This document shows, in pieces, positions 1 through 64,000 of a DNA stretch of 64,000 bases. The stretch lies in NCBI RefSeq assembly GCF_900116705.1, contig NZ_FPBP01000004.1, positions 248,001 through 312,000 on the forward strand. The letters run 5' to 3'. Under the pieces are notes generated by a model. It was not told the origin of the DNA. It ran no database searches and saw only the letters and a program-made list of their open reading frames with translations. Origin of the DNA: Halomonas korlensis. Its GTDB lineage: Bacteria; Pseudomonadota; Gammaproteobacteria; Pseudomonadales; Halomonadaceae. The stretch's first letter is position 1. Each line of letters starts with the position of its first letter. Made by a program: the position numbers and the translations under genes.

Positions 1-565
1 CCACGGCCAGCACGGCGGTTACGGCCATGCCCCCGAACACGCCCTCCCAGCTCTTGCCGGGGCTCACCCGCGGGGCCAGCTTGCGCTTGCCGAACTTGCG
101 GCCGGCGAAATAGGCGCCGATATCGGCGCCCCACACCAGCAGCAGCAGAAACAACAGCCAGGCGGCGCCGGTCTCCCGCAACAGGTACAGGCCGACCCAG
201 GCGGGCAATAACACCCACAGGCCCATGGCCAGTCGTCGTCGGGTGGAATGCCACTGCGAAACGCGGTCGGGGTAGCGGGTGACCCAATACAGATTAACCA
301 ACCAGCCTGCCAGGGCGAGCCACAGCGGCCAGGTCGCCAGCAGCGCGCCCGAGAGCCACAGCAACCCCATCAACACCGCCAGGCCGCCGAGTAGCGCCAG
401 CCGCGCGCCAGGCGCCTCGACGCCGGCCAGCTGGGTCCATTCCCACCCAGCGAGCAGCACGATCATGGCGGTGAACAACGCGAAGGCGCCCCCCGTCAGG
501 CCGAAGAGACCGACCAGCATGAGTGGCACCAACCAGGCCACCGTGATGATGCGCTGCTTAAGCAT
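1..565 (-). CDS. cdsA: Phosphatidate cytidylyltransferase, N-terminal part (cut by window edge)
   Basis: Inner-membrane enzyme that makes CDP-diacylglycerol from phosphatidate and CTP, the entry to phospholipid synthesis. About 188 residues are visible, reading inward from the edge. The start is ATG at 565 (MLKQRIITVAWLVPL), which overlaps the last 8 bases of uppS. Several hydrophobic helices are followed by VWGADIGAYFAGRKFG and SPGKSWEG, typical of CdsA. The C-terminal signature lies outside the window. It is the last visible gene of the rpsB-tsf-pyrH-frr-uppS-cdsA run, the usual order in gammaproteobacteria. Identity is firm; only completeness is unknown. Confidence 0.93.
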   Translation of the reverse strand, partial: MLKQRIITVAWLVPLMLVGLFGLTGGAFALFTAMIVLLAGWEWTQLAGVEAPGARLALLGGLAVLMGLLWLSGALLATWPLWLALAGWLVNLYWVTRYPDRVSQWHSTRRRLAMGLWVLLPAWVGLYLLRETGAAWLLFLLLLVWGADIGAYFAGRKFGKRKLAPRVSPGKSWEGVFGGMAVTAVLAV

Positions 566-1358
566 TACGGTGCGCCTCGACCTGCTCATCGGTCATGCCG
601 AAGCGCCGTTGGCGGTGACGAAAATCATCCAGCGCCTGGTCGAAGGCCGCCTTGCCGAAATCGGGCCAGAGCGTCGGGGTGAAATACAGCTCGGCGTAGG
701 TCATCTGCCACAACAGGAAGTTGGAGATACGCTTCTCGCCGCTGGTGCGTATGCACAGATCGACCGGAGCGTCATCGGGCAGGCAGACCATCCGATCGAT
801 GGCTTGTTCATCGATGTCCTCGGCGTCCATCTCACCGGCGGCGACGCGCTCGGCCAGCCGACGCGCCGCGCTGGCGATGTCCCAGCGGCCCCCATAATTG
901 GCGGCGACCACCAGGTGCATGCGCGTGTTGTCGCGGGTCAGCGCCTCGGCGCGGGCGATATGGTTCTGGATCGAGCTTGAAAACGCGGTGCGATCGCCGA
1001 TGATCGTTAGGCGAATACCGTTGTCGTTGAGCTTTCTGACCTCACGCTTCAACGCCATCAGGAAAAGCTCCATCAGGGCGCTGACCTCGGCCTTGGGACG
1101 CTTCCAGTTTTCGCTGGAAAAGGCAAACAGGGTCAGCGTCTCGATGCCGCGCTCGGCGGCACGACGGATCACCGCACGCACCGCCTCGACGCCAGCCCGG
1201 TGGCCTCTGATGCCTGACAATCCACGCGCCTTCGCCCAGCGGTTGTTGCCGTCCATGATGATAGCCACGTGGCGTGGCATACCACTCTCGACAGGCGCCC
1301 TCGGGCCACTGTCGAAACGGGAGTCGGGAAGCTGCGGTGGCGTCATGATGTCTCGCAT
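558..1358 (-). CDS. uppS: Undecaprenyl diphosphate synthase (cis-prenyltransferase)
   Basis: Condenses isopentenyl diphosphate onto farnesyl diphosphate to give C55-PP, the lipid carrier for peptidoglycan and O-antigen. It has 266 residues, close to the family norm of about 250. The active-site block HVAIIMDGNNRWAKARG places the catalytic Asp at residue 36. The C-terminal RTSGEKRISNF and TLWPDF motifs are present. The first ATG (1358) lacks a strong ribosome site, so the in-frame ATG at 1346 (MTPPQLPDSR) is equally possible. The gene is followed, with overlap, by cdsA. Confidence 0.96.
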   Translation of the reverse strand: MRDIMTPPQLPDSRFDSGPRAPVESGMPRHVAIIMDGNNRWAKARGLSGIRGHRAGVEAVRAVIRRAAERGIETLTLFAFSSENWKRPKAEVSALMELFLMALKREVRKLNDNGIRLTIIGDRTAFSSSIQNHIARAEALTRDNTRMHLVVAANYGGRWDIASAARRLAERVAAGEMDAEDIDEQAIDRMVCLPDDAPVDLCIRTSGEKRISNFLLWQMTYAELYFTPTLWPDFGKAAFDQALDDFRHRQRRFGMTDEQVEAHRNA

Positions 1359-1402
1359 GAAAGGTGTGCTGAAAACGGGCGACGGGTCTTGCCCTTGGGT
1401 CC

Positions 1403-1960
1403 TCAGACCTGCATCAGGTCGTGTTCCTTGGTTTCCAGCGTCTTGTCGATCTCGGCGATGAACCTGTCGGTCAGCTTCTGCACCGCTTCTTCGGCCTGGT
1501 GCTGCTCGTCCTCGGAAATGTCCTTGTCCTTGAGCAGCGTCTTGATATCGCCGTTTGCGTCACGACGCACGTTGCGCACCGCCACCCTGGCATGCTCGGC
1601 TTCCTGGCGCGCCTGCTTGATGTACCCCTTGCGAGTCTCTTCAGTGAGCATCGGCATCGGCACGCGAATGACGTTGCCGGCACTGGCCGGATTGAGGCCG
1701 AGGTCGGAGGTCATGATGGCCTTCTCGATCTTGGGCACCAGGTTCTGCTCCCAGGGCACCACGGAGAGGGTGCGGGCGTCCTCGGTGTTGATCGAGGCCA
1801 CCTGATTGAGCGGCACCTGAGAGCCGTAATACTCCACGGTTACCGAATCCAGGATACTGGAGTGGGCGCGCCCGGTACGAATCTTGTTCAGATTGCTGTG
1901 AAGGGCCTCGAGGCTCTTCTTCATGCGGGATTCCGCATCTTTCTTGATATCGTCGATCAC
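1403..1960 (-). CDS. frr: Ribosome recycling factor
   Basis: Splits post-termination ribosomes together with EF-G. It has exactly 185 residues, the standard RRF length. The start is GTG at 1960 (reading [19 protein letters not shown] after the initiator), preceded by AGAGG about 9 bases upstream. Conserved [14 protein letters not shown] and [19 protein letters not shown] are visible. It lies 4 bp after pyrH, in the usual operon. Confidence 0.97.
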
Positions 1961-1964
1961 GTTG

Positions 1965-2786
1965 TCAACCTCTGTCTATCAGCGTGCCTTCCTCGCCGCC
2001 CATCACAAGATTGAGCAGGGCGCCGGGCTTGTTCATGTTGAAGACCCGTACCGGCATCTCATGGTCCCGCACCAGGCAGATGGCGGTCAAATCCATCACG
2101 CCGAGCTTCTGTTCAAGCGCATCGTCGTAGCTCAGTCGATGGTACTTGATGGCATCGGGAAACTTGACGGGATCCTTGTTGTAGACCCCATCTACCTTGG
2201 TGGCCTTGACCACCACATCGGCATCAATCTCGATGCCGCGCAGGCAAGCGGCCGAGTCGGTCGTAAAGAAGGGATTGCCGGTGCCGGCGGAGAACAGTAC
2301 CACGTCACCGGAAGTCAGGTAGCGAATCGCGGTACGCCGGTCATAGTGTTCCACCACCCCGCTCATGGGGATGGCCGACATGACACGCGAGCGAATATTG
2401 GAGCGCTCCAGGGCATCGCGCATGGCCAGCGCGTTCATCACCGTGGCCAGCATGCCCATGTGGTCGCCGGTGACCCGATCCATCCCGGCCTCGTGCAGCG
2501 CCGCGCCACGAAACAGGTTGCCGCCGCCAACCACGATTCCCACCTGCACCCCGATGCCCACCAGCTGGCCAATTTCCAGGGCCATGCGATCGAGCACCTT
2601 GGGATCGATACCGAAGTCGGCATCACCGGTGAGCGCCTCACCCGACAGCTTCAGGAGGATACGCTTGTACTTGGACTTGTCGGGGCGGGTCTTCTCGAGG
2701 CGGGAGGGATCGGCGAGCGGGGTGGCGGGACGAGCGGCTTCGCGAGGGCTCGCGATCGGGGCATCATCCTGATCGGCGTTGGGCAT
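1965..2786 (-). CDS. pyrH: UMP kinase (uridylate kinase) with extended N-terminus
   Basis: Phosphorylates UMP to UDP in pyrimidine synthesis (amino-acid-kinase fold, hexameric in the family). The core begins at about residue 40 with [14 protein letters not shown], followed by [12 protein letters not shown] and [18 protein letters not shown]. At 273 residues it is about 30 longer than E. coli PyrH. The extra part is a polar, Pro/Ala/Asp-rich leader. The start at ATG 2786 is backed by AGGAG 7 bases upstream, and the next in-frame ATG would delete part of the fold. So the extension is probably translated. Confidence 0.95.
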
Positions 2787-2851
2787 GGCATGTCTCCTGG
2801 ATCGTCAACGGTGGAAGGGGGTCCGACGGGTCCACCAGCCGGATACGCGAA

Positions 2852-2873
2852 GGCGTGCGCGGGAGCGCACGCC
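2852..2873 (-). terminator. Hairpin between tsf and pyrH
   Basis: A perfect 9-bp inverted repeat, GGCGTGCGC / GCGCACGCC, with a 4-base loop lies in the 110-bp tsf-pyrH gap. There is no T-run after it on the minus strand, so it is more likely an mRNA processing or stabilising stem or a weak attenuator than a full terminator. Confidence 0.4.
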
Positions 2874-2896
2874 ATCCACGAACGGAACCTATGACC

Positions 2897-3766
2897 TCAG
2901 CTACGCTTGGCCTGTTCCATCACTTCCTGGGCAAAATCAACCTCTTCCTTCTCGATGCCTTCGCCGACCTCGAAGCGAGTGAAACCGATCACCTCGCCAC
3001 CGGCCGCCTTGACGTACTCGGCCACGCTCTGGTTCGGATCCTTGACGAAGGGCTGCTCGGTCAGGCTGTTCTCAGCCAGGTACTTCTTTAGCCGACCCTG
3101 CACCATCTTCTCGGCGATCTGCTCGGGCTTGCCGGCCATGTCGGGCTGCGCCAGGATGATGGCCTTTTCCTGATCCAACGCTTCCTGGGGCATGTCGGCC
3201 GGATGCGCGACCGAGGGATTGATCGCGGCGACGTGCATGGCGACATCCTTGGCGACTTCGGCGGTACCGCCCTTGAGCACCGTCAGCACACCAATGCGAC
3301 CGCCATGGACGTATTCACCGACCCGATTGCCTTCACCGGCCTCGATCACGGCGCAACGACGCACGCCGATGTTCTCGCCGATCTTCTGCACCAGCTGCTC
3401 GCGAGCGGTCTCGAGGTCGCCTTCCATGACGGCGGCCACATCCTCGCTCCTGGCGGCGAAGAAGGCGTCGGCAATCTTCTCGGCGAAGGCCTTGAAGTTG
3501 TCGTCACGCGCGACGAAGTCGGTCTCGGAGTTGATCTCGACCATGACGCCCAGGCTGCCGTCCTCGGCCACACGCGTGACCACGGCGCCCTCGGCGGCGG
3601 TACGACCGGCCTTCTTGGCGGCCTTGAGGCCTGAGCTCTTGCGCAGGTTCTCGATGGCGACCTCGATGTCACCATCGGTTTCGGTGAGGGCCTTCTTGCA
3701 TTCCATCATGCCGAGCCCGGTACGCTCGCGCAGTTCCTTGACCTGGGAGGCGCTGATAGCTGCCAT
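2897..3766 (-). CDS. tsf: Elongation factor Ts
   Basis: Guanine-nucleotide exchange factor for EF-Tu. It has 289 residues, near the usual 283. The start is ATG at 3766 ([17 protein letters not shown]), with AGAGGTG upstream. An in-frame upstream extension to 3862 shows no family similarity and is rejected. The N-terminal UBA-like domain ([17 protein letters not shown]) and the ETDFVARD signature are visible. It follows rpsB after a strong hairpin, so its expression is probably set by read-through. Confidence 0.97.
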
Positions 3767-3854
3767 GGGTTTCACCTCTGTATAGTTCTGCCTGAATTGT
3801 ATTCCGAACCCGCCGATGCCAGCGAGTTCGGCGAAATCTGAGAAACGATGTCTA

Positions 3855-3882
3855 AGCTGCAAGTTCTGAGCTGCAAGTTCTG
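3855..3882. repeat. 14-bp direct repeat, two perfect copies
   Basis: The unit AGCTGCAAGTTCTG occurs twice back to back (3855-3868 and 3869-3882) in the rpsB-tsf gap, right beside the terminator hairpin. Short intergenic duplications of this kind have no coding content here. Confidence 0.7.
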
Positions 3883-3885
3883 AGT

Positions 3886-3910
3886 AAAAAGGGGGCCGCG
3901 GCCCCCTTCT
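3886..3910 (-). terminator. Intrinsic terminator/attenuator between rpsB and tsf
   Basis: The 16-base palindrome GGGGGCCGCGGCCCCC is followed on the minus strand by TTTTTA, a textbook rho-independent signal located after rpsB and before tsf. Since no other promoter for tsf is obvious, it probably lowers tsf relative to rpsB by partial termination. The E. coli rpsB-tsf operon is also known to have an intergenic attenuator. Confidence 0.8.
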
Positions 3911-3955
3911 CGTCTTTCCGACACCATCACTGGCGGCCGGCCAGACGCGCCACGA

Positions 3956-4696
3956 TTACTCGGCAGCAGTATTGCTTTCGCTTTCTTCGGTGACTTCGAC
4001 GAACTCGTCGGGACGTCCTTCCTTCGAGCGAGCACAGGCGTCGGCAACGGCCTTGACATAGATCTGGATAGCACGAATGGAGTCATCGTTACCGGGGATC
4101 ACGTAGTCGACGCCGTCCGGGTCGGAGTTGGTATCAACCACACCAATCACCGGGATGCCCAGCTTGTTGGCCTCGTTGATGGCGATGCGCTCGTGATCGA
4201 CGTCGATGACGAACAGCGCATCGGGCAGGCCGCCCATTTCCTTGATACCACCGACGCTGCGCTCGAGCTTGTCCTGCTCGCGGGTCGCCATCAGCACTTC
4301 CTTCTTGGTCAGCTTCTCGAAGGTGCCGTCTTCGTGCATGGCCTCGAGTTCGCGCAGACGCTTGATGGAAACGCGGATGGTCTTGTAGTTGGTCAGCATG
4401 CCGCCGAGCCAGCGATGATTGACGAAGGGCATGCTCACGCGGCTTGCCTCTTCCTTGATGATCTTGCTGGCGCTGCGCTTGGTGCCAACGAACATGATCT
4501 TGTTGTTGGCTGCTGCCATCTTCTCGACCACCTCGATGGCCTCATTGAGGGCCGGCAGGGTGTGCTCGAGGTTGATGATGTGGATCTTGTTGCGGGCGCC
4601 GAAGATGAACTTGCTCATCTTCGGGTTCCAGTACTTGGTCTGGTGACCGAAGTGAGCGCCTGCCTTCAGCAGGTCACGCATATTGACGTGTGCCAT
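3956..4696 (-). CDS. rpsB: 30S ribosomal protein S2
   Basis: Small-subunit protein needed for S1 binding. It has 246 residues with an acidic tail ending ESESNTAAE. The start is ATG at 4696 ([20 protein letters not shown]), with AGGAG upstream; the longer reading to 4804 has no S2 similarity. Signature stretches RYWN-like [14 protein letters not shown] and FVGTKRSA are visible. It is first in the rpsB-tsf-pyrH-frr-uppS-cdsA run and divergent from map. Confidence 0.98.
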
Positions 4697-4917
4697 GGAT
4701 GACTCCTGGAAAATCGGGTTAGGCCTCCACGCACCCCATGGATCCGACCGCCGGGACCAACCGACAGCACCCGGGACCATGTGACGGTGCATGTGTGATT
4801 TCAAGGCGTTGCTGTTGCTTCAACACGTTGTCGTGGTCTCGCGCGCCTTTGCCGCCGCCGTGGACCGGATGAGCACATGTCACGATCGGGCACAGCGATT
4901 GCAGGAAAGCGCGCAGC

Positions 4918-4946
4918 TTTATACCATAGATCGACTCCCAGATGAA
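4918..4946 (-). promoter_or_regulatory. Probable rpsB promoter, extended -10 with GC-rich discriminator
   Basis: Reading leftward, TTCATC (4946-4941), a 17-base spacer ending TGG, then TATAAA (4923-4918). The TG motif makes an extended -10, which offsets the weak -35. It is followed directly by GCTGCGCGC, a GC-rich discriminator of the kind seen at stringently controlled ribosomal promoters. Transcripts would carry a leader of about 215 bases before rpsB, long enough for S2 autoregulation as known in E. coli. The 310-bp rpsB-map gap (4697-5006) otherwise shows no gene. Confidence 0.6.
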
Positions 4947-5006
4947 GTCGCCTATGCCGCATCACCCTGCGGTCAACCCGGCGACCCCACCCTGACCCGA
5001 GATTCC

Positions 5007-5798
5007 ATGAACGTACCCATCAAGACGCCCGACGAAATCGACAAGATGCGCGAGGCGGGCCGCCAGGCCGCCAGCGTGCTGGAAATGCTGACCCCTCACG
5101 TCCAGGCCGGGGTCAGCACCGGCAAGCTCGACCGCCTGTGCCACGACTACATCGTCAATGAGCTGGGCTCCACGCCGGCACCGCTGGACTATCATGGCTT
5201 TCCCAAGTCGATCTGTACCTCGATCAATCGCGTGGTCTGCCACGGCATCCCCGACGATGCCAAGCAACTCAAGAATGGCGACATCATGAACATCGACATT
5301 ACCGTCAGGACGGCCGATGGCTACCATGGCGACTCGAGCATGATGTTCGTGATCGGCGAGACCATTCAGGGCGAACGGCTCTGCCGTGTTACCCAGGAGT
5401 GCCTGTATCGCAGCATCGCGCTGGTCAAGCCAGGCGCACGCCTTTCCGAGCTCGCCCGGGCCATCCAGCAACATGCCGAAGCCAACGGCTATTCGGTGGT
5501 CCGCGATTTCTGCGGCCACGGGATCGGCGCCGGCTTTCATGAAGACCCCCAGGTGCTTCACTACGACGGCTATGCCCCCGAGGCCGATATCGCGCTTGCG
5601 GCCGGCATGTGCTTCACCATCGAGCCGATGATCAATGTGGGCTCGCACAAGACCAAGGTATTGCGCGATGGCTGGACCGCGGTGACCCGAGACAAGAGCC
5701 TGTCCGCCCAGTGGGAACACACTCTGCTGGTGACCGAATCCGGTGTGGAGGTCCTCACCGCTCGTGGCGAGGAAGACCTCTCCTTCCTCGAACGCTGA
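5007..5798 (+). CDS. map: Methionine aminopeptidase, type I
   Basis: Removes initiator Met from nascent proteins. It has 263 residues, the E. coli length. The five metal ligands can be assigned: Asp97 (NIDITV), Asp109 (YHGDSS), His171 (CGHGIG), Glu206 (FTIEPM) and Glu237 (QWEHTL). The start is ATG at 5007 (MNVPIKTPDEIDKMREAG); a 72-codon in-frame upstream extension is not conserved-looking and was dropped. It is divergent from rpsB and followed 9 bp later by glnD, the common rpsB/map/glnD arrangement. Confidence 0.97.
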   Translation: MNVPIKTPDEIDKMREAGRQAASVLEMLTPHVQAGVSTGKLDRLCHDYIVNELGSTPAPLDYHGFPKSICTSINRVVCHGIPDDAKQLKNGDIMNIDITVRTADGYHGDSSMMFVIGETIQGERLCRVTQECLYRSIALVKPGARLSELARAIQQHAEANGYSVVRDFCGHGIGAGFHEDPQVLHYDGYAPEADIALAAGMCFTIEPMINVGSHKTKVLRDGWTAVTRDKSLSAQWEHTLLVTESGVEVLTARGEEDLSFLER

Positions 5799-5807
5799 GT
5801 CGATTCC

Positions 5808-8489
5808 ATGCTGCTGCATCACTATCGCTTCGCCCCTGACGAGTCGCTGTTCGACGTCGACCGCTTTCGCAGTGAGCTCACCGGCAGCCGTTCACCCATC
5901 GCCCCCTTCAAGACAGCGCTGCGCGAGATCCAGAGCCGCCTGGACGAACGCTTCCGCGCCGGCGCCGATATCCGCGACCTGGTGCACGGCCGCGCCTGGT
6001 GTCTGGATCGACTGCTGGCGGTCGCCTGGGAGCAGCACACCTGGCCCGATGATGGCGTGGCACTCCTCGCCGTGGGCGGCTATGGCCGCGGCGAACTGCA
6101 TCCTCACTCGGATGTCGACCTGCTGCTGCTGCTTGAGAAGGATGACGACACACCGTACCGGGAACCACTGACCGCCTTTATCACCTTCCTGTGGGATATC
6201 GGACTGGAGATCGGCCATAGCGTGCGCTCGCTCACCGATTGCGTGCGCGAAGCCGAGGCCGACGTCACCGTCATCACCAACCTCCAGGAATCTCGCACCC
6301 TGGCGGGCCCGGAGCGGCTGCGCGACGCCATGCAGGCGCAACTGTCCACCGAGCGCTTATGGCCCGCCGATCGTTTCTTCGAGGCCAAGTGGCAGGAGCA
6401 GATTCGGCGCCACTATCGGTACAATAATTCCGAGTACCACCTCGAGCCCAACATCAAGAGCTCCCCGGGAGGCCTGCGCGACATCCAGATGATCGGCTGG
6501 GTGGCCAAGCGACACTTCGGCACCGAGCGCTACGAGGACATCGTCGCCAACGGCTTCATGAACGATGCCGAGCTCCAGATATTGAGCCAAGGCCAGGCCT
6601 TCCTGTGGCAGGTGCGCTACGCCCTGCACATGCTGACCGGCCGTGCCGAGGACCGCCTGCAGTTCGACCACCAGAACACTATCGCCGAGCTGTTCGGCTA
6701 TCGCGACACGCCGGAACGGCTTGCCGTCGAGCAGTTCATGAAGCGTTACTATCGTCATGTGACCGCCCTGGCCGGCCTCAACGACATGCTGCTTCAGCAT
6801 TTCGACGAGGCAATCCTCCACTCGGGCGAGAAACTCGCGACAACCGAACTCAACGAGCGCTTCGAGATCAAGGGCGGCTATATCCAGGCCAGGCGCCGCA
6901 GCGTCTTCCGCGACCGACCCTCCGCCCTGCTCGAGCTGTTCCTGCTGATGGCCGAGCATCCCGAGATCGAGGGGGTGCGCGCCGACACCATTCGCCTGAT
7001 TCGCGATCATCGCCATCAGATCGATGACCTGTACCGCGACGACCTGCGCCACCAGAGTCTCTTCATGGCCCTGCTGCGCTCGGGCGGCAACGTGCCGCGC
7101 CAGTTGCGGCGCATGAACCGCTATGGCGTGCTCGGCAAGTACCTGCCCGAGTTCGGCCGTGCCGTGGGCCTGATGCAGCACGACCTGTTTCATATCTACA
7201 CCGTCGACGCCCACACCCTGCGACTGCTCAAGTTCATCCAGTGTTTTCGCGGGCCCGAAGGGCGCGAGGTCTATCCGGTGGCCGCCACGCTGATCCATCA
7301 ACTGCCCAAGCTGGAATTGCTGTGGATCGCCGGCCTTTTCCATGATATCGGCAAGGGACGCGGTGGCGATCATTCCGAGATCGGCGCGCGGGACGTCGAG
7401 GCCTTCGCCGAGCGACACGGCCTGTCGAGCCGCGATACCCGCCTGGTCAGCTGGCTGGTCTGGCACCATCTCTCGATGTCGATGATCGCTCAGAAACGCG
7501 ACATCACCGACCCCGACGTGATCGCCGACTTCGCCCGCCTGGTGGGCGACGAGACGCGCCTGGACTATCTCTACGTGCTGACGGTGGCCGACATCAACGC
7601 CACCAATCCGACCCTGTGGAACGGCTGGCGGGCCACGCTGATGCGCCAGCTGCACAGCGAGACCAAGCGAGCGCTGCGTCGTGGCCTGGAAAACCCTCTG
7701 GAGCGCGACGACTGGGTGCAGGAAACCCGCAGCGAGGCCCATTCGCTGCTGGCGACCATCGGCGCCGACATGGCGCGTGTCGACCGGCTCTGGGAGTTGC
7801 TCGGCGAGGAGTATTTTCTGCAGTACGCTCCCAGCGAGATCGTCTGGCAGACCCAGGGTATTCTTGCCCACGAGGACAACGAGTTACCGCTGATCCTGAT
7901 CAGCGCCCCCACCGACGACATGACCGAGGGCGGCACCAAGGTCTTCATTCACACGCGCTCGGTGGACGACCTGTTCGCCGCCACCTCGGCGGCCATGGAA
8001 CAACTGGGCCTCTCCATCCACGATGCCCGCATCGCCACGTCGAGCAACGATCGCACCCTGAACACCTTCATCGTGCTCGACGAGCAGGGCATGGCGATCC
8101 GCGACCCCGCACGCATCGAGGACATCCGTCGCCATCTGGTCGAGGAGCTCGACGACCCCGACGACTACCCGCAGATCGTCACCCGCCACACCCCGCGCCA
8201 GCTCAAGCACTTCCGGGTGGCGACCGAGGTGACCATCGAACAGGACCCGGCCAACGAGCGCACCATGCTCGAGCTCACCGCCCCTGACCGTCCCGGCCTG
8301 CTGGCCCGGGTGGGGCGCATCTTCATGGAGCAGGACATCGCGCTGTCGGCGGCCAAGATCGCCACCCTGGGCGAGCGGGTCGAAGACGTCTTCTTCATCA
8401 CCGACAAGACCGGCGTGCCGCTGACCGACCCGCAGCGCCAGCAGCGCTTGCGTGAGCGTCTCATCGAGATGCTCGACGTGTCCGGCTGA
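5808..8489 (+). CDS. glnD: Bifunctional PII uridylyltransferase / uridylyl-removing enzyme
   Basis: Senses glutamine and controls nitrogen assimilation by adding UMP to, or removing it from, PII. It has 893 residues (E. coli 890). The nucleotidyltransferase motif GGYGRGELHPHSDVDLL is at about residues 90-106. The HD-domain motif GLFHDIGKGRGGDHSEIGA lies near 510, and two ACT domains occupy roughly 700-890, including ELTAPDRPGLLARVGRIF. All functional parts are intact. Transcribed with map, and followed by dapC after 136 bp. Confidence 0.97.
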   Translation: MLLHHYRFAPDESLFDVDRFRSELTGSRSPIAPFKTALREIQSRLDERFRAGADIRDLVHGRAWCLDRLLAVAWEQHTWPDDGVALLAVGGYGRGELHPHSDVDLLLLLEKDDDTPYREPLTAFITFLWDIGLEIGHSVRSLTDCVREAEADVTVITNLQESRTLAGPERLRDAMQAQLSTERLWPADRFFEAKWQEQIRRHYRYNNSEYHLEPNIKSSPGGLRDIQMIGWVAKRHFGTERYEDIVANGFMNDAELQILSQGQAFLWQVRYALHMLTGRAEDRLQFDHQNTIAELFGYRDTPERLAVEQFMKRYYRHVTALAGLNDMLLQHFDEAILHSGEKLATTELNERFEIKGGYIQARRRSVFRDRPSALLELFLLMAEHPEIEGVRADTIRLIRDHRHQIDDLYRDDLRHQSLFMALLRSGGNVPRQLRRMNRYGVLGKYLPEFGRAVGLMQHDLFHIYTVDAHTLRLLKFIQCFRGPEGREVYPVAATLIHQLPKLELLWIAGLFHDIGKGRGGDHSEIGARDVEAFAERHGLSSRDTRLVSWLVWHHLSMSMIAQKRDITDPDVIADFARLVGDETRLDYLYVLTVADINATNPTLWNGWRATLMRQLHSETKRALRRGLENPLERDDWVQETRSEAHSLLATIGADMARVDRLWELLGEEYFLQYAPSEIVWQTQGILAHEDNELPLILISAPTDDMTEGGTKVFIHTRSVDDLFAATSAAMEQLGLSIHDARIATSSNDRTLNTFIVLDEQGMAIRDPARIEDIRRHLVEELDDPDDYPQIVTRHTPRQLKHFRVATEVTIEQDPANERTMLELTAPDRPGLLARVGRIFMEQDIALSAAKIATLGERVEDVFFITDKTGVPLTDPQRQQRLRERLIEMLDVSG

Positions 8490-8625
8490 GTCTTGCCGGG
8501 ACCCGGCGACGAGCCTGAGTTTGAGGCGTCGCCGGGGCTTGCCTATAATCGGCCCCTGCCCACACGCACGCCTTTCCAAGGCTTTCCAACGACAACGACG
8601 CCGACCCGGCGCCCCTGGACCCCCC

Positions 8626-9870
8626 ATGAACCCGGACCTCGACGCCCTCAAGCCCTATCCCTTCGAGAAACTCGCGGCGCTGAAGGCCGGCGTGACGCCG
8701 CCGGGGCACCTGTCGCACATTCCGTTGACTATCGGCGAGCCGCAGCACGCGCCCTTCGAGGCGGCGCTCGACACACTGGTGGCCCATCGCCATGGCATGG
8801 CGCGCTACCCGGCCACCGCCGGCACGGCGGAGCTCCGTGGCGCCATCGCCGCCTGGGCGACCCGGCGATTCGGCCTTGGCGACCTCGACCCGGCAACGCA
8901 GGTGCTGCCTGTCAACGGCACGCGCGAGGCGATCTTCGCCTTCGTGCAGGCCGCGCTGGACCGTAGCCGACCGGCGAAAGTCGCCGTGCCCAACCCCTTC
9001 TACCAGATCTACGAGGGGGCGACGCTGCTTGCCGGCGGCCAGCCGCTCTATCTCGACTGTCGCGCCGAGACCGGTTTTCGCGCGGATATCGAGGCGGTCC
9101 CCGCCGCGACCTGGCGCGAGGTACAGATCGTTTTCGTGTGTTCGCCGGGCAACCCCACCGGGGCGGTGACGCCGCTTTCCGAGTTCGAGCGGCTGATCGC
9201 CCTTGCCGACGAGCACGATTTTCTGATCGCCTCCGACGAGTGCTATTCCGAGCTCTACCTGGACGAGGCCGCCCCCCCGCCGGGCCTGCTGGAGGCGTGC
9301 GCACGTCTGGGCCGCCACGACTATCGGCGCTGCCTGGTGTTTCACTCGCTGTCCAAGCGCTCCAACCTGCCGGGGCTGCGCTCCGGCTTCGTCGCCGGTG
9401 ATGCTGCGCTGATCGCCGCGTTCAAGCGCTACCGCACCTACCACGGCTGCGCCATGTCGTTGCCGATTCAGCACGCCTCGATCACCGCCTGGAGCGACGA
9501 GGCCCATGTGCGCGCCAACCGCGACGCCTACCGCGAGACCTTCGCCGCGGTGACCGACATTCTTGCCCCGGTCATGTCTTTTCCCGCCCCAGAGGCGAGC
9601 TTCTATCTGTGGCCGGCGGTGCCGGGCGGCGACGACGAAGCGTTTGCCCGCGCGCTTTACGCCGAGCAAAACGTTAGCGTACTGCCCGGCAGCTATATGG
9701 GACGTCCCGCTTCCGACGACGGGATGGGGCGCCCCGGGCAGGACGGCACCAACCCTGGGGCCGGCAGGGTCCGCCTGGCGCTGGTGGCCGAAACGGCAGC
9801 GACCCGGGAGGCCGCCCAACGGATTCGCCGCTTCATCGAGAATTTCATCGAGAGGGGCTCAGCATGTTGA
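8626..9870 (+). CDS. dapC: Succinyldiaminopimelate transaminase (PLP aminotransferase)
   Basis: Class I/II aminotransferase expected to form N-succinyl-LL-DAP in the diaminopimelate/lysine pathway. It has 414 residues. The Schiff-base lysine is K244 in HSLSKRSNLPGLRSG, and CSPGNPTG and SDECYSELY are typical of the fold. The start is ATG at 8626 (MNPDLDALKPYPFEKLAAL); the longer frame to 8452 would overlap glnD and is not family-like. Linkage to dapD and dapE supports DapC rather than a generic aminotransferase. It overlaps the next gene by 7 bp. Confidence 0.92.
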   Translation: MNPDLDALKPYPFEKLAALKAGVTPPGHLSHIPLTIGEPQHAPFEAALDTLVAHRHGMARYPATAGTAELRGAIAAWATRRFGLGDLDPATQVLPVNGTREAIFAFVQAALDRSRPAKVAVPNPFYQIYEGATLLAGGQPLYLDCRAETGFRADIEAVPAATWREVQIVFVCSPGNPTGAVTPLSEFERLIALADEHDFLIASDECYSELYLDEAAPPPGLLEACARLGRHDYRRCLVFHSLSKRSNLPGLRSGFVAGDAALIAAFKRYRTYHGCAMSLPIQHASITAWSDEAHVRANRDAYRETFAAVTDILAPVMSFPAPEASFYLWPAVPGGDDEAFARALYAEQNVSVLPGSYMGRPASDDGMGRPGQDGTNPGAGRVRLALVAETAATREAAQRIRRFIENFIERGSAC

Positions 9871-10202
9871 CGCTTTATGTGATCAAGAACTGCGACACCT
9901 GCCGCCGTGCGCGCCGCGCCCTGGACGACAAGGGCCTGCCCTACCAGGCCTATGACCTGCGCGAGGATGGCCTGTCGGCCTCGCTTCTCGAGCACATCCT
10001 GGAACGGGTCCCGGTGATGACGCTGCTCAACAAGCGCAGCACCACCTGGCGGGAGCTCGATGACGACGACAAGGCCAACGTCGACGCCAACAAGGCCCGC
10101 GCGCTGATGCAGGCCCACCCGACACTGCTCAAGCGCCCGCTGCTCGACACCGGCGAGGAGATTCTTGTGGGCTATCGCAACGGCGATTACGGCCGCCTCT
10201 AA
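9864..10202 (+). CDS. Spx/ArsC-family reductase-like protein (YffB type)
   Basis: 112 residues with a thioredoxin-like ArsC fold. KNCDTCRRARR contains a CxxC pair (Cys10, Cys13), and LLKRPLLD is the conserved Arg-containing loop of the family. The E. coli homologue, yffB, also sits beside dapE. The family is called arsenate reductase-like, but true arsenate reduction is not shown. The start overlaps the end of dapC, so the two are probably translationally coupled. Confidence 0.85.
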   Translation: MLTLYVIKNCDTCRRARRALDDKGLPYQAYDLREDGLSASLLEHILERVPVMTLLNKRSTTWRELDDDDKANVDANKARALMQAHPTLLKRPLLDTGEEILVGYRNGDYGRL

Positions 10203-10278
10203 CGGGCGTCTGCGCCAACGACACGACTTATCGCGTTTCCGTGCTCCCATCTTTCATTTAGAAAAAGAGGACTATCCC

Positions 10279-12457
<2,179 letters not shown>

Positions 12458-12464
12458 GGCCATC

Positions 12465-12875
12465 ATGACCACCGACCACCCTGCTGACGAAAGTCGCTAC
12501 CCCGATATTGAGATCTACCTGGCCAAGGCTTCCATTGATGACCTGGATGACTGGCTTCGCACGGCGATCCAGGCCGACCCGTTGGCGCCTTCCGGCAAGC
12601 ACCAGTGGCGCACACGCGGCCGTTTCGACCACGATGATATTCCGGTGCTGCTGGTGGAAAAGGCCGCCGACGGATACGCCAGCCTGTGGTTCGACAGCCC
12701 CCACACGCCCTGGGAGACCGATCGCGCCTGTGCCCGCGCCGCCGCGGCTCATCTCGGCTGCGAAGTTCGCTGTTCGCTGGGTAGCTGGCAGCCAGGCGAT
12801 GATCCGGATCAGTTCCTGCGGGTCTGCAGCGACGGTCGAGAGGAAGAGTTCATCTGGCCCGACTCGGGGCATTGA
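12465..12875 (+). CDS. Hypothetical acidic protein at the end of the dap operon
   Basis: I do not recognise this 136-residue protein. It starts at ATG 12465, only 7 bp after dapE, so it is probably co-transcribed. It is soluble-looking, acidic and Trp-rich (DDWLRTAI, KHQWRTRGRFDHDD, SLWFDSPHTPWETD, SLGSWQPGDDPD) and ends EEFIWPDSGH. No signal peptide, membrane helix or catalytic motif is evident. A hairpin terminator follows at 12901-12930. GC content and codon pattern look like the neighbours. Confidence 0.75.
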   Translation: MTTDHPADESRYPDIEIYLAKASIDDLDDWLRTAIQADPLAPSGKHQWRTRGRFDHDDIPVLLVEKAADGYASLWFDSPHTPWETDRACARAAAAHLGCEVRCSLGSWQPGDDPDQFLRVCSDGREEEFIWPDSGH

Positions 12876-12900
12876 CGCCGGGGCCCAAGGGCCTCGAAAC

Positions 12901-12930
12901 GACAGCGCCCCGCAGGTGCGGGGCGCTGTC
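12901..12930. terminator. Strong hairpin between convergent genes
   Basis: A 13-bp perfect stem, GACAGCGCCCCGC / GCGGGGCGCTGTC, with an AGGT loop. It sits between the dap-operon end and the oppositely oriented cold-shock gene. T-runs are lacking on both sides, so termination strength is uncertain, but the location fits a bidirectional terminator. Confidence 0.6.
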
Positions 12931-12956
12931 ATCAGCGGCGCAGCCGCTTTCCTAGC

Positions 12957-13421
12957 TTAGGTGATGACGGTGACGTCGTCGGCTTGCAGGCCTCTCTCGT
13001 TCTCGATGGTGTGGTAGCGGACCTTCTGGCCTTCGGCCAGGGTACGGTGGCCACGCCCGCGAATGGCACGGAAGTGGACGAAGACGTCCTCGCCGCTGTC
13101 GCGCGTGATGAAACCATACCCCTTGTTGACATTGAACCACTTGACCTCGCCGATCTCGCGGTCATCGTCCTCGACCTCGGCCAGATTGACCAACTGCGGC
13201 GTGAGCGCATTGACCGCCAGGGTCGCGATCAGCAGCAGGGCAAAAACCGCCAGGACCACGGCGAGATAGACCACCGCGACACCGCCGGCCTCGAGGCTGG
13301 CGAAGAGCTCTCGAGACAGCGTGCCACCGGTGAGATGAACGAACAGCGCGATCAACAGGGGTGCCGGCACGGCCAGCAGCAGACTGATAAGACTACAACG
13401 AATTACGACCTTTCGATTCAT
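12957..13421 (-). CDS. Membrane-anchored cold-shock-domain protein
   Basis: 154 residues with two parts. Residues about 5-30 and 47-72 form two hydrophobic helices. After an acidic linker (AEVEDDDRE), residues about 89-154 are a complete cold-shock domain with RNP1 KGYGFI (100-105) and RNP2 DVFVHF (112-117). Both nucleic-acid-binding motifs are intact, so single-stranded RNA or DNA binding at the inner face of the membrane is inferred. The start is ATG at 13421, with only a weak ribosome site. Divergent from slyX, with 63 bp between. Confidence 0.85.
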   Translation of the reverse strand: MNRKVVIRCSLISLLLAVPAPLLIALFVHLTGGTLSRELFASLEAGGVAVVYLAVVLAVFALLLIATLAVNALTPQLVNLAEVEDDDREIGEVKWFNVNKGYGFITRDSGEDVFVHFRAIRGRGHRTLAEGQKVRYHTIENERGLQADDVTVIT

Positions 13422-13484
13422 GGAGCTGACAGACTCTCTGATAGTAGTGAACGTAAGGAATGACCCCTCAATGGAGGTGCCACG

Positions 13485-13763
13485 ATGAACGGTGACACAC
13501 AGCACGAGAATTCTATCACGGACGACGAAAACACGCCCGCCGTGCTATCCCGCCGCTTGGAGGCATTGGAAAGCCGTATCGCCTATCAGGAGCGCTGGCT
13601 CGACACCCTGGACGAGGCCGTGGTCAGCCAGCAGAAGCGGCTATCGACATTGGAGCGCATCAATAGCGTGATGCAGGAGAAGCTACGCGACCAGCAGCAG
13701 GCGATGCAGGAAGCCGAGGCGCAGGGACCTCGGCCGCAAGATGAGATTCCGCCGCACTACTAG
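13485..13763 (+). CDS. slyX: SlyX family protein
   Basis: Small coiled-coil protein of 92 residues. RRLEALESRIAYQERWLDTL begins a heptad-patterned helix, and the C-terminus PPHY is the SlyX signature. Function is not established, even in E. coli. The start is ATG at 13485, preceded by GGAGG. A low-complexity 7-bp repeat begins one base after the stop codon. Confidence 0.9.
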   Translation: MNGDTQHENSITDDENTPAVLSRRLEALESRIAYQERWLDTLDEAVVSQQKRLSTLERINSVMQEKLRDQQQAMQEAEAQGPRPQDEIPPHY

Positions 13764-13812
13764 CGCCGAGCGCCGAGCGCCGAGCGCCGAGCGCCGAGCG
13801 CCGAGCGCCGAG
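13764..13812. repeat. Seven tandem copies of a 7-bp unit
   Basis: CGCCGAG is repeated seven times without error, followed by a partial eighth copy, directly after the slyX stop. A related sequence of opposite sense (GGCGCTAGGCGCTT and similar, 13897-13925) lies before the end of trxB and could pair with it in the convergent slyX/trxB transcripts. Copy number is probably variable by slippage. Confidence 0.9.
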
Positions 13813-13937
13813 CGCCGCAGGATGATGTCTGCTGCCTCTCAGGCGTCAAGCGGATCCCCATCGACCACGTTACCTGCCGCCCGTCACTGAGCGGCTGGGC
13901 GCTAGGCGCTTGCAGCTAGGCGCTGCCCAAAGGGCGC

Positions 13938-14897
<960 letters not shown>

Positions 14898-14981
14898 CTA
14901 TCTGGATGAAAGGAGTCACGCTGGGCATGGGTGAAAGGGGAGATAGGTGAAGCGGAGCATGGGAAGCGAGTCGTGCGGATG

Positions 14982-15191
14982 CTAGAGCACGTCGTCGTCA
15001 CGGCCCAGCATCACGTCTGCCGGCTGCTCTTCGTCCAGTGGAATCTCGATGCGTATCTGGATCGGCGCGCAGCACCAGTGACAATCCTCCCAGGTCACAT
15101 GACTGCCCTGGGAAAGATCGATCAGCAGGTCGAATGGAGCATCGCAATAGGGGCAATGTACCGTTCGGGATTCGAGCTGTTCTTCGTTCAT
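14982..15191 (-). CDS. CPXCG-motif cysteine-rich small protein
   Basis: 69 residues with two cysteine pairs, CPYC and CHWC, about 25 residues apart, giving a likely zinc-ribbon fold. The acidic tail is EEQPADVMLGRDDDVL. The start is ATG at 15191 (MNEEQLESRT), with GGGGGA upstream; a longer in-frame reading to 15305 has no support. The family is conserved in proteobacteria but has no assigned function. Divergent from acnA. Confidence 0.85.
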   Translation of the reverse strand: MNEEQLESRTVHCPYCDAPFDLLIDLSQGSHVTWEDCHWCCAPIQIRIEIPLDEEQPADVMLGRDDDVL

Positions 15192-15412
15192 CTGTCCCCC
15201 GCTCCTCCGCGGTTCTGTCCTTCCTGACACCACAACTTCAACCACCCTCGCGCATGACTCAATGCGGCATTGCCGCAATATGGTGTTCCGATTCGCGCAT
15301 TTCAAGGCTTGCGATGGCGGTGTCGCTTGAAATCGACCACTATCATGACCATGTCTGTACCATTACACCAGGCAGCTTCGATCACTCCCCGCGATGCGAA
15401 AGGAGGACAGCA

Positions 15413-18157
<2,745 letters not shown>

Positions 18158-18177
18158 GCCATTCACCGCTGAAACGA

Positions 18178-18207
18178 AAGGCCCTGCCGGGAGACCGGCA
18201 GGGCCTT
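18178..18207 (+). terminator. acnA terminator
   Basis: A 13-bp stem, AAGGCCCTGCCGG / CCGGCAGGGCCTT, with a GAGA tetraloop, 20 bp after the acnA stop and followed by CTTAT. It may also act on transcription from the convergent malic-enzyme gene. Confidence 0.85.
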
Positions 18208-18284
18208 CTTATGGACGAGTGTTAAGTTATAAGCGAGGGTCGAGCGTCAATCCGCGAGACACTCTCGTGGGTCGTCGCCAGCGC

Positions 18285-19964
18285 CTAGAAGGAGCGGCGC
18301 CGATAGCGGCGGTAAGTCGGCGTCCAACTGTGGCGCTCGATGGCGGCACGCAACTTGGTGCCGTCCGTCTTCAACGCCATGCCTTCCTGCTGGGCCTGGG
18401 CCGCTACATCGAAGGCAATCACCTTGCTCAGTTCGCGAATATTGCCCAGCGTCGGCAACAGGGCGCCCTCACCATGCTTGACGATGGGCGCCTCTCGGGC
18501 CAGTGCTCGCGAGGCGGACATCAGCATGGCATCGGTGATCCGTCGGGCACCGCTGGCCACCACACCAAGCCCAATGCCCGGAAAGATATAGGAATTATTG
18601 CACTGGGCGATGCGATAGGTGTAGCCATCATGCACGACCGGCTGGAAAGGGCTGCCCGTTGCCACCAGCGCCTGACCCTCGGTCCAGGCAAGCACATCTG
18701 CCGGTACCGCTTCGGCACGCGAAGTGGGGTTGGAAAGCGGCATGATCAGCGGCCGCTCGCAACCGGCATGCATGGTGCGAACCACTTCCTCGGTAAAGAT
18801 CCCCGGCATGCCGCAGACGCCGATCAACACCGTAGGCTTGATCTGGCGCACCACTTCCAGCAGTGCCTGACCCTCCCAGTTGACGACCTGCTCGGGATCA
18901 TGGGCCAGACGACGCTGGAAATTATGCAGCCAGGTCTGCTCGGAGGTGACCAGCCCTTCCCGGTCCACCATGAAGATCCGATTGCGCGCCTCTCTCTCGG
19001 TCAAGCCCTCGGCCTGCATGGCCACCACCACATGCTCGGCAATACCGCAGCCGGCGGAGCCGGCCCCGACGAACACCACGCGCTGCTGGCCGATGCCTTC
19101 GTCACGAGCCTGGCAGGCCGCCATCAGGGTGCCTACCACCACCGAGGCGGTCCCCTGGACGTCGTCGTTGAAGCAGCACAGCTCGTCGCGATAGCGCTCC
19201 AGCAGCGGCAGGGCGTTGGCCTGGGCGAAGTCCTCGAACTGCAGCAGCACTCCCGGCCAACGGCGCTTCACCGCGGCGATGAATTCGGCCATGAAGGCGT
19301 CATACTCCTCCTGGGAGACGCGTTCATGACGCCACCCCATGTACATGGGGTCGTCGAGTAGAGCAGGGTTGTTGGTGCCCACGTCGAGCATGATCGGCTG
19401 GGTATAGGCCGGGCTGATGCCGCCACAGGCGGTATAGAGCGCCAACTTGCCGATGGGAATGCCCATGCCGCCGATGCCCTGGTCACCAAGCCCCAGGATG
19501 CGTTCGCCGTCGGTGACCACAATCACCTTGACCTTGTCCTTGGTGGAGCTGCGCAGGATGTCGTCCATGCGATCGCGGTCCGGGTAGCTGATGAACAACC
19601 CCCGATGATTGCGATAGATATTGGAGAATTCTTCGCACGCCTTGCCCACCGTGGGCGTGTAGATGATCGGCAGCATCTCTTCGAGGTGCTCGGTCACCAG
19701 GCGGTAGTAGAGCGTCTCGTTGTCGTCCTGGATGGCGCGCAGGTAAATGTGCTTGTCCAGATCATTCTGACACTGGCTGTACTGGCGATAGGCCCGCTCC
19801 ACCTGCTCCTCGATCGATTCCACGTTCTGTGGCAGCAGCCCGATCAGGTTGAATTCGATGCGTTCCTCGCGGGAGAAGGCGCTGCCCTTGTTGAGCAGTG
19901 GCATCTCCAGCAATGGGGGACCGGCGTAAGGAATATAGAGGGGTCGCTTTTGTTCGGTGGTCAT
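18285..19964 (-). CDS. maeA: NAD-dependent malic enzyme
   Basis: Oxidative decarboxylation of malate to pyruvate. It has 559 residues, near E. coli MaeA (565). [32 protein letters not shown] and [15 protein letters not shown] are malic-enzyme signatures. The NAD-binding [11 protein letters not shown] motif follows. The start is ATG at 19964 ([15 protein letters not shown]). Cofactor preference for NAD is inferred from similarity to the MaeA/SfcA group. Convergent with acnA. Confidence 0.94.
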
Positions 19965-20058
19965 CTCTCGTCTCGATGCGGTGACTGGAACGGGCCATTG
20001 ACACTCTTCTTGGCGTCTTGGCGTCAACTCTAGCATGCTGGACACCACAGCGCTCCGC

Positions 20059-21264
20059 TCAGCTCACCTTGGCCCGGGTCCTCTCGCGAGGAGGGCGGTC
20101 GAAGAAGAGTGGCCGCAGCCGCACGCCGAGCATGTTGCCGGCAAACCCCGCGATCAACCACACCCAGCCGTGCAAGCTGCCCGAGGCAATACCGCTGAAA
20201 TAGGCGCCGATATTGCAGCCGAAAGCCAGGCGAGCACCGTAACCCAGCATCAGTCCGCCGAGCACCGCCGCCAGCACAGAGCCGAGCGGGATACGCAGGG
20301 TCGGCGCGAAGCGCCCGGCCAGCGTCGCGGCCACCATGGCGCCGAGGATAATGCCTACGTTCATTACCGTGGTGATATCACTCCACACGCTGGCTTGCAG
20401 CGCCGCAGCATTGCTTGCGCTCTGCCAGTAACCCCACTGGCTGACGTCACCGCCGAAGAACGCGTAGGTCTTGGCGCCCCACAGGGCGAATCCCGAGGTG
20501 ATGCCCCAGGGGCGGCCGGCCAGCGCCAGGGTGGCAAAGTTGAGCAGCGCCAGCGCCACCGCACCCAGCAGCAGCGGCCAGGGGCCGGTGAGCCAGCGCC
20601 GGTCGCGAAAATCGAAGCGCGGCGCCTCCTCTAACTGGCCATGACGGCGCTTCTCCATCAGCACGGTGAATGCGGCGATGGCACCGAACAGGCCCAGGCT
20701 TATGGCGATACCGCCACCGGCTCCAAACGTCTGCACCAATGACACGGGTTGAAAGGCTGGTCGCTCCATCCACCAGGAAAAGTGGGCGGTACCGATCAGC
20801 GAGCCGACAATGAAGAAGGTCAGCGTGATTACCATGCGGGCGTTGCCGCCACCTGCGGTGAACAGAGTGCCGGAAGCGCATCCGCCGCCGAGCTGCATGC
20901 CGATGCCGAACAGAAAGGCGCCCACCACCACTGAGACGCCAATTGGCGCGACAAAGCCAGACACGCTCTGCCCCCAAAGGCTTCCCGCTCCCAGCGCGGG
21001 AAAGAACAGCACCACGGCGATGGCCAGCATCACCATCTGAGCGCGAAGGCCACGCCCTCGCCGCTCGCTGATGAAGACTCGCCATGCGCCCGTAAAGCCG
21101 AAAGCGGCATGGTAGAGCGACACCCCGAGTGCGGCGCCGACCAGCATCAGAAGACCCAGGCGAGTCTCGAAGGCGAGTCCCACGACAAGGGCACCGGTCA
21201 GTATCGTTATTCCCAGCAACAGGGAGATGCGACGGGGGCGCTGCGCATCGACTGCAGTTGCCAT
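20059..21264 (-). CDS. YeeE/YedE family transporter (thiosulfate-uptake type)
   Basis: 401-residue polytopic inner-membrane protein with about nine or more hydrophobic helices. It carries the repeated family motifs [15 protein letters not shown] and [15 protein letters not shown], whose cysteines are thought to handle thiosulfate in characterised YeeE/TsuA proteins. No TsuB (TusA-like sulfur carrier) gene is next to it. The ribosome site GGAGGA lies before ATG 21264. It is the only visible sulfur-uptake gene here, so the substrate is inferred from the family. Confidence 0.88.
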
Positions 21265-21339
21265 TGTGATTCCTCCTTCGTTCGATCCCTTCAGCGTGGC
21301 AAGCCCGGCAATAATGCACCAGGCAGACGTCAGAACTTT

Positions 21340-21363
21340 ACAGGGCGCCCGGAGGCGCCCTGT
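21340..21363 (-). terminator. trpS terminator
   Basis: On the minus strand ACAGGGCGC and GCGCCCTGT form a 9-bp stem, followed by AAAGTTCT, 20 bp after the trpS stop codon and before the YeeE/YedE gene. Confidence 0.7.
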
Positions 21364-21382
21364 AGCGTCACTCCCTCACTTC

Positions 21383-22396
21383 TTACACGAATCGACCCAA
21401 CCCCGCCGCGTGGCGCAGACTCTCCATCAACGGCGCGGCCTCGGCGCGGGCACGCTCGGCCCCCTTGAGCAACACCTGTTCGATATGCCCCGGGTCCTCC
21501 ATCAACGCCTGGTAGCGCTCGCGGGGCTCGCGCAGCTGCTCGTTGAGCAGTTCGAAAACCCGGTTCTTGGCCTCGCCCCAGCCGATACCGTTCGCGTACT
21601 CGGTGCGCAGCTCGGCGGTCTGGTCGACCGTCGCGAAGGCCGAGAAAATCTGGAACAGGGTGCAGGTCTCGGGATCCTTGGGTTCGCCGGGCTCCAGCGA
21701 GTTGGTCTTGATCTTGCGCACCAGTTTCAAGAGCTTCTTCTCGGAAACGAACAGCGGGATGGTGTTGTTGTAGCTCTTGGACATCTTGCGCCCGTCGAGG
21801 CCGTTCAACACCTCGACCCTCTCGTCCACTTGCGCTTCGGGCAGCGTAAAGTACTGGCCCTTGTACAGGTGGTTGTAGCGTCCGGCGATGTCGCGCGCCA
21901 TCTCGATGTGCTGGATCTGGTCGCGCCCCACCGGTACCCGGTTGGCGTTGAACATCAGGATATCGGCGGCCATCAGCACCGGGTAGCCGAACAACCCCAT
22001 GGTGATTCCCTTGTCGGGGTCCTGATTGCCGGCGGCCTCGTTTTCCGCTACCGCAGCCTTGTAGGCATGAGCGCGATTCATCAGCCCCTTGGCACAGACA
22101 CAGGACAGCATCCAGGTCAGCTCGGGGATTTCGGGGATATCCGACTGACGATAGAAGATCGCATTGTCGGTATCCAACCCCAGCGCCAGCCAGGTCGCGG
22201 CGATCTCCAGGCGCGATTCCTGTATCCGCCGCGGGTCCTGGCACTTGATCAGCGCATGCAGATCGGCCAGAAAGTAGTATGACTGGACACTGGGGTCCTG
22301 GCTCGCCGCGATGGCGGGCTTGATGGCCCCTACATAGTTGCCCAGATGCGGGGTGCCGGTGGTGGTGATACCGGTGAGAACGCGTGTCTTGGTCAT
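21383..22396 (-). CDS. trpS: Tryptophanyl-tRNA synthetase
   Basis: Class I aminoacyl-tRNA synthetase of 337 residues (E. coli 334). The HIGH-type motif is TGTPHLGNYVGA near the N-terminus, and the KMSKS motif is intact in GRKMSKSYNN. GYPVLMAADILMF is typical of TrpRS. The start is ATG at 22396 (MTKTRVLTGITTTG); the 14-codon upstream extension is not conserved-looking. Confidence 0.97.
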   Translation of the reverse strand: MTKTRVLTGITTTGTPHLGNYVGAIKPAIAASQDPSVQSYYFLADLHALIKCQDPRRIQESRLEIAATWLALGLDTDNAIFYRQSDIPEIPELTWMLSCVCAKGLMNRAHAYKAAVAENEAAGNQDPDKGITMGLFGYPVLMAADILMFNANRVPVGRDQIQHIEMARDIAGRYNHLYKGQYFTLPEAQVDERVEVLNGLDGRKMSKSYNNTIPLFVSEKKLLKLVRKIKTNSLEPGEPKDPETCTLFQIFSAFATVDQTAELRTEYANGIGWGEAKNRVFELLNEQLREPRERYQALMEDPGHIEQVLLKGAERARAEAAPLMESLRHAAGLGRFV

Positions 22397-22493
22397 GAAG
22401 CGATGGGACTCTACTTGAGCGTTGGCGAATGGCCCCATCTTACCGCGCAGCCCCGGACAAGGCGACCGGGCCAGCCAATACCGGTATCGGTGG

Positions 22494-23609
22494 TTATCCC
22501 AACAGCGAGGCCGGGTCCAGGCAATCCAGACCGAAGGCGTCTGCCACTGCCGGGTAGGTCACCTTGCCGCCATGGACGTTGAGACCGGCAGCGAAGTGCG
22601 GATCAGCGGCCAGGGCCTGCTTCCAGCCCTTGTCGGCAAGGGTAATGACGAAGGGCATCGTGGCGTTGGTCAACGCCAACGTCGAGGTGCGCGCCACGGC
22701 GCCGGGCATGTTGGCCACGCAGTAATGCACAATGCCATCAACGAGATAGGTCGGCTCGGCGTGTGTTGTCGGCTTGCTGGTTTCGAAGCAGCCGCCCTGG
22801 TCGATGGCCACGTCAACCAGCACGCTGCCGGGTTTCATGTCGGCGAGCATGGCACGCGTGATCAGCTTGGGTGCCGCGGCGCCAGGAATCAGCACGGCGC
22901 CGATGATCAGGTCGGAGTCGCGCACTGCCTCCTCAATGGCATCAGCGGTGGAAAATACGGTCTTCATGCGCCCCAGATAGCGATCATCGAGGGTCTCGAG
23001 CCGCGGGATCGACCTGTCCAGCACCGTGACGTCGGCGCCCAGGCCCAGCGCCATGCGGGCGGCGTTCTCACCGACCACGCCACCGCCGATGACCGTCACC
23101 TTGGCTGGGGGCACACCGGGCACACCGGGTAACAGCACACCGGCACCGCCCTGGGCCTTTTCCAGGCTGTGGGCACCCGCCTGCACGGCCATGCGGCCGG
23201 CCACGGTGCTCATCGGCGCGAGCAGCGGCAGGCCGCCCTGGCGATCGGTGATGGTTTCGTAGGCGATGCAGGTGGCACCGCTTTCCATCAGGCCGCGAGT
23301 GAGCGTTTCCTCGGCGGCCAGATGCAAATAGGTGAACAGCGTCTGGCCCGACGTCAGCCGCGCGACTTCCTCCGCCTGGGGCTCCTTGACCTTGAGGATC
23401 AGCTCGGCGCCGCTCCAGACCCTGGCCACGTCGGCCTCGAGGACCGCGCCGGCGGACGCGTAGTCGGCATCGGTAAAGCCGGCGCCTTCGCCGGCCCCGG
23501 CCTGGACGGTGACCTGGTGGCCGCGGCCGACCAGTTCACGTACCCCGGTCGGTGTCAGGGCGACGCGGTACTCGTGATTCTTGATTTCCTTGGGTACGAC
23601 GATCTGCAT
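22494..23609 (-). CDS. ald: Alanine dehydrogenase
   Basis: NAD-dependent interconversion of alanine and pyruvate plus ammonia. It has 371 residues, the family norm. Catalytic-region motifs [14 protein letters not shown] and LFTYLHLA, the Rossmann motif [20 protein letters not shown] and [10 protein letters not shown] are present. The start is ATG at 23609, after CAGGAGG. A short direct repeat (two copies of GGGCACACC-like sequence near 23113) gives the odd VPGVPP stretch inside an otherwise normal protein. Confidence 0.96.
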
Positions 23610-23757
23610 GGCGGCCTCCTGTGAACTGCTATTGGGTGTGTTTCCTCCTCATTACAGCACAGGCAGTTGATACATGAAGGACCGCTCAACAAGAACAAAA
23701 AACCCCTGAGAAATCACGCTTGATGACCAAACATTCTGCTGTGAATGGATATCGTGA

Positions 23758-23800
23758 CAGAAAGCCTGACTCATCTCGCCTGGCTTCGCCGTCAGGCTTC
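23758..23800 (-). terminator. Probable terminator after the DUF2007 gene
   Basis: On the minus strand GAAGCCTGAC and GTCAGGCTTTC pair across a 20-base loop region that can also fold, followed by TGTC. It lies just past the stop of the DUF2007 gene, in a 195-bp gap before ald (23610-23804) that shows no gene. Confidence 0.55.
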
Positions 23801-23804
23801 TCTC

Positions 23805-24122
23805 TCAGGGCTTCGCTCGCCCACATCGCCAGCAAGTATCGAACACCCCCTCCAGGGCTTCGCCACAGCCGTGACAAGTCCAGCCGGGATTGTCGCTTTC
23901 ACCGGCGAGGGCGGCGTTGATCAACGCCTCGGCGCGCTCACGATTATGCGGCGCCACCCACACTTCCGGCTCACAATCGCCCAGCGGCAACTCACCGGCA
24001 CCGCCACCGAGGGTCATGTTGCGCAATTCGACCGGCATGCCGGTCGCGGCCAGCACATTGCGCAAGTGGCTGACCAGCAGTGCATTGGAATGCGCGAAGA
24101 CGCGCACATACGCAGGCACCAT
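23805..24122 (-). CDS. DUF2007-type protein with C-terminal zinc ribbon
   Basis: 105 residues. The N-terminal part (VRVFAHSNALLVSHLRNVL through EVWVAPHNRERAEALI) resembles the DUF2007 signal-transducing fold. The C-terminus holds two CxxC pairs (CHGCGEAL, CWRCG) that would bind zinc. The start is ATG at 24122, 7 bp after rlmI ends, so it is probably co-transcribed. A longer in-frame start at 24152 would overlap rlmI. Function unknown. Confidence 0.75.
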   Translation of the reverse strand: MVPAYVRVFAHSNALLVSHLRNVLAATGMPVELRNMTLGGGAGELPLGDCEPEVWVAPHNRERAEALINAALAGESDNPGWTCHGCGEALEGVFDTCWRCGRAKP

Positions 24123-24129
24123 GACGGGC

Positions 24130-25326
24130 TCAGTCCCGGAAGACCCGGACACCCAGCGCCTTCAGATAAGCGGTTTCCGGGATCGCCGGATGCACCGGAT
24201 GGTCCGGCCCCTGGTGGCCCTGGAAGATAAGCTGCCCTTGGCGATCCTGATGGCGCACCGCCCCGCGCACGACGTCGATCAGACGCTCCGGCGCCAGGTG
24301 CATGGAGCAGGAGGCCGAAAGCAGCAGCCCGTCGCGACCGAGCAGACGCATCGCCTCGCGGTTGAGCTTGCTGTAGGCGCGCTCGCCGCCGGGGATATCC
24401 TTGCGCTTGCGGATGAAGGCGGGCGGGTCGAGGATCACCACGTCGAACACCTCATCCTCGGCCTTCAGCGCCGCGAGCACCTCGAAGGCATCCCCCTCAC
24501 CGACAGCCACTCGCTCTTGAAGGCCATTGAGAGCGGCGTTCTCGGCGACGCGCTCGAGGGCCGCGCTCGAGGAATCCACGCAGAGCACCTCACTGGCGCC
24601 GTTGGCCGCCGCCTGCACGCCCCAACCGCCCACGTAGCTGAAAAGATCCAGCACCCGCTTGCCGGCCACCAGGCCGTTGAGCCAGGCGCGGTTGGCCCGA
24701 TGATCAAAGAACCAGCCGGTCTTCTGGCCATCGAGCACCGGCGCACTGAACCGCACACCGTTCTCTTCCATCAACACCGGCTCGGCCAGCTCGCCCTTCA
24801 CCACCTCGATCGTCGACTCGAGGCCCTCGAGACGCCGCCCGCTGGTGTCGTTGCGCAGCACCACCACCCGCGGCGACAGCACCTTGTCCAGCGCGTCGAG
24901 CAGCTCGTCCACCACCGCCTGCATACCGGCCGTATTGAGCTGTAGAACCACCACGTCGCCGTAGCGATCGACGATCAATCCCGGCAGCAAGTCACCTTCA
25001 CCGTGCACGAGCCGATAGAACGGCTTGTCGAAAAGCCGCTGACGCAGCGCCAGGGCCTGGTTGAGACGGTGGACCAGCAATGATCGATCCAGGCCCTGCT
25101 TCGGGTCACGGGACACCAGGCGGGCGCAGATGAGCGAATGCGGATTGACGTAGGCCACGCCCATGGCCTTGCCGTTGGCGGCTTCGACCACCACCTGCTC
25201 GCCGGCCTCGATGTCCTTGATCGGCGTCACCGCCATGTCGATCTCGTTGGAGTAGAGCCACAGGTGCCCCGCCTTGAGGCGACGGTCAGCATTTTTCTTG
25301 AGGCGCAGGGAACGGGTCATGGTCAT
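24130..25326 (-). CDS. rlmI: 23S rRNA m5C methyltransferase, RlmI family
   Basis: SAM-dependent methyltransferase of 398 residues (E. coli RlmI 396). The N-terminal PUA-like domain (RRLKAGHLWLYSNEI) is followed by a Rossmann domain with motif I VLDLFSYVGGWGVQAA and motif IV VILDPPAFIRK. The catalytic cysteine region SCSMHL is present. Start ATG 25326, or the in-frame ATG two codons later. The nearest E. coli role is m5C1962 of 23S rRNA; the exact site is inferred. Confidence 0.9.
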   Translation of the reverse strand: MTMTRSLRLKKNADRRLKAGHLWLYSNEIDMAVTPIKDIEAGEQVVVEAANGKAMGVAYVNPHSLICARLVSRDPKQGLDRSLLVHRLNQALALRQRLFDKPFYRLVHGEGDLLPGLIVDRYGDVVVLQLNTAGMQAVVDELLDALDKVLSPRVVVLRNDTSGRRLEGLESTIEVVKGELAEPVLMEENGVRFSAPVLDGQKTGWFFDHRANRAWLNGLVAGKRVLDLFSYVGGWGVQAAANGASEVLCVDSSSAALERVAENAALNGLQERVAVGEGDAFEVLAALKAEDEVFDVVILDPPAFIRKRKDIPGGERAYSKLNREAMRLLGRDGLLLSASCSMHLAPERLIDVVRGAVRHQDRQGQLIFQGHQGPDHPVHPAIPETAYLKALGVRVFRD

Positions 25327-25360
25327 GGGAGAATCTCGTGAAGGGTGAGTCGTTCGGGCG

Positions 25361-26197
25361 TCAGGTCTGGCAGCGAGCGCAGAAAACGCTGGCCCGCTGG
25401 CCCAGGGTCACCAGGCGCAATTCGCCGCCGCAGCGCCGGCAGGCCTGGCCATGACGACCGTAGACGTTGAGCCGCTGCTTGAAGTAGCCCGGCTCGCCGG
25501 TGCCGCCGACGAAGTCGCGCAGGGTCGTGCCACCCTGGGTGATGGCCGCAGCGAGCACCTCGCGTACCGCGTCCGCTAGGCGATCGTAGCGCTGACGGGA
25601 AATGCCGCTCGCCGGCCGGCACGGATCGATGCCGGCCAGAAACAGCGCCTCGGCGGCGTAGATGTTACCCACTCCTACCACCACGGCGTTATCCATCAAA
25701 AACGGCTTCACGGCCAAGCGGCGGCGACGCGAGAACGCGAACAGGCGCGCGCCATCGAAGGCCTCGGACAGCGGTTCGGGACCCAGCCGGGCCAGGCGTG
25801 GGTCGGCGTTGACGCTTCCCTGCAGCCAGTCGACGAAGCCGAAGCGGCGCGGGTCGTGATAGCGCAGTATCCCGCCATCATCGAGCACCAGATCGACATG
25901 GTCATGCTTACGCGGCAGCTCGCCGAGGCGCACCATGCGCAGGCTGCCGGACATGCCCAAGTGCCACAACAGCGTCGACGTGCCATCGCCCTGCCCTGCC
26001 CGGGAGAGCGGCAGCAGCAGATACTTGGCGCGGCGCGACAGCGGGCCGACCCGCGCGCCAATCAGCCGCTCGACCAGGTCCGCGGGCACCGCCACGCGCA
26101 GGCGCGACTCGCGCACGATAACCTCCACGATCTCGCGTCCTTCCACATGGGGAGCGATGCCGCGGCGAGTGGTCTCGACTTCGGGCAGTTCAGGCAT
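25361..26197 (-). CDS. mutM: Formamidopyrimidine-DNA glycosylase
   Basis: Base-excision repair enzyme removing 8-oxoguanine. It has 278 residues. The start ATG 26197 exposes the catalytic N-terminal Pro-Glu after Met removal ([12 protein letters not shown]); the 4-codon-longer reading would block this. The zinc finger at the C-terminus, CRRCGG and CARC, is intact. It lies in the rpmB-rpmG-mutM-rlmI run. Confidence 0.97.
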
Positions 26198-26229
26198 GAC
26201 GACCGGCACTCGAGAAAGGGTCGGAAACG

Positions 26230-26259
26230 CCTGAACCCGACCGCAGGGCCGGGTTCAGG
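26230..26259 (-). terminator. Hairpin after rpmG
   Basis: A perfect 10-bp stem, CCTGAACCCG / CGGGTTCAGG, in the 111-bp rpmG-mutM gap, followed on the minus strand by CGTTTCC. It probably reduces read-through from the ribosomal protein genes into mutM. Confidence 0.6.
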
Positions 26260-26308
26260 AGGACAGGCGTATCACCTGCGGTGGAAGCGATCCGTGGCCG
26301 CGAACGAC

Positions 26309-26464
26309 CTACTTGATCTTGCCTTCCTTGTACATCACGTGCTTGCGGATCGTCGGGTCGAATTTCTTCATCTCGAGCTTGTCCGGCGTGTTCCGCTTGT
26401 TCTTGTCGGTGGTATAGAAATGGCCGGTACCGGCGCTGGAAATCATTCGGATCTTGTCACGCAT
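26309..26464 (-). CDS. rpmG: 50S ribosomal protein L33
   Basis: 51-residue protein, read directly from the sequence: [20 protein letters not shown] at the start and [11 protein letters not shown] at the end. This is the cysteine-free (zinc-independent) type of L33. GGGAGA lies upstream of ATG 26464. It follows rpmB by 26 bp, the usual rpmB-rpmG pair. Confidence 0.97.
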
Positions 26465-26490
26465 GACGGTTATCTCCCTGGATGGATCGC

Positions 26491-26727
26491 TTAGACGGCG
26501 TCGCCGCGCTTGCGAATGTCACTCAGCACCGCCTCGATGCCTTTCTTGTCAATGACGCGCATGCCCTTGGAAGAGACACGCAGCTTGACGAAGCGATTCT
26601 CGGACTCTACCCAGAAACGATGGCTGTGCAGATTCGGCAAGAAACGACGACGGGTCTTGCGCTGGGAGTGTGAAACGTTATTACCAGTCACCGGGCGCTT
26701 GCCGGTGACCTGACATACTTTGGACAT
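26491..26727 (-). CDS. rpmB: 50S ribosomal protein L28
   Basis: 78 residues, standard length. Starts [20 protein letters not shown] at ATG 26727, after TTGGAGG; a 4-codon-longer in-frame start lies within that ribosome site and is rejected. Only one cysteine is present, so this is a zinc-independent form. First gene after a strong promoter. Confidence 0.97.
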
Positions 26728-26836
26728 TGGAGCCTCCAACCGCTTGGCCAGGTGTTTATACCTGAGTGTTCAAAACCTGTCGGGCAAACCGGGGAGATCC
26801 CGCAATATTTGACCCAAGGGAATTCAAAGGTGGCAC

Positions 26837-26865
26837 TTTATACCAGAGTCCCCTTGGATAGGCAA
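26837..26865 (-). promoter_or_regulatory. Strong sigma-70 promoter for rpmB-rpmG
   Basis: On the minus strand TTGCCT (26865-26860), a 17-base spacer ending TGG, then TATAAA (26842-26837). It has a good -35, ideal spacing, an extended -10 and a near-consensus -10. The leader to rpmB would be about 103 bases and contains the inverted repeat CAGGT...ACCTG near 26748-26764. Confidence 0.75.
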
Positions 26866-26959
26866 GAGTCGGCCCCGTTTCTGCTGGGTAACCGACATTA
26901 GATATGACAAGGGGCGCTGTCGACAGGCCTGCCAAATAGAGCCATGTCACCGCACAGCA

Positions 26960-27634
26960 TCAAAGCCAGCCGCGCTCGGCGAACGAGACCACCTCGCCGT
27001 CGCCCACCACGAAATGATCCAGCACCCGAATCTCAAAAAGCCCCAGCGCTTCGCGCAGCCGCTCGGTAATGCGCCGATCGGCATCGCTTGGCTCGGCGAT
27101 CCCCGAGGGATGATTATGAGCAAAGATGACCGCCCCGGCACCGAGCTCCAGCGCCCGGCGCGCGACCTCGCGCGGGTAGACCGAGGCGCTGTTGAGAGTG
27201 CCGCGAAACAGCGACTCGTAGAGGATCACCTGGTGCTGGCTGTCGAGGAACAGCGCCGCGAATTCCTCGTGGCCGAGATGGCGCAGCTGCGAAGCGAGAT
27301 AGGCCCGAACCAGCGACGGCGAGGTCAGCGCATCGCCCCGTGCCAGCTGGCTCGCCAGGTGGCGGCGCGATAATTCGAGTGTGGCCTGAAGCTGCACGAA
27401 CTTGGCCGTGCCGAGCCCATGTTCGGCGCAAAAGCGCGTCTGGTCGGCCTCCAGCAGCTGACGCAGGCCTCCGAAGGCGGCGAGCAGGTCGCGCGCCAGG
27501 TCCACCGCCGAGCGCCCCTGGACCCCCACGCGCAGAAAGATTGCCAGCAGTTCCGCATCGGATAAGGCAGGCGACCCCAGCGCCAGCAACTTTTCTCGTG
27601 GACGTTCCCCTTCCGGCCAGTCGCGAATCGACAT
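26960..27634 (-). CDS. radC: RadC family JAB-domain protein
   Basis: 224 residues. The N-terminal helix-hairpin-helix-like part ([21 protein letters not shown]) is followed by a C-terminal MPN/JAB domain with the JAMM metal motif [14 protein letters not shown]. Despite the name, a repair role has not been confirmed in E. coli. The start is ATG at 27634, with GGGAG upstream. Divergent from coaBC, as in many gammaproteobacteria, and 232 bp upstream of rpmB. Confidence 0.93.
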
Positions 27635-27763
27635 GGTGTTCTCCCTGCTTGCCCCAGATGGTTGTCATTATTCGTTGGTTGCCACTGACCGCCGGCCCGT
27701 TCGCTACGCAAGATCGGGCGGCGATGGTAAGCTAGACCATCGTATTTCCGTTCGGATATTGCC

Positions 27764-29095
27764 ATGTCAACGCTGCCTGGCCCCGGGAGCATCGACCGCA
27801 CGATCATGGACCGCCCAATGGGCCGTCGCATACTTCTCGGCATCAGTGCCGGTATCGCCGCCTACAAGAGCGCAACGCTTGCCCGCCTGCTCAAGCAGTC
27901 GGGTGCCGAGGTGCGCGTGGTCATGACCGAGGGCGCCCAGGCGTTCATCACGCCACTGACCCTGCAGGCCTTGACGGGAGAAGCCGTGCGCACCTCCCTG
28001 CTCGACCCCGACGCCGAGGCCGGCATGGGGCATATCGAGCTGGCCCGCTGGGCCGATACCATCCTCATCGCGCCAGCTACCGCCGATGTGATGGCGCGCC
28101 TGGCCATCGGCATGGCCGATGACCTGCTCACCACCCTATGCCTGGCGAGCGACGCCCACAAGGTGATGGCACCGGCGATGAACCAGGCGATGTGGCGTCA
28201 GCCCGCCACGGCCCGCAACGCGGCACGCCTCGAGGCCGACGGCTGGCGCCTGCTCGGACCCTCGAGCGGCGACCAGGCCTGCGGCGACGTGGGCCCGGGG
28301 CGCATGATGGAGCCCGAGGCGATCCTTGAGGCGTTGCTCTTCATGGCGCCCGAAGCCGCGCCGGCTCAACCAGAGGCGCCGCGGGAGGCCGAGGGCCTGA
28401 CCGTCACGATCACCGCCGGCCCCACCCGCGAGCCACTCGACCCGGTGCGCTATCTCTCCAACCACAGCTCCGGCAAGATGGGCTATGCGCTCGCCGCCGC
28501 CGCCGCCTCGCTCGGTGCCCGGGTCAGGCTGATCAGCGGGCCGGTCGCGCTGCCCACGCCCGAGGGGGTCGAGCGATTCGACGTGGAGACGGCGCTCGAC
28601 ATGGCCGAGGCGGCCGACCGCCTCGCCAAAGACAGCGACATCTTCATCGGCTGCGCGGCGGTGGCCGACTACCGCGCCGAAGCCGCCGCCGAGCACAAGA
28701 TCAAGAAGCGCGAGGACGACGAAGGGCTGACCCTGCGCCTGGTCAAGAATCCCGACATCATCGCCTCCGTGGCCTCATTGCCCGAAGCGCAGCGCCCGCT
28801 GGTGGTGGGGTTTGCCGCCGAGACCCGCGAGCTCGAGACCTACGCCCGCGACAAGCTGCTGCGCAAGAAGCTCGACATGATCGTCGCCAATGACGTCTCG
28901 CGCGCCGGAGGCGGCTTCGGCACCGACGACAATGCCGCTCTGCTGCTATGGCGAGAAGGCCGCTGGCATAACGGCGCGTGGCAGGGCAGCGCCCGTCTGG
29001 GCCGCGACGACCTGCCTTCACAACCCAAGTCGCAGCTGGCGCTCAATGTTATCCGACGCGCACTGCATTGCCTCCAGGCAAGGCGCTCCCCCTGA
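27764..29095 (+). CDS. coaBC: Phosphopantothenoylcysteine decarboxylase / synthetase
   Basis: Bifunctional coenzyme A biosynthesis enzyme (Dfp). The CoaC part has [11 protein letters not shown], the PAMN motif in [10 protein letters not shown] and [10 protein letters not shown]. The CoaB part begins near residue 212 with [20 protein letters not shown]. It has 443 residues, against about 406 in E. coli. The extra N-terminal residues suggest that ATG 27806 or 27818 ([12 protein letters not shown]) may be the real start; no start has a convincing ribosome site. Followed 25 bp later by dut. Confidence 0.95.
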
Positions 29096-29120
29096 CACCC
29101 ACCACGACCCGGACGATCCG

Positions 29121-29600
29121 ATGCCCAACACCGACCCGCGGCCAGCCGCCCGCCCGCGCCTGGCCATCAAACTGCTCGACCCCCGCATGGCTGACTACCT
29201 GCCCCACTACACGACCGACGGCTCCGCCGGCATGGACTTGCGCGCCCTGCTTGACGCCCCGCTGGCGCTTTCGCCAGGCCAGTGCGAGCTGGTGCGCACC
29301 GGGCTCGCCATGCACCTCGACGACCCGAACCTCGCCGGCATGATCCTGCCGCGCTCGGGGCTCGGCCATAAGCACGGCATCGTCCTCGGCAACCTGGTGG
29401 GCCTGATCGATTCTGACTATCAGGGCGAGCTGATGGTGTCGGTGTGGAATCGCAGCAATCGCGCCTTCACCCTCGAGCCCTTCGAGCGCCTGGCGCAGTA
29501 CGTCATCGTGCCCGTGGTGCAGGCCGAGCTCGACGTCGTCGACGACTTCGCCAGCAGTGCCCGTGGCGATAATGGCTTCGGCAGCTCGGGAAGACTCTGA
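29121..29600 (+). CDS. dut: Deoxyuridine triphosphatase (dUTPase)
   Basis: Hydrolyses dUTP to dUMP, keeping uracil out of DNA. It has 159 residues. All five family motifs are visible: [38 protein letters not shown] and the C-terminal GDNGFGSSG. The start is ATG at 29121 ([20 protein letters not shown]). The coaBC-dut-slmA region is conserved in gammaproteobacteria; here algC and argB are inserted before slmA. Confidence 0.97.
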
Positions 29601-29643
29601 TGTTTCAAGCCGTCAACACAAGCAGTCAACAGGAAGTGACACC

Positions 29644-31041
29644 ATGACCCAACAACGCCCCCAGAGCGTTCCCGCCTCGATCTTTCGCGCCTACGACATT
29701 CGTGGCATCGTCGACGAGACGCTCACCGAGGCAAGCGTCGTGGCGATCGGCCACGCCATCGGCAGCGAAGCCGCCGCCCGTGGCGAATCCACCGTGGTGG
29801 TGGCCCGCGACGGCCGCCTGTCGGGTCCTCGCCTGCAGCACGCCCTGACCCGCGGGCTGACCGCGAGCGGTCGCGACGTCGTCGACATCGGCATGGTGCC
29901 GACCCCGGTGCTTTATTACGCGACCCATGTGCTCGACGGCACCGCCTCCGGCGTGATGGTCACCGGCAGCCACAATCCGCCCGACTACAACGGCTTCAAG
30001 ATCGTGCTCGGCGGCGAGACGCTTTCCGGCGAGGCCATCACCGCCCTCTACCAGCGCATCCAGCAGGGCGATCTGCTCGAGGGCCAGGGCAGTGTTCGCC
30101 AGGAAGATGTTCGCGAGGCCTACCTGGCGCGCATCCTCGGCGACGTCAGGCTCGCCCGGCCGCTCAAGGCGGTGGTGGACTGCGGCAACGGCGTGGCCGG
30201 CGAACTGGGCCCCCAGCTCATCGAACGGCTCGGGGTCGAGACCCTGCCGCTGTTCGCCGAGATCGACGGCACCTTCCCCAACCATCATCCGGACCCCGGC
30301 AAGCCCGAGAACCTCAAGGACCTGATCCGCGAGGTGCAGGCGAGCGGCGCCGACATCGGCCTGGCCTTCGACGGCGACGGCGACCGCCTGGGCGTCATCA
30401 CCCCCAGCGGCAAGCTGATCTACCCCGACCACCTGCTGATGGCCTTCGCCGAGGACATGCTGTCGCGCAACTCCGGCGCCAGGGTGATCTTCGACGTCAA
30501 GTGCACCGGCAACCTGACGCGGGTGATCGAGGAGGCCGGCGGCGAGCCCGAGATGTGGCGCACCGGCCATTCGCTGATCAAGGCACGCATGAAGGAAACC
30601 GGCGCCCTGCTCGCCGGCGAAATGAGCGGCCACATCTTCTTTCGCGAGCGCTGGTACGGTTTCGACGACGGGCTCTATGGCGCCGCCCGACTGCTAGAAA
30701 TCCTGTCGAAGCAGGCCGATGATGCCGACACCTTCTTCGCCCGCTACCCCCAGGACCTGAGCACGCCCGAGATCAACATCACCGTCACCGACGAGACCAA
30801 GTTCGACCTGGTGGCCAGGCTGGCCCGCGAGGGCGACTTCGGCGACGACGGCATCAAGACCACCCTTGACGGCATTCGCGTCGACTATCCGGACGGCTGG
30901 GGCCTGTGTCGCGCCTCCAACACCACGCCGGTGCTGGTGCTGCGCTTCGAAGGCAAGAACGAGGCCGCGCTCGCGCGTGTCCAGCGCCGCTTCGGCGAGG
31001 CCCTGTCCCGAGTCGCCCCCGAGATCGTCCTGCCTTTCTGA
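29644..31041 (+). CDS. algC: Phosphomannomutase / phosphoglucomutase (AlgC type)
   Basis: 465 residues (P. aeruginosa AlgC 463). The phosphoserine loop VTGSHNPPDYNGFK puts the catalytic Ser at 109. The metal loop is FDGDGDRLG and the sugar-binding loop GEMSGHIFF. It makes mannose-1-P or glucose-1-P for exopolysaccharide and LPS. The start is ATG at 29644. dut-algC-argB order is also seen in pseudomonads, which supports the name. Confidence 0.93.
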   Translation: MTQQRPQSVPASIFRAYDIRGIVDETLTEASVVAIGHAIGSEAAARGESTVVVARDGRLSGPRLQHALTRGLTASGRDVVDIGMVPTPVLYYATHVLDGTASGVMVTGSHNPPDYNGFKIVLGGETLSGEAITALYQRIQQGDLLEGQGSVRQEDVREAYLARILGDVRLARPLKAVVDCGNGVAGELGPQLIERLGVETLPLFAEIDGTFPNHHPDPGKPENLKDLIREVQASGADIGLAFDGDGDRLGVITPSGKLIYPDHLLMAFAEDMLSRNSGARVIFDVKCTGNLTRVIEEAGGEPEMWRTGHSLIKARMKETGALLAGEMSGHIFFRERWYGFDDGLYGAARLLEILSKQADDADTFFARYPQDLSTPEINITVTDETKFDLVARLAREGDFGDDGIKTTLDGIRVDYPDGWGLCRASNTTPVLVLRFEGKNEAALARVQRRFGEALSRVAPEIVLPF

Positions 31042-31050
31042 AGCGGCGTC

Positions 31051-31083
31051 TCACGCTCCACGATTCATGTTTCACGTTTCATG
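31051..31083. repeat. Short degenerate direct repeats before argB
   Basis: Related CACG(A/T)TTCATG and TTCACGTTTCATG units follow each other in the 59-bp algC-argB gap. They are AT-richer than the surroundings, and neither a gene nor a clear promoter is visible. Confidence 0.5.
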
Positions 31084-31088
31084 CCTAA

Positions 31089-32021
<933 letters not shown>

Positions 32022-32110
32022 GTCTGACGGCGGCCTCCCATTCTCTTCGTCCGTTCTTTGCGCCTGTTCTTTGCGCCCGGCCGAGGCCGTGATTAGGATG
32101 AGGCACCCCC

Positions 32111-32116
32111 TATAAA
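32111..32116 (+). promoter_or_regulatory. Possible -10 element for slmA
   Basis: TATAAA lies 13 bases before the slmA start, with no clear -35 at the right distance (GTGATT is the best, at 16 bases). If used, the leader would be only a few bases long, so this is weak. Confidence 0.3.
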
Positions 32117-32129
32117 AGAAAAGACGCAC

Positions 32130-32741
32130 ATGACGCAGGAAAACCCCACCCCCTCGCGCCGCGAGCAGATCTTGCAGGCCCTGGCGCTGATGCTGGAGGA
32201 AGACAGTGGCAAGCGTATTACCGTGGCCGCCCTGGCACGCCAGGTCGGCGTCTCGGAGGCCGCGCTGTATCGCCACTTTCCAAGCAAGGCGCGCATGTTC
32301 GAAGGGCTCATCGCCTTCATCGAGGAGACGCTCTTCGAGCGTATCAATCGCATCCTCGAGGAGGAAACCGAGGCGATCCCGCGCTGCGGCAGGATACTCA
32401 CTCTGGTGCTGGCCTTCGCCGAGAAGAACCCGGGGCTGTCGCGGCTGCTCGGCGGCGACGTCCTGACCGGCGAGACCGCTCGCCTGCGACTGCGCATCCA
32501 CCAGCTCTTCGAGCGACTCGAGACCCAGTTCAAGCAGATCCTGCGAGAAGCGGAGCTGCGCGAGGGGCGTCGCCCTTCCCTGACGGTGTCGGCCGCAGCC
32601 AACTTGCTGCTGGCCTATGCCGAGGGGCGGATCTCCCAGTACGTGCGCAGTGATTTTCGCCAACGCCCCACCGCGCATTGGGACGATCAGTGGCAATGGC
32701 TCTCGTCTCAGCTGCTGCGTAACGTGCCGCAGCTGGCCTGA
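32130..32741 (+). CDS. slmA: Nucleoid occlusion factor SlmA (TetR fold)
   Basis: 203-residue TetR-family protein. The HTH is at about 28-58 ([25 protein letters not shown] is split across helices 2-3). The C-terminal domain has [11 protein letters not shown] and [21 protein letters not shown], typical of SlmA. It binds DNA sites over the nucleoid and blocks FtsZ there. Sits after argB and is convergent with rpoH across a strong terminator. Confidence 0.93.
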
Positions 32742-32771
32742 GCCTCGTCAATTCACGAACCGCTGACGCAA

Positions 32772-32796
32772 AAGCCCCGGCCAACGGCCGGGGCTT
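32772..32796. terminator. Bidirectional terminator between slmA and rpoH
   Basis: An 11-bp perfect stem, AAGCCCCGGCC / GGCCGGGGCTT, with an AAC loop and flanking A/T bases, between two convergent genes. Confidence 0.85.
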
Positions 32797-32823
32797 GATC
32801 TCGCGAGACGCTTCCCTAGAGAT

Positions 32824-33690
32824 TCAGGCGACCAAGGCGTCGCCGATCTGGTGGCGAATCTTCTTCATGGCGTTCTTCTCGAGCTGGCGAATACGCTCGG
32901 CAGAAATGCCGTAGACGTCGGCCAGATCGTGCAGTGTCGCCTTGTGGTCGCTCAGCCAGCGCCGCTGCAGGATGTCCCGCGAGCGCTCGTCCAGCGATTC
33001 CAGCGCGAGCTGGAGGCGCCGCGTGGCGTCGCCTTCCCAGTCGCTGTCCTCGAGCTGAGTCGCCGGATCGCCGGAAGCGTCGTCGAGATAGTGCACCGGG
33101 GCCTGGTAGGCGGACTCTTCATCGTCGTTCGGTGCGGCGTCGAAACCGGCATCGTGAGCCGACAGGCGCCCCTCCATCTCGCGCACCACCTCGGGCTTGA
33201 CGTCGAGGTCCTTGGCAATCGCCTCGACCTCATTGGTGTTCAGCCAGGACAGCCGCTTCTTGGCACCGCGCAGGTTGAAGAACAGCTTGCGCTGGGCCTT
33301 GGTCGTGGCGATTTTCACGATGCGCCAGTTGCGCAGCACGAACTCGTGAATCTCGGCCTTGATCCAGTGCACGGCAAAGGACACCAGACGCACCCCCTGG
33401 TTGGGGTCGAAGCGCTTGACGGCCTTCATCAATCCCACATTGCCTTCCTGGATCAGGTCGGCCTGCGGCAATCCATAGCCGGAGTAGCTGCGGGCGATAT
33501 GCACGACGAAACGCAGGTGCGACAGCACCAGGCGACGCGCCGCTTCAAGGTCGCCCTCGTCATGCAGACGGAAGGCCAGGTCTCGCTCCTCGTCGGCGGA
33601 CAGCATCGGAATGCGGTTGACCGACTGGATGTAGCCGTTGAGGTCACGCCCCGGCGATAACTGGCCCACTGGCAGAAGACTGGTACTCAT
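32824..33690 (-). CDS. rpoH: RNA polymerase sigma-32 (heat shock)
   Basis: 288-residue sigma factor. Region 2 has [19 protein letters not shown], the RpoH box QRKLFFNLR is present, and region 4 has [19 protein letters not shown]. Directs heat-shock gene transcription. Start ATG 33690, with GGGAG about 10 bases upstream. Downstream of ftsY-ftsE-ftsX, as in E. coli, but with its own 199-bp upstream region holding a sigma-E-type promoter. Confidence 0.98.
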
Positions 33691-33774
33691 GTGCAGGATG
33701 TCTCCCTCTCGAAGCCCAAATACGAATCCAATCTCAAATACCTGACCTCAGTACGTTGTACGGGTTTCGCGACC

Positions 33775-33802
33775 TTTGAGGGCGGCAGCCACCAAAGGTT
33801 CC
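33775..33802 (-). promoter_or_regulatory. Predicted sigma-E (AlgU/RpoE)-type promoter of rpoH
   Basis: On the minus strand GGAACCTT (33802-33795) serves as -35 (consensus GGAACTT). After GAACCT there is a 16-base spacer, then TCAAA (33779-33775) as -10. Spacing and both elements match the envelope-stress sigma consensus with one mismatch. The start point would give a leader of about 75 bases. E. coli and P. aeruginosa rpoH are known to have sigma-E/AlgU promoters, which supports this. Confidence 0.65.
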
Positions 33803-33889
33803 GACACGTCAGCGACGATTGACCCATGGGCAGCGCCCTTCGGAGCGGTCGCGTCTGCGCTGGTTTCGCCGACTGGCGGGTGAATTCTT

Positions 33890-34867
33890 TTACCGTGGCC
33901 GTATCTCGGCGAGGTGTCGACTCACCGCGATCCAGGCCCCCAATAAGCCCAATAGTGTACTACAAGCAAGCAATATTGCCGAGCTTGACGGCGTTAATTG
34001 GGGCAGACTGAAACTCGCCCCGTAGCTCCTCGCCAGCGCCGCGACGGGCGCCGAGAGCCAGCCACTGCCCAGCGTCAACAGTCCCCAGGCGATCACGCCG
34101 CCCCCCAGGCCATACCAGGCCCCACTGTAGAGGAAGGGGCGACGCACGAAGGCGTGGGTGGCGCCGATCAGCGTCACGACCTCGATTTCCTGACGGCGGC
34201 TCTCCACCGCCAGGCGAATAGTGTTGCCGACCACCAGCAGCACCCCCGACCCGAACAACACCGCCAGCGCCAGGGCGACGCGGCGCCCCAGCTCGGCCAG
34301 GTGGCGCAACCGCTCGATCCAGGCGAGATCCAGGCGCACCTCCTCGACACCGGCAATCGACTCCAGGGTGTCGGCCAACCGCTGCACCGCGTCGAGTGAG
34401 GCGTCCGCCGGGGTCACCACGACACTTGCCGGCAGCGGATTGTCCTCGAGGCGTGCCAGGGCGTCATCCAGGCCCAATGAGGCCTGGAACTCGGCCATGC
34501 CCTCGGCCGCCGTGATCAGCCGGGTGCCGGCCACGCCGTTCTGGGCGGCCAGGGCCTCGTTAATACGCCTCGCCTCGCCATCGTCGACTGGTGAGGTCAG
34601 ATAGGCGGTGAGGGTCGCGCTCTCGGTGAGCTCGGCATCGAGCAGCCGGGCGCTGTCCAGCGTCAGCCACAGCGTGGTGGGCAGCACCAGGGCAATGGCA
34701 ATGGCCAGCATGGTCATCAGGCTGCCAATGGGATGGCGAAGTAGCCGGCGCGCGCTGTCCAGGCTCATGGCGCGGTGATGGCGGGCCCAGCTGCGCAAGC
34801 GGTTACTCGAGCGGGCACGCTGGCTCTGCGCGCCCCGGGGCGACGGTCGAGTGGGTTTGGGACTCAA
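33890..34867 (-). CDS. ftsX: Cell division protein FtsX
   Basis: Inner-membrane partner of FtsE that activates septal peptidoglycan hydrolases. It has 325 residues. A basic Ser/Arg-rich cytoplasmic tail is followed by TM1 (LMTMLAIAIALVLPTTLWL), a periplasmic domain and three further helices. The start is TTG at 34867, overlapping the ftsE stop by 4 bp (TTGA) with AGGAGG 5 bases upstream. ATG at 34768 is an alternative that would remove most of the tail. Confidence 0.94.
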   Translation of the reverse strand: MSPKPTRPSPRGAQSQRARSSNRLRSWARHHRAMSLDSARRLLRHPIGSLMTMLAIAIALVLPTTLWLTLDSARLLDAELTESATLTAYLTSPVDDGEARRINEALAAQNGVAGTRLITAAEGMAEFQASLGLDDALARLEDNPLPASVVVTPADASLDAVQRLADTLESIAGVEEVRLDLAWIERLRHLAELGRRVALALAVLFGSGVLLVVGNTIRLAVESRRQEIEVVTLIGATHAFVRRPFLYSGAWYGLGGGVIAWGLLTLGSGWLSAPVAALARSYGASFSLPQLTPSSSAILLACSTLLGLLGAWIAVSRHLAEIRPR

Positions 34868-35532
34868 GCCGCCTCCTCGTCGGCCACCAGGCGGCCGTCG
34901 CTCAGGCGCAGCACGCGATGGCGCAGCCTTGCGATCAGTGCCAGGTCGTGGCTCGCGACCATTACCGTGGTGCCGATACGGTTGAAGTCCTCGAAGAGCG
35001 CCATGATGTCGGCCGAGAGTTGCGGGTCGAGATTGCCGGTAGGCTCGTCGGCCAGCAGCAGCGCCGGGGTGCTCACTACGGCCCGGGCAATGCCCACACG
35101 CTGTTGCTCACCGCTGGAAAGCTCGATGGGCAACGCCTTCTCGCGATGCAACAGCCCCACCTTGTCAAGCGACGCCCGTACCCTACGTGCGGCCTCGCGG
35201 GGCTCGATGCCCTGGATCTCCAGCGGCAGCGCGACGTTGTGGTAGATGGAGCGATCGAAGAGCAGCTGGTGGTCCTGGAAGACCACGCCGATCTGGCGGC
35301 GGTAGAACGGGACCTGGCTATGATGCAGGCGATCGATATCGTGGCCGGCCACCATCACGCGGCCGCGGCTCGGCCGCTCGAGCCGCATGACCAGGCGCAG
35401 CAGCGAACTCTTGCCGGCGCCGGAATGGCCGGTAAGAAACACCATCTCGCCACGGCGCACACGAAAATCGATGTTGGCGAGCGCCTCGAAGCGGCCTCCG
35501 TAGCGCTTGCCGACATGCTCGAAGGCAATCAT
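34864..35532 (-). CDS. ftsE: Cell division ATP-binding protein FtsE
   Basis: ABC ATPase of 222 residues, the E. coli length. Walker A GHSGAGKSS, signature LSSGEQQRVGIARA and Walker B LLLADEPTGNLD are intact. The start is ATG at 35532 (MIAFEHVGKRYGG), overlapping the ftsY stop by 4 bp (ATGA). The ftsY-ftsE-ftsX chain is therefore translationally coupled throughout. Confidence 0.97.
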   Translation of the reverse strand: MIAFEHVGKRYGGRFEALANIDFRVRRGEMVFLTGHSGAGKSSLLRLVMRLERPSRGRVMVAGHDIDRLHHSQVPFYRRQIGVVFQDHQLLFDRSIYHNVALPLEIQGIEPREAARRVRASLDKVGLLHREKALPIELSSGEQQRVGIARAVVSTPALLLADEPTGNLDPQLSADIMALFEDFNRIGTTVMVASHDLALIARLRHRVLRLSDGRLVADEEAA

Positions 35533-36863
35533 CCGTCGGCGTCTGCCCTTTCCCGGTCGAACAGGGCGTCGACGAATTCGGCCGCCACGAAGGGGCGCAG
35601 GTCGTCCAGCGACTCGCCGACCCCGATGAAGCGGATCGGCGTGCCGAGCTGCTTGGCCAGGGCGAAGATGATGCCGCCCTTGGCGGTACCGTCGAGCTTG
35701 GTCAGGGTGATGCCGGTGATCGGCACCGCCTCGTTGAAGGTGCTGGCCTGGGAGATCGCGTTCTGCCCGGTGCCGGCATCGAGCACCAGCATCACCTCGT
35801 GGGGCGCAGTGTCGTCGAGCTTGCCCATGACTCGGTGGACCTTCTTGAGCTCCTCCATCAGGTGCGCCTTGTTGTGCAGGCGACCGGCGGTGTCGGCGAT
35901 CAGCACATCGATCTTGCGCGCCTTGGCGGCGGCCACGGCGTCGAAGACCACCGAGGCACTGTCGGCCCCGGTGTGCTGGGCAATCACCGGCACGCTGTTG
36001 CGCTCGCCCCATACCTGAAGCTGCTCGACGGCGGCGGCGCGGAAGGTGTCGCCGGCCGCCAGCATCACGCTGCGGCCCTCTCGCTGGAAGCGCTGGGTCA
36101 GCTTGCCGATGGTGGTGGTCTTGCCTACCCCGTTGACACCCACGACCAGGATGACGAAAGGCCCGCTTCCTTTTGGGGGCAGGACGAGCGGCCGGGTGAC
36201 CGGCTCGAGCATGACGGCAAGCTCCTCCTGCAGCGCGCGGTAGAGGGCCTGCGGCTCCTTGAGCTCCTTGCGCGACACGCGGTCGGTGAGGCGATCGATG
36301 ATCTCGGTGGTGGCCTCGATCCCCACGTCGGCCATCAATAGCTGGGTCTCCAGCTCCTCCATGAGATCATCGTCGATCTGCTTGCTGCCGAGAAATATCC
36401 CGGCCACGCCCTCGGTGAAGCTCGCCCGGGTCTTGCCGAGGCCTGCCCGCATGCGCGAGAACCAGCCGGTCTTTTCCTTTCCGGCCGTATCTTTTCCCAC
36501 CTTGTCCTTTCCGGCCGTGCCGCTGCCCACCGGCTTGTCCTGGAGCGCGGCCTTGGTAGATTCCTCGACGGGCGGAGCGGGTGGCTGCAGCGTATTGTCG
36601 CTTGCCGGATCAAGCGCGGTATCGGGCCGGGACTCGGCCGGCGCCTCGACAGAGGATTCTGTAAGGGCCTCGACAGAGGGTTCGGGAGTCGGTGCCAGAA
36701 CCTCGTCTTCGGCCTCCGGCTGGCGTGGCTCGCCGGGTTCACCGGCCTCGGCGGTCGCGTCATCGACGGTGTCGCCGGCATCATCCGGTAACGCCTCGCT
36801 CTCGGCTGGGTCCGGTGTCTGGGAGCTATCCTTGGGCTTCTTGCGCTTGAAAAAACCGAGCAT
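35529..36863 (-). CDS. ftsY: Signal recognition particle receptor FtsY
   Basis: GTPase that docks SRP-ribosome complexes at the membrane. It has 444 residues. The N-terminal ~125 residues are acidic and Pro/Glu/Ala-rich (the A domain). The NG domain follows, with GVNGVGKTTTIGKL, DTAGRLHNK and TKLDGTAKGG. The start is ATG at 36863 (MLGFFKRKKPKDSS); an in-frame GTG at 36899 is less likely. Its partner Ffh is also in this window. Confidence 0.97.
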   Translation of the reverse strand: MLGFFKRKKPKDSSQTPDPAESEALPDDAGDTVDDATAEAGEPGEPRQPEAEDEVLAPTPEPSVEALTESSVEAPAESRPDTALDPASDNTLQPPAPPVEESTKAALQDKPVGSGTAGKDKVGKDTAGKEKTGWFSRMRAGLGKTRASFTEGVAGIFLGSKQIDDDLMEELETQLLMADVGIEATTEIIDRLTDRVSRKELKEPQALYRALQEELAVMLEPVTRPLVLPPKGSGPFVILVVGVNGVGKTTTIGKLTQRFQREGRSVMLAAGDTFRAAAVEQLQVWGERNSVPVIAQHTGADSASVVFDAVAAAKARKIDVLIADTAGRLHNKAHLMEELKKVHRVMGKLDDTAPHEVMLVLDAGTGQNAISQASTFNEAVPITGITLTKLDGTAKGGIIFALAKQLGTPIRFIGVGESLDDLRPFVAAEFVDALFDRERADADG

Positions 36864-36954
36864 GGAATGATTCAACCTCGCGGGTGAACGGATCGTCACA
36901 TCCTACCACTGCGCACCATGACTGTGGACAATCCACCGGTTACAATCCCCGGTC

Positions 36955-37587
36955 ATGACACCACGCCGCTCTCCTTCCCGCCGCTCCAGGCGCTCGCCAA
37001 CTGCCGGCGGTGGCACGTTACGCCTGATCGGCGGTGACTATCGTCGACGGCGGCTACCGGTGCTCGACAGTCCCGGGCTTCGCCCCACGCCCGACCGGGT
37101 CCGCGAGACGCTGTTCAACTGGCTGGCCACACTGACGCCGGGCGCCCGCGTGCTGGACCTGTTCGCGGGCACCGGCGCCCTGGGCCTCGAGGCGCTTTCA
37201 CGGGGGTCCAGCGAGGCGTGCTTCGTCGAGCGCGACCCGCAAGTGGCAAGGCAACTTGCCGACAACCTGGCTACCCTGGGAGCCGAGCCGCGCGGCCGTG
37301 TGGTGACCGGCGACGCCTTGGCCTTCCTCGAGGGCGAGCCCCACCCCTATTCGCTGGTGTTTCTCGACCCGCCCTTCCACCACGGGCTCGCCGCCGCCTG
37401 CTGCGCGGCGCTGGAGCCAGGCTGGCTTGGCGAGGAAGCTTTTATCTATGTAGAAACCGAGGCGGCACTCGAGCCCGAGGTACCGGCCCAGTGGCAGCTG
37501 CATCGGGAAGTGCGCGCCGGCGATAGTCGTGGCCGCCTCTATCGACGCCGGACCGAAGCAAATGCCGCCAGACGGGTCGCTGGATAG
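36955..37587 (+). CDS. rsmD: 16S rRNA m2G966 methyltransferase
   Basis: 210 residues with a basic N-terminal extension (RRSPSRRSRRS). SAM-binding motif VLDLFAGTGALGLEALSRG and catalytic motif FLDPPFH fit RsmD. The start is ATG at 36955, 91 bp from ftsY and divergent, the usual ftsY/rsmD arrangement. Confidence 0.94.
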   Translation: MTPRRSPSRRSRRSPTAGGGTLRLIGGDYRRRRLPVLDSPGLRPTPDRVRETLFNWLATLTPGARVLDLFAGTGALGLEALSRGSSEACFVERDPQVARQLADNLATLGAEPRGRVVTGDALAFLEGEPHPYSLVFLDPPFHHGLAAACCAALEPGWLGEEAFIYVETEAALEPEVPAQWQLHREVRAGDSRGRLYRRRTEANAARRVAG

Positions 37588-37676
37588 CAACGCTTGCTGA
37601 GCCCCGGCCGCGGCGTTACGCTGCGCGCTGATTATTGCCATGCGGGCCGCGATCGGGCCCCTTACAGGAGAACAGG

Positions 37677-37880
37677 ATGAGCATCGAACTTTTCAACCAG
37701 CTCGAACAGAAGGTCTCCAGCGCTGTCGAGGCACTCGAGCTCTTGAAGATGGAAGCCGAGGAATTGCGCGAGGAAAACGCCCGCCTTAAGCAGGAGCGTG
37801 AGGAGTGGGAACGCCGGCTGACCGCTGTCCTGGGGAAGTTCGACGAGATCGACATCGAGAGCAGCCAGACCGCTTCCTGA
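37677..37880 (+). CDS. zapB: Cell division protein ZapB-like coiled coil
   Basis: 67 residues, one continuous coiled coil (LFNQLEQKVSSAVEALELL through ELREENARLKQEREEWERRL) ending LTAVLGKFDEI, which resembles the end of E. coli ZapB. It would stabilise the Z ring. The start is ATG at 37677, after an AGGAGAACAGG ribosome site; the longer frame from 37635 is rejected. Convergent with rimI, 18 bp apart. Confidence 0.85.
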   Translation: MSIELFNQLEQKVSSAVEALELLKMEAEELREENARLKQEREEWERRLTAVLGKFDEIDIESSQTAS

Positions 37881-37898
37881 TCACGGGACACTCCCCGC

Positions 37899-38348
37899 TC
37901 AGCCCAGCGGGAGCGACATGAGCACCGCGTCCTCCCGCGCCGCCCCGGCTCCCTGGGGAGGGTAATAGCGTCGCCTGCGGCCATCCTGAACGAAGCCCAG
38001 CCGACGATACAGCGTCAGCGCGGCGGCGTTGCCGGCCCTGACCTCCAGCAACAGCCGCTCGCACTCCCAGCCGCGCGCTTGCGCGACCACCGCCTCCAGC
38101 AGGCAGCGCGCCACTCCCTGGCGACGGTGCGACTCAGCCACCCGGATTGCCTGCAGTTCGGCCTCGAAGGGCAACCTTGCGACTGCGGCATAGCCGATCA
38201 ATCCATCGCTGCTGCCAATGCCTAGAACGCACTTATCAGCCTCTGTCAGCTCACGGGTCAGGACGATGCGCGATCGCGTCGGCTCCAGCACCACCAGGGC
38301 CTCCAGCCGGTCGAGTCCCAGGCAGTCAATGGCGCTTGCATCAAGCAT
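37899..38348 (-). CDS. rimI: Ribosomal protein S18 alanine N-acetyltransferase
   Basis: GNAT acetyltransferase of 149 residues (E. coli 148). The acetyl-CoA loop is RRQGVARCLLEAV. NAAALTLYRRLGF is the typical C-terminal block. The start is ATG at 38348, overlapping the upstream gene's stop by 8 bp, with GAGGG about 8 bases before; ATG 38360 is an alternative. The longer reading to 38477 runs inside the upstream gene. Confidence 0.9.
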   Translation of the reverse strand: MLDASAIDCLGLDRLEALVVLEPTRSRIVLTRELTEADKCVLGIGSSDGLIGYAAVARLPFEAELQAIRVAESHRRQGVARCLLEAVVAQARGWECERLLLEVRAGNAAALTLYRRLGFVQDGRRRRYYPPQGAGAAREDAVLMSLPLG

Positions 38349-39204
38349 CGCCGCCCTCATGTCCCGCGTCTTGACCAGCCTCTCGAACCTCCTCCGGCTC
38401 ACCGCACCAAGCCGCCCGCCAGCCGACCATCTGCGACCAGAGCGCACGCTTGGCCTCGGCGCTCGCCCCCAGCTCACTCAGCGACGGCCCCTGCCAGGCA
38501 GGCAGGCCAAGGGTCGGGCAATGGCCGTCGGCCAGGGCGAGAATCGCGTCCAGATCCGCGTCGTGGCCAAACAGCAGCACCCTTTCGGGGACCCAGCCCC
38601 GCCGGCGACGGCCATCCAGGAATGCCTGAAAGCCTTGACGGGCCTCGTCAAGCGGCGCCTCCACCGGCAACCCTTCCATCTGCGGCCAGTGATAAGCCTC
38701 GAAATGCGGAAATTGCGCGGGGATCACACCGGCCGCCTGCAACAGATTGGCCAGCAGGCGCGCCTGCTCGGCGCGCGGGGCGGCGCGCTCTGTCAGGATC
38801 ACCAACCAACGACCATCGAGACAGGCGACCTGAACGGTGAAGCGTAATGTCTTTCCGGCGGCTGGGGCTGTGTCGGAGACTGCCTCGAGTTCTGTAGATG
38901 TCGATTCGCGCGCGTCGTCGGGCGGCTCGCCCAGCAGCGCCCGAGCCTTGCCGCGCGAAACGGGCCGCAGATGGCGCTCGGGTCTCGCCATCTCGGGGGC
39001 GGATGACGTCGGCGGAGACGGTGGCCTTGCCGCCTCGTCGAGCAGTGCGTGAAGCCGTTCATGCGGAGGCTCGGTCGCCACTGGAGCCGGCGTCTCCCAT
39101 TCGCAGACCGGCGTCGGCCGAGCATTGGGCAAACGGTAGCGGGCCACCCACGCCGTCACGCCCATGGCCTCCAGGTACTGAAGGCGCTGGGGATCTGGGC
39201 TCAC
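38341..39204 (-). CDS. holD: DNA polymerase III psi subunit-like protein, extended form
   Basis: 287 residues. The N-terminal RLQYLEAMGVTAWVARYRL resembles the LQQLGITQW start of E. coli HolD. The C-terminal PSLSELGASAEAKRALWSQM resembles HolD's C-terminus. Between them lies a Pro/Glu-rich insert (about residues 35-115). E. coli holD also precedes and overlaps rimI. P. aeruginosa psi is likewise a long version beside rimI. The start is GTG at 39204, overlapping the bolA stop by 4 bp (GTGA); the longer GTG at 39264 would overlap bolA by 64 bp. Confidence 0.75.
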   Translation of the reverse strand: MSPDPQRLQYLEAMGVTAWVARYRLPNARPTPVCEWETPAPVATEPPHERLHALLDEAARPPSPPTSSAPEMARPERHLRPVSRGKARALLGEPPDDARESTSTELEAVSDTAPAAGKTLRFTVQVACLDGRWLVILTERAAPRAEQARLLANLLQAAGVIPAQFPHFEAYHWPQMEGLPVEAPLDEARQGFQAFLDGRRRRGWVPERVLLFGHDADLDAILALADGHCPTLGLPAWQGPSLSELGASAEAKRALWSQMVGWRAAWCGEPEEVREAGQDAGHEGGDA

Positions 39205-39512
39205 GACGCGCCGCCACCCCGGCAGTTCGGCGAGTTGGGCCGGGCCTCGCCGCGGGCTGCCCACTCCGCTGCCGTATAGGGGTGCAAGGCCAGTGCATGC
39301 ACCGGGCCTGCCAGTTCGTCGGCCAACAAGGCGTAGATCTGCTGGTGACGCTTGACGGGCATCATGCCCTCGAAACGGCTCGAGACCAGCGTCACCTTGA
39401 AGTGAGTCTCGGAATTCGCGGGCACGTTATGCCGATGACTCTCGTTCTCCACCGTCATGAAGGTGGGCTCGAGGGCCTGGAGCTTGTCTTCGATAATGGC
39501 CTGTATGCGCAT
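39201..39512 (-). CDS. bolA: BolA family protein
   Basis: 103 residues (E. coli BolA 105). RFEGMMPVKRHQQIYALLADEL and the conserved NESHRH region identify BolA proper, which works with monothiol glutaredoxin in Fe-S handling and affects cell shape. The start is ATG at 39512 (MRIQAIIEDKLQAL); the in-frame extension to 39578 is not family-like. First of the bolA-holD-rimI overlapping set. Confidence 0.92.
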   Translation of the reverse strand: MRIQAIIEDKLQALEPTFMTVENESHRHNVPANSETHFKVTLVSSRFEGMMPVKRHQQIYALLADELAGPVHALALHPYTAAEWAARGEARPNSPNCRGGGAS

Positions 39513-39568
39513 GTTGGCTCCTCGATGAATGATAGGGGGTTCATTGTAACGCCTTGGCGGCGATTCGC

Positions 39569-40993
39569 TCAGTCGCAACGCGGCACGCCGGAACGACCCA
39601 CCTCGCGACGCTGCCTGGCCTGGGCCTCACCGGCCAGCGTCACGCGACCGAGACTGGCCACGAGCGCCAACAGACAAGCGGCACACCCGGCCCAGAGCGT
39701 GGCCTGCACGGGCGCGTTGGCGGCAAGAAAGGCCCCCACCAGGGCGACCCCCAGCGACTGACCCACGGTACGGGTGGTGCTCATCACCCCGGAGGCGCTG
39801 GAGCTGAACTGCCAAGGCACGCTGGCCATCATCTCGCGGTTGTTGGGCGGCTGAAAGAGCCCGAAGCCCAGGCCACACAGTCCCGTGCGCCACAGACCAT
39901 CGATCACCTTCGCCTCGGCGTCGAGCAACGCCAGCGACGCCAGCCCGATGAACAGCAGTACCAGCCCGGCACACGACAACAGGCTGGGGTTGACCCGATC
40001 GGCCAGCCGCCCGGCCAGCGGCCCTACCAGCATGATCGCCAGCGGCCAGGGCGTAAACAGCCAGGCCGTTTGCAGCGGTGTGAAGCCCATTTCCTGCTGA
40101 TAGAGAAACGACAGGGCGACGAAGGTAAGCCCCTGCCCGATGAAGGCCAGCCCCGAGGCCGAGACCGCCAGGCTGAAGCGCCGCTCGGCGAACAGCGAGA
40201 GCGGTAGCAAAGGGTGCGTGGCACGACGCTGACGTCTCACGAAGCATAGCCCGGCCAGCAGGCTGGCCGTCAGCCAGGCGAGCGTCTGCCAGAGCGGCGC
40301 GCCATACCCAATGCCGTCCATACCGACGAACAAGGCGCCAAGCGTGGCTATCGACAGCAGCGCCCCCCAGCCATCGAAGCCACCTTGCCGCCCGGGCTCT
40401 CTCGGCAAGGCGCGCCACGCCAGCATCAGCGCGAAGACCCCCAGCGGCAGATGCAGGACGAACAGCCACGGCCAGCTGGCCACGGAAAGTACCAGGCCAC
40501 CGATCGTCGGCCCCGCCGCATAGCCTCCGGCGACAACCAGGGCGCTCAGACCCAGGGCCGAGCCCAGCAATCTCGAGGGGAAGATCGAACGATAGAGCGA
40601 GGGCCCGATCGACAGCGTGGCCGCCGCGCCGAGCCCTTGAAGGGCTCGGAATGCCAGCAGCATATTCAACTCACGCGACAACGCAGCGCCCAAGGATGCC
40701 AGCACGAACAGCGCCAGACCCGCCACGTAGAGACGCCGACGGCTGATCAGCTCGCTGACCGCGGCGAACACCAGCAGGAAGGCGGCGCAGACGATCTGGA
40801 AGAGGTTGGTCACCCACACCGAACGCGCCGAGGAGATCGCCAGGTCATCGGCGATCGACGGCAGTGCCAGGTTGATCATGGTGGTGTCCACCACCGCCAT
40901 CAGGGTGCCGAGAATCAGCGCCAGTACCGCCAGGCGGCGCTGGGGCGCCGGCAGGCCGTCATCGCCAGGGCGTGTCTCGAAGAGTCGGCTCAT
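39569..40993 (-). CDS. MFS transporter, DHA2 (14-helix) family
   Basis: 474-residue drug:proton antiporter-type membrane protein. LGTLMAVVDTTMINLALPSI is the typical first helix with motif D1, and GYAAGPTIGG corresponds to motif C, marking an antiporter. Substrate is unknown. No periplasmic adaptor or outer-membrane gene is adjacent, so it probably acts alone. The start is ATG at 40993, with a poor ribosome site. It is the only clearly accessory-type exporter in the region. Confidence 0.88.
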   Translation of the reverse strand: MSRLFETRPGDDGLPAPQRRLAVLALILGTLMAVVDTTMINLALPSIADDLAISSARSVWVTNLFQIVCAAFLLVFAAVSELISRRRLYVAGLALFVLASLGAALSRELNMLLAFRALQGLGAAATLSIGPSLYRSIFPSRLLGSALGLSALVVAGGYAAGPTIGGLVLSVASWPWLFVLHLPLGVFALMLAWRALPREPGRQGGFDGWGALLSIATLGALFVGMDGIGYGAPLWQTLAWLTASLLAGLCFVRRQRRATHPLLPLSLFAERRFSLAVSASGLAFIGQGLTFVALSFLYQQEMGFTPLQTAWLFTPWPLAIMLVGPLAGRLADRVNPSLLSCAGLVLLFIGLASLALLDAEAKVIDGLWRTGLCGLGFGLFQPPNNREMMASVPWQFSSSASGVMSTTRTVGQSLGVALVGAFLAANAPVQATLWAGCAACLLALVASLGRVTLAGEAQARQRREVGRSGVPRCD

Positions 40994-41012
40994 GTGTCAG
41001 GCGTCCATCGTG

Positions 41013-41037
41013 AAGAAACCGGCCGAAGCCGGTTTCT
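41013..41037 (-). terminator. Terminator after the prfB-lysS operon
   Basis: A 9-bp stem, GAAACCGGC / GCCGGTTTC, with a four-base loop, flanked by A and T runs, 26 bp past the end of the last gene of the lysS operon. Confidence 0.75.
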
Positions 41038-41062
41038 TAAAGCGGGGCGTTACCGGCGACGG

Positions 41063-41449
41063 TCAACCCCGGTCGGCTTCCAGCAGCAGCGCATCGTCCA
41101 CTTCGGATATCTCGAGGGGCGCTTCGTCATCCAGGTCGATGGCCAGGTAGCTGTGCTCGATCTGCAGGAAACGCTGGAAGAGCGACCAGTCCAGGCGCTC
41201 TGGCCATTGGCGCTCGTCTTCTTCCCAGGCGCGCAGTTCGGTCTCGAGGATCGCGGCATAGCGCTCGTGGACGAAGGCTTCAAGCGCCTCGGGCGTGTCC
41301 ATCTCGGGGATCAGGTAGACGGTGCTTTCGCGTTCGACATCGTCCAGGGTCAGATCGTCGTCCCCCATCGTGGGCTCGAGCTGATTGATCCAGTCCACAA
41401 AATGCCGGGTCGGTCTGACGCTCAGGGCGGAGCGGTTGAGCAGTTTCAT
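41063..41449 (-). CDS. Hypothetical acidic protein downstream of lysS
   Basis: I do not recognise this 128-residue protein. The start ATG 41449 (MKLLNRSALSVRPTRHFVDW) has a strong ribosome site, GAGGAG, 70 bp after lysS. It is strikingly acidic (about a quarter Asp or Glu), with no membrane helix or cysteine cluster. A family-like core WINQLEPTMGDDDLTLDDVE is followed by ESTVYLIPEMDTPEALEAF and a long helical region. It probably shares the prfB-lysS transcript, so a translation-related role is possible but unproven. Confidence 0.75.
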   Translation of the reverse strand: MKLLNRSALSVRPTRHFVDWINQLEPTMGDDDLTLDDVERESTVYLIPEMDTPEALEAFVHERYAAILETELRAWEEDERQWPERLDWSLFQRFLQIEHSYLAIDLDDEAPLEISEVDDALLLEADRG

Positions 41450-41519
41450 CACGGTCTCCTCGACATCGAAACGCCGATCAGTATGGTCGCTTGGCAGGCC
41501 GCTTACCAATTTATTCCGG

Positions 41520-43064
41520 TTATTCCGGCCGCATGGCGGGGAACAGCAGCACGTCGCGGATCGAGGCGCTATCGGTGAACAGCATCACCAGCCGGTCGAT
41601 GCCGATCCCTTCGCCAGCCGTGGGCGGCAGGCCGACCTCCAGGGCGCGGATATAATCGGCATCGTAGTACATCGCCTCCAGGTCGCCGGCTTCCTTGTCC
41701 GCCGCCTGCGCTCGGAATCGCTCGGCCTGATCCTCGGCATCGTTGAGCTCCGAGAAGCCATTGGCGATCTCGCGGCCGCCGACGAAGAACTCGAACCGCT
41801 CGGTGACGAAGGGGTCGCTATCCTGGCGCCGCGCCAGCGGGCTGACCTCGGTAGGGTAGTCGGTGATGAAGGTCGGGGCCTGCAGGCGATGCTCGACGGT
41901 CTTCTCGAAGATCTCGATCTGGATCTTGCCGAGCCCCCAGCCGTCCTTGACGTCGATGTCCAGGCGCTCGGCGATCTGGCGCGCGGCGGACGCATCGGCC
42001 AGCGCCTCGGCGTGGATGTCCGGATTGTATTTCAGGATGGCGTCGAACACGCTGATCCGCTCGAGCGGCTGACCGAAATCGTAGGCATAGGTTTCCAGCA
42101 CCTCCCCTTCGGCGTTGCGCACGGTATTGACCACGGTGGTGGTACCGAGCACCTTCTGGGCCACGCTGCGCAGCATCTGCTCGGTGAGGTCCATCAGGTC
42201 ATGATGGTTGGCATGGGCCTGATAGAACTCGATCATGGTGAACTCGGGGTTGTGCCGAGTGGAGAGGCCTTCGTTGCGGAAGTTACGGTTGATCTCGAAG
42301 ACCCGCTCGAAGCCGCCCACCACCAGGCGCTTGAGATACAGCTCCGGCGCGATGCGCAGGTACATGTCGATGTCCAGCGCATTGTGGTGGGTGACGAAGG
42401 GACGCGCCGTGGCGCCGCCGGGAATCGGCTGCAGCATGGGCGTTTCTACTTCCATGAAGCCGCGATCCTCGAAGAAGCGGCGCATGGCGCTGATCACTCC
42501 GGCGCGGGTCTCGAAGACCTTGCGCGAGTCCGGGTTCATGATCAGGTCGACGTAGCGCTGGCGATAGCGGGCCTCCATGTCGGTGAGGCCGTGGAACTTG
42601 TCGGGCAGCGGGCGCAGGCTCTTGGTGAGCAGCGTCGCCTCCGCCATCTTCACGTAGAGATCGCCCTTGCCGGACTTATGCACCGGCCCGCGCGCCGCAA
42701 CGATATCGCCGATATCCCAGCTCTTGATGTCCTCAAGCACCTCGGCCGGCAGGCCCTGCTTGTCGACGTAGAGCTGGATCGTCCCCGACGGATCCTGGAT
42801 GACGATGAAGGGCCCACGCTTGCGCATGATGCGCCCGGACACGGCGGCCTGGCGGTCACGCGCTTCCAGCTCGGCCTTGTCCATCTCGCCGAGCTCGTCG
42901 ATCAGCTCGGCGGCCAGGCTGTCGCGGCGAAAGTCGTTGGGAAACGCGCTCTTGCCGGTGGCGACTGCACGCTCGCGGCGCGCCGCGAGCTTTTCGCGAC
43001 GCTCGGCGATCAGGCGATTCTCGTCGGCCTGGGGGCCGGTCTGGGAAGAGCGTTGGTCGGCCAT
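41520..43064 (-). CDS. lysS: Lysyl-tRNA synthetase, class II
   Basis: 514 residues. An N-terminal OB-fold anticodon domain is followed by the class II core: motif 2 [19 protein letters not shown] and motif 3 [11 protein letters not shown] near the end. The start is ATG at 43064. It follows prfB by 41 bp, as in E. coli. Confidence 0.98.
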
Positions 43065-43105
43065 TGCGCTACCTGTAGCTACCTAAAAAAAGTGATTGAT
43101 GAGCC

Positions 43106-44204
43106 CTACAGGCCCTGCTTGAGACTCGCTTCGATGAACTGATCCAGATCGCCATCGAGCACCTTCTCACAGTTGCTCGACTGCACGCCGGTACGCAGAT
43201 CCTTGATGCGCTGATCGTCCAGCACGTAGGAGCGGATCTGGCTGCCCCAGCCGATATCGGACTTGGAATCCTCGGCCTCCTGCTTGGCGGCGTTGCGCTT
43301 CTGCATTTCCAGTTCCCACAGCTTCGCCTTGAGCTGCTTCATGGCGAAGTCGCGGTTGGCGTGCTGGCTGCGCTGGCCCTGGCAGGCGACCACGATGCCG
43401 GTCGGCTCGTGGGTGATGCGCACGGCGGAGTCGGTGGTGTTGACGTGCTGGCCGCCGGCACCGCTCGAACGGTAGGTGTCGGTGCGCAGGTCGGACGGGT
43501 TGATCTCGACCTCGAAGCTGTCATCGATCTCCGGCGACAGGAACACCGAGGCAAACGACGTGTGCCGACGACCGCCCGAGTCGAAGGGACTCTTGCGTAC
43601 CAGGCGGTGGACGCCGGTCTCGGTACGCAGCCAACCGAAGGCGTAGTCGCCCTGCACGTGGATGGTGGCCGACTTGATGCCCGCTACATCGCCCGCCGAC
43701 ACCTCGGTGATCTCGGCCTTGAAGCCGTGATGCTCGGCCCAACGCAGGTACATGCGCAGCAGCATGTTGGCCCAGTCCTGGGCCTCGGTACCGCCGGAGC
43801 CCGCCTGGATGTCGAGATAGGCGTTGTTCTCGTCCATCTCGCCGGAGAACATGCGTCGGAACTCGAGCGTCTCGAGGCTGGTCTGCAGGCCGTCCAGCTC
43901 CTTCTGTACCTCGGCGACGGTGGCCTCGTCGTCCTCCATCTCGGCCAGCTCCAGCAGGTCGGCGCTGTCCGCCAGGCCCTGGCTCAGCCGGTCGAGCGTC
44001 TCGACCACGGTCTCCAGTGCCGCCCGCTCCTTGCCGAGCTTCTGCGCATGGTCCGGATCGTTCCAGACATCGGGCGCTTCCAGTTCGCGGGTGACTTCCT
44101 CTAGCCGGTCCTTCTTTTCGGCATAGTCAAAGATACCCCCTCAGGACGTCTGTCCGCTCGGCCAGGTCCTTGATGAGGCTATGAATCGGGTTGGTTTCCA
44201 ACAT
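43106..44204 (-). CDS. prfB: Peptide chain release factor 2, with programmed +1 frameshift
   Basis: Releases peptides at UGA and UAA. The gene starts at ATG 44204 ([20 protein letters not shown]) and meets an in-frame TGA as codon 26 (44129-44127) in the sequence AGGGGGTATCTTTGAC. Slipping one base forward at CTT-T gives [13 protein letters not shown] and a full 365-residue protein, the E. coli length. GAGGQHVN (the GGQ loop) and SPF (stop-codon reading) are intact. This is the autoregulatory frameshift, not a mutation. Confidence 0.97.
44127..44140 (-). promoter_or_regulatory. RF2 autoregulatory frameshift site
   Basis: AGGGGG (internal Shine-Dalgarno) is followed three bases later by CTT TGA C. 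This is the canonical prfB slippery site: low RF2 slows reading of TGA and promotes the +1 shift. Confidence 0.95.
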
Positions 44205-44345
44205 GGGCTCGCTCGCCTGAAGAGACAGTGGCAAAACGGCCGCCGCGGCGCTGACATCACGGCAGAACCATCGGCGGCACGAAAAAGGCGTCCAGTGTAG
44301 CGAATGTGCCGACTCATCGCATCCATCAAGGCGGAGCCAAACGAC

Positions 44346-44369
44346 GAAACCCGGCCGCAGCCGGGTTTC
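44346..44369 (-). terminator. Terminator of the FadL-family gene
   Basis: A 10-bp stem, GAAACCCGGC / GCCGGGTTTC, with a four-base loop, followed on the minus strand by GTCGTTTGG, 21 bp after the stop codon. The rest of the gap (44205-44345) upstream of prfB shows no gene. Confidence 0.75.
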
Positions 44370-44390
44370 AGCAAGCCCTTGCCGCCGAAC

Positions 44391-45731
44391 TCAGAAGCGG
44401 TAATCCACCGAGAGTGCGACGACATCGGCCGAGACCTCATAGGTGCCCGCCAGGTTGCCGCGCGAGGCATTGTCGTTGGTGGGCGTCGCCTGCTGCTCTA
44501 TGTCGCCGTCATCGCCGAAGACATGCATGTAACCAGCGGTGATTCCCAACTCGGGCGTCGGCATCCAAGTCGCGCCGAGCGTCGCCCACTGACGGTCGGC
44601 ATCCGGCACCCGTGGCGTCCGGTATTCGGCGCTGGGCACCGGGCTCTCATCGACGCCCAGGCCGGCACGCAGCAGCCACTGCGGGGTCAGGGCGTAGTTA
44701 GCGCCCACCGAGAAGGCCCAGGTATTGTCCCAGTTCTCCTCGGTGCGACTCGAAGAGCGCCCATCCTCGAACTCGACCACCAGCTCGTCGAAGCTGCTCC
44801 ACTCGGTCCACTCGGCATTCGCCATCAGCGCCAGACGATCGGACAGCTGATGGTAGACGCCCAGGTTCAGGTTAGCCGGGGTCGTCAGCTCGGCCTTTCC
44901 ACCGGTTCCCCCGACAAGACCTGCGTCGATAGCGCCTTCCGAGACGGGATCGGTTCCCCTGACATCGAGCTCGCCATCAAGCGTCAGGTCAATTTTCGAG
45001 CGATAACTTATCCCCAGGCGGGTCTGATCGGTAACCTGAAAAAGAGCGCCCAGGGTATAGCCATATCCCCAGTCATCGCCGGTCACCTCACCAATGACAT
45101 CGTTCTGTCCCGGCGTTGCCAAGGGATTACCTTGAGCTGCCGCTAACGACCCAAAATCTGATGCGTTGGACAGCGTGGCATCGGCATATTGCGCGCGCAA
45201 ACCCACCGCCAGATTGAGACGATCGCTGGCTCGATAGTTCAGGGTCGGCTGAAAGTCGATAGTCGTCAGCTCGGTCTCGACGGCATGGTAGCGACCGATC
45301 CAGTCCTCGTCGTACTTGGTAGAAAGCCCGTAGGGCGCATAGATGGCCAGACCTAGGTCGAACTGCTCGTTCAGTTGAGTCTTGGCGGCAAAGGACGGCA
45401 CCCAGGCACTTTCTCCCCCTTGGCTGGAGGCATCAGAACCATAGGGCATCCCAAAGACACTGGAAGCACTTCCATCCTGCAACTCGAAATTGGCATCGAT
45501 ATAGGCCAGGCCACCGACAACCTGATTCCCATCGATATTGCCGATGGCCGCCGGGTTGTGCGCCATGAAGCTGGCATCCTCGGCGCCCGCGGCGGCGTTG
45601 GAGAAGGCGTTGGCCAGGGTCTTGGCGCTTTGCTCGCGAACCTGGAACCCCGAGGCAGCCGCTTGGGAGGCGACTAGAGCCGTTGAGGCGATAGCGACGG
45701 CGATGGAGACTTTATTGAACTTGTTATACAT
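44391..45731 (-). CDS. FadL/OmpP1/TodX-family outer-membrane protein
   Basis: 446 residues. A signal peptide (VSIAVAIASTALVASQAAA) precedes a mature start SGFQVREQSAKTLANAFS and the family NPAAIG motif. Repeated amphipathic strands and the terminal Phe in VALSVDYRF indicate a beta-barrel. Family members import long-chain fatty acids or aromatic hydrocarbons; the substrate here is unknown. ATG 45731 has AGAGGGTG upstream; the frame to 45803 is longer but would displace the signal peptide. Single-gene unit with its own terminator. Confidence 0.93.
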   Translation of the reverse strand: MYNKFNKVSIAVAIASTALVASQAAASGFQVREQSAKTLANAFSNAAAGAEDASFMAHNPAAIGNIDGNQVVGGLAYIDANFELQDGSASSVFGMPYGSDASSQGGESAWVPSFAAKTQLNEQFDLGLAIYAPYGLSTKYDEDWIGRYHAVETELTTIDFQPTLNYRASDRLNLAVGLRAQYADATLSNASDFGSLAAAQGNPLATPGQNDVIGEVTGDDWGYGYTLGALFQVTDQTRLGISYRSKIDLTLDGELDVRGTDPVSEGAIDAGLVGGTGGKAELTTPANLNLGVYHQLSDRLALMANAEWTEWSSFDELVVEFEDGRSSSRTEENWDNTWAFSVGANYALTPQWLLRAGLGVDESPVPSAEYRTPRVPDADRQWATLGATWMPTPELGITAGYMHVFGDDGDIEQQATPTNDNASRGNLAGTYEVSADVVALSVDYRF

Positions 45732-45829
45732 GGCGGCACCCTCTGAGATGACATGCAGCAAGGCGCACCTGGGTGCGCTGTGTATGATCTTGTTTTCGCC
45801 CATGGAGGCCCACCAATCAAGGCCAAACG

Positions 45830-45920
45830 TTCGTTTTAAATCAAATAATATCTAATACTTTTGTCTTGTAACGTCCATAAACCTTATTAATTCAATAGGT
45901 TATTAAAATTCCCACGCTCT
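45830..45920 (-). promoter_or_regulatory. AT-rich upstream region of the FadL-family gene
   Basis: About 90 bases that are markedly AT-rich against the GC-rich background. Candidate -10-like hexamers include TATTAT near 45850, with TTACAA 15 bases further upstream. This is the only such patch in the window and probably holds the promoter of the barrel gene. The exact elements cannot be fixed by eye. Confidence 0.45.
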
Positions 45921-45943
45921 GGAAGAAATGAGCATGGCGGCGC

Positions 45944-45975
45944 TTGACCTATGGGTAACCCAAAGGTTTTAGACT
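45944..45975 (+). promoter_or_regulatory. MerR-type promoter/operator of the regulator-copA operon
   Basis: TTGACC (45944-45949) and TAGACT (45970-45975) are 20 bases apart, the over-long spacing typical of MerR-regulated promoters. Between them lies a dyad, ACCTATGGG-TAA-CCCAAAGGT (45947-45967), with one mismatch. The regulator gene starts 30 bp downstream, so it is probably autoregulated together with the ATPase. Confidence 0.75.
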
Positions 45976-46005
45976 ACTGTCATCGATTTCATCCAGGATA
46001 CAACG

Positions 46006-46443
46006 ATGAAGGTCAGCGAACTGGCACGTCTGGCCGGCGTTACCGCCGAAACCGTGCGTCACTACACCCGAGAAGGACTCCTGCACCCCGAACGCGACCC
46101 GGAGAACGGCTACCAGCTGTTCGGGCAGGTCGACCTGGAGCGGCTGCGCTTCATCCAGCGCGCCCGCACCCTGGGCTTCGGCGTCGCCGAGATCCGCGAC
46201 ATCCTGGCCCACGCCGACCATGGCGACTCGCCCTGCCCCTTGGTGCGCGACCTGCTGGCCAGCCGACTCCCCGAGATCCGCGCGCGTATCCAGGAACTCG
46301 AAGCGCTGGCCTCGCGCATGGAACAGGCCCTCGATGCCTGGGCCGAGATGCCGGACGGCACCCCGGACGGCCACAGCCTGTGCCGATTGATCGAAAGCTT
46401 CCCCGAACCATTGGCCGCCGACATCGGCAAGGAGACCTCATGA
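46006..46443 (+). CDS. MerR-family metal-responsive regulator
   Basis: 145 residues. N-terminal winged helix [20 protein letters not shown], then a long dimerisation helix ([21 protein letters not shown]). Two cysteines could bind metal: Cys77 (SPCPLV) and Cys126 (HSLCRL). Cys77 aligns with the divalent-metal position of ZntR/CadR, while copper sensors have Ser there. The paired cysteines near 114 of ZntR are absent. The gene overlaps copA by 4 bp (ATGA), which suggests copper, so the inducer is unclear. Confidence 0.85.
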
Positions 46444-49010
46444 CCATCCGCCACTCGCTCGAGCGCCAGGTCCCGGGCATGAACTGCCAAGGCTGTGTCG
46501 CCAATATGCGCAAGGCCATCCAGGCCCGGGACGCGCAGGCCGACGTCACTGGCACCCCCGCCGAGAAGCGCCTGGACGTCGCCACCACCTTGGATGGTGA
46601 TGCCCTGGACGCGGCATTGCGCGAGGCAGGCTATCCGCCCGGCGCTCCCGGAGAAGACACCGCCCCGACACCGTCCGAGACCACCGAGGCCACCGCCGCT
46701 CAGGCCCCACCCGCGACCGCGGTCAGCGACACGCGCGCCACGACGCAGCGATTGTCGATCAGCGGGATGACCTGCGCCAGCTGCGTGAAGAGCGTGCGCG
46801 AGGCCCTGGCGCGTACGCCCGGCGTGGTCGGCGCGGAGGTCAACTTCGGCACCCACACCGCCCAGGTGAGCGGCACTGCCGACCCCGATGCCTTGATCCG
46901 CGCCGTGCGCGACGTGGGTTACGATGCCAAACCCATCGTCGACATGCGCGAGGCCGAACAGGCTCGTGCCGAGAAGGATGCGAAGGCCTATCGCCAGCGC
47001 ATCCGGGGCAGCATCCTCTCGCTGACGCTTGCCGTACCGCTGATGGCCAGCATGTTTTTCTTTCATCCTCACCCGATGGGTAGCGGGCGCCTCTACTGGT
47101 TGGTGGTCGGCGTGTTGACCCTGGCCGTGATGGCAGGCCCAGGGCGGCATTTCTTCGTCAACGCCTGGAAGAACCTCAAGCACCACCAGGCCAACATGGA
47201 CACCCTGATCGCCATGGGTACCGGCACTGCCTGGCTCTACTCGATGGCGGTGGTGGCCTTCGCGCCCTGGCTGCCCGAGGTGGCCCGGGGCATTTACTTC
47301 GAGGCCTCGGCGATGATCATCGGCCTGGTACTACTCGGCAATGCCTTGGAGCTACGCGCCCGGGGTCGAACCAGCCAGGCCCTCAAGCGTCTGCTCGACC
47401 TGCAGAGCCGCACCGCCCGGGTGATCCGCGACGGCGAGGAGCGCGAGGTCGAGGTCGACGAGGTCCGCCAGGAGGACCATATCCGCGTGCGCCCAGGCGA
47501 GCGCCTGCCGGTGGACGGCATGGTCACCGAGGGCAGCAGCTATATCGACGAATCGATGCTCACCGGTGAGCCGCTGCCAGTCGCCAAGGGCGAAGGCGAC
47601 GAGGTCAGCGCCGGCACCGTCAACGGCAAGGGCGGCCTGGTTTATCGTGCCACCCGCGTAGGGGCTGACACCCGCCTGGGACAGATCACCGAACAGGTAG
47701 CCAGCGCTCAGAACTCCCGCCCGCCCATCGGTGAACTGGCCGACAAGGTATCGAGCATCTTTGTACCCACGGTGATGATCATCGCCGTGATTACTGCGCT
47801 GGCCTGGTTTAACTTTGGTGCCGAGCCGAGGGTGATCCACATGTTGGTCACCGCCACCACGGTGCTGATCATTGCCTGCCCCTGCGCTCTCGGCCTGGCC
47901 ACGCCGATCTCGACCATGATCGGTGTGGGCAAGGCGGCCGAGCACGGCGTACTGGTGAGAAGCGGCGAGGCCCTGCAGACCGCCAGCAAGCTCACCACCC
48001 TGGTGGTGGACAAGACCGGCACCCTGACCGAAGGCAAGCCACGGGTTACCGAGGCCGAGGTCATCGAGGGCGACGAGCAAACGCTACTGGGCCTGGTCAC
48101 CGCCCTGGAACGTGGCTCCGAGCACCCACTGGCCGCGGCCCTGATGAGCCATGCCGCCGCGCGTGACGCCAAGACCGTCGAGATCACCGATTTCGATACG
48201 GTCACCGGCGGCGGGGTCAAGGCAAAAAGCGCCGATGGCCAGTCGCTGCTGCTGGGCAATGCCCGCCTGTTGGAGGAAGCCGGCATCGACCTGGCCACCG
48301 GCCGCCGGGTCGCCGCTGAGCTGGAAGAAAAGGCGCGCACCGTGGTGTATCTCGCCGTGGATGGCCGGCTGGCCGCCGTTTTCGGTATCAGCGACCCGCT
48401 GCGCCACGACACCATCGAGGCGGTGAAACGCCTGCAGGCCGATGGCCTCAAGGTGGTGATGCTCACTGGCGACAATGCCCACACCGCCGCAGCCATTGCC
48501 CGGGAAGTCGGCATCGACGACTTCCGCGCCGGCCTGTTGCCCGAGGACAAGCACGCCGAGATCGAACGCCTGCAACAGGCCGGCGAGGTCGTCGGCATGG
48601 TCGGTGATGGCATCAATGATGCGCCGGCCCTGGCCCGGGCTAATGTCGGCTTCGCGATCGGCCAGGGCACCGACGTGGCCATCGAGAGCGCCGGCATCAC
48701 GCTGGTGCGCGGCTCGCTGCACGGGGTCGCCTCGGCCATCGAGATCAGCCGGGCGACACTTGCCAATATCAAGCAGAACCTGGTGGGGGCCTTCGGCTAC
48801 AACGCCCTGGGCATCCCCATTGCGGCCGGGGTGCTCTATCCCTTCACCGGCACCCTGCTCTCGCCGATGATCGCCGGGGCCGCCATGTCGCTGTCGTCGA
48901 TCACCGTGGTGAGCAACGCCAATCGGTTGCGCCTGTTCAAGACGCGCCGCGAAACCGCGCGCGAGCATGACGACATCGCGCCTGAATACGAGAAGGAGGC
49001 TGCCGCATGA
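46440..49010 (+). CDS. copA: Copper-exporting P1B-type ATPase
   Basis: 856 residues. Two N-terminal metal domains carry GMNCQGC (Cys16, Cys19) and GMTCASC (Cys112, Cys115), joined by a Pro/Thr/Ala linker. Ion path CPC in IACPCALG, phosphorylation site [11 protein letters not shown], and ATP-hinge GDGINDAP are intact. YNALG and [12 protein letters not shown] near the C-terminus are Cu(I)-specific signatures. The start is ATG at 46440, after AAGGAG. It removes cytosolic Cu(I). Confidence 0.95.
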
Positions 49011-49087
49011 GCTGGATCGTCAATCTCGCCGGCCTGGCGTTGATCGCCCTGATCGTCTGGTGGTTCTGGGGGCCGACACAGCGCTAG
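49007..49087 (+). CDS. 26-residue single-span membrane peptide coupled to copA
   Basis: Encodes [20 protein letters not shown] plus WGPTQR and a stop. It starts inside the copA stop (ATGA overlap) and has a near-perfect ribosome site, AAGGAGG, 7 bases before the ATG. One hydrophobic helix, a Trp cluster and a basic end. It resembles, from memory, the membrane anchor at the start of small cupredoxins found beside copA in other proteobacteria. It is therefore either a genuine micro-protein or the remnant of such a gene. Confidence 0.6.
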
Positions 49088-49128
49088 CTTGACTATGCTG
49101 AAGGCAACCCCCGGATCGCGAGGCACCC

Positions 49129-49560
49129 ATGACCCACCCCTCTCCGAAACTAAACGGTGTGCTGGAAACCGCGCTCTACGTGGAAGACATGGACCGAGCG
49201 CGGCGCTTCTTCGAGGACGCGATGGGCCTGGAACCCTTCACGGCCGACCACCGCTTCACGGCCTATGACACCGGCGCCGGCACGGTGCTGCTGCTGTTCC
49301 TGTGCGGCGAAACGCTGGAGACCGTGGTGCTGCCCGACGACATGGGCACCATCCCGCCCCATGACGGCGAAGGCCGAGTGCATCTGGCCTTCGCCATCGC
49401 TGCCCGAGACCTCGCGGCCTGGGAAGGACAACTCGCGGATCATGATATCGCCATCGAGGGGCGCACCCACTGGCCGCGAGGCGGGGAAAGCGTGTATTTC
49501 CGCGACCCCGACGGACACCTGCTGGAGTTGGCGACACCCGGCGTCTGGCCGAACTATTAA
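49129..49560 (+). CDS. VOC (glyoxalase/bleomycin-resistance-fold) protein
   Basis: 143 residues. LNGVLETALYVEDMDRARRFF begins the first beta-alpha-beta-beta-beta unit, and GGESVYFRDPDGHLLELATPG ends the second, with a likely metal-binding Glu in LLELA. Substrate unknown. The stop codon overlaps that of the convergent yitT-type gene (49557-49560). Confidence 0.85.
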   Translation: MTHPSPKLNGVLETALYVEDMDRARRFFEDAMGLEPFTADHRFTAYDTGAGTVLLLFLCGETLETVVLPDDMGTIPPHDGEGRVHLAFAIAARDLAAWEGQLADHDIAIEGRTHWPRGGESVYFRDPDGHLLELATPGVWPNY

Positions 49561-50174
49561 GAGACTCCCATGTATCTCCCCGGCTTATGATTCAACGCAA
49601 TGATCAAGTTCAGCGCCACCGCGCCCAGCACCGACAGCCCCACTCGCTCCATGGGCAGCACCAGGAGCGCGGCGAGCATGATCAAGCCGTCGATGCCCAG
49701 TTGCACATAGCCGGCGCGCAGGCCGTAACGGTCCTGCAGGAAGAGCGCGAGGATATTGATTCCGCCGAGGCTGGTACGGTGACGAAACAGGATCAGCATG
49801 CCGATGCCGATCAGGCTGCCGCCCATCAGCGACGCGTAGAGCGGGTGGAGGGAGTCGATAACGATCCAGCGCCCGGTCAGCTCCGAGAACACCGACACCA
49901 GGGCGATGGCGGCGAAGGTACGCAGCGTGAACGACCAGCCCATGCGCTTGATGGCCAGGTAATAGAATGGCAGGTTGATGGCGAAGAACCAGACGCCAAA
50001 CCGCCAGCCGGTGGCATATTGCAGCAGGAAGGCCAGCCCGGCGGTACTGCCGGTCAGCAGCAGGGCCTTGGTATAGAGCGTCACGCCGAGCGCCACGAAC
50101 AGCGTGCCTACCAGCATGGCCATGACATCCTCATGCGGGCGATGAGGGTCCTTGGGCAGGTCCTGGGGATCCAT
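49557..50174 (-). CDS. YitT family membrane protein (DUF161)
   Basis: 205 residues with about five to six helices. GVTLYTKALLLTGSTAGLAF and RTSLGGINILALFLQDR are the conserved repeats of YitT proteins. No established transport substrate. Start ATG 50174, 22 bp after the recJ stop on the same strand, so it may be co-transcribed with it. Confidence 0.85.
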   Translation of the reverse strand: MDPQDLPKDPHRPHEDVMAMLVGTLFVALGVTLYTKALLLTGSTAGLAFLLQYATGWRFGVWFFAINLPFYYLAIKRMGWSFTLRTFAAIALVSVFSELTGRWIVIDSLHPLYASLMGGSLIGIGMLILFRHRTSLGGINILALFLQDRYGLRAGYVQLGIDGLIMLAALLVLPMERVGLSVLGAVALNLIIALNHKPGRYMGVS

Positions 50175-50196
50175 CGGTGTTCCTTAAATAGGGTGC

Positions 50197-52011
50197 CTAA
50201 CAGGCTTCCGCATGCTCGATCATCAATTGCAGGCTCTCCCGCCCCCGCCAGCGATTGCGATTGAGCTTGTAGGCGCAGCGCAGGCGGTCGCCGACACCAA
50301 AGGCCGGCAGCTCGCCCGGAGTCAGGGCGCGGAACCAGATCCCGCGTTGGGTCACTGCGCCGGCCGACAGCTCCAGCATCAGATGGGTGCCATCGGCTCC
50401 CACCGGGCGTAGCCGTTCGACCAGAAACTCGCCCTCGAACAGCGGCGCATCGAATTCGCGACCGTAAGGGCCGAGCGTGGCGAGTTCCTCGAGGGTCGCG
50501 AGACTCAACTGCGCGGGCGTCAATTCGCCATCGGTAAAGACCCGCGGGCAGAGCTCGGTATCGCCGAGCTGCTCGCTCACTGCCTGAAGAAACGCCGCAC
50601 GAAACCCTTCCAGAAGCTCGACCGGCACCCCCACGCCGGCGGCACCACGGTGACCGCCGAAGCGCGGCAGGGACTCGGGCGCAAGCTCGAAGGTGCGCTG
50701 CAGGGCATCGCGCAGATGCAGTCCTTCGATGGAGCGACCCGAACCGGTCAGCATGCCCGGGGCGGCCGCCGGGGTCAGCACCAGTGCCGGTCGGCCGAAG
50801 GCCTGGACCAGCCGCGAGGCGACGATGCCCTGCACGCCGGGGTGGCCGCTCTCGAGATAGAGCACGATGGCCGGCTCATCGGCCATCAACGAGGGAATGG
50901 CCAGCTGGCGGGCCTCCTCGCTCATGTCTGCCTCGATCGCCTTGCGTGACTGGTTGTCCTGGTCCAGCGTTTCCAGATGCCGATGCGCCACCGCATCGTC
51001 TTCGGCGAGCATGAAGTACAGCGCCGCGTAGGGATCGTCGAGGCGCGAGCGGGCATTGATCCGCGGCCCCATCTGGAAGGCCAGGGTCTCGGCGTCGAAG
51101 GGCAAGCTATCGGCTCCGAGCCTTGCCGCCATGGCCCGCCAGCAGGCGGCGTCCATGCGGTTGATCAGGCTCAAGCCGTAAGTGACCACCGCTCGGTTGG
51201 CGGCGCTGCCGCCGAGCGACACACAGTCGGCCACCGTCCCCAGCGCCACGTAGGAGAGCCAGGGCGAAAGCTTGGGCGTGGCCGCCGCCAGCACGCCCCA
51301 TTCGATCAACACGCTGCGCGAGAGCGACATGACCAGCCAGGCGACCATGCAGCCGGCGATCGTGGCGTCGGGATAGTCGCAGTCCTTGCGGGTGGGGTTG
51401 ACGGTAGCATAAGCGGACATCGGCGGCCCCTCCAACGGCAGGGCGTGATGGTCGCTGACCACCACGTCGATGCCTGCGGCCTTGAGATGCGCGATACGTG
51501 GCTCGTCCGAGCTGCCACAATCCGCCGTGATCACTAGGCTTGGTCGCGGTGAGAGCGCGAGTGTGCGCTCCACCAACGGCAGGCTGATGCCGTAGCCGTC
51601 ATGGATGCGGTGGCCGATCAGGCTGTGCAGCCGCGATTCCGGCACGCCGAAAAGCTCGACCAGGGTGCGCCGTATCACCACGTGGGAGGTGATGCCGTCG
51701 ACGTCGTAGTCGGTCAGGATGCCGATATGCTCGCCGTCGACCACCGCCTGGGCGATGCGCTCTGCCGCGCGGCGCGCGTCACGCAGTCGCTCGGGATGGG
51801 TCAGGTGGCGCAGGCTCGGGGTCACCAGCGGCGCGAGCTCCCCTTGATAGCCGGCGAGCCGGCCGGCCAGCACGCGCGCCTGCAGTTCGGAGAGCCCCTC
51901 GCTCAGGGCACGCGTGTAGAGCGCCTCATCGCGAGGGCGCGCCTGAAGGCGGGGCTTGAGCCGCTCATGCAGGTCGCTGGGATCGGTCGCTACCTCGTCC
52001 AGACCAGACAT
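50197..52011 (-). CDS. recJ: RecJ-family single-strand-specific 5'-3' exonuclease, divergent
   Basis: 604 residues (E. coli RecJ 577). The metal motifs are TDYDVDGITSH (family usually GDFDADG), SDHHALP (DHH motif), ALGTVADCVSLG and GPRINARSRLDD. The DHHA1 part has GSGRSIEGLHLRDAL and RFGGHRGAAG; an OB-fold follows at the C-terminus. The start is ATG at 52011, 4 bp after the thrC stop. E. coli recJ sits beside dsbC and xerD, as this gene nearly does. Acidic and histidine residues look complete, so activity is expected. Confidence 0.85.
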   Translation of the reverse strand: MSGLDEVATDPSDLHERLKPRLQARPRDEALYTRALSEGLSELQARVLAGRLAGYQGELAPLVTPSLRHLTHPERLRDARRAAERIAQAVVDGEHIGILTDYDVDGITSHVVIRRTLVELFGVPESRLHSLIGHRIHDGYGISLPLVERTLALSPRPSLVITADCGSSDEPRIAHLKAAGIDVVVSDHHALPLEGPPMSAYATVNPTRKDCDYPDATIAGCMVAWLVMSLSRSVLIEWGVLAAATPKLSPWLSYVALGTVADCVSLGGSAANRAVVTYGLSLINRMDAACWRAMAARLGADSLPFDAETLAFQMGPRINARSRLDDPYAALYFMLAEDDAVAHRHLETLDQDNQSRKAIEADMSEEARQLAIPSLMADEPAIVLYLESGHPGVQGIVASRLVQAFGRPALVLTPAAAPGMLTGSGRSIEGLHLRDALQRTFELAPESLPRFGGHRGAAGVGVPVELLEGFRAAFLQAVSEQLGDTELCPRVFTDGELTPAQLSLATLEELATLGPYGREFDAPLFEGEFLVERLRPVGADGTHLMLELSAGAVTQRGIWFRALTPGELPAFGVGDRLRCAYKLNRNRWRGRESLQLMIEHAEAC

Positions 52012-52015
52012 CACC

Positions 52016-53404
52016 TTACCGCCGATTTTCGGCCACGAACCGCTGCACGGCAGCGAGTTCCGCCGGCAGCACCGTATAGCGCTCTTCGCGCTCCAGCAGA
52101 TCCTCCATGTGCGCCGGGAGTGGTACACCGGAGAACCCGGCCTTGACCACCGCCTCGGCGAACTTGGCGGGATGCGCCGTGGCCAGCGTGATCATCGGCG
52201 TCCGGGCATCGCTGCGGGCCCGCTCGGCGGCACGGTAGCCGGTGGCCGTATGGGGATCGAGGAGCTCCTTGGTGCGATGGTGCGCCTCGCGGATCACCTC
52301 GAGCAGCGTGGCGTCATCCACGCGGTGGCTGGCGAAGCGCTCGCGCAGCTTGGCCAGCGGGGCATCGGCCAGGGCCGCGGGCTCGTTCTGGAAACGCTCG
52401 AGCAGGGCGCGCACGGCATCGCCATCACGGTCATAAGCTTCAAAGAGCAGGCGCTCGAAGTTGGACGACACCACGATATCCATCGACGGCGCCAGCGTCG
52501 CAACGAGTTCCCGCTTGGAGAAGTCGTTGTCGGCCAGCGTGCGGTGCAGGATGTCGTTGGCGTTGGTGGCAATGATGAACTGCGTTACCGGCAGGCCCAT
52601 GCGGTGCGCCATGTAACCGGCAAAGAGGTTGCCGAAATTGGCCGAGGGCACGCAGAAGCTGACCGGGCGGTGCGGCGCACCGAGCGCCACGGCGGAGGCC
52701 ACGTAGTAGACAATCTGGGCCATGATCCGCGCCCAGTTGATGGAATTTACCGCCACCAGGCGGGCGCCGTTCAGGAACGCCTGGTCGGCGAAGCTCGCCT
52801 TGACCATCGCCTGGGCGTCGTCGAAGTTGCCCTCGATCGCCACGTTGAAGACGTTGTCGGCAAGCACCGTGGTCATCTGGCGGCGCTGGACTTCGGAAAC
52901 CCGCTGATAGGGGTGGAGAATGAAGATGTCGAGGTTGTCGCAGTGACGGCAACCCTCGATGGCCGCCGAGCCTGTATCGCCGGACGTGGCGCCCATGATC
53001 ACCGCACGCTCGCCGCGCTTCCCGAGGAAGTGGTCAAGCAGCCGGCCGAGCAGCTGCAGGGCCACGTCCTTGAAGGCCAGGGTCGGACCGTGGAACAGCT
53101 CGAGCAGGAAGTGGTTGGCATCCAACTGGTTGAGCGGCACCACGGCGTCGTGGCTGAAAGTGGCGTAGGCCTCCTCGACGATGCCCCGGAAGGTCGCGTC
53201 GTCGATCTCGCCATTGACGTAGGGCTTCATGACCCGGAAGGCGATCTCGGCATAGGACAGGCCAGCCATGGCGGCCAGGTCCTCATGGGAGAGCTGGGGA
53301 ATCGTCTCCGGGACATAGAGGCCGCCGTCGCTTGCCATGCCAGTGAGCACGACCTCCTCGAAGGACAGCACGGGCGCCTGCCCGCGAGTGCTGATGTAGC
53401 GCAT
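52016..53404 (-). CDS. thrC: Threonine synthase
   Basis: PLP enzyme converting O-phosphohomoserine to threonine. It has 462 residues. The PLP lysine is in LAFKDVALQL, and GATSGDTGSAAIEG binds the cofactor phosphate. The N-terminal MRYISTRGQAPVLSFEEVVL is typical of the long (class 2) type. Start ATG 53404, 3 bp after hom, forming a hom-thrC pair. Confidence 0.97.
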   Translation of the reverse strand: MRYISTRGQAPVLSFEEVVLTGMASDGGLYVPETIPQLSHEDLAAMAGLSYAEIAFRVMKPYVNGEIDDATFRGIVEEAYATFSHDAVVPLNQLDANHFLLELFHGPTLAFKDVALQLLGRLLDHFLGKRGERAVIMGATSGDTGSAAIEGCRHCDNLDIFILHPYQRVSEVQRRQMTTVLADNVFNVAIEGNFDDAQAMVKASFADQAFLNGARLVAVNSINWARIMAQIVYYVASAVALGAPHRPVSFCVPSANFGNLFAGYMAHRMGLPVTQFIIATNANDILHRTLADNDFSKRELVATLAPSMDIVVSSNFERLLFEAYDRDGDAVRALLERFQNEPAALADAPLAKLRERFASHRVDDATLLEVIREAHHRTKELLDPHTATGYRAAERARSDARTPMITLATAHPAKFAEAVVKAGFSGVPLPAHMEDLLEREERYTVLPAELAAVQRFVAENRR

Positions 53405-53407
53405 GGC

Positions 53408-54730
53408 CTACTCCTGCTCGTCCAGCGACTCGACGCGGATGCGGGTCACTGGGCCGGCGATGTCGGCCATCGACTCGATCAGGCGAATGGCCTCGTTCAT
53501 CTGCTTCTCACGCGTACGGTGGGTCAACAGGATGATCGGCACTAACTCGCCCTCGGTCGCCTCCTTCTGGATCAGCGCCTCGATGGAGATGCCCTGCTCG
53601 GCGAGGATGGTCGCGACACGCGCCAGCACGCCCGGGCGGTCCACCGCCAGCAGGCGCAGGTAGTAGGCGGTGACGATATCCTCCATGGGCATGATCGGCA
53701 GCCTGTTGATCTCGTCGCCGATCCCGCTGAACGCCAGGTAGGGAACCCGATAGTGATGATCGGTGCTGATGTCGCGTGCGACGTCCAGCAGATCCGCCAC
53801 CACGGCGGAGGCGGTGGGCTCCGCGCCGGCCCCGGCGCCGTAGTAGAGCGTCGGCCCCACGGCATCGCCCATGATGGCAATGGCGTTCTTCACGCCATAC
53901 ACACTGGCCAGCAAGCGCTGCTTGGGGATCAGCGTCGGGTGCACGCGCAGCTCGAGCCCGGCCTCGGTGCGCTTGGAGATACCCAGGTGCTTGATGACAT
54001 AGCCCAGGTTGTCGGCCTGCTCGATATCCTCTGCCGTGATGCGCGAGATGCCCTCGGTGAAGGCCTTGTTGAACTGCAGCGGCACGCCGTAGGCGATGGA
54101 TGCCAGGATGGTAAGTTTGTGGGCGGCATCGATACCCTCGACATCGAAGGTCGGGTCGGCCTCGGCATACCCCAGTGCCTGCGCCTCGGCGAGCACGTCC
54201 TCAAAGGCGCGCTTGTCCTCGCGCATGTGGGTAAGGATGTAGTTGCCGGTGCCATTGATGATGCCGGCGACCCACTCGATGCGGTTGGCGCCCAGGCCTT
54301 CGCGCAGCGACTTGATGACCGGGATGCCACCGGCAACCGCCGCCTCGAAGGCGACAATGACCCCCTGCTCGTGAGCCGCCTTGAAGATCTCGTTGCCGTG
54401 TACAGCGATCATCGCCTTGTTGGCGGTGACCACGTGCTTGCCGTTGGCAATGGCGGTCAGGACCAGTTCGCGGGACAGGTCATAGCCACCGATCAGCTCG
54501 ACCAGCACATCGACATCAGGATTGGTGGCTACCTCGAAGACATCCGTAGTGGCCTTGATACCAGTGAGGTCACACTCGGGATTGAGACTGCGGTAGGCGA
54601 CCTGTTCGATGACGATCGGTCGCCCCGCCCGCCGGGCGATGTCGTCGGCGTTGCGTGTCAGCACGTTGAAGGTGCCGCCGCCGACGGTCCCCAGGCCACA
54701 GATTCCCACTCTCACCGGTTTCAATGTCAT
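53408..54730 (-). CDS. hom: Homoserine dehydrogenase with ACT domain
   Basis: Reduces aspartate semialdehyde to homoserine. It has 440 residues. NAD(P) motif GICGLGTVGGG, catalytic NGTGNYILTHM and DPTFDVEGIDAAHK are visible. The C-terminal ACT domain (DRPGVLARVATILAEQGISI) suggests threonine feedback control. Not fused to aspartokinase. Start ATG 54730, with AAGGGG upstream. Confidence 0.97.
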   Translation of the reverse strand: MTLKPVRVGICGLGTVGGGTFNVLTRNADDIARRAGRPIVIEQVAYRSLNPECDLTGIKATTDVFEVATNPDVDVLVELIGGYDLSRELVLTAIANGKHVVTANKAMIAVHGNEIFKAAHEQGVIVAFEAAVAGGIPVIKSLREGLGANRIEWVAGIINGTGNYILTHMREDKRAFEDVLAEAQALGYAEADPTFDVEGIDAAHKLTILASIAYGVPLQFNKAFTEGISRITAEDIEQADNLGYVIKHLGISKRTEAGLELRVHPTLIPKQRLLASVYGVKNAIAIMGDAVGPTLYYGAGAGAEPTASAVVADLLDVARDISTDHHYRVPYLAFSGIGDEINRLPIMPMEDIVTAYYLRLLAVDRPGVLARVATILAEQGISIEALIQKEATEGELVPIILLTHRTREKQMNEAIRLIESMADIAGPVTRIRVESLDEQE

Positions 54731-54835
54731 TCCCCTTGTTTTCTAACATGTTTGCTGACGTGTGTTCTGGCGCGTGTCATCGCATGATGGTCCCCTGGCC
54801 GGAGCCCCGCTGCCGACGCTCGTTGGCGGCGGCAA

Positions 54836-55567
54836 TTACTCGTTCAGGCCGAGCATTTCGACCAGGCGCTCCGCCGGCACGTAGCCAGGCACCAGACGCC
54901 CGTCGGGCAGAACGATCGCCGGCGTGCCCTGGACGCCAAGCGCCAAACCTAGATGATACTGTTCCTCGACCGGATTGTCGCAGCTTCCGCCACTCTCGAG
55001 ACGCTCCTCGCGCTTGGCGGCACTCATCGCCTCGCTCGGATTGTCAGAGCACCAGACCTGTTGCATTACCCGAGCCCCCTCGCCCTTCATGCCCGTTCGC
55101 GGGAAGGCCAGATAATGCACCTCGACCCCCATTTCGTTGAGCTTGGGGACTTCTTCATGCAACTGGCGGCAATAGGGGCAGGTAGTGTCGGTGAAGACCG
55201 TCACCGTGGCGCGGCTCTCGCCGTCACCCCGAAAGACCACTCGGTCCTGCTCCGCCACTTGAGCCAGGCGGGCGGCGCGTTCGCCGTTGCGGCCCTGCTC
55301 GGTGAGGTTGACCAGGCCGTCCCCGCCATTCTCGTAGAGATCGCCGACCAGGAAATGATCACCCGCGGCGTCACTGTAGAAGGTTTCGCCATTTTCCAGA
55401 CGCACCTCGAAGATACCCGCCATGGGCGTCTCGCGAACGCTTACCACCGGCATGGGCTGACCGCTGACCTCGAGAGTGTCGGCCAGGTGCTCGGCGGGGT
55501 CGGCCTGCGCGATCATCGGCAGGGTCAGGGAAGCGGCCAGCAGGCCCGCGAAGAAACGTGGTGTCAT
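54836..55567 (-). CDS. dsbC: Periplasmic disulfide isomerase DsbC
   Basis: 243 residues with a signal peptide (FFAGLLAASLTLPMIAQA). A dimerisation domain precedes a thioredoxin fold with the active site CPYC (Cys130, Cys133). A second pair, Cys173 and Cys196, matches the structural disulfide of DsbC. The cis-proline loop GTPAIV is present. Three bp after xerD. Confidence 0.96.
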   Translation of the reverse strand: MTPRFFAGLLAASLTLPMIAQADPAEHLADTLEVSGQPMPVVSVRETPMAGIFEVRLENGETFYSDAAGDHFLVGDLYENGGDGLVNLTEQGRNGERAARLAQVAEQDRVVFRGDGESRATVTVFTDTTCPYCRQLHEEVPKLNEMGVEVHYLAFPRTGMKGEGARVMQQVWCSDNPSEAMSAAKREERLESGGSCDNPVEEQYHLGLALGVQGTPAIVLPDGRLVPGYVPAERLVEMLGLNE

Positions 55568-55570
55568 GAT

Positions 55571-56473
55571 TCAACCTCGAGGATGATGATCGGCGTGCAG
55601 GGCTTCCAGTCGTACCTGCGCGACATGGGTGTAGATCTGGGTGGTCGAGAGATCGCTGTGACCGAGCAGCAGCTGTACGACACGCAAGTTGGCCCCATGA
55701 TTCAATAAGTGGGTGGCGAAGGCGTGTCGCAGCGTGTGCGGCGACAGTGGCCTGTCGATGCCGGCGGTACGGGCATGCGCCTTGATACGGTGCCAGAAGG
55801 TCTGGCGCGTCATGGCCCGGTCGGCGCGCCCGGGAAACAGCGCCGGATGGGTAATGTCCTGCATCAGGGCCCCGCGAGCGCTGCGCAGATAGCGCTGCAG
55901 CCAGACGACCGCCTCCTCGCCCAGCGGCACCAGGCGGTCCTTGTCGCCCTTGCCGCGCACTCGCACCACGCCCTGGCGCAGGTTCACGGCATCGGTCGTC
56001 AGCCCGACCAGCTCCGAGACCCGCAAGCCCGCGCCGTAGAGCACCTCGAGCATGGCGCGATCGCGCATGCCCAGCGCCGATGACACGTCCGGCGCCTCGA
56101 GAAGACATTCTACCTCGGCCTCCTCGAGCGTATCGGGCAGCGATGGGCGTACCCGCGGCAGGCAAACGTCGACGAGCGGGTCATGACCAATCATCTCTTC
56201 GCCCAGCGCCCAACGATAGAAGCGTCGCAGGCTCGACAGCAAGCGGGCATTGCTGCGCAGCTGGTAGCCGGCCTCGCGGCGTTCGTCGAACCAGTCGGGC
56301 AAGGTGTTGCCGCCCGGCGTGCGCCAGTCGCGGCCGAGGCTCTCCAGCCGGGCCATCCAGGTCTGCAGGTCGTGCCGGTACGCGCTGAGGGTATTGTCGC
56401 TCACTCCCTGCTCGAGCCAAAGGCCGTCGAGAAAGGCATCGATCACCTCTCCCGTTGTCTCGCCTGTCGCCAT
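55571..56473 (-). CDS. xerD: Tyrosine recombinase XerD
   Basis: Resolves chromosome dimers at dif with XerC, under FtsK control. It has 300 residues. The catalytic set is visible: Arg in GLRVSELVGL, His-x-x-Arg in HTLRHAFATH, His in LLGHSDLSTTQ and Tyr in IYTHV. The start is ATG at 56473 (MATGETTGEVIDAFLDGL), after CAGGAGAG. Followed by dsbC in the conserved xerD-dsbC order. No dif-like site was noticed nearby. Confidence 0.96.
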   Translation of the reverse strand: MATGETTGEVIDAFLDGLWLEQGVSDNTLSAYRHDLQTWMARLESLGRDWRTPGGNTLPDWFDERREAGYQLRSNARLLSSLRRFYRWALGEEMIGHDPLVDVCLPRVRPSLPDTLEEAEVECLLEAPDVSSALGMRDRAMLEVLYGAGLRVSELVGLTTDAVNLRQGVVRVRGKGDKDRLVPLGEEAVVWLQRYLRSARGALMQDITHPALFPGRADRAMTRQTFWHRIKAHARTAGIDRPLSPHTLRHAFATHLLNHGANLRVVQLLLGHSDLSTTQIYTHVAQVRLEALHADHHPRG

Positions 56474-56503
56474 TGTTACTCTCCTGAGGGCCCGCCTGAC
56501 GAC

Positions 56504-56537
56504 AAAACCCCGCCCCGCAGAGCGGTGACGGGGTTTC
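56504..56537 (-). terminator. Terminator of the rpsP-rimM-trmD-rplS operon
   Basis: On the minus strand AAACCCCG and CGGGGTTTT pair around a GC-rich inner stem, just after rplS and before xerD. Confidence 0.7.
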
Positions 56538-56593
56538 TGGGGCGGCACTCAGGTCTCAGCCATGAGCGCCGCTGACCGACGAAGGCTCTCGCC

Positions 56594-56950
56594 TCAGGCC
56601 AGCTTTTCCTTGATGCGTGCGGAACGACCGCTGCGCTCGCGGAGGTAGTACAGCTTGGCCTGGCGCACGTCACCGCGGCGCTTGACCGCGATGGAATCGA
56701 CCAGCGGGCTGTAGGTCTGGAAGGTCCGCTCGACGCCAACCCCGTGGGAAATCTTGCGCACGGTAAAGGCGGAGTTCAACCCGCGGTTGCGCTTGCCGAT
56801 CACCACGCCTTCGAAGGCCTGCAGGCGCTCGCGGTTGCCTTCCTTGACCTTGACCTGCACGACCACGGTGTCACCCGGGGCGAAGGCTGGCACTTCCTTG
56901 TTCATCTGCTCGGCTTCGAGCGCCTGGATCACCTTGTTCTTGCTACTCAT
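56594..56950 (-). CDS. rplS: 50S ribosomal protein L19
   Basis: 118 residues. [20 protein letters not shown] starts the protein, and the conserved [12 protein letters not shown] and [19 protein letters not shown] follow. Start ATG 56950, with GAGGAG upstream; the longer in-frame reading to 57058 is not L19-like. Last gene of its operon. Confidence 0.98.
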
Positions 56951-57133
56951 GACATTACTCCTCGATAACATGACTGGCCGGCTGTCGCGTGTTGCCGGCC
57001 AATCGTGACCCCGGCGCCCGAGTCGCGACTCGAGAGCGCGGGAGCTGATGGGTGACACAGGTCCACGCCTCTTCAGTGGCTCGACGTGTCCTGCACCTCC
57101 GCCCTGACCTTTCTGGTGGACAGAGCGTATTAC

Positions 57134-57946
57134 TTACCTGGTGGACAGAGCGTGCTCTTCGATGAACTCCTCGAGCAGCTGTTGCTGCTCGCGATCCAAT
57201 GACCGCGTGTCGAGCAGATCCGGCCGTCGTTGCCAGGTACGCCCGAGCGACTGCTTCAGTCGCCAGCGCCGGATGGCGCCATGATGGCCGCTGAGCAGCA
57301 CATCCGGCACACGCCGCCCGTCGATTTCCTCCGGACGGGTGTAATGCGGACAATCCAGCAGCCCGTCATTGAAGGAGTCCTCGACGGCGGAATCCCGATG
57401 CCCGAGCACGCCGGGCACCCGCCTTGCCGCCGCATCGATCAGCACCATGGCCGGCAGCTCACCGCCGCTGAGCACATAGTCGCCGATCGACCACTCCTCA
57501 TCGATGTCGGCTTCTACCACGCGTTCATCGATGCCTTCGTAGCGCCCCGCCACCACGACCAGCGGGGGGCCGGACACCAAATGCTGCACGCCCGCCTGGT
57601 CGAGCCGACGCCCCTGGGGCGACAGGTAGATCACCTTCGGCCGCTGACCGGTGACCTGCTCGGCCCGCTCGCGGGCAGCGTGGATCGCCGAGCGCAAGGT
57701 ATCGACCTTCATCAACATGCCGGGGCCGCCTCCGTAGGGACGGTCATCCACGCTGCGATGACGGTCAGTGGCGTAGTCGCGCGGGTTCCAGAATTCCAGC
57801 GCGATACGCCCCGTCTCAACCGCCCTCCCCGTGACGCCATGGCGAGTGATAGCCTCGAACATCTCGGGAAACAGCGACACGATGCCGATCCACAGGTCCT
57901 GCTCGCCCCGTCCCGACGGCACGTCCGCGGCCGAACCAAGGCTCAA
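57134..57946 (-). CDS. trmD: tRNA m1G37 methyltransferase
   Basis: Methylates G37 of tRNAs to prevent frameshifting. The trefoil-knot motifs [10 protein letters not shown] and [19 protein letters not shown] are intact. Read as 270 residues from TTG 57946, which overlaps the rimM stop by 4 bp (TTGA). Since the conserved part starts at [15 protein letters not shown] (residue 19), a later non-ATG start is possible. Followed after 183 bp by rplS. Confidence 0.96.
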
Positions 57947-58491
57947 AATTCAGGGTCCCAGTCGACGGTCATCACGCCAGCGTCGAGATCCACGCTCAGG
58001 ATCACGTCATCCGGCAGGAAGGGCAGCAAGCGCTCACGGTCATCGACAGTCGTATCCGCGTTGCCCTTCACGACCATGACATCGTTGGCGCCGGTCTCGA
58101 AGAGATGATCGATACGCCCCAACACCACTCCTTCGCGGGTGGTCACGGTCAGGCCTTCCAGCTGATACCAGTAATAATCGTTGCCGGAGAGCTCGGGCAG
58201 TCGGGCCTTGGGCAGCAGGATTTCGGCGCCCGCCAGGGTTTCTGCCGCCTCGCGGCTGTCGACGCCCTTGAGCTGCGCCACCAGGCCCTTGCCCTGCCGA
58301 CGGCCTTGTACCAGCGGATGGCAAACCAGACGCCCGCCCAGTCTCAGGACCCAGTCGTCATACTCGAGAATGCCGTCCATGGGGCTGGTGTACGAATACA
58401 CCTTCAGCCAGCCTTTCACCCCGTAGGGGCTAGTCAGCTTACCCAGCACCACATGATCGTCGCGCGGCTGTGCTTGCGCATGTTCGCTCAT
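57943..58491 (-). CDS. rimM: 16S rRNA processing protein RimM
   Basis: 182 residues. [21 protein letters not shown] is the N-terminal barrel, and a PRC-barrel follows ([20 protein letters not shown]). Assists 30S head assembly near S19. The start ATG 58491 has AGGG 8 bases before; the in-frame GTG 58500 would be too close to that site. Between rpsP and trmD, in standard order. Confidence 0.96.
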
Positions 58492-58533
58492 CGACGACAC
58501 CCTGATGGCTCTTCAGTCGCACAAGTCAGGCGC

Positions 58534-58782
58534 TCAGGCCTGCTTGCGGGCTTCCTTGACCAGTTCGTTGACGCGGTCAGAAAGCTGCGCGCCCTGGCCC
58601 TGCCAATGAGTAACGCGCTCCAGATCGACGCGCAGACGCTCTTCCTGGCCGCGCGCGACCGGATTGAAGAAGCCCAGACGCTCGATGAAACGACCATCAC
58701 GGGAGTTGCGGGAATCAGTCACGGTCAAGTGATAGAAGGGACGCTTCTTGGCGCCAGCACGTGCCAGACGAATGGTAACCAT
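58534..58782 (-). CDS. rpsP: 30S ribosomal protein S16
   Basis: 82 residues: [19 protein letters not shown] at the start and conserved [14 protein letters not shown]. Start ATG 58782, with AAGGAC upstream. First gene of rpsP-rimM-trmD-rplS, 253 bp after ffh. Confidence 0.98.
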
Positions 58783-58960
58783 GCGTAGTCTGTCCTTCGG
58801 TTGAGATTGCGGTTGACTCTGCTGGGCCGCGGCGGCTCGCCGCTGGCCTCCAGCAATGCTATTCCTGGCTGCTCGGGAAGCGGGCCGTTAGACCCGGCTT
58901 CGGGCATTGGGTCACGACGGCAGCCGCAAGCACTCGCGGTCCTGCCAGTGAAGACGCGAT

Positions 58961-58989
58961 AGTCTACGGAAAACCAGCCCGCTTGGAAA
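58961..58989 (-). promoter_or_regulatory. Probable promoter of the rpsP operon
   Basis: On the minus strand TTTCCA (58989-58984), a 17-base spacer, and TAGACT (58966-58961), each matching consensus at four of six positions. It lies in the 253-bp ffh-rpsP gap and would give a leader of about 170 bases. Confidence 0.45.
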
Positions 58990-59035
58990 GCGTTTCCCAT
59001 GATATGGCCAGGACAACGCCTTCCCATCACCCGGC

Positions 59036-60454
59036 TCAGCGCCTGGGGAAGCCGCCCGGCCCGCCCATGCCGCCGGGACCGCCCATGCCTCCCGGACCAC
59101 CGGGACCACCGCCGCCCATCATGCCCGACATGCCGCGCATCATCTTCTGCATGCCGCCCTTCTTGCCGGCCTTCTTCATCATCTTCTGCATCTGCTTGTG
59201 TTGCTTGAGCAGACGATTGAGGTCGGGGACCTGCAGACCGGCGCCGGCGGCGATGCGTCGCTTGCGCGAGCCGTTGATGATCTCGGGACGGCGGCGCTCC
59301 TTGGGCGTCATGGAGTTGATCAAGGCTTCAAGCTTGCCCATTTCCTTCTCGGGGCCGGGACCCTGGGCCATTTCCGCCATCTGGCCCATCCCCGGCAGCT
59401 TGCCGAGCAGACCACCCATGCCCCCCATCTTTTTCAATTGCTGCAGCTGGTCGCGAAAGTCTTCGAGGTCGAACCCGTCACCCTTCTTGACCTTCTTGGC
59501 CAGTTGCTCGGCCTTCTTCTTGTCGACGGTGCGCTCTGCTTCCTCGATCAGCGACAGCACATCGCCCATGCCGAGGATGCGTGAAGCGACGCGGTCCGGA
59601 TGGAAGGGCTCGAGGGCATCGACCTTCTCGCCGACGCCCATGAAGCGGATCGGCTTGCCGGTGATGTAGCGCACCGACAGCGCCGCGCCGCCGCGGGCAT
59701 CGCCATCCGCCTTGGTGAGGATGACACCGGTCAGCGGCAGCGCGTCGGCGAAGGCCTTGGCGGTATTGGCGGCGTCCTGGCCGGTCATGGCGTCGACGAC
59801 GAACAGCGTCTCCTGCGGCGCGGCGGCCTTATGCAGCGCCTGGATCTCGGCCATCATCGCCTCGTCAATGGCCAGGCGACCGGCAGTATCCACGATCACC
59901 ACGTCATGGAACTGGATCCGAGCGTGCTTGATCGCCGCCTCGGCGATGGCGACCGGTTGCTGATCGCTGCGCGACGGAAAGAAATCGACGCCCACTTCCT
60001 CGGCCAAGGTCTCGAGCTGGTCGATGGCCGCCGGACGATAGACGTCGGCAGACACCACCAGCACCTTCTTCTTCTCGCGCTCACGCAGGTAGCGCGCCAG
60101 CTTGGCCACCGAGGTGGTCTTGCCCGCGCCCTGCAGGCCGGCCATCAGCACCACGGCAGGCGTGCCCTTGAGGCTTAGCCCCTCGTTGGCCTCGCCCATG
60201 ATCGCCTCGAGTTCCTGCTGGACGATCTTGACGAACTGCTGCCCCGGGGAAAGGCTTTGCGACACCTCCTGCCCCACGGCGCGCTCACGCACGCGGTCGA
60301 CGAACGCCTTGACCACCGGCAGGGCGACATCCGCCTCGAGCAAGGCCCGGCGGACCTCGCGCAGCGTGTCCTTGACATTGTCCTCGGTCAGACGCGCCTG
60401 ACCCTTGATCGACTTGAGCGTCTGCGATAAACGCTCACTGAGATTCTGAAACAT
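59036..60454 (-). CDS. ffh: Signal recognition particle protein Ffh
   Basis: GTPase and 4.5S RNA-binding protein that targets membrane proteins to FtsY. It has 472 residues. G motifs GLQGAGKTTSVAKL, DTAGRLAID and TKADGDARGG are intact. The Met-rich M domain (residues about 330-440) includes SRKRRIAAGAG for RNA binding. The C-terminal 26 residues are an unusual Gly/Met/Pro repeat (GGPGGMGGPGG). Start ATG 60454. Confidence 0.97.
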   Translation of the reverse strand: MFQNLSERLSQTLKSIKGQARLTEDNVKDTLREVRRALLEADVALPVVKAFVDRVRERAVGQEVSQSLSPGQQFVKIVQQELEAIMGEANEGLSLKGTPAVVLMAGLQGAGKTTSVAKLARYLREREKKKVLVVSADVYRPAAIDQLETLAEEVGVDFFPSRSDQQPVAIAEAAIKHARIQFHDVVIVDTAGRLAIDEAMMAEIQALHKAAAPQETLFVVDAMTGQDAANTAKAFADALPLTGVILTKADGDARGGAALSVRYITGKPIRFMGVGEKVDALEPFHPDRVASRILGMGDVLSLIEEAERTVDKKKAEQLAKKVKKGDGFDLEDFRDQLQQLKKMGGMGGLLGKLPGMGQMAEMAQGPGPEKEMGKLEALINSMTPKERRRPEIINGSRKRRIAAGAGLQVPDLNRLLKQHKQMQKMMKKAGKKGGMQKMMRGMSGMMGGGGPGGPGGMGGPGGMGGPGGFPRR

Positions 60455-60492
60455 TGGCCTCTCCAGAGACGACGGCCCGAATATGACGGACG

Positions 60493-60521
60493 ATTATACG
60501 CGCTGCAGCCGCGAGTCTCCA
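60493..60521 (-). promoter_or_regulatory. ffh promoter
   Basis: On the minus strand TGGAGA (60521-60516), a 17-base spacer, then a perfect TATAAT (60498-60493), 38 bp before the ffh start codon. Confidence 0.7.
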
Positions 60522-60572
60522 TGTATCCGGCGGGTTGATGGCTGCGGCCTGTGCGCGACCCGACCGATTGGG

Positions 60573-60578
60573 TATAGT
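60573..60578 (+). promoter_or_regulatory. Possible -10 element for ypjD
   Basis: TATAGT lies 57 bp before the ypjD start. No -35 close to consensus is at the right distance, so it is tentative. It would be divergent from the ffh promoter. Confidence 0.35.
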
Positions 60579-60634
60579 GGCGACACCCTTTTCCTTATCC
60601 TCTGGCGCGCACAAAGGCGCATGGACAGCAATCG

Positions 60635-61435
60635 ATGCAGGCGCTTCTCCTGGCCCTTATGGCCTCCTTGCTCTATCTCGCCGCCGCCGCCTGGCAAGCC
60701 CTGACCCTGGCGCGCCGGGTCGCGCCTCGTCCGCTGCTGGTGCGCGGCCTGGGCGTGCTGGGGCTGCTGTGCCATCTTCCGCTGGCCGCCGGCCTGTTTC
60801 ACGACGGGCAGGCCGTGCTGCCGGGGCTCTCCACCAGCGCGATCCTGATTGGCGCCGTGGTGGTCGTGCTGCTGCTTGCGGCCAGCCTGTTCAAGCCGGT
60901 GCTCAATGCTGCTGCCGGGATCTTTCCGCTGGCCGGTGCGGCGCTGCTGCTCGCGGTGGGACTGCCCAGCCCCGAGCGCACCACGGACATGACGCCGGGG
61001 ATCGCCCTGCATGCGCTCAGCTCGGCGCTGGCTTTCGCCGTGCTCGCCATCGCCGCCGTCCAGGCAGTGTTGCTGGGCGTACAGAACCACGCCTTGCGCC
61101 ATCATCATATTCGCGGCGTGGTCCAGTCACTGCCGCCGTTGACGACCATGGAACGGTTGCTGTTCGAATTTATCTGGGCCGGCATGGCACTTTTGACCCT
61201 GTCGATCGCCAGCGGCTTTCTGTTTCTGGACAGCATGTTCGCCCAGCACCTGGCCCACAAGACGATTCTGTCGCTTGCCGCCTGGGTGATCTTCGCCGTT
61301 CTGCTCTTCAGTCATCATCGCCTGGGCTGGCGCGGCATGCGCGCGGTGCACTGGACCTTGGGCGGCTGCGCCGTGCTGCTGCTCGCCTACTTCGGCAGCA
61401 AGTTCGTGCTCGAGATCGTGCTGAACCGGGCATGA
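60635..61435 (+). CDS. YpjD/CcsA-like cytochrome c assembly family membrane protein
   Basis: 266 residues with about eight helices. HALSSALAFAVLAIAAVQA and ERLLFEFIWAGMALLTLSI carry the conserved His/Trp-containing pattern of the CcsA/CcmC-like family. Conserved beside ffh in gammaproteobacteria, but its function is not established; heme handling is only suggested by the family. Start ATG 60635. Confidence 0.87.
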   Translation: MQALLLALMASLLYLAAAAWQALTLARRVAPRPLLVRGLGVLGLLCHLPLAAGLFHDGQAVLPGLSTSAILIGAVVVVLLLAASLFKPVLNAAAGIFPLAGAALLLAVGLPSPERTTDMTPGIALHALSSALAFAVLAIAAVQAVLLGVQNHALRHHHIRGVVQSLPPLTTMERLLFEFIWAGMALLTLSIASGFLFLDSMFAQHLAHKTILSLAAWVIFAVLLFSHHRLGWRGMRAVHWTLGGCAVLLLAYFGSKFVLEIVLNRA

Positions 61436-61520
61436 GCCGCGCCCCTCGCCGGGCCCGCTTGACACTGCCCGACCGACCCCCTACAAATCGAGCCTGACCC
61501 GCCATTGAGGACCCTTCGAC

Positions 61521-62804
61521 TTGAGCGACGACTTCCCCCTGGGATTGCTGTTCGGCCTGCTGCTCCTGCTCATCTGCCTATCCGCTTTCTTCTCCAGTTC
61601 CGAAACCGGCATGATGTCGATCAACCGCTATCGTCTGAGTCATCAAGCCAATAGCGGAGAGTCACGCGCCCAGCGAGTGGTCCGGTTATTGGCACGCCCC
61701 GACCGCCTGATCGGTGTGATCCTGATCGGCAACAACTTCGTCAACAACCTAGCGGCCTCGATTGCCACGATCATCGCCATTCATTATTTCGGCGAAGTCA
61801 CCGGCCCGGCGGTTGCCACGATCCTCCTGACGATCACCATCCTGATCTTCTCCGAAGTCACGCCCAAGACCTATGCCGCGATCAGGCCCGAGCGAATCGC
61901 CTACCCGGCTTCGCTGGCGCTCGAGCCCCTGCTAAAGCTGCTGTACCCGCTGGTATGGCTGGTCAACATTATCTCCAACGGCCTGCTGCGATTGGTCGGC
62001 GTCAAGAACATCGACGGCGGTGCCGACAACCTGACCCGCGACGAACTGCGCACCGTGGTCCACGAGGCCGGCACGCTGATTCCCCGCCGTCACCAGGCGA
62101 TGCTGCTGTCGATCCTCGATCTGGAGAATGTCACCGTCAATGACATCATGGTGCCGCGGCATGAGGTGGCGGGCATCGACCTGGACCACGATCTGGAGGA
62201 CATCCTGGCGCAGATACGCACCAGCCAACATACCCGGGTGCCGGTCTTCAAGGGCGACATCAACAACATCATCGGCATGCTGCATCTGCGTAACGCGGCG
62301 CGCTTCCTGTCCCGCGGCGAAGTGACCAAGGCCGCCATCGTGCAGGAGGCCCGCGAGCCCTATTTCATCCCCGAGTCGACGCCACTGCACACGCAGCTGC
62401 TCAACTTCCAGAAGCAGAAGCGCCGCATCGGCATCGTGGTCGATGAATACGGCGACGTCGAAGGTCTGGTGACCCTGGAGGACATCCTCGAGGAGATTGT
62501 CGGTGAGTTCACCACCGACGTGGCCGGGCAGGATCAGGAAATCCACATCCAGGACGATGGCAGTCATGTCATCGACGGCACCGCCAATATCCGCGAGATC
62601 AACAAGGCGCTGGGATGGCTGTTGCCCACCGACGGCCCCAAGACCCTCAACGGCTTGATACTCGAACATCTGGAATCCTTCCCGGATGGCGCCGCCTGCC
62701 TGCAGGTGAGCAACGTGCGCATGGAAATTCTCGAAGTGCGCGACAATCTGATCACTGCCGCGCGCTGCTGGCAGGCACCTCGCCGGACGAGCCGAACACG
62801 CTAA
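61521..62804 (+). CDS. CNNM/CorC-type membrane protein with CBS pair (CorB/YfjD-like)
   Basis: 427 residues. An N-terminal DUF21 membrane domain (SAFFSSSETGMMSINRYRL) is followed by two CBS domains (NDIMVPRHEV and RRIGIVVDEYGDVEGLVTLE) and a C-terminal CorC/HlyC domain. Family members affect magnesium and cobalt homeostasis. The start is TTG at 61521, with GAGGA about 10 bases upstream; no ATG fits better. The ffh-ypjD-corB order is conserved. The stop overlaps that of the convergent plsC by 4 bp. Confidence 0.9.
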   Translation: MSDDFPLGLLFGLLLLLICLSAFFSSSETGMMSINRYRLSHQANSGESRAQRVVRLLARPDRLIGVILIGNNFVNNLAASIATIIAIHYFGEVTGPAVATILLTITILIFSEVTPKTYAAIRPERIAYPASLALEPLLKLLYPLVWLVNIISNGLLRLVGVKNIDGGADNLTRDELRTVVHEAGTLIPRRHQAMLLSILDLENVTVNDIMVPRHEVAGIDLDHDLEDILAQIRTSQHTRVPVFKGDINNIIGMLHLRNAARFLSRGEVTKAAIVQEAREPYFIPESTPLHTQLLNFQKQKRRIGIVVDEYGDVEGLVTLEDILEEIVGEFTTDVAGQDQEIHIQDDGSHVIDGTANIREINKALGWLLPTDGPKTLNGLILEHLESFPDGAACLQVSNVRMEILEVRDNLITAARCWQAPRRTSRTR

Positions 62805-63526
62805 CGTCGGCGCGCCTTGCCAAGCGGCTCACGGCTCGCGATCCAGTCGTCGGACTCTGCCTTGAGGGCGCGTACCCTGGCCTCGACGCGGGTTCGGCTG
62901 ACTTCGTGGGGGGCCATGGGCTCGCCGAAGGTGAGGGCCACCTTGGCGCGAAAGCGACTCGGCGGCTTGCTTAGCGCCTTGCCCTGACAGTGTGAGGTCC
63001 AGGACCCCCAGAGTCCCGAGAGGCCGGCCGGAATCACCGGCACCGGGTCTTTCGCCAGGATCAGCTCCAGTCCCCGGCGAAACGGCTGAACCTCGCCATC
63101 CGGTGTCAGTCGACCCTCGGGGAAGAGCATCACCACCTCCCCCTCCGCCAACGCCCGACTGACTTCTTGAAGTGCCCGGCGCACGTTGCCGGGGTCGCGT
63201 CGCTCCGATTCCACGGGAATCGCCCCCACCAACCGGAACATCCAGTTCAACCAGGGCGAGTCGAAGATTGGCTTGTCCATCAGGAAGCGCAACGGCCGGC
63301 GGCTGGCACCCCCGACCACCAGGGCGTCCATGAAGCTGACGTGGTTGCAGACCACGATCGCCGCTCCATGATCGGGAATATGCCGGCGGCCACGCAAGCG
63401 CAGACGGTACATCACGTGGATCAGCGCGAAGACCAGGCGTCGCATAGCGTCGCGCGGATGCCGCCTGAACCACCAGACCGCCACCAGCAGCAGCAGGGCG
63501 GTCGCCGCCAGAATAGACAACAGCAT
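62801..63526 (-). CDS. 1-acyl-sn-glycerol-3-phosphate acyltransferase family protein
   Basis: 241 residues with an N-terminal hydrophobic helix (LSILAATALLLLVAVWW). The acyltransferase motifs HX4D (NHVSFMDAL) and FPEGRLT are intact. Expected to make phosphatidate or to remodel lipids. The start is ATG 63526, or GTG 63529, which overlaps the upstream stop as GTGA. Probably co-transcribed with the TetR gene. Confidence 0.88.
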   Translation of the reverse strand: MLLSILAATALLLLVAVWWFRRHPRDAMRRLVFALIHVMYRLRLRGRRHIPDHGAAIVVCNHVSFMDALVVGGASRRPLRFLMDKPIFDSPWLNWMFRLVGAIPVESERRDPGNVRRALQEVSRALAEGEVVMLFPEGRLTPDGEVQPFRRGLELILAKDPVPVIPAGLSGLWGSWTSHCQGKALSKPPSRFRAKVALTFGEPMAPHEVSRTRVEARVRALKAESDDWIASREPLGKARRR

Positions 63527-64000
63527 CACGTGGGGTCTTGGCGAGTCTTCAGCCCAGCCAGAAGGGTCGCCAGCAGTTGATCGAGAAGCTCGCCGACCTC
63601 CAGCTGCTGGCCCTGCCAGTACCCCAGGCGCTCGTTGAGGCCCAATTGTACCAGGCCGTGAACGCTCCCCCAGAGGGTGCGGCCCAGGCGCCTGGCTTCG
63701 AGATCATCCAGCGCGGGTTGGTATTCCTTAAGCGTGGCTTCGACGCGCAGGAACAACGCTTCGATCATGTCGTTCTGACGCTGGTCGAGCTCGCCTTCCT
63801 GCGCCAGGGGAAAGTCGAACAGCAACTGCCAGCGGTAAGGCGCCTGGTGCGCGAACTCCCAATAAGCATGCGCCAGCGAGGTAAGCCGCTGCTCCGGGGT
63901 CGCCTTGCTGGTAAGCGGTTCAACGACGCTGCGCAGGCGCGCCAGGGTCTCGATATTGACGTGCTGCAACAGGTTGCTGAAGCTGCCATAGAGCTTGAGC
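63526..64000 (-). CDS. TetR-family regulator with WHG-type C-terminus (cut by window edge)
   Basis: The visible 157 residues lack the N-terminal HTH, which lies past the edge. The frame continues upstream from the visible TTG as LKLYGSFSNLLQH, typical of the end of a TetR DNA-binding domain. RTLWGSVHGLVQLG is the WHG-like signature. It overlaps the plsC-like gene and may regulate it. Confidence 0.85.
   Translation of the reverse strand, partial: LKLYGSFSNLLQHVNIETLARLRSVVEPLTSKATPEQRLTSLAHAYWEFAHQAPYRWQLLFDFPLAQEGELDQRQNDMIEALFLRVEATLKEYQPALDDLEARRLGRTLWGSVHGLVQLGLNERLGYWQGQQLEVGELLDQLLATLLAGLKTRQDPT

Follow-up and report, generated by a model that had tools for sequence, protein, structure and literature searches.

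A 26-codon gene overlapping copA in Halomonas korlensis and its probable relationship to the membrane anchor of CupA-type copper chaperones

Gene organization and translation signals at the copA locus

The window, a 64,000-nucleotide stretch of the Halomonas korlensis genome, contains four plus-strand genes in succession: a MerR-family regulator gene (46006..46443), copA (46440..49010), a 26-codon open reading frame (49007..49087) and, 3' of it, a gene for a VOC/glyoxalase-fold protein (49129..49560; PF00903). copA encodes an 856-residue Cu(I)-exporting P1B-1 ATPase with two N-terminal HMA domains. Its product matches PF00122, PF00702 and, twice, PF00403 in Pfam, and scores 614 bits against the NCBIfam model TIGR01511 (cut-off 397). 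The regulator gene overlaps copA through an ATGA at 46440-46443. The regulator itself falls below the cut-off of every NCBIfam model listed, including CueR, ZntR and CadR, and has cysteines at residues 77 and 126 only. CueR uses two cysteines in its C-terminal loop, and the metal site of the window regulator looks unusual by comparison.

The 26-codon frame starts inside the copA stop codon, as a preliminary description of this DNA had stated. The ATG start codon of the peptide (49007-49009) and the TGA of copA (49008-49010) share the tetranucleotide ATGA (49007..49010), and a TAG (49085-49087) closes the frame after 26 codons, all on the plus strand. A Shine-Dalgarno sequence, AAGGAGG (48993..48999, plus strand), lies 7 bases upstream of the ATG. 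The initial impression that this site is better than that of most genes is borne out by a comparison of 31 ATG starts in the window, defined as ATGs that lie between -10 and +2 relative to the stop codon closing a frame of at least 150 residues, on both strands, and that open a new frame of at least 20 residues. All 7 bases of the motif are present at the peptide start and at no other, and the start of copA, which overlaps the merR gene, is second best with 6 bases. On the minus strand, a 96-residue open reading frame (48836-49126) overlies the peptide.

The encoded peptide is a stand-alone anchor helix of fewer than 50 residues that is genetically linked to a pump. It yields no weighty match in Pfam or NCBIfam (best E 0.27 and 0.24, far under the cut-off), and Cupredoxin_1 (PF13473) in particular has no Pfam match in it. 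Because it contains no cysteine and its single methionine is the start residue, the peptide is without copper ligands. The sequence 3' of it holds no cupredoxin remnant, scoring 29 against a maximum of 46 for 20 shuffles. The peptide is hence not a CupA, as it has neither the domain nor the ligands, but it looks like a derivative of the CupA kind.

Conservation of the short form and selection on its codons

When 201 genomes of the host family were searched, 180 had a match at E up to 10; 150 of these loci, one per genome, were examined, and the weaker matches were mostly not taken in. The short form with its own stop, 23-34 residues in length, is found at 149 of the 150 loci, and the exception, L171, has no copA in reach. 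A stricter parse classified 147 loci as short and one (L171) as long and left two 23-residue peptides (L166 and L168) unparsed, whereas the raw parse (147 short, 3 long) read through the stop of the 24-residue frames of L009 and L010 and also that of L137 (given as 44). A copA-like frame ends upstream of the peptide at 148 of the 150 loci (all except L006 and L171), and the ATGA overlap with the copA stop is kept at 136. The upstream AAGGAGG, assessed at 148 loci, has 6 or 7 exact bases in 98, 5 in 37, 4 in 11 and none in 2. In L006 (genome G199), the peptide start is preceded not by copA but by an opposite-strand protein-coding sequence, presumably an IS200/IS605-type transposase gene, which makes an insertion between copA and the peptide likely; such an insertion would break the coupling.

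The 3' neighbour of the peptide varies across the host family between the VOC gene, an opposite-strand gene and other sequence. The last of these directly follows the peptide in L011, L012, L016 and L022, so that the VOC gene is not a constant neighbour. Therefore, the partner gene of the peptide is copA, not the downstream gene.

Comparison of 17 codons, from V5 to W21, in 68 disjoint nearest pairs of the host family indicates that the peptide is under protein-level purifying selection. pS is 0.298 and pN is 0.056, which gives a pN/pS of 0.19 (bootstrap 95%, 0.15-0.24); this value was obtained without L166 and L168, in which the motif lies too near the chosen start, and also without L171, and it becomes 0.187 when L171 is included. 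The all-pairs ratio, taken over more saturated and non-independent comparisons, is 0.28, or 0.38 for pairs with pS below 0.5. The other two plus-strand frames give ratios of 1.5 and 1.9, and the minus-strand frames give 1.36, 0.34 and 2.5. The value of 0.34, which is higher than 0.19, is taken as a by-product of the constraint on the coding strand. The open reading frame at 49007-49087 is real. The preliminary description had named a short frame that is not conserved in close relatives, or equal rates of synonymous and non-synonymous change, as grounds to abandon a real peptide; instead, the frame is conserved and non-synonymous changes are approximately five times rarer per site.

The helix with and without a cupredoxin domain

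Outside the host family, Gammaproteobacteria have the same helix behind copA in two versions, one stand-alone and one fused to a cupredoxin of approximately 95 residues. A class search provided 50 loci (L051-L079 without the repeat L071, and L237-L258), of which 29 are short and 21 long, and a copA-like frame ends upstream in 46 of them (all except L066, L069, L244 and L249). Helix-sized matches were fetched for this set. Matches that looked like chance, having long open frames and higher E-values (e.g. G424, G237, G221 and G345), were left out, as were second matches in one genome (G447 and G399), G415 and G290, the last of which later proved to be a real long form (L407). A phylum search with the profile A1 returned 30 loci; five repeat host-family loci, and the other 25 consist of 20 long and 5 short forms, one of the short forms (L289) being short by frameshift. 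The cupredoxin of L289 is out of frame with the anchor within a clade of long forms, and an assembly error is possible in this draft genome. The 80 named loci comprise 52 short and 28 long forms, with a copA-like frame directly upstream in 73. The short form occurs in Halomonas, Billgrantia, Vreelandella, Modicisalibacter, Chromohalobacter and Marinobacter, among others, and the long form in Alcanivorax, Alloalcanivorax, Marinobacterium, Pseudomonas sp. sp1636, Thalassolituus, Microbulbifer and Zhongshania, among others.

Two long forms match Cupredoxin_1 (PF13473) in Pfam, the first with 89.9 bits and the second with 63.1 bits. In the PDB, the first long form matches CupA (2MRY and 4F2E) at E 1.4e-15, with the Cys, Cys, Met and Met of CupA aligned. 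It also matches a cation-ATPase chain (4F2F) at E 8.5e-10, which we take to be the cupredoxin domain of pneumococcal CopA. A database search with the long form found 644 relatives at E up to 1e-3; the named ones among the 120 listed are plastocyanin or cupredoxin domain proteins. G9 and F20 do not vary across the 30 helices, short and long, of the A1 alignment. By alignment, the window helix is homologous to the N-terminal helix of these cupredoxin-bearing relatives, and the earlier remark that small cupredoxins beside copA start with a similar anchor is borne out by the long forms, their PF13473 match and their match to the CupA structure.

The class, phylum and named-locus searches all start from the helix and are silent on how often copA lacks it. 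A control that started from CopA alone took the 29 top-ranking CopA loci from genomes other than the host's, without use of the peptide for selection. The short form is found in 13, the helix with a cupredoxin in 10 and neither within 220 bases in 6; in two of these six (L404 and L413), a helix gene lies on the same contig, approximately 2.4 and 1 kb further on. Within the host family, all 30 genomes with no or a weak peptide match have a P-type ATPase match to the CopA half, which is only weak in G086. In G105 and G143, the CopA half is 68% and 67% identical over nearly the whole length, and the peptide is present in both. G022 carries, 102 bases behind its CopA (53% identical), a helix that is more distantly related, and the remaining 27 of the 30 loci have no such helix within 220 bases after CopA. 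Among these 27, six CopAs of genus g3 (L182, L184-L187 and L189), 52-54% identical, are without a helix downstream, as is a CopA fragment from G094 of the same genus (L206; 66% identical over 152 residues). Because these g3 CopAs lack the helix, a fairly close pump can work without it. Judged from these sequences, the presence of the helix mostly follows the type of CopA and is not universal even among fairly close CopAs.

In which direction did the two forms change? A tree of 102 C-terminal CopA parts, 66 from short loci (with L289 counted as short) and 36 from long loci, implies at least 14 switches between the forms in a quick search that left many weak branches; at least five are forced by well-supported branches. 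The host family lies in a single all-short group of 37 rows together with one other row (L299). If only cupredoxin losses are allowed, 16 suffice (L236 left out, midpoint root, L289 as short). Loss of the cupredoxin is the better reading because repeated gain of the same domain is unlikely, and transfer of copA with its neighbour between lineages is a possible alternative to loss. In L243, the 15-residue stretch RFICQMQMYRGSLIV lies behind the short form in another frame, approximately 157-202 bases after the short-form start, and matches the cupredoxin end of L238, its sister in the CopA tree (support 99). L243 thus appears to show a cupredoxin loss caught in progress, with the anchor intact. 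Of 196 short loci, 193 gave no cupredoxin trace at the threshold used when the 420 bases following the helix were scanned, a set that includes approximately 15 repeats (L259-L268, L270, L275, L280, L286 and L288) and counts L289 as short; the three loci with a signal are L243, the frameshifted L289 and, weakly, L043. Outside L243, the loss is probably old.

We infer that the change ran from the long to the short form. In all likelihood, the peptide is what remains of a CupA-type chaperone after all but the anchor was lost, and its gene is at the same time a maintained one. The preliminary description had offered a decayed cupredoxin that kept only its anchor and a genuine micro-protein as alternatives. 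The two are compatible: derivation by loss of the cupredoxin domain supports the former, conservation and purifying selection support the latter, and both parts hold.

Proposed function beside CopA and alternative explanations

In a set of 186 distinct short peptides, which counts L289 as short, the residues N6, G9, I13 and I16 are conserved in 184, 181, 170 and 176, respectively. Computed for residues 5-17, the conservation moment amounts to 6.19 (p 0.014) for the short form and 6.18 (p 0.031) for the long form, with a nearly equal direction of the conserved face (-153 and -148 degrees); these are upper estimates, given that the peptides were collected by similarity and W19 and F20 were partly forced by the parsing pattern. 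The helix therefore appears, by this modest test, to have one conserved face that consists of N6, G9, I13, I16 and F20. The mean difference between helices is 0.204 for short versus 0.296 for long forms at a CopA distance of 0.5-1, 0.318 versus 0.365 at 1-1.5 and 0.359 versus 0.358 at 1.5-2.5, the means being taken over non-independent pairs without L236, L289 and one unparsed long row. For short forms outside the host family, the values in the same ranges are 0.348 (7 pairs), 0.355 and 0.395. The slower pace belongs to the host family, whereas outside it the short helix is approximately as variable as the long one or slightly more so (0.395 vs 0.358). Overall, the short-form helix does not appear clearly relaxed relative to the long form.

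Lysine or arginine precedes the helix in none of the 186 distinct short peptides and follows it in 119; in the long form, the numbers are 4 and 60 of 62. The preliminary description is confirmed with one correction, namely that the end beyond WWFW comprises very few residues in most relatives and is not basic in all of them. For both forms, the positive-inside rule suggests an N-out/C-in topology. The C-terminus of P1B pumps such as CopA is located in the cytosol, and a direct fusion to it would invert the helix, which may explain why the helix stays a separate gene. The N-out/C-in topology also agrees with a cytosolic cupredoxin as in CupA, whose domain is cytosolic in our reading of its exchange with the repressor CopY, as given in a 2017 study (PMC5646241). 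Five short forms, namely L272, L282 and the Marinobacter loci L362, L365 and L372, have two or three adjacent histidines at the end of a 13-17-residue tail, a hint that metal may be contacted on the side of the tail within that branch.

What could a membrane helix without copper ligands contribute to a copper pump? We propose that the 26-residue product is a single-span inner-membrane protein, the anchor helix of a CupA-type chaperone that was kept after the cupredoxin was lost. The ATGA overlap and the strong ribosome site would couple its translation to that of copA, so that the peptide would be made in step with CopA. It would insert N-out/C-in, and its conserved face, capped by W18, W19 and W21, would pack against the membrane domain of CopA. 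As a bound accessory subunit, the peptide could stabilise CopA or tune its turnover, by analogy with KdpF or sarcolipin. A CupA-type anchor would always have doubled as a docking part for CopA and would remain useful without the chaperone. We consider this account as a whole, from the kept anchor and its coupling with CopA to the docking on CopA as an accessory subunit, to be probable by a modest measure. The wider proposal that a one-helix subunit of Cu(I) P1B ATPases arose repeatedly, whenever a chaperone anchor outlived its copper-binding domain, could equally well prove right or wrong.

The same helix may instead be a biogenesis factor that aids the insertion or folding of CopA, without staying as a lasting subunit and without altering turnover. 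Coupled translation would produce it where and when CopA is inserted, and a conserved face suits a transient contact equally. Nothing specific speaks against this explanation, although an anchor held in common with CupA-type chaperones fits docking on the working pump slightly better, and we regard it as unlikely but worth keeping in mind. We give distinctly less weight to a different partner, whereby the helix would anchor or recruit a separate copper chaperone or membrane protein and its position behind copA would only secure co-expression. The histidine tails hint at metal handling on the tail side, and 7 of the 80 named loci have no copA-like frame directly upstream of the helix; however, the presence of the helix mostly follows the type of CopA, and no CupA-like domain in trans is seen in the stretches around the two PF13473 matches of the host genome.

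Could the peptide be a functionless relic of a cupredoxin gene that has not yet decayed? Its origin by domain loss and the remains of a cupredoxin end after the L243 short form fit such a relic. A pN/pS of 0.19, a helix that is intact even though 193 of 196 short loci show no cupredoxin trace, and an overall variability no higher than in the long form make it very improbable. The strong ribosome site and the overlap could also mean that the act of translation alone matters, through protection of the mRNA end or prevention of readthrough, with the peptide irrelevant; amino-acid identity is kept, with N6 in 184 and G9 in 181 of 186 peptides, while synonymous sites vary far more freely, and we hold this explanation to be more improbable still. 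A hydrophobic type I toxin has only the size and hydrophobicity of the peptide in its favour and is contradicted by the fixed position behind copA and by the helix common with the chaperone, which reduces its likelihood to nearly nothing. Thus, docking of a kept anchor helix on CopA is the explanation that we favour.

Two further candidates were tried and rejected. One is a CupA domain supplied in trans by the host genome, which has two PF13473 matches, one of them above the cut-off. Five fetched stretches, both matches included, score at most 45 in any frame against the CupA-type domain, for which the long forms, bar L171, score at least 175. The other is compensation by extra HMA domains in CopA. 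At least two motifs, counted with a wide pattern that admits GASC and GATC motifs, are present in 46 of 80 short versus 11 of 38 long loci (Fisher p 0.005), but outside the host family the numbers are 6 of 30 versus 11 of 38 (p 0.57). Because the difference vanishes there, the excess is a trait of one lineage and no general compensation.

Tiny membrane proteins accompany other P-type ATPases. Sarcolipin and phospholamban are regulins, that is, one-helix regulators of the P-type ATPase SERCA; they are eukaryotic and act on a Ca2+ pump, and their likeness to the window peptide is one of architecture. CcoS/FixS (PF03597) resembles the peptide in its ATGA overlap with an ATPase gene and in an aromatic W-x-F-F-W end, but differs in its acidic tail and its length (67 residues in L207 and L208). 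It is absent from the Pfam matches of the peptide and reaches an hhalign probability of 9%, and we rejected it as a homologue and kept it as an analogue only. In L207 and L208, an ATPase gene is followed by a gene for a CcoS-like one-helix protein with the same ATGA overlap as that of copA and the peptide; judged by this neighbour, the P-type ATPase is probably of the CcoI kind. Pfam also contains a KdpF model, which has no match to the window peptide at E up to 1. KdpF is a 30-residue membrane peptide encoded together with the P-type ATPase KdpFABC, a K+ pump (PMC3618439, PMC10654040). The window peptide is similar to KdpF in being a tiny membrane peptide with a P-type ATPase partner gene, but it belongs to a P1B pump, its gene comes after the pump gene and its origin is different.

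We know of no small membrane subunit described earlier for Cu(I) P1B ATPases. If the proposed account is true, the peptide would be the first, as far as is known, and the chaperone anchor would be a pump-docking part and not a mere tether. The host family and scattered relatives would then have a pump component outside the coverage of Pfam and NCBIfam. We found no description of the short form in the open-licence literature.

The nearest described relatives are the chaperones themselves. CupA is described as a chaperone with a membrane anchor from which CopA receives Cu(I) (PMC5552934, PMC7558416). CupA of Streptococcus pneumoniae (2MRY and 4F2E; PF13473) has, like the window peptide, one N-terminal membrane helix and is encoded with copA; unlike CupA, the peptide is without a cupredoxin and copper ligands, and it is likened to CupA through the helices of the long forms and not through CupA's own anchor. 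In S. pneumoniae, deletion of the CupA leader leads to higher copper sensitivity, and in 2017 the authors regarded a role of the leader in helping CupA to meet CopA as possible but speculative and described the sequence of CupA as one that only a few streptococci possess (PMC5646241). The short form bears on this speculative role, in that a leader persists under selection without the chaperone attached. Available excerpts of two papers report merR-copA clusters of Alteromonas with the gene order merR-copA-cupredoxin protein (PMC8478169) and eight PF13473 proteins with an N-terminal membrane helix in Rhizobiales (PMC5552934). The window resembles the Alteromonas clusters in its merR-copA order, whereas the Alteromonas and Rhizobiales proteins, as presented in those excerpts, carry the full cupredoxin domain. 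Cupredoxin proteins beside copA are already in print in these papers, and the excerpts contain no treatment of the anchor alone or of the short form.

Elsewhere in the host genome, positions 12000-40000 of contig C31 (L432 and L433) contain no helix scoring above 49. This region encodes two more CopA-like ATPases, at 23590-26184 on the minus strand and 28755-31073 on the plus strand, and an open reading frame from position 17341 that may, at a guess, encode a multicopper oxidase.
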